In this document: piece by piece, positions 1 through 42,117 of the stretch | How the letters are laid out: every line of letters starts with the position of its first letter | Numbering within the stretch: the first letter of the stretch is position 1 | Source: an uncultured Mycoplasmatota bacterium | Lineage (GTDB): Bacteria; Bacillota_I; Bacilli_A; RF39; UBA660 | DNA: 42,117 nucleotides | Assembly: GCA_946413985.1 (NCBI GenBank) | Contig: CAMKMS010000009.1 | Span: forward strand, 1-42,117 | Reading direction: 5' to 3' | Program-made: the position numbers and the translations under genes | The notes under the pieces: model-generated | Databases searched by the model: none | What the model was told of the DNA's origin: nothing | The model's input: the letters and a program-made list of their open reading frames with translations, nothing else

Positions 1-44
1 ATAAAAGTTCAAATGCTTTAATGATTATAGCACAAAATTAAAAA

Positions 45-78
45 AAATACTAGTCATCCCAGTATTTTAAAAATATTT
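45..78 (-). terminator. intrinsic terminator downstream of rpoZ
   Basis: minus strand AATACTgggatgactAGTATT followed by a T-run. Confidence 0.6.
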
Positions 79-79
79 A

Positions 80-292
80 CTAATCTTTATTTTTTATAGT
101 TATTAGCCCTTTTTCAACTTCTTCTAATGCTCTTCCAATAGCTTTTTTAGAAACATACTCATCTTCATTCATTTGAAAATGTTTATGTTCTTCCATAACC
201 TTAGCTCTATCAGCTACAATATGAACTAATTTATATTTTGAATCAACTATATTAAGTAGTTTATCTATTGAAGGATATATCACTCTTACCAT
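80..292 (-). CDS. rpoZ: DNA-directed RNA polymerase subunit omega
   Basis: MVRVIYPSIDKLLNIVDSKYKLVHIVADRAKVM... typical RpoZ; ORF-track start at 352 is a GTG overlapping a promoter-like region, so the start is trimmed to the ATG at 292. Confidence 0.85.
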   Translation of the reverse strand: MVRVIYPSIDKLLNIVDSKYKLVHIVADRAKVMEEHKHFQMNEDEYVSKKAIGRALEEVEKGLITIKNKD

Positions 293-397
293 CTCCCTAT
301 CTCTATTATAAATATACACTATAAATTTTTTCTTTACAATATTACTATACACAACTTTGACAAATAATATTCAAAATAAAAAAGTTAATAATAACTA

Positions 398-907
398 TTA
401 ACTTTCTTCTATAAAGTTCTTACTTTTATGTGGTTCATCAAATAGTAAATCTTTATAATTTTGTTGTCTTAATGCTTCATATACCATAATAGCAACAGTA
501 TTTGATACATTAAGAGCTCTAACATTATCTGTCATAGGCATTCTCATACATCTGTCAATATATGGTTTTAATATTTTAGGTGGAATACCAGTACTTTCTT
601 TTCCAAAAAAGAAATAGTAATTTTTATTTGGATCACTATAATCAAAACTAGTATGTGGTTTATGTCCATATCTTGTTAAAAAATAGTATTCTCCTTTATT
701 TTTTTCAAAAAACTCGTCAATGTTTTCATAAACTGTATAATTACACTTATCAATATAATTTACACCACTTCTTTTAACATATTTATCTTCTAAACTAAAA
801 CCAAGCGGCTTTATTAAATGCAAATGTGAATTTGTAGCAACACAAGTTCTCATAATATTACCAGTATTTACAGGTATTTCCGGTTCAAATAATACAACAT
901 TTATCAT
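398..907 (-). CDS. trmL: tRNA (cytidine(34)-2'-O)-methyltransferase (SPOUT family)
   Basis: MINVVLFEPEIPVNTGNIMRTC...FGKESTGIPPKIL...RALNVSNTVAIMVYEALRQ. Confidence 0.92.
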   Translation of the reverse strand: MINVVLFEPEIPVNTGNIMRTCVATNSHLHLIKPLGFSLEDKYVKRSGVNYIDKCNYTVYENIDEFFEKNKGEYYFLTRYGHKPHTSFDYSDPNKNYYFFFGKESTGIPPKILKPYIDRCMRMPMTDNVRALNVSNTVAIMVYEALRQQNYKDLLFDEPHKSKNFIEES

Positions 908-1353
908 ATTTTTCTCCTTTTAAATATATAAAATAATAATAATCCTAATGAAACTCCAATATTATCTTTAATAATGTCTCGTATTTCTCCACTTCTTCCA
1001 GGAATTAATAACTGATGTACTTCATCACTTATTGAATATATAAAACAAACAACAAATGATATAAATATTGTTTTAGATAATGAACTATTATATTCACTTG
1101 CTAAATTGCATACTAAAATAGCAAGAATAAAAAACTCTATTACGTGTGCAACTTTTCTAAATAATCTATCAACATTCTCCAATGCTGTATCATTAGTTAC
1201 ACTATTTTTCTCTTCATATATTTCAACTATATTTGTTTTACTAACAATACTTCTACTTTGATTTGTAGATTTTACACTATTAAAATTAGAAAAATAGAAT
1301 ATTACTCCCATCCAAATAACTACTAAAATCCATTTAATTATTTTCTTTTTCAT
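904..1353 (-). CDS. VanZ-like family membrane protein
   Basis: FRKVAHVIEFFILAIL...SISDEVHQLLIPGRSGEIRDIIKDNIG VanZ-like motif. Confidence 0.85.
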   Translation of the reverse strand: MKKKIIKWILVVIWMGVIFYFSNFNSVKSTNQSRSIVSKTNIVEIYEEKNSVTNDTALENVDRLFRKVAHVIEFFILAILVCNLASEYNSSLSKTIFISFVVCFIYSISDEVHQLLIPGRSGEIRDIIKDNIGVSLGLLLFYIFKRRKI

Positions 1354-1750
1354 TTACTATATATACACTAACCTTTTCTTTAATATTATTCCACAATCTT
1401 TTTAATGATGCATAAGTTAAAGTTTCCTCTACTTTATCAAAATCTACCCAAACCAAATCGTGGGTGTCAAGAGAATCATTATTACTTTTACCAGCATCCA
1501 TCCCTAAATAATAATGGCATCTACATTTATTTCCTTTAGAGTCTAAATAATCTTCAATATATATTTCTTCATCAATTAATAATTTTACTTCTCGTTTAGT
1601 TTCTTCATTTGTTTCACGAATAGCACATTCTTTTAAAGATTCACCACTTTCTAAATGACCTTTAGGAAAAGAATAATCTTTATAATTATTTCTATATATT
1701 AAACCTATTTTATTTTTATTAATTAGTATTGTTCCTGCTTTTAATATCAT
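1334..1750 (-). CDS. NUDIX hydrolase
   Basis: Nudix box GHLESGESLKECAIRETNEETKREV. Confidence 0.9.
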   Translation of the reverse strand: MILKAGTILINKNKIGLIYRNNYKDYSFPKGHLESGESLKECAIRETNEETKREVKLLIDEEIYIEDYLDSKGNKCRCHYYLGMDAGKSNNDSLDTHDLVWVDFDKVEETLTYASLKRLWNNIKEKVSVYIVNEKENN

Positions 1751-1799
1751 AATAATCCCTCAACTTTTATTAATTATAACACAATAATTATTTAAAAAA

Positions 1800-1830
1800 A
1801 ATAAAACCCTATTATTTAGGGTTTATCTTA
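1800..1830 (-). terminator. intrinsic terminator of the CotD-like gene
   Basis: AAACCCTAAATAATAGGGTTTTATTTTTTTT. Confidence 0.75.
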
Positions 1831-2133
1831 CATAAACATAGGTCCACAAGCATTTACATTACAAAATTCATTTTCTTCTGTACAAGTATAACATGGTGTA
1901 TAAGTGTGTCTATAAATATGGTGATTTATAATTCTAGTGTTAATTGGTTTAATATGATTTACATCATGAATTATTTGTTTATGTATACATCTTTCTTCAG
2001 GGCATTCATATACTGGCATACACATTTGTGGAGCACATGAATTTGTATCCATTACTGCTTTATCAGGTGTAACCTTTATTTCAGCACTACCTTCAACATT
2101 ATAATTTTGATACATACCTTCAGTATTTACCAT
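1828..2133 (-). CDS. CotD-like spore coat protein
   Basis: Cys/His-rich: IHDVNHIKPINTRIINHHIYRHTYTPCYTC resembles the CotD core H-V-HIHP-hTT-vNHqH--H-HyfPHT. Confidence 0.6.
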   Translation of the reverse strand: MVNTEGMYQNYNVEGSAEIKVTPDKAVMDTNSCAPQMCMPVYECPEERCIHKQIIHDVNHIKPINTRIINHHIYRHTYTPCYTCTEENEFCNVNACGPMFM

Positions 2134-2156
2134 TTATTTCACTCCTTTTCTATTAT

Positions 2157-2184
2157 TAATTTATGTGTTTAATAAAAGAGTGTT
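2157..2184 (-). promoter_or_regulatory. putative sigma-K-like promoter of the CotD-like gene
   Basis: minus strand AACA - 15 bp - CATAAATTA, close to mACm-N16-CATAnnnTA. Confidence 0.4.
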
Positions 2185-2221
2185 TAGGTAAACACAACAA
2201 AAAAAGTAGATTTCTCTACTT

Positions 2222-3517
2222 TTAAAATTTCATGTTCTTCATTTGTTTCATCATTTTTTTCATTTCTTCAAATTGCTTAAGTAATCTATTAACATCTTCT
2301 ACTCTTTGACCACAACCAGATGCTATTCTTTGTTTGCGACTAGCTTTTATAATATCAGGATTTCGTCTTTCTTCCGGTGTCATAGATAGAACAATTGCTT
2401 CTATTCGTCCCATCATTTTAGGATCAATATTTACGTTATTAAGTCCCATTTTAGATGCACCTGGAACTAATTTTAATAAGTTTTCAAGTGGACCCAATTT
2501 TCTTATTTGTTTCATTGATTTTAAGAAGTCTTCAAGATCAAATTTACCTCTTTGCATTTTCTTAGTAACACTCATCATTTCATCTTGATCAAGTTCTGCT
2601 TCTGTTTTTTCAATAATTGAAAGTAAATCTCCCATTCCAAGTATTCTATTTGCTATTCTATCTGGATAAAATTCACTTATTCCATCTAATTTTTCAGAGT
2701 CTCCAATTAATTTTATTGGAATGTTTGTCAAATGTCTTAAAGATAGTGCAACTCCACCCTTAGTATCTCCATCCATTTTTGTAAGAACACATCCAGTAAG
2801 ATTTAATTTATCATTAAAACCAGTAATAACATTAATAGCATCTTGTCCCATCATAGCATCAATCACTAATAATTCTTCATGAGGTTTAACTGCACTTTCA
2901 ATATTAACAAGTTCATTCATTAATACTTCATCTATTTGAAGACGACCGGCAGTATCTATTAAAATATAATCATATCCTTTACTTTTAGCATATTCTATTC
3001 CATTTTTAGCAATTTCAACTGGATTATTTTTTCCTTCATCATATACTTCAATATTAAGTTGTTTTCCAATGCTTTTTAATTGATCAATAGCAGCAGGTCT
3101 ATAAACATCACATGCGATAAACATAGGTTTTTTATGATGCTTTTTTCTTACCATATTACCTATTTTTCCAATAGTAGTAGTTTTTCCACCACCTTGAAGA
3201 CCAACTATCATAACAATTGTTGGATTTTTACTTACTTCTAAAGGAGAAGAATCTCCACCTAAGAGTTCTACAAGTTCATCTTTTAGTATTTTTACAAACA
3301 TATCACCTGGTTTAATTGATTTTCTAACCTCTTCTCCAAGTGCTTTTTCTTTTACTTTATCTATAAACTCTTTTACTATTTTTACATTTACATCTGCTTC
3401 TAAAAGACATAATCTAATTTCACGAACTATATCACTAATGTTATCTTCATTTATTACACCTCTAGATTTAATATTACTAACAGCACGTTGTAATCTTTCA
3501 CTTAAGTTTTCAAACAT
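2222..3517 (-). CDS. ffh: signal recognition particle protein
   Basis: [39 protein letters not shown]-terminal Met-rich M domain. Confidence 0.98.
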   Translation of the reverse strand: MFENLSERLQRAVSNIKSRGVINEDNISDIVREIRLCLLEADVNVKIVKEFIDKVKEKALGEEVRKSIKPGDMFVKILKDELVELLGGDSSPLEVSKNPTIVMIVGLQGGGKTTTIGKIGNMVRKKHHKKPMFIACDVYRPAAIDQLKSIGKQLNIEVYDEGKNNPVEIAKNGIEYAKSKGYDYILIDTAGRLQIDEVLMNELVNIESAVKPHEELLVIDAMMGQDAINVITGFNDKLNLTGCVLTKMDGDTKGGVALSLRHLTNIPIKLIGDSEKLDGISEFYPDRIANRILGMGDLLSIIEKTEAELDQDEMMSVTKKMQRGKFDLEDFLKSMKQIRKLGPLENLLKLVPGASKMGLNNVNIDPKMMGRIEAIVLSMTPEERRNPDIIKASRKQRIASGCGQRVEDVNRLLKQFEEMKKMMKQMKNMKF

Positions 3518-3644
3518 AATATCACCTATTTAATTATATCAAATTATAAAAATCTTTCCTACTATTTAATAAATAATTGATTTTATTTTAAAATAAAAAT
3601 AGTTTTTAATCAAACTATTCTATTTAAAACTATTATTTAATGAT

Positions 3645-3673
3645 TTGATTAAATAATATAAATATTTTATTAT
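3645..3673 (+). promoter_or_regulatory. sigma-A-like promoter of the small hydrophobic ORF
   Basis: TTGATT - 17 bp - TATTAT; predicted TSS ~3680. Confidence 0.6.
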
Positions 3674-3734
3674 CTTTAAGAACAATTAGCTGTTAGGTTT
3701 TCCTCTTTTTATTTTTTTAATAAGGAGGTGAGAT

Positions 3735-3818
3735 ATGTCTAAGAAAGATTTTTTGATTTTATCTTTGATAATAATCATACATTTCTTATTAGTCACTCTT
3801 CTTATAGTTCTTCTGTAA
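3735..3818 (+). CDS. small hydrophobic peptide, candidate type I toxin (27 aa)
   Basis: MSKKDFLILSLIIIIHFLLVTLLIVLL; SD AAGGAGGTGA 6 nt upstream of ATG; below the ORF-track size cut-off. Confidence 0.7.
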   Translation: MSKKDFLILSLIIIIHFLLVTLLIVLL

Positions 3819-3819
3819 G

Positions 3820-3889
3820 AAAAAACCTAACTAACAGTTAGGAAAACACTTAGAGGATTACCTAAATACTAAGGCTAATTGTTCCCTCT
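3820..3889 (-). ncRNA. candidate antisense (antitoxin) RNA opposite the 3' UTR of the small ORF
   Basis: minus promoter TTTACA (3919..3924) - 17 bp - TATTAT (3896..3901); ends in hairpin CCTAAC-TGTTA-GTTAGG plus TTTTTT (3820..3842). Confidence 0.62.
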
Positions 3890-3926
3890 ATACACATAAT
3901 AGCATCTTTTATATTTTTTGTAAACA

Positions 3927-3955
3927 AAAAAGAAAATGATTTCTCATTTTCTTTT
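3927..3955 (-). terminator. rpoC intrinsic terminator, plausibly bidirectional
   Basis: AAAGAAAATGA-GAAA-TCATTTTCTTT-TTT. Confidence 0.8.
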
Positions 3956-3960
3956 ACGTT

Positions 3961-6900
3961 TTATTCAGCTTGAGAAGCAACTACTTCTTCATTCTTATCA
4001 TCAGTTAAGAATTTTTCTTCTAGTACTTCTGAAGCATCATCATCAAGTAGTTCATTTTTAAGCATAACTTCAATATTGTTATATTGTTTTGCTCCAGTAC
4101 CTGCTGGGATTAATTTACCAAGAATAACATTTTCTTTTAAACCATTTAGCATATCTACTTTACCACGAGTAGCAGCATCTGTTAATATTCTTGTTGTTTC
4201 TTGGAATGAAGCAGCAGATAAGAATGAATCTGTTTCAAGTGATGCTTTAGTAATACCAAGCATAACTGGTTTTCCAGTTGCAGGTACTCCACCATTTAAG
4301 ATTACTGGCTTATTAATATCAGCAAATTCTCTTAGAGGAACACTTAATCCTTCAATAAGATTTGTATCTCCTGGATTAACTACTTTAACCTTAGTAATCA
4401 TTCTCTTAATAACAGTTTCAATATGTTTATCTGAAACATCAACACCTTGAGATTTATATACTTTTTGAACTTCTTTTAATATATATTCTTGAACTGTTGT
4501 TGGATCTGTTACTGCAAGTAATTCTTTTGGACTGATGCTTCCTTCAGTTAAAGCAGTACCAGCATCAATGATATCACCCTTTTCAACTTTTAATTTAGCA
4601 TTATATTGAGTGATATGTTCACGAGTCTCAACATTATTTGTAATATATATTTTAAATCTACCATTTTTATCATCAGAAATTTTAGTAATTTTTCCACCAA
4701 TTTCAGCAATAGTAGCTTTAGCTTTTGGAATTCTTGCTTCAAATAGCTCTTCTACTCTTGGAAGACCTTGAGTAATATCAGCAGCTGATGCAACACCACC
4801 TGTATGGAATGTACGCATTGTTAACTGAGTACCAGGTTCACCAATTGATTGAGCAGCCATAATACCAGTAGCTTCACCTACTTCAACAACATTTCCTGTT
4901 GCTAAGTTAAGTCCATAACATTTTTGACAAATTCCATTTGCACATCTACATGTTAGAATGCTTCTAATTTCCATTTTTGTAATTCCAGCACCAACAATTT
5001 TATCAGCAATTTTTTCAGTAATTAATGCACCCTTATCAACTAAAACTTCTTTAGTTTCTGGATGTAATACTTTTTGATTTGAGTATCTACCTAAAATTCT
5101 ATCTCTGAATGATTCAATAACAGCACCACTATTTTCATCAGTAAATGCTTCTACTTCTAATCCTTGGATAGTTCCACAATCTTCTTCTTTTACAATTATA
5201 TCTTGAACAACATCAACTAAACGTCTTGTTAAGTATCCAGCATCTGCTGTCTTTAAGGCAGTATCAGCTGTTCCTTTTCTAGAACCATGTGTTGATAAGA
5301 AGAATTCTTGAACGTCTAATCCTTCACGGAATGAAGCAAGAATTGGAATTTCTACTTGACCACCATCTGGTTTAGCCATGATACCACGCATACCAGCTAA
5401 TTGTCCTAATTGGTTAGCAGAACCTCTGGCTCCAGAATTGATAATCATTGAAAGTGGATTTTCAACATCCTCTTTTAAGATATCTCCTAATTTTCCTTGA
5501 ACATTATTAGTAGCATCTGTCCATAATTTAATAACTTTATTATGTCTTTCTTCATCAGTTATAAGACCACGTTTATATTGTTTATTAATCTTTTCAACTG
5601 CTTCATTTGTTTCTTTAATAATTTCTTCTTTTTCATGATTGATTGGAATATCAGAAAGAGAAATTGTAATACCAGATTTAGTACTATACTTAAATCCTTG
5701 ATCTTTTAGTGCATCTAAGAATATTGAAGTTTCAGTAGTCTTATATCTTTTAAATATTTGAGTAATTATTTTTCCTAAATCTTTTTTAACTAATGCAGGA
5801 ATTAAAGGCATTTTTGCAACTTCTTCTGGTAAATTCTTTCCTTTTTCAATAAAGAATTTATCTGGAGTCATTAATTCAATATTTTCTTTACTTCCTTCAC
5901 AAATGAATGGATAAGTATCAGGTAATATTTCATTAAATATAATTTTTCCTGCTGTTGTAACTAAATATTTTTCTCTTTGTTCATCAGTCCATATCTTATG
6001 TCTGAAAGCTTTAGCAGGTACACATACTCTTGTATGAAGAGTAATATCTCTTCTTTCATATGCCATTAATATCTCATTTGCATCTTTATATGCTTTACCT
6101 TCATTAGGTTCACCTGCAAGCTCTAGTGTTAAATAATAATTTCCTAAAACCATATCTTGAGATGGTGTAACAATTGGTTTTCCATCTTTTGGATCTAAGA
6201 TATTATTAGCACCTAACATTAAAAGTCTTGCTTCAGCTTGAGCCTCTTCACTAATTGGAATATGGATAGCCATTTGGTCTCCATCAAAGTCTGCATTAAA
6301 TCCACCACAAACAAGTGGGTGTAATCTAAGAGCTTTTCCACTAACTAGTACTGGTTCAAAAGCTTGAATTGAAAGTCTATGTAGTGTTGGAGCACGGTTT
6401 AACATAACTGGATGTTCACGAATAACATCTTCTACTACATCCCATACTCTTTCATCTTGTACATCTATAATCTTTTTAGCAGCTTTAACATTGTGTGCTA
6501 TACCTCTTTCAACTAATTGTTGCATTACATATGGTTTAAATAACTCTAAAGCCATTTCTTTTGGTACACCACATTGATACATCTTTAGGCTTGGCCCTAC
6601 AGCAATAACACTACGTCCTGAGTAATCAACTCTTTTACCAAGTAGGTTTTGTCTAAATCTACCTTGTTTACCTTTTAACATAGAAGATAATGATTTAAGT
6701 GGTCTATTACCAACTCCTGAAACACTTCTTCCACGTCTTCCATTATCAATTAGAGCATCTACTGCTTCTTGAAGCATACGTTTTTCATTTTGAACAATGA
6801 TTGTTGGTGCTTCTAATTCTAATAATTTTTTAAGACGATTATTTCTATTAATAATTCTTCTATATAAATCATTTAAATCACTTGTTGCAAATCTTCCACC

Positions 6901-7635
6901 TGGAAGTTGAATCATTGGTCTTAAATCTGGTGGAATAACTGGAAGAACATCCAAAATCATCCATTCAGGTCTATTACCGCTTTCCAAAAATGCATTTAAG
7001 CAATCAAGTCTTTTAATTAATCTCATTTTCTTTTGACCTTGAGATTTTTCAACTTCTTTCTTAAGAGCATTTACTTCTTTTTCTAGATCTACTTCACTAA
7101 GTAATTCTTTTATAGCTTCAGCACCCATTCCAACTCTGAATTCATCACCATATTTTTCATAATATGCTCTGTATTCTTTGTCAGATAAAGTTTGTTTTTT
7201 AACAAGTGGTGCAATTCCTGGATCAAGTACTATATAACTTACAAAGTATAGTACTTCTTCAAGTTCACGAGGAGAAATATCTAGTACAAGGCCCATTTTT
7301 GGAGGTACACCTTTAGCATACCAAATGTGGCTTACTGGACAAGCAAGTTCAATATGTCCCATTCTTTCACGTCTTACTTTAGCACGTGTAACTTCTACAC
7401 CACATCTATCACAAATTACATTTTTATATCTTAATCTTTTGTACTTCTTACAAGCACATTCAAAATCTTTAGTTGGTCCGAAAATCTTTTCACAGAAAAG
7501 TCCATCCCTCTCAGGGCTTAGAGTTCTATAGTTAATTGTTTCAGGTTTCTTAACTTCTCCATAAGACCATTCACGAATTTTATCAGGAGATGCTATTCCT
7601 ATACGAATTCCTTCAAAATCATTAACTTCGTCCAT
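3961..7635 (-). CDS. rpoC: DNA-directed RNA polymerase subunit beta'
   Basis: [12 protein letters not shown], zinc-binding CxCGxC motifs, trigger-loop region. Confidence 0.99.
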
Positions 7636-10600
7636 TATTCTTCACCCCTCTCATATTCATCAGAATAATTATCATCTAGACCATATTCTTCAGTGTATTC
7701 CAAGTCTTCATCACTTGGTTCTTCATCATCAAAACCATCATCGAAATCTTCATAATCTCCATCTTCTGGTTGAACATCTTCATACTCTGATTCATCAACC
7801 TCTGGTTCTTCCTTCTTAGTTAATTCTTCGATTGATACTGGTGTATCATCTTTATCTTCTTCATCTTCTAAAGACTTAATATCTTTTAAGCTTCCATCTC
7901 TATTAATCATTTGAACATCAAGTCCTAAAGCTTGGAATTCTTTAATTAATACTCTAAATGATTCTGGAACTCCTGGAGCTGGAACTGGTTTACCTTTAAC
8001 AAGTGCTTCATATACTCTAACTCTTCCAACTACATCATCTGATTTAACAGTGATTACTTCTTGTAAGATATGTGCAGCACCATATGCATATAATGCCCAA
8101 ACTTCCATTTCTCCAAATCTTTGACCACCAAATTGAGCTTTTCCACCAAGTGGTTGCTGAGTAACTAAACTATAAGGTCCTGTAGCACGAGCATGAATCT
8201 TATCATCAACCATGTGGATAAGTCTAATCATGTACATAACTCCAACACTTACACGTTTATCAAATCTTTCACCAGTACGTCCATCATAAACCCAAGTTTT
8301 ATAATCTTCATCCATACCAGCTTCTTTTATTTCTTGTTTTAAGTCTTCTTCAGTTGCACTATTGAAGATTGGTGTTGCATAATGAACACCTAATTTTTTA
8401 CCAGCCATTCCTAAATGTAATTCAAGAATTTGTCCTATATTCATACGAGAAGGAACACCTAATGGATTTAATATTACATCTACTGGAGTACCATCTGGTA
8501 AATATGGCATATCTTCTTCAGGTAATATTAATGAACAAACACCTTTATTACCATGACGACCTGACATTTTGTCTCCAATTTGAATCTTTCTTTTCTTTAT
8601 AATATATACTCTAACTATTTTAGATACACCTGCTGGTAACTCATCTGAGTTTTCCTTTGTAAAGATTTGTACATCATGTACAATTCCAGAGCATCCATGT
8701 GATACTCTAAGTGATGTATCTCTAACTTCTCTAGTTTTTTCACCAAATATTGCATGTAATAGTTTTTCTTCACTTGATAATTCTTGCATTCCTTTTGGTG
8801 TAACTTTTCCAACTAGAATATCATTTTCTTTTACTTCTGTACCTATTCTAACAATACCATTTTCATCTAAATTCTTACGAGCATCTTCACTAATATTTGG
8901 AATATCTCTTGTGAATTCTTCTGGTCCTAGTTTAGTATCACGACATTCAATTTCTTTCATTTCAATATGAATAGAAGTATACACATCATCCTTAACTATT
9001 CTTTCATTTAGAATTACAGCATCTTCATAGTTATAACCATTATAAGTCATGAATGCTACAACTACATTTTTACCTAATGCAAGTTCACCTTTATCAGTAC
9101 TTGGTCCATCAGCAATAACTTCACCTTTATGAACTTTTTCACCTTTTTTAACAATTGGTCTTTGATTATAACATGTTTCATTATTACTTCTTTGATAACT
9201 AACTAGTTCATATGTTTTCTTTTGATCAACGCCAGCAACTATAATCTTCTTAGCATCAACATATTCAACTACTCCATCTGATTCAGCTACACAAGAACAT
9301 CCTGAATCTCTTGCTATTGATGCTTCAACTCCAGTTCCTACAATTGGAGCTTCAGTAATCATTAGTGGAACAGCTTGACGTTGCATGTTAGAACCCATAA
9401 GTGTTCTATTAGCATCATCATGTTCCAAGAATGGAATAATACTTGTAGTAACAGAAACAATTTGTGATGGTGAAACATCAATATAATTTACTTTTTCTGT
9501 ATCTACAATTAAGTTATCTTTATTAAACCTAACTGGTACTTTTTCATCTAATATATTACCATCTTTATCAGCATTAATTGTTGCTTGACTAATGTAATAA
9601 TCTTCTTCTTCATCAGCAGTCATATAAACTACTTCATCAGTAATTTTTTTATTAACTACTTTTCTATATGGAGTCATAATAAATCCATATTCATTTACTC
9701 TAGCATAACTAGAAAGTGATGTAATAAGTCCAATATTTTGTCCTTCTGGTGTCTCAATTGGACAAATTCTACCATAGTGTGATGGGTTAACATCACGAAC
9801 TTCCATACCAGCTCTATCTCTTGAAAGTCCTCCTGGTCCTAAAGCACTAAGTCTTCTCTTATCAGCAAGTTCAGAAAGTGGATTAATTTGATCCATGAAC
9901 TTAGATAATTGTGAAGAACCAAAGAATTCTTTTAAAGCAGCAGTTACTGGTCTAATATTAATTAATGTTTTAGGAGTAACTGTATCAATCTCTTGAGTAG
10001 ACATTTTATCTCTAATTTGTCTTTCCATACGAGCGATACCAATTCTAAATTGATTTTGAATTAATTCTCCTACTTGTCTTACACGTCTATTTCCTAAGTG
10101 ATCTATTTCATCATATTTACCAATACCATATAATAAACATATATAATATGATAAAGATGCATATACATCAGATATTGTTAATCTCTTAGTATCGATACTT
10201 TGATCATTACCAATAACTTTAATTACTTTTTCGCTTCCGTCATTAGCATACACTAAAACTTCTTGGATTTTATTATATGTATCCAATTCTTCATTAATAG
10301 TTACTTCTTTATAAGCATATCCATCATTAAAGTAAGGTCTAATACTTTCTAGTATTTCTTTAGTAATAACTGTTCCTTTTTTAACAATTACTTCTTTTCC
10401 TACTTTAATATCTTGTGCTATTTTGTTATTTAATAATCTATCTAATACATTTAGTTTCTTATTGAATTTATATCTACCAACTTTACCTAAATCATATCTA
10501 AATTTATCAAAGAATCTTACGATTAATTGGTTTTTAGCTGAATCTAGTGTAGCTGGTTCTCCTGGTCTTAATTTTTCATATATTTCAATTAATGCTTCAT

Positions 10601-11288
10601 CAGTATTCTTAGTAGAATCTTTTTCTAAAGTATTAATCAAATATTCATCTTTTCCAAACACTTCTAAAATCTCATCATTTGATGATAAACCTAATGCACG
10701 AAGTAATGTAGTAACAGGAACCTTACGAGTTCTATCTATTCTTACATATAAGATACCTCTTGCATCTAATTCATATTCTAGCCAAGTTCCTTTGTTTGGA
10801 CGAACTTCACTTGTTATGATATTTCTTCCACTCTTGTCTGTTTCATTTTTATAGTAACAAGATGGTCCCATAACAAGTTGTGAGTTAATAACTCTTTCTG
10901 CACCATTTATAATAAATGATCCAGTATCAGTCATTAAAGGCATATCGCCTAAGAATACTTCTTGTTCTTTAACTTCCCCTGTTTCATTAATAAATAGTCT
11001 TGCTTGTACTTTTAAAGGTGCGGCATAAGTAACTTTTCTTTCTTTACTTTCCTTAACAGTATATTTAGGCTCACCAAAACTATAATCACCAAATTCTAGT
11101 GATAATGAACCTGAAAAACTTTCAACAGGAAAAATATCGTCAAATACTTCCCTAATTCCTTCCTTTAAAAATAAGTTAAATGAATCTTTTTGAACCTCCA
11201 ATAAATTTGAAAGTTCCATTGTACTATACTTAGTTGAGAAACTTCTTCTTTCTCTATGGTCACCAAATTTTTTTACTTTGTAAGCCAC
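7635..11288 (-). CDS. rpoB: DNA-directed RNA polymerase subunit beta
   Basis: [49 protein letters not shown] start. Confidence 0.99.
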
Positions 11289-11359
11289 TATTTCACCCCA
11301 ATCCTAAATTTTTAAAGAACACAAATTTTATAAATAAAACAAATGTACTGCAATTTAAA

Positions 11360-11389
11360 ATTTTATCACATTTATTTCAAGTAAGTCAA
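11360..11389 (-). promoter_or_regulatory. rpoBC promoter
   Basis: TTGACT - 18 bp - TAAAAT. Confidence 0.6.
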
Positions 11390-11396
11390 TGCTTTT

Positions 11397-11990
11397 TTAT
11401 AATTTTATAGATTTAAAAACGAAATATCCTTTGTCTTTATTTATAATTTCTATTTTTTGTGTACTTTCTAATCTTTTACTAATAGATAATGCCCCTTGAT
11501 CTTTACGAATTACAAAGTATAATTCTCCATTACTATTTAAATGATCAAATGCACTTTCTAATATTTCTAATACTTTACTTTTTCCAACTCTTATAGGTGG
11601 ATTTGTAATAATCACATCGTACTTACCATTTATATTTTGATAGGCATCGCTAATAAATGCTTTTGCATTTAAACTTTTGTACCTTTTAATATTCTTTTCA
11701 GTTAAATGGACTGCTCTTTTATTTACATCAACCATATCTACATATGAATTTGTTAAAACACCAATAACTATTCCTATAAAACCATATCCACATCCTACAT
11801 CTAAAACTCTAATATTGTTTTTAGCGCTTTTTAAATATGATTCAAGTAATAATTTACTACCATAATCAATATAATTTTTACTGAACACTCCATTGTCACT
11901 ATAAAACGCAAAAAAAGAAGAATCGTATTTATAACTTAACTCTTTTAATTCGCTTTTTAAGTTGTTATCATTCTCAAAATAATGACTCAT
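11397..11990 (-). CDS. class I SAM-dependent methyltransferase, RsmC-like (16S rRNA m2G)
   Basis: VLDVGCGYGFIGIVIG... DVIITNPPIRVGK (NPP[FI]R motif); between rplL and rpoB as in other Firmicutes. Confidence 0.85.
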   Translation of the reverse strand: MSHYFENDNNLKSELKELSYKYDSSFFAFYSDNGVFSKNYIDYGSKLLLESYLKSAKNNIRVLDVGCGYGFIGIVIGVLTNSYVDMVDVNKRAVHLTEKNIKRYKSLNAKAFISDAYQNINGKYDVIITNPPIRVGKSKVLEILESAFDHLNSNGELYFVIRKDQGALSISKRLESTQKIEIINKDKGYFVFKSIKL

Positions 11991-12017
11991 TCAATTCTCC
12001 TTTTATATACGCAAAAA

Positions 12018-12038
12018 AGCCTAATTGATAGGCTTACT
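12018..12038 (-). terminator. intrinsic terminator after rplL
   Basis: AAGCCTA-TCAAT-TAGGCTT-TTTT. Confidence 0.8.
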
Positions 12039-12044
12039 TTTAAA

Positions 12045-12422
12045 TTATGCTAATTCTACAGTAGCTCCAGCTTCTTCTAATTTAGCTTTTAATTCTTCAG
12101 CTTCACTAGCAGGAATTCCTTCTTTAACATTTCCACCAGCATCAGCAATATCTTTAGCTTCTTTTAGTCCAAGTCCAGTAGCTTCTCTAATAACTTTAAT
12201 TACTTGAAGTTTTTGAGCTCCAGCTTCTTTTAATACAACTGTTTTAACTCCAGATGCTCCATTGTCTTCTGCTTCACTAGCAGCTGCTGGTGCAGCAGCA
12301 ACAGCAACAGCACTAGGATCTACTCCAAATTCTTCTTTCATCATATCAACTAATTCTTTAACTTCAAGAATAGTTTTTTCTTTTAAAGCTTCAATAATAT
12401 CTTTGTTTTCAATTTTTGCCAT
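12045..12422 (-). CDS. rplL: 50S ribosomal protein L7/L12
   Basis: [32 protein letters not shown]... [16 protein letters not shown]. Confidence 0.98.
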
Positions 12423-12925
12423 TAGTTATTTCCTCCTTTTTCTAACTTTTCAGCATATAAATTAAGTCCAATACTTAAATTTCTAACATGTTCAATTAAT
12501 CCACCAGCAAACATAGTAAGAAGTCCTTCCATACTTGGTATAGTTGCATATTGACTAATAACTTTAGTATCAACCATTTCATTATCAATATATCCAACTC
12601 TTACTTCAAGTGCAGGATGTTCTTTAGCAAATTTGCTAACTACTTTAATTGGTTCAATAATTGATTCTGAGAATAAATAAGCATTAGGTCCACTCATATA
12701 ATCATTTAATTCAATATTCTTATTCTTTAGCGCTAAATTCATAAGAGTATTTTTATAAACTTTTATATCAGAGTTTACTTCTCTTAAACTACTTCTTAAT
12801 TCTGCCATTTCACTAACTGTTAATCCTTGGTAATTTAATAACAAGAATGTTTTAGAATTACTAATCTTATCAGTTATTTCTTTAACAGTATTTTCTTTTT
12901 GTTCAAGAATTCTTTTACTTGCCAT
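12422..12925 (-). CDS. rplJ: 50S ribosomal protein L10
   Basis: [37 protein letters not shown]. Confidence 0.97.
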
Positions 12926-12950
12926 ATGAGTCTCCTTTCAAATATTTAAA

Positions 12951-13049
12951 AAGTTTCCTTAGGGCAAGGAAACTTGTAATAATCGTCATTATACATTTGT
13001 TTCCTCGGTAAGATTTATTTTTGTACTTACTGTCTTTGGTCACTTCACG
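12951..13049 (-). ncRNA. ribosomal protein L10 leader with terminal hairpin
   Basis: GACCAAAGACAGTAAGTAC...TCTTACCGAGGAAAC is the Firmicutes L10-leader pattern; ends with AAGTTTCCTT-GCCCT-AAGGAAACTT-TTT. Confidence 0.8.
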
Positions 13050-13055
13050 CAAATG

Positions 13056-13084
13056 ATTATATAACACTTTTTATAGTTTGTAAA
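13056..13084 (-). promoter_or_regulatory. rplJL promoter
   Basis: TTTACA - 17 bp - TATAAT. Confidence 0.75.
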
Positions 13085-13116
13085 GTGTTTTTTATTAAAA
13101 AGAAAAAGAAGTATTT

Positions 13117-14502
13117 CTACTTCTTTGATATTACTACTTCAATAGATGTTGTTCTTGATGTATAAGAAAGTCTTACATCACTTCCTGTTACTTGAACTGG
13201 TACTCTTATAGTACCTTCTGATAAATCAGATAAATCAACATAAGCTTTTATGTCATCAGCAGATAGTTTATTTAATATTGATTTAACTCCTTTAACAATA
13301 ACATCTACTTTAGTTTCTTCAGCAGTCTTAGCAAGAGCCCTATACTTAGAAGAATCTAAATTTTCAAATTGAATTGGCACTCCTATAAACTCTTTACTAG
13401 TCTCTTTTTCCATTGTTACTTTAACTGTAACATTTGTATTAGACATTGATCTAATTCCTGTAGGTTTAATGATTGTTTCTTGATATGTCTTATCTTCACT
13501 TAAACCATTTACATTTATTTCTACTTTGATATCATCAATTGCATCCAATACTGAATCTTCACCATAAAGTGTAATAGTATTAACATTTGATGTAATTGTG
13601 TTTATAGCACTTCCACTAGCCACTTCTCCAACTGGTACTATCTTAATAGGAACAACTTTACTTGGACTTGTTATAGTTACTGTTGCTGTAACTGTTTCAG
13701 GTACAATTTCAATATCATTTATTTCTGTACCTTTCTCATCATAAGCAATTAATTTAACATTTTCAAGAGTATATGTTCCTGCTTGTGAAGCATTTAATAC
13801 ATTTACATCAACTAATGCTTTAACACTTGCAACCTTAGCAAGTTTTTCTTTTGATGATTTTATTATTACCTCATCTCTATCAAGTTCAACATTACTTATT
13901 ACAAGTGTACTTCCTAGTTTATCAGTATTTAATATATCCGTAGTTAAAGTTTTTGACTCACTTACTTTTGGAGCTATAACAATTGTTACTCTTGATGGAT
14001 CAACTTTATAATCTAATGAATTAATTGGATTATTATATTTTATATTAACCTTATGAGTTCCCTCACTTAAATCAGTTAAGTCTAATGATAATTGGTGATC
14101 TCCTAATTGTTCTGCTAAATATAAATCACTTTTTCTTCCTATTAATACTATGTCGGCAGAAGATGGAATACCATCAACTACATAAGCTTCTTCATTATAT
14201 TCTGCTTTTATAGTTTGATTTGATAAAACTAATGCTCCTTGATCACTTAAATCTATAACTTTTCTATCTATTGTATAAAATATAATACAAGCAAGTACTA
14301 ATGATAAATATATTAACGTATTTGAATTATTTAATAATTTATCAATTCTTCCTTTTCCACTAATACTATCACCAATAAAATATATTAATTTAGAAATTGG
14401 AGTAATTATTATTTTATCAAGTATTCTATATAAAAATTTAAATATTCCAGCAAAGAATTTTAAGAATCTATTTTGTTTCTTCTTCATTTTCTTCACCTTC
14501 AC
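13117..14502 (-). CDS. cdaR: YbbR-domain protein, CdaA regulator CdaR
   Basis: N-terminal TM plus repeated YbbR domains; overlaps cdaA. Confidence 0.85.
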   Translation of the reverse strand: MKVKKMKKKQNRFLKFFAGIFKFLYRILDKIIITPISKLIYFIGDSISGKGRIDKLLNNSNTLIYLSLVLACIIFYTIDRKVIDLSDQGALVLSNQTIKAEYNEEAYVVDGIPSSADIVLIGRKSDLYLAEQLGDHQLSLDLTDLSEGTHKVNIKYNNPINSLDYKVDPSRVTIVIAPKVSESKTLTTDILNTDKLGSTLVISNVELDRDEVIIKSSKEKLAKVASVKALVDVNVLNASQAGTYTLENVKLIAYDEKGTEINDIEIVPETVTATVTITSPSKVVPIKIVPVGEVASGSAINTITSNVNTITLYGEDSVLDAIDDIKVEINVNGLSEDKTYQETIIKPTGIRSMSNTNVTVKVTMEKETSKEFIGVPIQFENLDSSKYRALAKTAEETKVDVIVKGVKSILNKLSADDIKAYVDLSDLSEGTIRVPVQVTGSDVRLSYTSRTTSIEVVISKK

Positions 14503-15295
14503 TTTCTGTATCTACTTCATAAAATGTTTCTTTTTTAGGTTGTAATTCTTCTAATAATAATAGCTTAGCATCATCAAGTGATAAATTATAGTTTAGTTCA
14601 CTTTTAATAGCAATTGATACTCTTCCTGTTTCTTCACTAACGATTAGAGCAATTGCATCACTTATTTCACTAATTCCAAGTGCAGCTCTATGACGTGTTC
14701 CAAGTCTCTTAGAAATGTTTGGATTCATGCTTGTTGGGAAAACACTTCCTGCACAAGTAACTTTATCTCCTTGTATAATAACTCCTCCATCATGAAGTGG
14801 ATTATTTGGCCAGAATATTGATATCAATAATTCGCTACTAATATCAGCATATATTTTATTTGCTGGCTCAATATATTGTGCTAAACTATAATCTCTTTCT
14901 ATAACAATTAATGCACCTATTTTATTTTTCTTTAAGTATTCTACAGCATTAATTATCTCATAAACCATTTTTTCTCTTTCATCTACAGTTAGTGTCTTAT
15001 GGCGACCAAGTAATTGACTTCTTCCAATGCTTTCTAAAACATTTCTAATTTCAGGTTGAAAAATAATTATAATTGCAAGTGGTCCCCAAGATATAACATA
15101 CTCAAGTATAATACCAACCGTATTTAAATTTAACCAATCACTTAACAATTTTAATAAAACAATTATAAGCACACCCTTAAAAATTAGTGTTAATTTAAAA
15201 TTAGTTCTAGCATATTTTAATAATTCATATAAAATAAACCATACGATAGCTATATCTAAAACTTTTGCAAAAATATTTATTATGGTTGTTAACAT
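14468..15295 (-). CDS. cdaA: diadenylate cyclase CdaA
   Basis: DGGVIIQGDKVTCAGSVFPTS...LGTRHRAALGISE (DGA/RHR of DAC domain). Confidence 0.96.
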   Translation of the reverse strand: MLTTIINIFAKVLDIAIVWFILYELLKYARTNFKLTLIFKGVLIIVLLKLLSDWLNLNTVGIILEYVISWGPLAIIIIFQPEIRNVLESIGRSQLLGRHKTLTVDEREKMVYEIINAVEYLKKNKIGALIVIERDYSLAQYIEPANKIYADISSELLISIFWPNNPLHDGGVIIQGDKVTCAGSVFPTSMNPNISKRLGTRHRAALGISEISDAIALIVSEETGRVSIAIKSELNYNLSLDDAKLLLLEELQPKKETFYEVDTESEGEENEEETK

Positions 15296-15390
15296 ATACT
15301 CACCTAACCTCTATTTTATTATACACTATTTATTTTTAATTTTCTATTATTTTAATAATTTTTACAAATTAAAAAATGAACTTTAATAGT

Positions 15391-15654
15391 TCATTTATTT
15401 ACAACTAATAATTTAATGGCTGTTTTTTCCTTACCATCAATCATAATATCATAAAATGCAGGGGTACAAACTAAATTCATTCCAAGAGGTGCTACAAATC
15501 CTCTTGCTATTGATATTGCTTTTATAGCTTGATTTACTGCACCAGCTCCTATAGTTTGTATTTCAACACTACTTGATCCTTCTCTAAAAGAGTTTGCAAT
15601 ACTTCCTGCTACTTTTTGAGAAATACTTTTACTTGATACTTTTATAATATCCAT
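15391..15654 (-). CDS. spoVS: stage V sporulation protein S
   Basis: KVSSKSISQKVAGSIANSFREGSSSVEIQTIGAGAVNQAIKAISIARGFVAPLGMNLVCTPAF. Confidence 0.93.
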   Translation of the reverse strand: MDIIKVSSKSISQKVAGSIANSFREGSSSVEIQTIGAGAVNQAIKAISIARGFVAPLGMNLVCTPAFYDIMIDGKEKTAIKLLVVNK

Positions 15655-15696
15655 AATTCACCTCATTAATAATATGTTTGAGGTAAAAAGAAAAGA

Positions 15697-16446
15697 CTAT
15701 TTTCTTTTTATTTTTTTAATAGTCCTATTCTTTACAACTTTTTTGCTATTCTTTTCTTTCTTTACTTCAACACTTGCTTTTTTTGCTTTTAACTTTTCTT
15801 CTTTAACTTTTGGTATTTCATTCTTTGTTTCTTTCTTCTCTTCTTTTGGTTCTTCAATAGTTAAATAATTTAATATCCTCTTTTGATAGCTTTTATTACT
15901 AACAATAATAGTAGTAAATATTTCTAATAAACTTAATAATCCAAATGCTGAAAAATAATATCCTAATATTAGTGTTCCAAACTCAACTTTATCATATAGA
16001 GCTGAAATTACAAAAACACCAAGAAATAACAACATAAATGTAACTGCTATTTTCATAAATACAGATACATCTTTATTTTTAAATAATCTAATACATGTAT
16101 AACAACTATTTAAAACATTTAAAATAGCATATAGTAAAACTGCATCAGCTAATATAAATCCACTATCAGGATAAATTCTATTTATCAAAACAAATGTACC
16201 TGTGATAACATTTATCAATCCAAAATATAATAATTCATAATTACCTTTTATCCTATTACTAAAATATGCAAATAATGACAAAAATGCAAAGACAAAGAAT
16301 ATTACTGGAACATACTTAATTGGATTTGTAAAGCCTAAATCTGAAAAATGTAATAATTCAAATCCTACTAAAGTAAATAATCCATAAAATAAAATCTTTA
16401 TCCATAAATATTCCTTTTTAAATTCTTTTAATACTTCCTTTTTCAT
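15697..16446 (-). CDS. multi-TM membrane protein with Lys-rich cytoplasmic tail
   Basis: several hydrophobic helices followed by KKETKNEIPKVKEEKLKAKKASVEVKKEKNSKKVVKNRTIKKIKRK. Confidence 0.6.
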   Translation of the reverse strand: MKKEVLKEFKKEYLWIKILFYGLFTLVGFELLHFSDLGFTNPIKYVPVIFFVFAFLSLFAYFSNRIKGNYELLYFGLINVITGTFVLINRIYPDSGFILADAVLLYAILNVLNSCYTCIRLFKNKDVSVFMKIAVTFMLLFLGVFVISALYDKVEFGTLILGYYFSAFGLLSLLEIFTTIIVSNKSYQKRILNYLTIEEPKEEKKETKNEIPKVKEEKLKAKKASVEVKKEKNSKKVVKNRTIKKIKRK

Positions 16447-16456
16447 TCCCTTACTC

Positions 16457-17611
16457 CTAATCTTCTTCCTTATCTAAAAAATTGAATAAATCATATTTTT
16501 CATCTAAGAACTTATAAACTATTTTTAATATTGCTACAACAGGTGTTGCTATTACCATACCAATTATACCAAACATATATTCAAATATTAATAATGAAAT
16601 AATAATTGTTATTGGATTCAAATCCATCTTCTTACTCATTACTATTGGATGAAGTATTTCCCCTTCTAATGTTTGCGTAACTAGTATAAATACTAAAGTT
16701 AAAATTCCAACTATAGGGCTTTCAGCAAAACCTATTGCTCCTGCAACTGCAGCTCCTAAATATGGTCCAATATATGGAATTAAATTGGTTACTACACAAA
16801 TAAATGCAATTAATACTGGAGCATTTAAACCAATTATTGAAAATCCAATTACTGAAACCACAAATAATAGAAAAGATAACCACAATGTTCCACTTATAAA
16901 TGAATATAAGGTTTCATTTAATTTACTCATTAATTCTGAAATATCTTTTCTTGATTTTTTGGGAAATAAATTCAAAAATCCACTAGATACTTTATCAAAA
17001 TCAAATAAAATATAAAATCCAAGAATCAAACTTATAACAATTTTTCCAATTCCACTTGCTACTGATGAAACTACTGCAACAGCAGTCTCAGGTAAACTAG
17101 TTTGTAATGAAGTTGATATTGACTCTATCTTAGATAAAAATGATACTTTTACACTATCTAGATTTTCTAAACTTAAATTTGAAAGTTTAACAAATATATT
17201 ATCTATCCAGTCTTTAACATCATTTGCTATTTTAGGAACAGCAGATACAATATCACTTATTTGGCTTCCAAGGGATGGAATTGTAAACCTCATAATTAAT
17301 GCCACAATAATCATCATAGATAAATATGCAATTGTAACAGCCAGTCCTCTTTTTACACCTTTATCTCCTAGTTTCTTTACTAAAGGATTTAACATCCATG
17401 CTATAAACCACCCAATAAAAAGTGGAGATATAACAGAAATAATCTTTCCAATAAATGATAAAATATGCCATTCTCTAAATATTAAAGTTATAACATATAT
17501 AAGTAATATTATAAATAGAATGTATAGTATTTTACCAATTTTATTACCTAAAGAAACAAGCTGATTAATTTTTCTGGTACTAATTTTCCTTTCCTTCTTC
17601 TCCTCTTCCAT
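16457..17611 (-). CDS. AI-2E family transporter
   Basis: NLIPYIGPYLGAAVAGAIGF...PIVMSKKMDLNPI. Confidence 0.9.
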   Translation of the reverse strand: MEEEKKERKISTRKINQLVSLGNKIGKILYILFIILLIYVITLIFREWHILSFIGKIISVISPLFIGWFIAWMLNPLVKKLGDKGVKRGLAVTIAYLSMMIIVALIMRFTIPSLGSQISDIVSAVPKIANDVKDWIDNIFVKLSNLSLENLDSVKVSFLSKIESISTSLQTSLPETAVAVVSSVASGIGKIVISLILGFYILFDFDKVSSGFLNLFPKKSRKDISELMSKLNETLYSFISGTLWLSFLLFVVSVIGFSIIGLNAPVLIAFICVVTNLIPYIGPYLGAAVAGAIGFAESPIVGILTLVFILVTQTLEGEILHPIVMSKKMDLNPITIIISLLIFEYMFGIIGMVIATPVVAILKIVYKFLDEKYDLFNFLDKEED

Positions 17612-17679
17612 ATTTTTTTAATCTCCCTATCATAATAATATCATATTTTTTAGAAAAAAAATAGTTCAAATGAACTATT

Positions 17680-17793
17680 TTAATCACTCATACTTTTTGA
17701 TGCTTTCTTCATATACTTGCTAATATCTTTTTCATATTTTTTATAAAGTAATCCAATACCCACGCCTCCAATAAAAGCAATCATATTTTCCAT
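17680..17793 (-). CDS. small putative membrane protein (37 aa)
   Basis: MENMIAFIGGVGIGLLYKKYEKDISKYMKKASKSMSD; AAGGAGG upstream; followed by inverted repeat/T-run. Confidence 0.5.
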   Translation of the reverse strand: MENMIAFIGGVGIGLLYKKYEKDISKYMKKASKSMSD

Positions 17794-17836
17794 AGTTTTA
17801 ATAATATCATCCTCCTTGATATTATTATTGATAAAA

Positions 17837-20005
17837 CTATTCACTTTTATGCATTTTTAAATAAGTATTTCTTTTTTCAGCATAAGATGTTTGAATAGAT
17901 ATATTAAGTGAATCTAATGTTCCTATAATAATAAGTGATGATTTAGCTCTAGTAATAGCAGTATATATTAATTTATTATAAAACATTCTTTTGAAACTTT
18001 TTGCGAGTACTACTACTACATTATCATATTCACTTCCCTGAGATTTATGAATACTAATAGCATATGCAAGATTAAATCTATCAAATTCACCATTTTTATA
18101 TGTTACTTTATTTCCTTCAAAATCTATAGTTACTTCCATTTTTTTATTAATAACTTCTATATCACTTATATATCCTATATCGCCATTAAAAACATTGTTT
18201 TCAACATCATTTATTAATTGTATTACTTTGTCTCCTATTCTATAGTATTTTTCTCCTATTAGATATTCTTCTTTATTAGGATTAAATATACTAGCTAACA
18301 TATCATTTAAATTATCTATTCCATTTAATCCTTTATACATTGAAGCTAATACTTGAAAAGAATCAATGCTAATATTTTTATTTTTAACTTTATTACATAT
18401 TTCTTTTAAATAACTTCTAATATCATCATCACTACTTTCAATAAATTTAAAATCATCATAACTATTATCAATTCTATCGAATACTTTTTTATCTTTTATA
18501 TCTTTCGCTAAATATGTAATATAGCTACCATCTTTTACTCTATAAATAATACTTAAGTAAGTTCTTTTTATGTTATCAAAACTTAACAAATCATTTAAAA
18601 CATCTCCAGGAGCAATAGATGGAAGTTGATTAGCATCCCCAATAAGTAATAATTTAACATTTATTCTTAATGCTTTTAATAATGCACTAAACAAAAATAT
18701 ATCAATCATACTTGCTTCATCAACTATAATAACTCTTTCACTTGCTTTATTGTATTCATCTAATCCAAATGTTTCAGTTTCTTTATTCCATTTTAAAAAT
18801 TTATGAATTGTATATGCATTTACACCAACACTTTCACTAACTCTTTTAGCACTTTTCCCAGTTGGTGCAAGAAGTGCTATTTCACTTTTATCAATTTTAT
18901 TAATAGATTCAAGTATTTCAACAATTGCTTTAATTATAGTTGTTTTTCCTGTTCCAGGTCCTCCAGTAATAATATAAAAATTATTCATAATAGATTCTCT
19001 AATAGCATTTATTTGTTCTTTATTAAATTCTATTTTATTTCTTTTTTCAAATAATTCTATATGACTATCTATTTTTTTGCTATCACTTGTTTCTTTTATA
19101 CTACATAATCTATTAACACTATTTAATATATTAGTTTCTGCTTCATAAAAATCATAAAGCATTACTTTATCATTTATTTCTACTACTTCATAATCAGCAA
19201 TCAACTCATTTAAATGAGCAATGTATGTATTAGAATCCAAATTATCACTAAAGAATCTTTTTAGTCTTATAAATAATTCATCTTTATATATTAAAGTATC
19301 TCCATTTTCATAACACATAATATATATTAAATGTTTAATTAATGCCTTAATTCTAATACTACTCATTTCATAATTGCCATTTTTCAAATATATTAAATCA
19401 AGTTTATCAAAAGATACATAATCTATAAGTTCATATATATTTTCATCAATTATTTTTAATAATTCAAGTCCATATATATTAGATAAATCAATTGATTCTT
19501 TTATACTAAAACCATATCCATTTAATTTAATTATTAAATCTTGATTCATTTCATTTGACAATACTTTATCATGAATCATTTTAGCTTTTTTTAAATTCAT
19601 TCCACTAATCAAAGCTAAACTCTCATAATCATTTTTTATTATTTCAATCGTATCATTACCAAATTTTTCAACAATCTTTTTAGCAGTTTTGCATCCTATT
19701 CCTTTAAATAATCCGCTACTTAAATATAGTATTAATCCATCTTCATCACTAGGCATATTTATTTCATATGATTCACTACTAAATTGTAAACCATATTTTG
19801 GATGTATAACCATTGAACCATATAATTTATATTCAACATCTTCATTTATTTCATTAAATGAACCTGTAAATCCAATTACTTTATTAATATACTCTTTTAA
19901 ATCCTCATCATTAGTCTCCTTCACTTTAAAAAGACCAACTTTATATGGCCCAGTATTGCTTTCAAAAATTATTTTTCTAATACTACCTAATATATATTTC
20001 TTCAT
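17837..20005 (-). CDS. recD2: ATP-dependent RecD2-like DNA helicase
   Basis: TGGPGTGKTTIIKAIVE, VDEASMIDIFL, GDANQLPSIAPGDVLND, AISIHKSQGSEYDNVVV. Confidence 0.95.
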   Translation of the reverse strand: MKKYILGSIRKIIFESNTGPYKVGLFKVKETNDEDLKEYINKVIGFTGSFNEINEDVEYKLYGSMVIHPKYGLQFSSESYEINMPSDEDGLILYLSSGLFKGIGCKTAKKIVEKFGNDTIEIIKNDYESLALISGMNLKKAKMIHDKVLSNEMNQDLIIKLNGYGFSIKESIDLSNIYGLELLKIIDENIYELIDYVSFDKLDLIYLKNGNYEMSSIRIKALIKHLIYIMCYENGDTLIYKDELFIRLKRFFSDNLDSNTYIAHLNELIADYEVVEINDKVMLYDFYEAETNILNSVNRLCSIKETSDSKKIDSHIELFEKRNKIEFNKEQINAIRESIMNNFYIITGGPGTGKTTIIKAIVEILESINKIDKSEIALLAPTGKSAKRVSESVGVNAYTIHKFLKWNKETETFGLDEYNKASERVIIVDEASMIDIFLFSALLKALRINVKLLLIGDANQLPSIAPGDVLNDLLSFDNIKRTYLSIIYRVKDGSYITYLAKDIKDKKVFDRIDNSYDDFKFIESSDDDIRSYLKEICNKVKNKNISIDSFQVLASMYKGLNGIDNLNDMLASIFNPNKEEYLIGEKYYRIGDKVIQLINDVENNVFNGDIGYISDIEVINKKMEVTIDFEGNKVTYKNGEFDRFNLAYAISIHKSQGSEYDNVVVVLAKSFKRMFYNKLIYTAITRAKSSLIIIGTLDSLNISIQTSYAEKRNTYLKMHKSE

Positions 20006-20035
20006 ACAAAATATAATATCAAAAAAAAGAAAGAA

Positions 20036-20518
20036 TTAAAACTTTCTTTCATTACTTTTTAATGCATCCATTAAAATAGTTTTATATGATTCATCTTTTA
20101 TATAAAAATCAATAATTAATTTATAAAAAATATCCATAGTTTCACTATTTCCAATATCAAAAATTTCTTCATCTTTTAATTCTTGCATTAATCTAACAAT
20201 ATAATCAGTATCTTTATCTCTGGAATTAAGCGAAGATACTACTTTTAAAATTTTTTGATCAAGAATTTCTTTATCTGAATCAAAAAATTTTTCTGACATT
20301 TTATCTCCATCAAAATATAGATCTCCATATAAAAATTCATGTAATCTTATTAAATAAATAATTCCATAATAACTCGTATCAAATGTAAATTCCTTACTAA
20401 TTAATCTTGATTTTGCTTCTATAATTTCACTTTCTATGTATTTCATTTTTTCATCAGGTAATCCAAGCTTATTAATATTAGTAAGATTTAAATCTTCCAA
20501 TTCTTCCATTATACACAC
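20036..20518 (-). CDS. conserved hypothetical protein
   Basis: 160-aa ORF, no recognised family; terminator GAAAG-TTTTAATT-CTTTC-TTTTTTTT overlaps its stop. Confidence 0.6.
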   Translation of the reverse strand: MCIMEELEDLNLTNINKLGLPDEKMKYIESEIIEAKSRLISKEFTFDTSYYGIIYLIRLHEFLYGDLYFDGDKMSEKFFDSDKEILDQKILKVVSSLNSRDKDTDYIVRLMQELKDEEIFDIGNSETMDIFYKLIIDFYIKDESYKTILMDALKSNERKF

Positions 20519-20538
20519 CCTTTATAATATCAATTAAA

Positions 20539-20615
20539 TGGCGTCCCCGATTGGAATCGAACCAACGACCTATTGCTTAGGAGGCAATCGCTCTATCCTA
20601 CTGAGCTACGAGGAC
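20539..20615 (-). tRNA. tRNA-Arg(CCT)
   Basis: GTCCTCG acceptor/CGGGGAC, anticodon loop CTCCTAA, GGTTCGATTCC, encoded CCA. Confidence 0.96.
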
Positions 20616-20625
20616 AAAAGAGAAA

Positions 20626-21105
20626 CTATTTAATTATAAAGAGAATGAATAAATGTATCATAAAATTAACTTGGTATCTAAAAAATTCATAACAACTAAC
20701 CAATTTATCACATAAACAAACTATTTTAGATTCTGCATATTTAGGTCTACCTTTTACAATTGGAAACATATGCGTAAGAATAATATCTTCTTCTATTTCA
20801 TTTAATTCAAAATATTTTTTTGAATTATTAAGAGATATTCGAGGATGTTCATGAAGAAAATCATTATATTTTTCATTAGATCTACTTATATCTTCTACAG
20901 TAAAAAAGTCATGTAAGAGAGCTCCTCTTGTACACGAAATATAATCAAATCCCATCTTTTTAGATAAATAAAAACTCATTTTAGATACTCTATTAATATG
21001 ATCTAATCTGTTATTTCCATGATGAGACATATTTTTTAATTCTCTATATTTATTAACACTATAAAATTCACTAAAAATATTATAATATATATTCTTATTA
21101 CTCAT
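20626..21105 (-). CDS. HD-domain phosphohydrolase
   Basis: HHGNNRLDHINRVSKMSFYLSKKMG...GALLHDFF. Confidence 0.8.
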   Translation of the reverse strand: MSNKNIYYNIFSEFYSVNKYRELKNMSHHGNNRLDHINRVSKMSFYLSKKMGFDYISCTRGALLHDFFTVEDISRSNEKYNDFLHEHPRISLNNSKKYFELNEIEEDIILTHMFPIVKGRPKYAESKIVCLCDKLVSCYEFFRYQVNFMIHLFILFIIK

Positions 21106-21123
21106 AATTTATCACGACAATAT

Positions 21124-21495
21124 TTATATCCATCTAGGTATATATAAATTCCTTGTAAATCCTTCCATATATTTATCATATTCTTTAATAATAGACTTTG
21201 CAATAAATGCAATCACATCAGTTTCTTTTTTTGAAACTTTTAAAGATGATAAAAAATTATTTAAAATTGTCCTAAACTCCCTATCTTCAAAATATCTAAC
21301 AATCGCTGTATTTAAGTCAGTTGCTTTTTTTATTTCAGCTTTACTTTTTATATTAACTGAAAATATAAAAGACTGATATATTTGAATAATTTTATCACTC
21401 ATATAATCAAGTTCATTAAATTCTTCATTAATAATTTTATAATAATCTTTACAATATTTAAGTATTATCTTATTTTCAAGATATCTATTTTCCAT
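21124..21495 (-). CDS. hypothetical protein
   Basis: MENRYLENKIILKYCKDYYKII...; ATG one base after rseP stop. Confidence 0.6.
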   Translation of the reverse strand: MENRYLENKIILKYCKDYYKIINEEFNELDYMSDKIIQIYQSFIFSVNIKSKAEIKKATDLNTAIVRYFEDREFRTILNNFLSSLKVSKKETDVIAFIAKSIIKEYDKYMEGFTRNLYIPRWI

Positions 21496-21496
21496 A

Positions 21497-22558
21497 CTAC
21501 CCCACCACAAGTCTTGTTATATCATTAAATGTTACAAATAACATAAGTAGAATCATTAAGCCAAACCCAACATAATTTAAAATATTTTCTAATTTTTCAC
21601 CTGTTTTTCTTTTTATTATTTTTTCAATAATTAGTATTAATACTCTACCACCATCAAATACTGGAATTGGAATTAGATTAACTATTCCAACATTAATACT
21701 TAAGTAAGCAGTTAAATATAATAATGTAATAAATCCTTGGGATTTTACTTGATCTACTATTGAATAAATTCCAACTGGTCCACTTAAACTTTTAACAGAT
21801 ACTTGTCCAGTAAATAAAGAAGCTATTATTTTAAAAATTGTTACTGAATTTTCATAAGTACCAACAAATGCATAACTAATAGCATTTAATAAACCTTTTT
21901 TATAAACTGTTCCATTTGATACTATTCCAAATACTCTTGTTTCCTCACCTTTTTCATTTTTTATAACTTCTGGAACAATATTATAATTCTTTATTTCACC
22001 ACTTGATTTTTTTACAACAAATTCATAATTATCTTTTAATTTCTTAGCAGATACTTCTAATAAAAAATCATCCCATGTATTAATACTCACACCATTAATA
22101 GATATAATTCTATCTCCAGCTTCTATTCCTGCTAAATAAGCGGCTTTTCCTTCAACAGTTTCTTTTACTATTGGTTCATTAACAGGTTTGCCATATATAA
22201 GTCCACTAATAAAAAATAGTACTATTGCAAGTATAAAATTAAAAACTATTCCATCAATTAATACCCACAATACATGAAAGAATCCTTTATTAGCTAAAAC
22301 TCTATCTTTTTTTATTTTAGAGCCCTTTTCTTCTTTCTCTGCCATTGAAACAAAACCACCTATTGGAAACAATCTAAGTGAATAAGTTGTCTCACTATTT
22401 TTAGGCTTACGTTTAAATATAATTGGTCCCATACCAATAGAGAATTCATCAACATATACACCACTTTTTTTAGCAGCAATGAAATGTCCAAATTCATGTA
22501 TTGAAATAATTAGACCAAGCATTATAAATAATATTAATAATGTTATTATAAAATTCAT
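21497..22558 (-). CDS. rseP: RIP (site-2) zinc metalloprotease
   Basis: HEFGHF, PDZ-like domain, NLIPIPVFDGGRVL. Confidence 0.96.
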   Translation of the reverse strand: MNFIITLLILFIMLGLIISIHEFGHFIAAKKSGVYVDEFSIGMGPIIFKRKPKNSETTYSLRLFPIGGFVSMAEKEEKGSKIKKDRVLANKGFFHVLWVLIDGIVFNFILAIVLFFISGLIYGKPVNEPIVKETVEGKAAYLAGIEAGDRIISINGVSINTWDDFLLEVSAKKLKDNYEFVVKKSSGEIKNYNIVPEVIKNEKGEETRVFGIVSNGTVYKKGLLNAISYAFVGTYENSVTIFKIIASLFTGQVSVKSLSGPVGIYSIVDQVKSQGFITLLYLTAYLSINVGIVNLIPIPVFDGGRVLILIIEKIIKRKTGEKLENILNYVGFGLMILLMLFVTFNDITRLVVG

Positions 22559-22568
22559 TTATTTCCTC

Positions 22569-23372
22569 CTAAAAGAATGATACTAAATAAGAAAATGCAA
22601 GTATTGCAAATAATAAACTATCAACTCTATCTAAAACTCCACCATGACCTGGCATAATATTTCCATAATCTTTAACACCATATTTTCTTTTTATGGCAGA
22701 AAATACCAAATCACCAAACTCTGCTATTAAAGATAAAGTCATTGAAATAACTATTACCAAAAATAAACTAGCAGAAACATCGATAAAAGTTTTAAAAAAT
22801 ACTGTTCCTAAAAAAGTACCAAAGAAAACTCCTCCTAACATTCCCTCTACTGTTTTATTTGGAGAAACTGCTGGGCATAGTTTATGCTTTCCAATTTTTG
22901 ATCCGAAAAATTGGGCAAAAGTATCAGACATAATAGTTATCAGTACTACGTATATTAAATATAATATATCCATATTCCTTATTGTAATTAAATAACTAAA
23001 TGAAATTCCTAAAAATAATGTAGAAGATACAAGTACTAAAGCATCTTCAGCATCATAATCCTTTCTATCCATAACAATTAATGGAAGAAAGCACACAAAT
23101 AAATCTAAAATAACTAGTCTATAATCAACTAAAAAATTTTCTTTTGAAGTTAGTGGTGAAATAACTATTAATAAATATGAAATTGCAGATAAAAATTTTA
23201 CATAATTAGAAATCTTTTTCTCATTTTCACGAACATGCAATATTTCATAATAACCTATTAATGATAAGATAGCCACTCCTATATAATATGGTATTTTTCC
23301 AATAATTATTAATGGAATTACTATTATTAAAGCAACAATTGCGCTTATCACTTTCTTTTTCATTCTAATCAC
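22569..23372 (-). CDS. cdsA: phosphatidate cytidylyltransferase
   Basis: SDTFAQFFGSKIGKHKLCPAVSPNKTVEGMLGG...GDLVFSAIKRKYGVKDYGNIMPGHGGVLDRVDS. Confidence 0.97.
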   Translation of the reverse strand: MIRMKKKVISAIVALIIVIPLIIIGKIPYYIGVAILSLIGYYEILHVRENEKKISNYVKFLSAISYLLIVISPLTSKENFLVDYRLVILDLFVCFLPLIVMDRKDYDAEDALVLVSSTLFLGISFSYLITIRNMDILYLIYVVLITIMSDTFAQFFGSKIGKHKLCPAVSPNKTVEGMLGGVFFGTFLGTVFFKTFIDVSASLFLVIVISMTLSLIAEFGDLVFSAIKRKYGVKDYGNIMPGHGGVLDRVDSLLFAILAFSYLVSFF

Positions 23373-23436
23373 CTACACAATATTATAGCATTTAAAGAAT
23401 CATTTAACAAGTTTTATAATATATAAAAAGAATCTA

Positions 23437-24114
23437 TTATTTACATAGATTCTCTATACCTTTCAAATAAACTAAAGTGGATTGATTATATAGTTTACAC
23501 CACTCTTCACTCATAGAAATTCTTTCATATTTACCACATTTATTATTATCAAAACTTGCTAATTGATAGTTATAGTTCTCACCTTTTAAGCAATACTTTT
23601 TATCATTTTCATCATAAATCCAATCATAATTATCATCGACTTCTTTAAATGTTGGAAATATAACAACATTATATCCATCTTTCTCATCTATTATTTTATA
23701 TTTTTTACTACCAAAATCATTAGCAACCAAAACTGCATTACTAACACTTTTATCATTCTTCATATTTTCAATCATTTCACTAGTATAAGTTCCATCATTA
23801 GTTAATAATTGCAAATCTTTTTTTGATATTTTCAATCCTTCCCTATTTGTATAATATCCATCTACATAATTATAGTTATTTGGACACACTGCTTCTTCAT
23901 CATAAAAAGCTATTTTATACTTTTTATTTGTTTTACAATAATAAACTTTATAAAAAAAAGCCTTATATAATATATCATTTTCACTTTCTATCTTAATTGA
24001 TATTTTAGGATTAGTATTATTTGTTTTTGCATTAAAATAATCTATATAAATAAATGAAACAATAACAATTAAAGTTACAAAAATAATAATTAAATACTTA
24101 ATAATTCTATTCAT
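23437..24114 (-). CDS. membrane-anchored hypothetical protein
   Basis: N-terminal TM; Cys-containing extracytoplasmic region; promoter TTTACA-17-TATAAT at 24140..24168. Confidence 0.6.
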   Translation of the reverse strand: MNRIIKYLIIIFVTLIVIVSFIYIDYFNAKTNNTNPKISIKIESENDILYKAFFYKVYYCKTNKKYKIAFYDEEAVCPNNYNYVDGYYTNREGLKISKKDLQLLTNDGTYTSEMIENMKNDKSVSNAVLVANDFGSKKYKIIDEKDGYNVVIFPTFKEVDDNYDWIYDENDKKYCLKGENYNYQLASFDNNKCGKYERISMSEEWCKLYNQSTLVYLKGIENLCK

Positions 24115-24223
24115 ATTCTTTAACCTCTATATATAAATTATTATATAAGTATTAAAGAGAAATGTAAACGATTATTATTTTAAAAAACAAAGTTTTATTT
24201 TATAATTATTATTAGGTGATATA

Positions 24224-24829
24224 GTGAAGAAATTATTAATTATATTATTACTATTATTTAGTATTATAAAGGTGCATGCTTATGAAAATGATTATTTTAA
24301 TATTGATATACCAAATAATTATAATTTAACAGAAGAAACAACCAATTCTTATAAATGGATAAAAGATAATAATTATATTGCAATATCGCTATCTAAAAGT
24401 GATTATAATATTAAAGAATTTACAAAAGAAGATATTAACAATCAAAAAATAAGTATTGAAAAAAGAATAAATGATAGATTAAAAGATTTTAATGTAAAAG
24501 CAACTATTACTTCAATAGAAAAACAAAATATAGACGATTTATATTATTTAGAATATGATTTGTATTTACCAAGTAAAAATAGTATTGGATTTGATACTTT
24601 TCAAAAAGGAAGAATCTATACACATAATGGATATTTGATTACATTTATATTTAATAGTGATACAACCATTAATAATGAAGAATATAATACTATAATAAAA
24701 TCATTTATTATCAAAGATTTTACAATAATAAACAAATACAGAGTTTATTTAACATTAACAATTATTATTGGTGCTATAGCAGGAATTATTGGATTCTTTG
24801 TTTCATTAAAAAAAGAAAAACATTATTAA
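24224..24829 (+). CDS. secreted/membrane hypothetical protein (signal peptide plus C-terminal TM)
   Basis: MKKLLIILLLLFSIIKVHAYE signal; C-terminal VYLTLTIIIGAIAGIIGFFVSLKKEK; GTG start with AGGTGA SD. Confidence 0.7.
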   Translation: MKKLLIILLLLFSIIKVHAYENDYFNIDIPNNYNLTEETTNSYKWIKDNNYIAISLSKSDYNIKEFTKEDINNQKISIEKRINDRLKDFNVKATITSIEKQNIDDLYYLEYDLYLPSKNSIGFDTFQKGRIYTHNGYLITFIFNSDTTINNEEYNTIIKSFIIKDFTIINKYRVYLTLTIIIGAIAGIIGFFVSLKKEKHY

Positions 24830-24836
24830 TGTTTTT

Positions 24837-25469
24837 TTATGTGAAATTTTTCTTTATTTTACTTAATATTTGTTTTTCATTTCTTGACACTTTAACTTGA
24901 GTAATGCCCATTAATGTAGCTGTTTCCATCTGAGTATATCCCAAATAGTATCTATAATTAATAAGCAATTTTTCATTTTCATTTAATTCATTTATTCTAT
25001 CATTTAGATTAATAATATCGTCTAAATTAATTTCTTCTTTATCATGAAGTGCATAATCATTTTCTTCTATATTCTTTGATTTACTTATACTTTCAATTAT
25101 ACAAAGCATTTGTATTTCATCAATTTCCATAAAAGAACAAATTTCATGAAATGATACTTCCCTATTATACTTATTACTTAGTAAGTCTTTTACTTTAAGA
25201 TATCTTTTATATAAACTATACATTTCATTACTTATTATTATATTACTATCTTTTCTAATATAATCAATCATTTCACCTAATATATACTTATATGCATATG
25301 TTGAAAATTTTATATTATTATCATTATAATTTTTACTTGCTTTTATTATACCAATACACCCTGCTTGATATAAGTCATCAATACTATAATTTTCTTTATA
25401 TCTTGATGATATTTTATAAATTAACCATTCGTTTTCTTTAATTAACTGTTCTATATTATCTGTTTTCAT
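24837..25469 (-). CDS. RNA polymerase sigma factor, SigF/SigG-like (sporulation type)
   Basis: YSIDDLYQAGCIGIIKASKNY...KFSTYAYKYILGEMIDYIR...LGYTQMETATLMGITQVKVSRNEKQIL. Confidence 0.8.
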   Translation of the reverse strand: MKTDNIEQLIKENEWLIYKISSRYKENYSIDDLYQAGCIGIIKASKNYNDNNIKFSTYAYKYILGEMIDYIRKDSNIIISNEMYSLYKRYLKVKDLLSNKYNREVSFHEICSFMEIDEIQMLCIIESISKSKNIEENDYALHDKEEINLDDIINLNDRINELNENEKLLINYRYYLGYTQMETATLMGITQVKVSRNEKQILSKIKKNFT

Positions 25470-25489
25470 ACTTAAATAATACTAGATAA

Positions 25490-26026
25490 TTATAATTTTT
25501 TAAATCGATTCGACATAACTAGATTTATTTTTCTATTGCTAATTGTAAAGAAAATAAAGATGAAACTTAAAAAAGATAAAATCATAAATACATAAATATT
25601 ATCATATGTTTTTGGATTTTCTATTTCTTGTGTAATCTCTTCTTCTGGCTTTTCTGGCAAATGTGTTAATGCACAAAAATGTTTAATGCATTCTTTATCA
25701 TTAAAAACTATTGCTCCATTTGAATCCAATAAAACATACTCATTTGTAATATATCTATAAAATGTTTTTTTAGATTCTTCTATTTTTATATAACCATCCA
25801 ATTCTTTATAATACTCTGTTGTTTCTTCTCTTTGAATTTCATTTGTTTCTTCATTTAATACTTCTTTATACCATAAATACCAATCCTCACTTTCATAAAA
25901 TTTACTATCAAGCCAATAAGGATATTCTTCTTGCCATTCACTATAAGTAATATATTCTTTAGCATTTACTTTAACAAAACAAAAACACAATAAAAAAAAT
26001 AAAACTATTATAAAAGTTCCTTTCAT
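25490..26026 (-). CDS. hypothetical protein with signal peptide and C-terminal TM
   Basis: MKGTFIIVLFFLLCFCFVKVNAKE...IYVFMILSFLSFIFIFFTISNRK. Confidence 0.65.
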   Translation of the reverse strand: MKGTFIIVLFFLLCFCFVKVNAKEYITYSEWQEEYPYWLDSKFYESEDWYLWYKEVLNEETNEIQREETTEYYKELDGYIKIEESKKTFYRYITNEYVLLDSNGAIVFNDKECIKHFCALTHLPEKPEEEITQEIENPKTYDNIYVFMILSFLSFIFIFFTISNRKINLVMSNRFKKL

Positions 26027-26086
26027 GTTTACCTCCTTCTACTAATATTGTTAGCTAAGAAAGTGGCAAAACACTTCTTTTTATAA

Positions 26087-27229
26087 TCATTTTATTTTAG
26101 ATCCACTAATCAAATAAGAAAAAATATTTTCAATAGTATTAATATAACTTGCTTTTTTAACATCTTCTTTAATTATTAGATTATATTCATAACTATTATT
26201 ATCATATGATAGTTTTAATTTACCAATAACATCATTTTTTTTGAGTGGTGCTTTTTTATTATATAATTCTTCGCTTATTTTATAGTTTACGTCTTTATTA
26301 TTCTTATTTACAATTAAATTTACATCACTATCCAAATAATACTTTACATTTCTATTTTTAGCATTATTTATTGTCGTTGTTTTTACATATTCGTTTTTAT
26401 CTATTATTTTTTTACTTCCATACTGGCTAAAACCATATTCCATCATATTAACTGTATCACTACTTCTGTTGTCTTTTGAGTCTTCTTTCATAACAACAGA
26501 TATTAATCTCATATTATTTCTTTCCATTGTTGCAGTTAAACAATAAAGTGCTTTATCCGTATAACCTGTTTTTAATCCATCTATTCCACTATAAAATCTT
26601 ACTAATTTATTTGTATTAACAAGCCAATGATTTTCTCCAGAAACATCAATATAATCTTCATAGGTACTAGTTATTTTAAGTGCTAAAGGATGAGAAACAA
26701 GTTCTCTTGCTATTAATGATAAATCATAAGCTGTTGTTAAATGTCCTTTTTCATCTAATCCATGTGGATTTTTGAAAGTTGTATTTTTACATCCAAGTTC
26801 TTTTGCTCTTTCATTCATCATTCTAACAAAATTATCTTCTGTCCCACCAATATATTCTGCCATTGCAACAGATGCATCATTTGCAGAAGCTATTCCTATT
26901 CCCTTAAGTAATGTTTCAACTTTTATCTTACTTCCCTCTTTTAAGAATATTTGAGTTCCTCCCATAGAAGAAGCATTTTTAGAAATAGTAACCATATCAT
27001 CTAAATTAATTCTACCATCTTCTAATGCTTCTATTGTTAATAATAATGTCATTATTTTTGTCATACTAGCAGGATACATTTTTTTATTCATTTCTTTTTC
27101 ATATATTAATTTTCCAGTTGAAGCTTCTACTAAAATAGCACTTCCTGCATGAGGAGCAATTTCATCTTCACTAGCATATACTCTAAATATAAATAAAAAT
27201 ATTAATACAAAGAAAAAGAGTTTTTTCAT
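26087..27229 (-). CDS. D-alanyl-D-alanine carboxypeptidase, DacF-like
   Basis: MYPASMTKIMTLLLTIEAL (SxxK), ASANDASVAMAEY (SxN), GLKTGYTDKA (KTG). Confidence 0.93.
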   Translation of the reverse strand: MKKLFFFVLIFLFIFRVYASEDEIAPHAGSAILVEASTGKLIYEKEMNKKMYPASMTKIMTLLLTIEALEDGRINLDDMVTISKNASSMGGTQIFLKEGSKIKVETLLKGIGIASANDASVAMAEYIGGTEDNFVRMMNERAKELGCKNTTFKNPHGLDEKGHLTTAYDLSLIARELVSHPLALKITSTYEDYIDVSGENHWLVNTNKLVRFYSGIDGLKTGYTDKALYCLTATMERNNMRLISVVMKEDSKDNRSSDTVNMMEYGFSQYGSKKIIDKNEYVKTTTINNAKNRNVKYYLDSDVNLIVNKNNKDVNYKISEELYNKKAPLKKNDVIGKLKLSYDNNSYEYNLIIKEDVKKASYINTIENIFSYLISGSKIK

Positions 27230-27252
27230 ATTATCACCTATTTAAATATATG

Positions 27253-27283
27253 TAATATGATAAAACTCTATTACTAATTATTC
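27253..27283 (-). promoter_or_regulatory. putative sigma-G-like promoter upstream of the dacF-like gene
   Basis: GAATAA - 18 bp - CATATTA. Confidence 0.4.
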
Positions 27284-28084
27284 TTCTCTATTATTGTGGT
27301 TAACAGCATCAATTACTTTTTTAGCAACACCACCATTACCAGCTTTAAAAGCATCTATCATTTCAATTGGAACACAGAATATCAATGTATTTGATTGATC
27401 TGATGATACATCATTGATAGTTGATAATGTTCTTAAATGCATTGCTCCAGGAGTTTTTGCCATTGTTTCAGCAGCAATAGCTAAATTCTTAGATGCTTCA
27501 ACTTCTCCTCTTGCCTTAGTAATAACAGCGTCTTTTTCTCTTTCAGCTTCAGCAACTTTTGCTATAACTCTCTTCATATCTTCAGGAAGTTGAATATCTT
27601 TTAATTCTACATTTTCAACTTTAATTCCCCATGGATCAGTTGCTGCATCAATAACTTTACAAATATTATCTGATAATTTTTCCCTTTCACTTAATAGTTC
27701 ATCTAGTGATACAGAACCAACTGCATTCCTCATTGTAGTTTGAGCAAGTTGACTAACTGCATAATAGAAATTTTCAACTTCTAAAATAGCTTTAGCTGCA
27801 TCAAATATCTTATAATAGATAACTGCATTAATTCTAACAGATACATTATCTTTAGTAATTGCATCTTGTTCTGGAACATCTACTACTTTTGTTCTAATAT
27901 CCACTTTTTTATAAGTTTCAACAATTGGTAATATTACTCTCCATCCAGGTTTAATTATTTTACTAAATTTACCTAAATGAAATTTAATACCTCTTTCATA
28001 TTCATTAATTTGCACAATACTTCTTAGTAATATAATTAATACTATTACTATTACAAAACCTAAAAAATAATCCATAAATCTCAC
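27278..28084 (-). CDS. SPFH/stomatin-like (slipin) protein
   Basis: YERGIKFHLGKFSKIIKPGWRVILPIVETYKKVDIRTKVVDVPEQDAITKDNVSVRINAVIYYKI. Confidence 0.93.
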   Translation of the reverse strand: MRFMDYFLGFVIVIVLIILLRSIVQINEYERGIKFHLGKFSKIIKPGWRVILPIVETYKKVDIRTKVVDVPEQDAITKDNVSVRINAVIYYKIFDAAKAILEVENFYYAVSQLAQTTMRNAVGSVSLDELLSEREKLSDNICKVIDAATDPWGIKVENVELKDIQLPEDMKRVIAKVAEAEREKDAVITKARGEVEASKNLAIAAETMAKTPGAMHLRTLSTINDVSSDQSNTLIFCVPIEMIDAFKAGNGGVAKKVIDAVNHNNREE

Positions 28085-28127
28085 TTCTCCTCTCGGTATA
28101 TATTATACCATAAAAAAGGTAAAAATT

Positions 28128-28472
28128 CTACTCTGTAGTCTTTTTACCATTACAATTTTTTCTAATACTATATGAGTCAATAAATAGTTCATTTGAATAA
28201 ACAACACCCTCAACACAATATTCTTTTAATTTTTCATCTTCTTTTATATATTGTCCATTTATTAAATCGTCAATATATATAATAACAGATGAACCTAGTT
28301 TAGGACTTATTCTATTATCATGTACATATGTTTTTCCAGCTTGTTTTAATTCTTTTGAAAGATTAATATAATCTCTATCTTGCTGTTTGTACCCAATCAT
28401 AAATATCAGTGTACACATTAGAACTATTACCATTCCCCAGACAAACATTACACCCTTATTCATAATCTTCAC
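28128..28472 (-). CDS. small membrane-anchored, pseudopilin-like protein
   Basis: N-terminal TM; LSKELKQAGKTYV...SSVIIYIDDLINGQYI...YCVEGVV. Confidence 0.5.
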   Translation of the reverse strand: MKIMNKGVMFVWGMVIVLMCTLIFMIGYKQQDRDYINLSKELKQAGKTYVHDNRISPKLGSSVIIYIDDLINGQYIKEDEKLKEYCVEGVVYSNELFIDSYSIRKNCNGKKTTE

Positions 28473-28863
28473 TATACCCCGTGGTTTTATAAAAACCGCA
28501 TCTTATGTATGATACACAAGTTTTATTCTTAAGAATTTTTGCATATCCTCTGCATTCTCTTCCTAAATAATCATATAAAGGTGTTAAATATCCATTATTT
28601 TTTAAAGTATCAACACTGACTATAACAGTATCATAAGCGCCATTTGGATAAGTATTACTATAATATTTTTGTGCAGCTTCTACCACTTTATTTTCTAAAG
28701 CATTATAATCATACTTCTTATTTGAACTTGAACTATATAAGTCACTATCGCCTGAACCTAAAATACCCATCTTTTGTAAACCAATAGTTGCTACTAAAAT
28801 ACAAATTAAAAATAGTAGTAAGAATCCAAGTTCAGCTCTTAGTCCCCATCCTTTTTTATTCAT
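28456..28863 (-). CDS. small membrane-anchored, pseudopilin-like protein
   Basis: MNKKGWGLRAELGFLLLFLICILVATIGL; LENKVVEAAQKYYSN...VIVSVDTLKNNGYL...CRGYAKI. Confidence 0.55.
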   Translation of the reverse strand: MNKKGWGLRAELGFLLLFLICILVATIGLQKMGILGSGDSDLYSSSSNKKYDYNALENKVVEAAQKYYSNTYPNGAYDTVIVSVDTLKNNGYLTPLYDYLGRECRGYAKILKNKTCVSYIRCGFYKTTGYSEDYE

Positions 28864-28899
28864 ATAAATCACCCTTATAAATTAATTATACAACACAAA

Positions 28900-29190
28900 T
28901 TATAATAATTCTATTATTTTGTCTTTTGTATTTTCATCCAAATCTTTAATTATTTGTTTAATTTTATTTCTTTTATTTAATAAGTTTAATGATTTTTCAA
29001 AATTATATAATTTTTTTTCTATTCCATTTATATATTTTCCAACATAAGCTTTACTAACTTCATTATTATCAGCTATTTCTTGCAAACTATAATCCTCAAA
29101 ATAATAATATTCAAAATAAGATTTTTCTTTTTCTGAAAGAAGATTGGAATAGATTTCATATAACGATAATAAATATTCTCTTTCTTTCAT
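28900..29190 (-). CDS. ylxM: YlxM-family HTH protein
   Basis: EREYLLSLYEIYSNLLSEKEKSYFEYYYFEDYSLQEIADNNEVSKAYV; adjacent to ftsY. Confidence 0.85.
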   Translation of the reverse strand: MKEREYLLSLYEIYSNLLSEKEKSYFEYYYFEDYSLQEIADNNEVSKAYVGKYINGIEKKLYNFEKSLNLLNKRNKIKQIIKDLDENTKDKIIELL

Positions 29191-30227
29191 TAGAACTCCT
29201 TAAATAATCCATATATATATTTTTCAATATCAAAAGGAATCATATCAGTTTCTTTTTCACCAAGTCCAACAAATTTAACTGGAATATTAACAAGTTCACG
29301 AATAGCAAGAACAATTCCACCTTTTGCAGTTCCATCAAGTTTTGTTAAAACAATTCCTGTTATATTAGTAATTTCTTTAAAACTCTTAGCTTGACTTATT
29401 CCATTTTGACCAGTTGTAGCATCTATAACAAGTAATGTTTCAATTGGATTATTTGGAACAATATCTCCAATTACTCTATTCATCTTTTCAAGTTCTTTCA
29501 TAAGATTTACTTTGTTTTGCAAACGACCCGCTGTATCAACTAAAACCACATCATAATTTTCATTTTTTGCCTTAGTTAATCCATCATATATTACAGCAGA
29601 TGGATCTTCTCTATCATCTCCAAAAAATGATACATTTATTTTTTTTGCCCATTCATCAAGTTGAGTTACTGCTCCTGCCCTAAAAGTATCTCCTGCAATT
29701 AACATAACTTTCTTTCCATCATTTTTTAATTTATTTGCTATTTTTGCAATACTTGTTGTTTTTCCTACACCATTAACTCCAACAAATAATATTACATTTA
29801 ATTCTCCATCAACTATATTTAATTTTGAAGATAATATATCATTACCAACATAAATCATAAATAATTCATCAACAATTACTTCTTTTAAATATTCAAAATC
29901 AGTAATATTCTCATCTTTAACACGCTTTTTTAGTCTGTCAACAAAATCCATAACAGTATTAACACCAATATCAGCTGTTATTAGTATTTCTTCAAGTTCA
30001 TCATAAAATTCATCACTAATCTTTGTATATTTAATACCTAGTATTGATAATTTACTAACAAAATTATCTCTAGATTTTGATAAGCCATCAACATATTTTT
30101 CAGTTTCAACTATTTCTTCTTTTTCTTCTTTTCCTATTTTTTCTTCATTAATGGTTTCATTTTTAATTTCTTCTATTTTTTCTTCTTTTTTACTAAATAC
30201 TTCTTTTAGTTTACTAAATAGTCCCAT
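29190..30227 (-). CDS. ftsY: signal recognition particle receptor FtsY
   Basis: [38 protein letters not shown], charged N-terminus. Confidence 0.97.
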
Positions 30228-30237
30228 AATAACACCT

Positions 30238-30822
30238 CTATTTTCTTTTTAAAACAAAATTATTCCAAACTACTCCATTATTGTAATTAGAAGTTACTAT
30301 GTTTTGATTAAATTCTATTAGTTTTAAATCGGCATGAGTAGATAAGTCTTCAAACATATCTTTACTTAAATAAGTAAAAAATCTACCATCGCTTTTTATT
30401 TCTTCACCATTTCCATCTTTAAAGCAAGTATATAAAACACCATCTTCTTTTAAGGAAATTCTAATTTTTTTTAGAATTCCTAATAATTCATTCCTTTTAA
30501 CATGTAATAGTGATGAACATGCCCATACTCCATCATATTTACTAATATCACATAGTTGGCTAAAATCCATACATTTAACATCTAATTGTGTATACTCTCT
30601 AGCAAGCTTACATAACTCTTCACTACCATCTATTGCTACTACTTCATATCCTTGATTTTTAAAATTTAGTGTATCTCTTCCACTACCACATCCAAAATCA
30701 AGAATTGTTCCTGTTTTTGGTAAGTATTTTAAAAACATTCTATATTGTTTTGTCATATCAAGATTGACTGTAGTATCAAAATAATTTTTAGCATTTTTAT
30801 TATAAAAATCTAATGTTGACAT
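30238..30822 (-). CDS. class I SAM-dependent methyltransferase
   Basis: GTILDFGCGSGRDTLNFKNQGYEVVAIDGS. Confidence 0.9.
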   Translation of the reverse strand: MSTLDFYNKNAKNYFDTTVNLDMTKQYRMFLKYLPKTGTILDFGCGSGRDTLNFKNQGYEVVAIDGSEELCKLAREYTQLDVKCMDFSQLCDISKYDGVWACSSLLHVKRNELLGILKKIRISLKEDGVLYTCFKDGNGEEIKSDGRFFTYLSKDMFEDLSTHADLKLIEFNQNIVTSNYNNGVVWNNFVLKRK

Positions 30823-30931
30823 ATATTATAACCCTCCACTAAAGATAATTATAATATAAATATGCATTTTTGACAAATATTAAACACTATGATATAATGC
30901 TTATTACTGATTTAACTTTTTTTGAAAGGAA

Positions 30932-32611
30932 ATGATAAAAATGATTAGTAATACTAAAGAAACTTTAGTTTGTGCATTAGGTGGTCTTGGTGAAGTAGGA
31001 AAAAATATGTATGTTGTTACTCACGAAGATGAAATCTTTATTATAGATTGTGGCGTAATGTTTCCAGAAGATAACTTAATGGGAATAGATTATGTACTTG
31101 CAGATTATTCTCATTTAAAAAATCTTCAAGATAAAATAAAAGGATTAATTATAACTCATGGACATGAAGATCATATTGGTGGAATACCATTTTTACTTAA
31201 TAATATTAATATACCAGTTATATATGCTCCATTTATAGCAGAAAAACTAATTAAAAATAAATTATCTGAAAGAAATATAAGTTGTCCAAAAGTAATTTGT
31301 ATTAATGAAGACTTACATATAAAAACAAAACATTTTAATATAGAATTCTTTAGAACAACACACTCTATTCCAGATTCTTTTGGAATGGCTATTACTACAG
31401 TAAATGGAACTATTGTAGAAACAGGAGATTTTAAATTTGACTTAACACCTATTGGACCTGTTGCTAATTTTGGAAAAATTGCAACAATTGGAAATAATGG
31501 TGTAACACTTTTACTTAGTGATTCAACAAATGCATTACTTCCAGGATTTTCTAATAGTGAATCTGTAGTTGATGAAGCACTTGCAGAAATATTTTCTGAA
31601 AATACAAAATCAAGAATAATTCTAGCAACATTTGCAAGTAACATATACAGACTTACTCATATTATTGAAACATGTAAAGAGAATAATAGAAAAATTGCTG
31701 TATTTGGAAGAAGTATGAATACAAGTATTGATATAGCACTTGAATGTGGATTTATTAAAGATAAAGATATATTTGTTACTAGTGATGAAGCAAATAAATT
31801 AGAACCTTCAAAAATATGCTTATTATGTACAGGTTCTCAAGGTGAGCCACTTGCAGCATTATCTAGAATTGCTAATGGAAGCGATAAAAATATTACTTTA
31901 ATGCCAGATGACGTAGTAATATTTTCATCATCTCCGATTCCGGGAAATGCAATGTCTATTAATAGAGTCATAAATAAGCTATATTTAAAGGGTGCTAAAG
32001 TATACACAAATGCTACTGATGTTAATGTTCATACAAGTGGTCATGCAAGACAAGATGAATTAAAACTATTATTCAGACTTACAAAACCAAAATATTTTAT
32101 GCCAATGCATGGGGAATATAGAATGTTAGCAGGACACGCTGAACTTGCAAAAGAATGTGGAATTCCTGAAGAAAACACTTTTATATGTAAAAATGGAGAT
32201 ATTATTGCTATAAAAGATAATGTGGTTTATAAAAAAAGATCTATTCCAATAAATGACATATATGTCGATGGTAATAGAATTGGTGATGTTGGACTTACTA
32301 TTATTAAAGATAGAAAAATAATGTCAACAGATGGTGTTCTTATCGTAATTCTAAATTTAGATTTAGAAAAAAGAAAAATGTTAATTGAACCTAATGTCAC
32401 TACACGTGGATTTGTAATAGTAAATGATAATCAAGAACTAATAAAACAAATTGAGGATAAAGTAAATATAATAACTTTAAATGAACTTGAAAAAGACAAC
32501 TTTAGTTTAACAGATTTAAAAAATAGAATAATACTTGAAATAAATTCATACGTTATTGAACTAACTGGTAGAAGACCAATTATTATTCCTATGATATTAA
32601 GTATTAAATAA
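30932..32611 (+). CDS. rnj: ribonuclease J
   Basis: ITHGHEDHIGGIPFLL, beta-CASP; promoter TTGACA-17-TATAAT just upstream. Confidence 0.95.
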   Translation: MIKMISNTKETLVCALGGLGEVGKNMYVVTHEDEIFIIDCGVMFPEDNLMGIDYVLADYSHLKNLQDKIKGLIITHGHEDHIGGIPFLLNNINIPVIYAPFIAEKLIKNKLSERNISCPKVICINEDLHIKTKHFNIEFFRTTHSIPDSFGMAITTVNGTIVETGDFKFDLTPIGPVANFGKIATIGNNGVTLLLSDSTNALLPGFSNSESVVDEALAEIFSENTKSRIILATFASNIYRLTHIIETCKENNRKIAVFGRSMNTSIDIALECGFIKDKDIFVTSDEANKLEPSKICLLCTGSQGEPLAALSRIANGSDKNITLMPDDVVIFSSSPIPGNAMSINRVINKLYLKGAKVYTNATDVNVHTSGHARQDELKLLFRLTKPKYFMPMHGEYRMLAGHAELAKECGIPEENTFICKNGDIIAIKDNVVYKKRSIPINDIYVDGNRIGDVGLTIIKDRKIMSTDGVLIVILNLDLEKRKMLIEPNVTTRGFVIVNDNQELIKQIEDKVNIITLNELEKDNFSLTDLKNRIILEINSYVIELTGRRPIIIPMILSIK

Positions 32612-32640
32612 AAAAAAGATTTTTATAAATCTTTTTTTAT
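32610..32640. terminator. bidirectional intrinsic terminator
   Basis: AAAAAAAGATTT-TTATA-AATCTTTTTTT between convergent genes. Confidence 0.8.
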
Positions 32641-34046
32641 TTTATTAAATATAAACTATCATTTATTATTATAAAAGCATCATTATTACTAGATACGAAA
32701 TATGGATGTTTTAATGAATTATTTAAGAATGTAACATATCCTATTTTTGATAATTCTGGTAAATCATATTTTTTGAAAGAATTAGACAAATAATCCATAA
32801 AGTCTTTACTATTTCTTAAATCACACTTGTTAATTTTACTATAATAAATAGTTGCTTCATTTTCTTCTGATTCAATTATTATCAAATAATAATCATCATT
32901 TTCTAATATTTCAATATTTTTAACTTCTTTAATATCAAGTTTATTTTTATAATTTATTAATTCATTTTCAATAATAATTGTTCCATCCCAATTTTTATTA
33001 AATGAAATTTTAATATTTTCTTCACTTTTTATTTCATGTAATGAATTAACATCATCATCAAACCTTGATACTTTTATGGTAGAATCAATAAAGTGTTCTT
33101 GATAATGAGGAAAATGTATTTCATAATTTTTTAACATTTCTGTTTCATTATAATCATAACAAATTACATAATCATCATATTCTGGAACAATTCTTTCAAA
33201 TGGAATAAATGCTAAAATAAATGTTAAAACTATGATTGATGTATATATAGTATCCTTCTTTTTACTTGTTCTCTCTTTTATACCATTTAAAACCTTAAGA
33301 GCACTCATAATCCACAACACACTAAGTATTATAATACTAGTAAATTCTAAAATTCCTACACTTAAAGAAGGTGTTGCGTAAGTACAATCTTTTATTAAAT
33401 TCATTTCTCCTAAGAAAATTGCGAAATCATAAAATGCATGTAAGAAAATAACTGACCATATATTTTTTGTTTTATAGTATATACTTCCAAGTAATACTCC
33501 AACTGATACAGCATTTATTATTTGCAATATAGTTTCAAAAACTGTTTGTTCGCTTAAATTTATAATGTGCATTACTCCAAACACTAAAGATGAAAGAATA
33601 ATAGATTTAATAACTGAATTTCTATCATTAGAAAATCTTTCTATAAATTCATTTTGCAACCATCCTCTACATAGAAATTCTTCTGCTATTCCTACAAATA
33701 AGCATAAAACAAAAACATTAATACAGTTTGATATTGAAAATGAACCCTGATTGAAAAGATTAACAATAAATGTAATTATGGAATATGCGAGCATTGGTAA
33801 TCCCAAATAAATACTATTCCAAAACTTCTTTTTCTTTTCTGTAAAAACATATGAATTATGAAATAATAGCATTACAACTAAAATGGAAAGTGCATAAAAT
33901 ATTTCATATATAACATCTGTTCCATATTTTGCAAATAAACTAGATGAAGCTAATAATTCAGTAACACACATCATAAGAAGATCTAATCCAACAAAAATTA
34001 ATAACATTTTTACAAAAAATTTATATATATTTTTTTCATTTTTCAT
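32637..34046 (-). CDS. CPBP family intramembrane metalloprotease with long C-terminal extension
   Basis: GIAEEFLCRGWLQNEF (EExxxR), FGVMHI, HAFYDF. Confidence 0.88.
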   Translation of the reverse strand: MKNEKNIYKFFVKMLLIFVGLDLLMMCVTELLASSSLFAKYGTDVIYEIFYALSILVVMLLFHNSYVFTEKKKKFWNSIYLGLPMLAYSIITFIVNLFNQGSFSISNCINVFVLCLFVGIAEEFLCRGWLQNEFIERFSNDRNSVIKSIILSSLVFGVMHIINLSEQTVFETILQIINAVSVGVLLGSIYYKTKNIWSVIFLHAFYDFAIFLGEMNLIKDCTYATPSLSVGILEFTSIIILSVLWIMSALKVLNGIKERTSKKKDTIYTSIIVLTFILAFIPFERIVPEYDDYVICYDYNETEMLKNYEIHFPHYQEHFIDSTIKVSRFDDDVNSLHEIKSEENIKISFNKNWDGTIIIENELINYKNKLDIKEVKNIEILENDDYYLIIIESEENEATIYYSKINKCDLRNSKDFMDYLSNSFKKYDLPELSKIGYVTFLNNSLKHPYFVSSNNDAFIIINDSLYLIK

Positions 34047-34153
34047 AAAATCAACCTACTTCCTATTCTAAATCAATTATACTATATTATTAAAAAATTA
34101 AAAAGGTTTTTTGAAAAATAAAAAACCTATAAAATATAGGTTAAATTCTAAAA

Positions 34154-34230
34154 TGGTGGAGAATGTGGGACTTGAACCCGCGACCTCCTGCGTGCAAGGC
34201 AGATGCTCTAGCCAACTGAGCTAATTCCCC
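34154..34230 (-). tRNA. tRNA-Ala(TGC)
   Basis: GGGGAATTAGCTCAGTTGG, anticodon loop CTTGCAC, GGTTCAAGTCC, encoded CCA. Confidence 0.97.
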
Positions 34231-34306
34231 ACTAGGTAGGCACTTGATAACAATCAAGCATATTAATACTACCATAATAATCATTAATAAGTCAAGCAAA
34301 ATGTAT

Positions 34307-35248
34307 TTATTTTGTTAAAATATTCATTATTTCAAGGCCTAATTTTACGCTATCATGTCTTATCATATCATCATCAATTTTTAAAAGTGGCTTTTTAATA
34401 TTTTCTATTTTGATATTTTCATCATCTACAACTACTAAATCTTTTTGCTCTAAAGTCTCATACTTCTTCTGAATCTTTTTACTAACAACATCACTATTAG
34501 TTATAACAATATCTATTTTTCTTTTTCCTAAATATTCATTTAAAAGATTTATATGATCACTTACTTTAAAGCCATCTGTCTCTCCAGGTTGAGACATCAT
34601 ATTACATATATAAATAATTTTAGCATTGCTTTCATCAATAGCTTTTATTATATCTTTGCACAATAAATTAGGTATAATACTTGTAAATAAACTACCCATA
34701 CTTAAAACAACTGCATCACTATTTTTTATTTTTTCTATAACTTCTTCATTTGCTTTAGGATTCTTTTTATAATATACTCTTTTTATTTTTTTATCACTTT
34801 TTGTTATATTATGTTCGCCTTCTACAATGCTTCCATCTGCCATCTCACCCATTAAAACTACATTATCATCTGTAAGTGGTAAAACTGTACCTTTTAAATT
34901 TAAAATCTTTGTGATATGTTTAATTCCTTCAGACATACTTCCATATATATCCATTAGTGCTGTTAATATTATATTTCCAACAGTATGACCATCAAAATTT
35001 CCATTTGTTTTAAATCTATAATTAACAATTTTACCAATTATATCTTCCGTTTCAGACATAGCAATTAATACTCTTCTAATGTCTCCCATAGCAGGAACAT
35101 TGAATTCTTCCCTTAATTTACCTGTGCTCTTTCCATCATCACAAACACTTACAACTGCAGTAATATCAAAAGGAAATTTTTTTAATCCACTTAATAATAC
35201 TGATTGTCCACTTCCTCCTCCTAAAACAACTATTTTTTTATCTTCCAT
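34307..35248 (-). CDS. yvcK: gluconeogenesis factor YvcK/CofD-like
   Basis: VVLGGGSGQSVLLSGLKKFPFDITAVVSVCDDGKSTGKLR. Confidence 0.95.
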   Translation of the reverse strand: MEDKKIVVLGGGSGQSVLLSGLKKFPFDITAVVSVCDDGKSTGKLREEFNVPAMGDIRRVLIAMSETEDIIGKIVNYRFKTNGNFDGHTVGNIILTALMDIYGSMSEGIKHITKILNLKGTVLPLTDDNVVLMGEMADGSIVEGEHNITKSDKKIKRVYYKKNPKANEEVIEKIKNSDAVVLSMGSLFTSIIPNLLCKDIIKAIDESNAKIIYICNMMSQPGETDGFKVSDHINLLNEYLGKRKIDIVITNSDVVSKKIQKKYETLEQKDLVVVDDENIKIENIKKPLLKIDDDMIRHDSVKLGLEIMNILTK

Positions 35249-35250
35249 AA

Positions 35251-36216
35251 TTATTCTCCTCTATTTACAAAATAAGAATAGTATTCTTCAAAGCAAATAT
35301 TTTCATTATATATTATTTGTGAAGCATCACTTCCAACATATCTAAGTCTCCAAATATCTTCTTGAAACTTTGTTAAATATTCTTTATCACTCTCAAATCT
35401 AAAAATAAACCCATATTTATAAGCATTTTCCCTTAACCATTTGTATTCACTACTATCTTTTACTTTTTTAACTTTCTTAGTATAAATATATGGCTCAAGA
35501 TCAAAGGATAGACCTGTTTGATATTCAGAATGCCCTGCTCTTGCTACATACTCATCTGCTTCACTCTTCCCATAACTACTAGAGGCACTATTATACAATT
35601 TTTTTTGTTCTTTATAACTCCTATAACCACTAGATACTACAAATGTAAATCCTTCTGCTTTTGCATCTTCTATTAAAGATGTAATAGAATCTAAAATACT
35701 ATTACTTATTTTAACATTATCATAAGCATATTTTATTGGAATTGTTGTAATATCTTCAGGAACATAATCTGATGATAAGCCATATAATCTATTTACAAGC
35801 ATTAATTCACCTTTAGATATATCTGTTTGTTTAGCATTATCTATCCATTCAACATTTGCTTCTGTATTAATAATAGAAACAATTGTTGAAAAATCTTTTT
35901 CTTTATTATTCTTTTTATATTCTAAGTAATTATCTAAATTATCATATATAAAAAATTTTTCATTAATAAAAGATATTATATTACTATTTACATCTCTTTT
36001 TAAGATATCTTCAATTTTATTATTATCTAATTTATTAAGTATTATTTTTACTTCTTCATCACTATATCCAATATTTAGTAATTTATATTCATATGTTTTA
36101 GTATATTTAATATTAGATACAATTGTTGAAACGCCATATATAGTACCAATAATAATTCCTATAACTATTATAATGAAAATAGCAAATTTAGTATAATTAA
36201 ATTTTCTTATAGTCAT
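35251..36216 (-). CDS. M15 family D-alanyl-D-alanine carboxypeptidase (VanY-like)
   Basis: VVSSGYRSYKEQKKLYN...AGHSEYQTGLSFDLE. Confidence 0.92.
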   Translation of the reverse strand: MTIRKFNYTKFAIFIIIVIGIIIGTIYGVSTIVSNIKYTKTYEYKLLNIGYSDEEVKIILNKLDNNKIEDILKRDVNSNIISFINEKFFIYDNLDNYLEYKKNNKEKDFSTIVSIINTEANVEWIDNAKQTDISKGELMLVNRLYGLSSDYVPEDITTIPIKYAYDNVKISNSILDSITSLIEDAKAEGFTFVVSSGYRSYKEQKKLYNSASSSYGKSEADEYVARAGHSEYQTGLSFDLEPYIYTKKVKKVKDSSEYKWLRENAYKYGFIFRFESDKEYLTKFQEDIWRLRYVGSDASQIIYNENICFEEYYSYFVNRGE

Positions 36217-36281
36217 ATTATCACCATACTAATTATACTAAAAAATTAATATTTTTAATAGATTAAAACAAAAGATGAGAT

Positions 36282-37292
36282 TTAATCCTCATCCTTTTTT
36301 TCATTATTATCAAATAAGTCATGTCTAACTTTTTCTTCAATTTCTTTAAATAGTTCTGGATTTTCTTTTAATAAAAGTTTTACATTTTCTTTACCTTGTC
36401 CAATTTTTTCACCTTTGTAACTAAACCATGCTCCACTCTTATCAATTATTCCAATATTAGAAGCAATATCAATTACTTCTCCAATTCTTGAAATACCTTC
36501 CCCATACATTATTTCAACTTCAGCAGTTTTAAATGGAGGAGCAACTTTATTCTTAACTACTTTAATTACAGTTTTATTTCCAAGAACATCACCATTTACT
36601 TTTATTTGTTCACTACGTCTTACATCTAATCTAATTGTTGAATAAAATTTTAAAGCTCTTCCACCAGGTGTTGTTTCTGGATTTCCAAACATTATACCAA
36701 CCTTTTCTCTCAATTGATTAATAAATATACAAATAGTATTAGTTTTATTAATAACTCCACTTAACTTTCTTAATGCTTGTGACATTAATCTTGCTTGTAA
36801 ACCAACATGTGAATCTCCCATTTCACCTTCTATTTCAGCTTGAGGAACAAGTGCTGCAACTGAATCAATAACTATTATACTCATTGCCTCACTTCTTACA
36901 AGAGCTTCAACTATTTCAAGAGCTTGTTCTCCTGTATCAGGTTGACTCAATAAAAGATTATCAGTATCAACTCCTAATTTTTTTGCATATACAGGATCAA
37001 GCGCATGTTCAGCATCAATAAAAGCAGCTCTACCTCCAAGTTTTTGAACTTCAGCTATAGCATGTAAAGCAATTGTAGTTTTACCACTTGATTCTGGTCC
37101 AAATACTTCAATAATTCTTCCTTTTGGATATCCCCCTACACCTAGTGCTTGATCTAAAGCAATTGATCCACTAGATACAACATCTATATTCTTAACACCT
37201 TTTTCTCCTAATTTCATTATTGCGCCTTTGCCAAATTGTTTTTCAATATCAGCTAAGACTTGATCTAATGTTTTATCTTTCTCTTTTTTCAT
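36282..37292 (-). CDS. recA: recombinase RecA
   Basis: [17 protein letters not shown]; full-length RecA. Confidence 0.99.
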
Positions 37293-37318
37293 AAGTCTAA
37301 ATCTCCTTCGATAGTTTA

Positions 37319-37347
37319 ATTTTAAAACAATTATTAATCTTTGTCAA
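37319..37347 (-). promoter_or_regulatory. recA promoter
   Basis: TTGACA - 17 bp - TAAAAT. Confidence 0.8.
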
Positions 37348-37499
37348 CAATTTTTTACAAACTTTTGTTTGTTTATTTTTCAATTATAAAAAAATAATTA
37401 TTTGTATAATTATTTTTTGTTTTAAAATAGTGATAAATAATTATATTTTATGAGTTTTAATACATATAAATCATCAAAATATAGTTTTAAAAAAATAAC

Positions 37500-37535
37500 A
37501 ATATATTTAAATATTGTTATTTTCCTAAAAACTTT
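37500..37535 (-). terminator. intrinsic terminator after pgsA
   Basis: AATAACAATAT-TTAAAT-ATATTGTTATT-TTTTT. Confidence 0.8.
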
Positions 37536-38107
37536 TTATTTTTTTCATAATATTGAATACCACTTATTATTGATAATATTGTAGCAATCAATATCAACAC
37601 TTTAGCAGGATAGAAATTAAATAAAGAGAATGGTAGATCATAGAAGAATAATAATGTAACTCCTATCATCATGCACATAGTTTTTGCTTTTCCTGCTTTA
37701 GAAGCACCAACTGCCCCATTTTTTTGACCTGCAACCATTTTAATTGAATCAACAACTATATCTCTTGATACTATTATAACTGGAACTACAACACTAATAT
37801 AACCTTCATTTGCAAGAACTATAAGTACTCCATTTACAAGAATTTTATCTGCAATAGCATCCATTACTTTTCCAATATCAGTAACCATATTATATTTTCT
37901 TGCTAAATGTCCATCAAGAAAATCAGTAAGAGCAGCAATCATAAATATAACGCCACTTATTAAATATTTACTATCAATAATGAAAGTTGGACTTATTGAT
38001 AGTTCTGGAAAACTAATTCCTATTTTCTCAAGAGGAAATATCAATATTATTAATAATAATACTGATAAAGCTATTCTACATATTGTGATCTTATTTGGTA
38101 CATTCAT
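37517..38107 (-). CDS. pgsA: CDP-diacylglycerol-glycerol-3-phosphate 3-phosphatidyltransferase
   Basis: NVPNKITICRIALS...DFLDGHLARKYNMVTDIGKVMDAIADK. Confidence 0.96.
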   Translation of the reverse strand: MNVPNKITICRIALSVLLLIILIFPLEKIGISFPELSISPTFIIDSKYLISGVIFMIAALTDFLDGHLARKYNMVTDIGKVMDAIADKILVNGVLIVLANEGYISVVVPVIIVSRDIVVDSIKMVAGQKNGAVGASKAGKAKTMCMMIGVTLLFFYDLPFSLFNFYPAKVLILIATILSIISGIQYYEKNKKFLGK

Positions 38108-38109
38108 AT

Positions 38110-38604
38110 TTACATCTCCATTTCAACTATATTATTTATAATATAATTATTCTTTTCTTGTTTATCTGTAAAATGTTTAACAATTAGAATAACAAGAATA
38201 ACTAATATTATTACAGATATAATATAAATTATTGCATATTTAATTCCATTTGTTTTTTTTCTTTTAACAGTATAAGGAGAAACTATTCTATTTTCATTAT
38301 TCTTACTCTCTAATATTTTAATTTCTCTTGTCTGTTCTAATATATCTTCCACTGGAATTCTAGAAGTATAATTAAACATAAAATCATTAAATTTATCAAT
38401 TATATCATCTTCATCTAAGTTTAAATACTTAGCATATTTCTTAATTGTTTCTTTTAAAAAAAATACATCTTTAAAAGCATTAATATTACCATCTTCAAGA
38501 TTATCAAGTTGACTTTCAGTTATGTTTAAATCTTTGATTACTTCACTTTTGGATATTCCTATAGTTTCTCTAGCTTCCCTAAAACTTTCACCAATTTCCT
38601 TCAT
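38110..38604 (-). CDS. RodZ-like helix-turn-helix membrane protein
   Basis: IGESFREARETIGISKSEVIKDLNITESQLDNLEDG plus C-terminal TM; upstream of pgsA. Confidence 0.85.
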   Translation of the reverse strand: MKEIGESFREARETIGISKSEVIKDLNITESQLDNLEDGNINAFKDVFFLKETIKKYAKYLNLDEDDIIDKFNDFMFNYTSRIPVEDILEQTREIKILESKNNENRIVSPYTVKRKKTNGIKYAIIYIISVIILVILVILIVKHFTDKQEKNNYIINNIVEMEM

Positions 38605-38624
38605 GAATATATCTCCTATAATAA

Positions 38625-38980
38625 ATAATAATTCTTAATAAGCCATGTTCTGTACCTAAAAGGTGACAAACATTTATCTAAGGATTACTCCTTCCCTCAA
38701 AAATTTCTTATTCATTCTTGATGGGTTCCCCTACCAAATTTGGGTTTCTCACTCGTGGGGTTTACCTCGTTCCACCATCATTATTCCTAATGACATCGTC
38801 TCTATGGCACTTTTATATCTACGCGTAATCAGGTCTTGATTACCTCGAAGCCGTTAATATTTTCATATTACCTAGGGTTATTTTTTTCCCTAGCACGAAC
38901 GTTTCAAACATCACAGTTTGAGTGAGCATGGACTTTCCTCTACATATAAGATATGCAGCGTTTGTCTAAAGAATTATTCT
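38625..38980 (-). ncRNA. rnpB: RNase P RNA, Bacillus type B
   Basis: GAGGAAAGTCCATGCTCAC, AAAGTGCCATAGAGACGA, GTGGAACGAGGTAAACCCC, GAGAAACCCAAATTTGGTAGGGGAACCC, ACAGAACATGGCTTA; P1 AATAATTCTT/AAGAATTATT. Confidence 0.97.
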
Positions 38981-39288
38981 CCATATACTACTTTTTCTAA
39001 GTCACTAATTCTCTTTAATAAGTCAACATTAGTAACTCCTTTATTAGAGCCAGCTATATCTAAAGATGCTTTTAGATTTCTATTTTCTGATTTTAACTTA
39101 GAATTTTCATCTTCAAGTCTTTTAATTTCGCTAATCATCTTTTTAGTTGTTGTTTCAAATTCAACATAGTCTTTTATAATCATATCTAAAAATTGATCAA
39201 CTTCTTGTGGTCTATATCCCCTTGCATCAATTTTAAAATCTTTTTCTAATATTTCTCTAGCCGTTAAAAACTTCTTTTCTTCGTACAT
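38974..39288 (-). CDS. gpsB: DivIVA-domain cell division protein GpsB
   Basis: FLTAREILEKDFKIDARGYRPQEVDQFLDMIIKDY; start moved to ATG at 39288 because a promoter lies inside the longer ORF. Confidence 0.9.
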   Translation of the reverse strand: MYEEKKFLTAREILEKDFKIDARGYRPQEVDQFLDMIIKDYVEFETTTKKMISEIKRLEDENSKLKSENRNLKASLDIAGSNKGVTNVDLLKRISDLEKVVYGE

Positions 39289-39313
39289 CTTTTTTAGCCT
39301 CTCTTCCAGTCTA

Positions 39314-39342
39314 ATTTTACGACAAATAGGCATTTTTGTCAA
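39314..39342 (-). promoter_or_regulatory. gpsB promoter
   Basis: TTGACA - 17 bp - TAAAAT. Confidence 0.75.
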
Positions 39343-39372
39343 TAAAAGAGCAAAACCTATAAGATTTTGCTC
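39343..39372 (-). terminator. intrinsic terminator upstream of gpsB promoter
   Basis: GAGCAAAA-TCTTATAGG-TTTTGCTC-TTTTATT. Confidence 0.75.
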
Positions 39373-39506
39373 TCTATATTTAAAATACATTTATTTAATT
39401 CACTATCTAATTCCTTAAAAATACTATTAATATTGTCTATTATCATCCCTCCCAAAACTATAATAGCACTTTAATAATATTTTTCATTACTTTCGACATA
39501 TAAAGA

Positions 39507-40217
39507 TTATTTTTTTAAAGTGTCTTTAAATACTTCTAGTAAATTACTATAATCATTAGCATTAACTTTTTTAATTGAAATATCATATGTTAGCATACTA
39601 CCATTATTAATAATTTTATTTATTTCAGAATAATCAACACTTATATTACTAACAATAGTACCATGTTTAATCTTAAATAATACTTTTTCTTCACCATTAT
39701 ATTCATAATCAGTTTTATAATAATTATTATATTCATCAATATAATCACTTATATCTATATAGCAATTAAATCTCGAAGTTTTTACATCCTCTATATTACA
39801 ATGTTTAGTCACTTTTTTAAAAAAATCTATATTTGTAAATTTGTCATTTATATAATCAGGTTTTTTTGTTACTTCTTTTATTTTAGTTTTACTTGATTCT
39901 ACATAATATGTTTTTCCTTTATATATTAAATATCCATTTTCTTTGTCATTTGTATTATATAATTCCAAATTACCATCTGTAATATATTCAATAGTATCAC
40001 TACTATTATCAGATGTTTTATAAATAGTAAGTGAATAATTATTCTTTATTGGTTCAAGCATTTTTTCAATATCAATATTATCTCTACTATTTATTAATTT
40101 ACTAATACCATTATTACTAGAAAAAATACTATATATTAAAATTCCCAATAAAACTGCTACGATAGCTATTAGTTTTAATATTTCCTCATTAGTTAATTTC
40201 TTTTTCTCTTCTTCCAT
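39507..40217 (-). CDS. membrane-anchored hypothetical protein
   Basis: N-terminal TM (ILKLIAIVAVLLGILIYSIF) and extracytoplasmic domain. Confidence 0.65.
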   Translation of the reverse strand: MEEEKKKLTNEEILKLIAIVAVLLGILIYSIFSSNNGISKLINSRDNIDIEKMLEPIKNNYSLTIYKTSDNSSDTIEYITDGNLELYNTNDKENGYLIYKGKTYYVESSKTKIKEVTKKPDYINDKFTNIDFFKKVTKHCNIEDVKTSRFNCYIDISDYIDEYNNYYKTDYEYNGEEKVLFKIKHGTIVSNISVDYSEINKIINNGSMLTYDISIKKVNANDYSNLLEVFKDTLKK

Positions 40218-41155
40218 TATATCTTTGCTCCCTTTAATTCTTCTATATTTCTTCCATTTATAAAATCGCGAGCGCTCATTTCTTTTTTTCCACTTGGTTT
40301 AACTCTAGTTATTAGTATTTCTCTATCTTTACATTTTATTCCAATACTATCTTTATAAACATTTGTTATAGTAGAAGATTCTCCACTTAATTCTTTTCCA
40401 ACTTTACTTTCACATAACTTAACTACTTCACCATTTATTACTGTATATGCACATGGGAATGGATATAATCCTCTAATATGATTAAATACTTCTCTAGCAG
40501 TTTTGTTGAAATCTACTTTTTCTTCTTCCCTTTTGATATTATAAGCAAAAGTAACTTTGCTTTCATCCTGATGAATTCTCTTATTAGTTCCATCAAATAT
40601 AGATGGTAATGTTTCATATAATAATTCACTACCAAGAATACTTAGTTTATCATGAATAGTTCCAACATTATCTTCATCTGTTATATTAATACTTCTTGAA
40701 GTAATTATATCACCATCATCCATTCCAGGAGCCATATACATAATAGTTATTCCAGTTTCAGAGTAACCATTCATAATTGCTCTATGAAGTGGACTACCAC
40801 CTCTTAATTTAGGAAGCAATGATGCATGAACATTAATTGCTTTATATTTTGGAGCATCTAATAATTCATTTGGTATTATTTGTCCATATGCACAAGTGAT
40901 AATAATATCAGGTTTTACTTCCAAAACATGATCAAATTCTTTTCTAATTCTTTCTGGTTGATAAACTTCAATATTATTTTTTAATGCAACTTTTTTAATA
41001 GGTGAATATGAAAGTTCATGATGACGTCCAACATAACTATCAGGTTGAGTTACAACCATAATCACATTAGTGTTTTTTATAAGCATTTCTAAAACTGGTA
41101 CACTAAATTCAGGTGTTCCCATAAAAACTACTCTTTTATCTTTCATTTGTCTCAC
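40217..41155 (-). CDS. fmt: methionyl-tRNA formyltransferase
   Basis: VVFMGTPEFSVPVLEML...INVHASLLPKLRGGSPLHRAI. Confidence 0.97.
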   Translation of the reverse strand: MRQMKDKRVVFMGTPEFSVPVLEMLIKNTNVIMVVTQPDSYVGRHHELSYSPIKKVALKNNIEVYQPERIRKEFDHVLEVKPDIIITCAYGQIIPNELLDAPKYKAINVHASLLPKLRGGSPLHRAIMNGYSETGITIMYMAPGMDDGDIITSRSINITDEDNVGTIHDKLSILGSELLYETLPSIFDGTNKRIHQDESKVTFAYNIKREEEKVDFNKTAREVFNHIRGLYPFPCAYTVINGEVVKLCESKVGKELSGESSTITNVYKDSIGIKCKDREILITRVKPSGKKEMSARDFINGRNIEELKGAKI

Positions 41156-41179
41156 CTCATTTTATACATATAAATTATA

Positions 41180-42117
41180 TTAAATATTTATATTAATATC
41201 AACATTCACATTTTTAATTTCTATATTATTAACAACCCTTAATACTTCATATAGTTTATCTGATTTTTTATATTTTATCATAATATTAAATCTATATTTA
41301 TTATTTAGTTTTGCTATTCCTGATACACTAGGTCCTAAAACAATATATTCACTAGTTAATGATGAATCTAAGTATTTTTTAATTTTATTTGCTCCAGTAC
41401 TTGCATTATTATAATCACTACTAGTAACCAAAACATCACAAATGTAATAATATGGTGGATAAGATAATTTCTTTCTAATATTCATTTCATAATTAAAGAA
41501 TGAATCAAAATCATTTTTAATTACACTTTCATATACATAATTAGTTGGATTATATGTTTGAATAATAACTTTTCCAGGTAAATTAAATCTACCAACTCTT
41601 CCTGCAGTTTGACTTAATAATTCATATGTCCTTTCACTACTTCTAAAGTCAGGAATTGATAAAGAGGCATCAGGATTTATTATTCCTACAAGACTTACAT
41701 TTTCAAAATTTAATCCTTTAGATATCATTTGAGTCCCAACAAGTACATTATAATTCCCACTACTAAATTCTTTTATTAATTTAGAATGTGCATTTTTAGT
41801 ACTAGTAGTATCTGCATCCATTCTAAGAACACGAGCATTATATTTTTTTTCAATTAAACTTTCTAATTTTTCAGTACCAAGACCTAAGTCTTTAATAGCT
41901 TCTTCATGACATTTTGGACATACATCACTTTTAGTACATCTATATCCACAATAATGACATAAATATGAATTACTACTCTTATGATAAATAAGTGAAATAT
42001 CACAATTAGGGCACTTATATACATATCCACAATTAGTACATGATAAAAATGTTGAATATCCCCTTCTATTCAATAATAAAATAACTTGTTCATTATTTGA
42101 TAATGATTTTTTTATTT
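41180..42117 (-). CDS. priA: primosomal protein N' (PriA), C-terminal part, truncated by window edge
   Basis: QVILLLNRRGYSTFLSCTNCGYVYKCPNCD...; ORF continues past 42073, where the 'M' is an internal TTG Leu. Confidence 0.95.
   Translation of the reverse strand, partial: IKKSLSNNEQVILLLNRRGYSTFLSCTNCGYVYKCPNCDISLIYHKSSNSYLCHYCGYRCTKSDVCPKCHEEAIKDLGLGTEKLESLIEKKYNARVLRMDADTTSTKNAHSKLIKEFSSGNYNVLVGTQMISKGLNFENVSLVGIINPDASLSIPDFRSSERTYELLSQTAGRVGRFNLPGKVIIQTYNPTNYVYESVIKNDFDSFFNYEMNIRKKLSYPPYYYICDVLVTSSDYNNASTGANKIKKYLDSSLTSEYIVLGPSVSGIAKLNNKYRFNIMIKYKKSDKLYEVLRVVNNIEIKNVNVDININI

Follow-up and report, generated by a model that had tools for sequence, protein, structure and literature searches.

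The window analysed here, meaning the whole 42,117-nt stretch of DNA, carries ffh (2222-3517, minus strand) and rpoC (3961-7635, minus strand), and between these two genes lies a plus-strand module at 3645-3889. The parts of the module and of the gene that converges on it are as follows.

3645-3673, plus strand: promoter of the putative toxin mRNA (TTGATT at 3645-3650, 17 nt, TATTAT at 3668-3673), with a predicted start near 3680
3680-3734, plus strand: 5' leader of the toxin mRNA, about 55 nt, as predicted from the promoter
3680-3690, plus strand: 5' arm of a predicted long-range helix, GAACAATTAGC, complementary to 3874-3884, with co-variation across copies
3692-3701, plus strand: leader core, GTTAGGTTTT, complementary to the post-stop segment at 3822-3831 (10/10 pairs)
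3722-3731, plus strand: Shine-Dalgarno sequence (SD), AAGGAGGTGA, preceding the 27-codon ORF
3735-3818, plus strand: ORF for a 27-aa hydrophobic peptide, MSKKDFLILSLIIIIHFLLVTLLIVLL, a putative membrane toxin (family pN/pS 0.25)
3822-3831, plus strand: post-stop segment, AAAACCTAAC, predicted to pair with the leader core; its opposite strand is part of the antisense terminator
3874-3884, plus strand: 3' arm of the predicted long-range helix, GCTAATTGTTC, partner of 3680-3690
3896-3924, minus strand: promoter of the antisense RNA (TTTACA at 3924-3919, 17 nt, TATTAT at 3901-3896), with a TG-extended -10
3820-3889, minus strand: predicted antisense RNA (putative antitoxin), about 65-70 nt, as judged from its promoter and terminator; conserved
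3820-3842, minus strand: antisense intrinsic terminator (stem 3842-3826, six T at 3825-3820), ending one base past the toxin stop codon

The first-pass annotation of this DNA had read the gap as a type I toxin-antitoxin locus, and all the elements that it named were found in place when the sequence was re-read. The predicted antisense RNA is complementary to the entire toxin 3'UTR and leaves the coding region free, as had been claimed. In the region of the window copy 12 promoter-like sites were counted, a chance-level number given the 10.5 +/- 3.6 of shuffles, and two terminators against 0.3 +/- 0.8. Since promoters alone are not beyond chance in a single sequence, the case is made by conservation in relatives. 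On the plus strand, the search for an intrinsic terminator of the window copy's mRNA was negative, so that neither the 3' end of this mRNA nor the proposed length of ~270 nt is established.

Related peptides were present in 27 genomes in an initial search of 60 relatives. From a single lineage of uncultured Bacilli, of family rank, 389 genomes in 152 genera were then searched with a 17-member profile, and matches were obtained in 215 of the genomes and 105 of the genera, at 0 to 13 copies per genome; at the threshold used (0.01 per genome) a few weak rows may be chance, most best matches being below 1e-6. When 397 genomes from the class and 396 from the phylum were sampled, the peptide family turned up in this same lineage only. 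A strict, tblastn-confirmed contig search with the 27-aa query returned two metagenome-assembled genomes labelled 'Bacilli bacterium', one of them from goat cecum; size, AT-richness and gene content point to the GTDB order RF39. The family was not seen in the viral contigs searched, and the sites examined did not lie within prophage or skin elements. A tblastn search of plasmids and phages likewise gave no family match, a weak negative because the low-complexity filter may mask such hydrophobic peptides.

The consensus of the family is M[SNT]KKD[FL]LI.SL.III.LL..LLF.VL., and its conserved core is M-x-K-K-D with an unbroken hydrophobic helix after it. There are 126 copies that score above 30 bits, nearly all of which have an SD. 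Peptide and SD are conserved in relatives, in agreement with the leader, SD and 27-aa ORF first proposed for the window, and a GAACA...GTTAGG motif in the leader is kept across the family. Among 3125 pairs of coding sequences the mean pS is 0.42 and the mean pN 0.10, a ratio of 0.25, and pN is the smaller of the two in all 3125. The peptide coding sequence is under purifying selection.

Both promoters proposed at first reading, TTGATT-17-TATTAT for the mRNA and TTTACA-17-TATTAT for the convergent RNA, recur in related copies. Three such copies, the syntenic ones of G005 and G007 and a second one in G007, retain the hexamers of both promoters at a distance of exactly 17 nt, although the spacer sequences have diverged. 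In the window copy and these three copies the sense promoters read TTGATT or TTGCTT, 17 nt, then TATTAT or TATCAT, and the antisense promoters TTTACA or TTGTTT, 17 nt, then TATTAT, TAATAT, TATATT or TATAAT. Family-wide, 77 of 114 copies have a minus-strand promoter with a -35 element and a TG-extended -10, where shuffles give 3.1 (maximum 9); it lies at a constant ~122 nt past the toxin stop. The terminator that the first-pass annotation had placed beside the toxin stop codon recurs as well: of 115 copies, 107 have a minus-strand hairpin with a T-run directly 3' of the stop, where a control stretch of the same length yields 4, and the median of 6 nt between stop codon and terminator stem is filled by the T-run. 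A sense-strand terminator, ~82 nt beyond the antisense terminator, is present in 70 of 115 copies and in none of the window type.

At the predicted antisense 5' end, most copies (for example L104 and L072) have a small inverted repeat (CAAG..CTTG, GAAG..CTTC, GTAAG..CTTAC), which may co-vary. Copies of the window type are without it.

The toxin mRNA is predicted to be strongly folded upon itself. For the predicted 211-nt mRNA of the window copy the folding energy is -63.8 kcal/mol, against -36.1 +/- 3.9 kcal/mol in shuffles (z -7.1), and z drops to -1.1 when the 3'UTR is left out; the corresponding medians for 48 diverged representatives are -6.8 and -1.9. In the window fold the first 11 nt are paired with 3874-3884, and in the full-length fold the SD region (3717-3730) pairs with coding bases 3778-3792. 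All 48 representatives are predicted to have at least 10 of their first 26 nt paired with the 3'UTR.

Co-variation across copies points the same way. The leader core pairs more strongly with its cognate post-stop segment (-12.1 kcal/mol) than with segments swapped in from other copies (-9.4 kcal/mol, z -9.9), and the swap test of the leader against the 3' end gives z -12.3. These z-scores from shuffles and swaps are inflated by the kinship of the copies; the controls, which were drawn from the same copies, are null (promoter z 0.1, coding z -1.6). Between leader core and post-stop segment 455 of 480 pairs are formed (null 405 +/- 5), with 50 double-compensatory cells against 15 +/- 4. Examples of co-varying pairs are GTTGGGTGAT/ATCACCTAAC, GTTGGGTGCT/AGCACCTAAC and GTTAGGCGTT/AACGCCTAAC, the window pair being GTTAGGTTTT/AAAACCTAAC. 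The leader also co-varies with the antisense RNA (z -4.8), as is expected because leader and terminator stem share a repeat, and from the sequences a pairing of antisense RNA and leader is possible.

Many members of the family have a LexA box. The motif [AG]AAC-N4-GTT[TC] lies upstream of the toxin -10 in 49 of 115 copies, against 1.1 expected from flanking DNA, and 46 of the 49 boxes fall within three adjacent positions; the antisense promoters of family copies have 0. The lexA gene was found in 24 of 25 lineage genomes, and C[AG]AAC-N4-GTT[TC]G precedes almost every recA gene and the majority of lexA genes examined, with lexA often having it twice. Because the boxes are common to recA and lexA, we infer that DNA damage would induce the boxed copies, whose layout would be that of an SOS-induced toxin with a LexA-independent antitoxin. 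The window copy was searched for a box without success, and the copies closest to it are also without one, so SOS control would apply to other members of the family and not to the window copy. In the genome to which the window belongs (77% complete) lexA was not found. LexA-controlled toxins are known in E. coli, namely tisB, symE and dinQ (PMC5848175, PMC4147584). SOS-linked type I toxins are documented for E. coli (PMC5848175), and in the literature searched we found none for Gram-positive lineages.

Two side observations concern the boxes of SOS genes. A palindrome in the window, CAAACAAAAGTTTG at 37358-37371, lies 79 nt upstream of recA (36282-37292, minus strand) and is presumed to be the LexA box of this genus. 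The lexA promoters L160, L162, L165-L167, L171, L173 and L177 have two or three boxes ~28 nt apart, which suggests tight autoregulation.

The gap between ffh and rpoC differs among relatives. The module is intact in the window's own genome (G000) and in G005 and G007, whose peptides are 74% identical to that of the window. These are three species. In a fourth, G004 (L196), the promoter, leader and first part of the ORF are lost and the antisense promoter (TTTACA-17-TATATT), antisense RNA and terminator are retained; in a fifth, G012, ffh and rpoC are adjacent and the module is absent. Loss of the toxin ahead of the antitoxin would be the order expected of an addictive pair, and the remaining antisense gene of G004 might protect against toxins of other copies. 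In G001 (L193) the same gap contains a small membrane ORF of another kind on the minus strand, along with a hairpin, GCCTAACTATTAGTTAGGC, that resembles the module terminator.

Copies also occur side by side. We counted 19 pairs of neighbouring copies on one locus, all on the same strand and mostly spaced 333-462 bp apart. A DNA search of the window's own genome for repeat copies returned low-complexity matches only, and two further copies there were detected only by the profile: a tandem 429 bp apart on another contig (G000:C18:11176-11685; L076, L207), adjoining core genes and placed between radical-SAM-like and recG-like genes, with promoters that have no LexA box. A separate locus, L079 (G274:C4), shows three copies in tandem, 333-337 bp apart, whose peptides differ slightly.

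We suggest that the module is, very probably, a chromosomal type I toxin-antitoxin system of a new toxin family. This had been the reading of the first-pass annotation, and every prediction of it that could be tested in the sequence came out positive: selection, antisense promoter and terminator, co-varying self-pairing, tandems and decay. That annotation had not noticed the LexA boxes, the long-range pairing within the mRNA or how large the family is. We infer from sequence that both RNAs are made. The plus-strand gene would give a short mRNA that encodes a membrane peptide of 27 aa with a single helix; this peptide may insert into the membrane, harm it when overproduced and stop growth. The mRNA would be silent by design: the predicted fold and the co-variation suggest that its 5' end is paired with its 3' end and that the SD is held in a helix. 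From the convergent promoter a short antisense RNA would run over the complete 3'UTR and stop at the stop codon, and it could act by pairing with the 3'UTR and by means of the repeat in its terminator stem that resembles the leader. If txpA/RatA and bsrG/SR4 are a guide, such pairing may lead to degradation by RNase III, to a closed SD, or to both. In boxed copies DNA damage would switch on the toxin and not the antitoxin, as in E. coli tisB/istR-1.

A membrane-helix peptide is readily taken for a toxin, and selection would look the same on a harmless peptide with a regulatory role. The product could be a non-toxic micropeptide that tunes a membrane protein, with the antisense RNA merely setting its level, and the conserved charged N-terminus (KKD) and helix, together with the core genes that adjoin the module, would suit such a role. 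We nevertheless consider it unlikely: the copy number is very uneven (0 to 13), tandems occur, many close relatives have no copy and decay takes the toxin half first, all of which is unlike a housekeeping regulator, and layered silencing by SD helix, 5'-3' lock and antisense RNA suggests a costly product. Still less probable is a selfish, MITE-like repeat with GGAACA...TGTTCC as its terminal repeats and the peptide as an incidental feature. Purifying selection at the codon level argues against it in spite of the multi-copy, tandem occurrence and the inverted ends; those ends, which lie inside both promoters, can be accounted for by the copy-specific, co-varying pairing of mRNA 5' and 3' ends, and the viral contigs, phages and plasmids searched gave no match.

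Two further explanations have next to no probability in our estimation. A short ORF with a strong SD and hairpins after it recalls a leader peptide or attenuator, in which the hairpins would control read-through into a downstream gene; gene order refutes this for the window copy, where no same-strand gene follows and rpoC is on the opposite strand, and the conserved terminator acts on the minus strand. That a chance ORF met chance promoter and terminator matches in an AT-rich spacer would agree with promoter matches at shuffle level, but is refuted by family conservation and selection, given 126 scored copies with purifying selection and with promoters and terminator conserved.

If the type I toxin-antitoxin reading is right, a large, uncultured gut lineage has a toxin family without detectable relatives in more than half of its genomes sampled here. 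The type I toxins described so far stem from a small number of cultured phyla, and searches favour relatives of toxins already known (PMC12390103). The family also offers natural replicates (~120 aligned copies, tandem arrays, and intact, decayed and empty sites), in which RNA pairing and decay order can be read directly, and the LexA boxes tie it to the SOS response. More tentatively, and with rather less than even confidence, we propose a lineage-wide, multi-copy set of SOS-induced type I toxins whose RNA locks are private to each copy, so that tandem copies do not silence one another, and which LexA fires as a dormancy or population-level response. The private lock in that proposal would consist of the leader and its two alternative 3'UTR partners, diverging copy by copy. 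If it is true, small-genome gut bacteria would gain dormancy or a population-level response to DNA damage.

The claim that the peptide is unlike any known toxin family has held. Whether one member or several were used as query, no family of Pfam, NCBIfam or PHROGs scored over the cut-off, and Rfam reported just two tRNAs and one sub-threshold L20_leader match in the window region and twelve related loci. Literature searches for RF39 together with toxin-antitoxin, and for the peptide motif, found no paper. The holin-like profile Hol_Tox (PF16935; TxpA/BsrG) had no match over the cut-off in ten lineage genomes and none at the module loci, which rules out membership. Fst_toxin (PF13955) had none over the cut-off in ten genomes and no weak match at the module loci. 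It is because the peptide belongs to none of Fst/Ldr, Hol_Tox, Pfam, NCBIfam, PHROGs or Rfam that we call the family new.

The Fst system, par of pAD1, is nevertheless similar in layout: both have convergent promoters and a small membrane peptide with a charged N-terminus, and the sequestered SD and 5' end of par, as well as its direct repeat between leader and antisense terminator, are also present here. The Fst/Ldr signature is a tryptophan between the membrane helix and a highly charged C-terminus (PMC7472228). In the alignment of our family the tryptophan, the PXXXG motif and the charged C-terminal tail are all missing. Moreover, Fst/Ldr systems have a bidirectional terminator common to both RNAs, whereas here the antisense terminator is separate from that of the mRNA. 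Without the tryptophan signature, charged tail, shared terminator or a profile match, membership in Fst/Ldr is ruled out.

The Ibs peptides of E. coli are multi-copy, very short and nearly all hydrophobic, each with a cis antisense RNA, and our family is like them in these respects. Sib RNA, however, spans the whole ibs gene, whereas the antisense RNA here leaves the coding region free, and no Ibs family match was found. In the hok mRNA of plasmid R1 the full-length fold puts the 5' end on the 3' end, as is also predicted here. The hok antisense RNA targets the leader; here it covers the 3'UTR instead, and the match to Hok is sub-threshold (E 0.12).

With tisB/istR-1 the family shares a very small hydrophobic peptide (TisB has 29 aa; PMC4147584). 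LexA acts there at the toxin promoter and the antitoxin promoter is box-free, and many of our family members have the same arrangement. The tisB and istR-1 genes are divergent and their RNAs partly complementary, whereas the genes here converge. Convergent RNAs that overlap at their 3' ends only are found in txpA/RatA and bsrG/SR4 as well; the overlap of txpA and RatA is ~75 nt and leaves coding region and SD untouched (PMC4147584), and the predicted overlap here is ~70 nt. TxpA, with 59 aa against 27 aa here, is unrelated in sequence, and, unlike the antisense RNAs of both those systems, the one predicted here ends exactly at the toxin stop codon.
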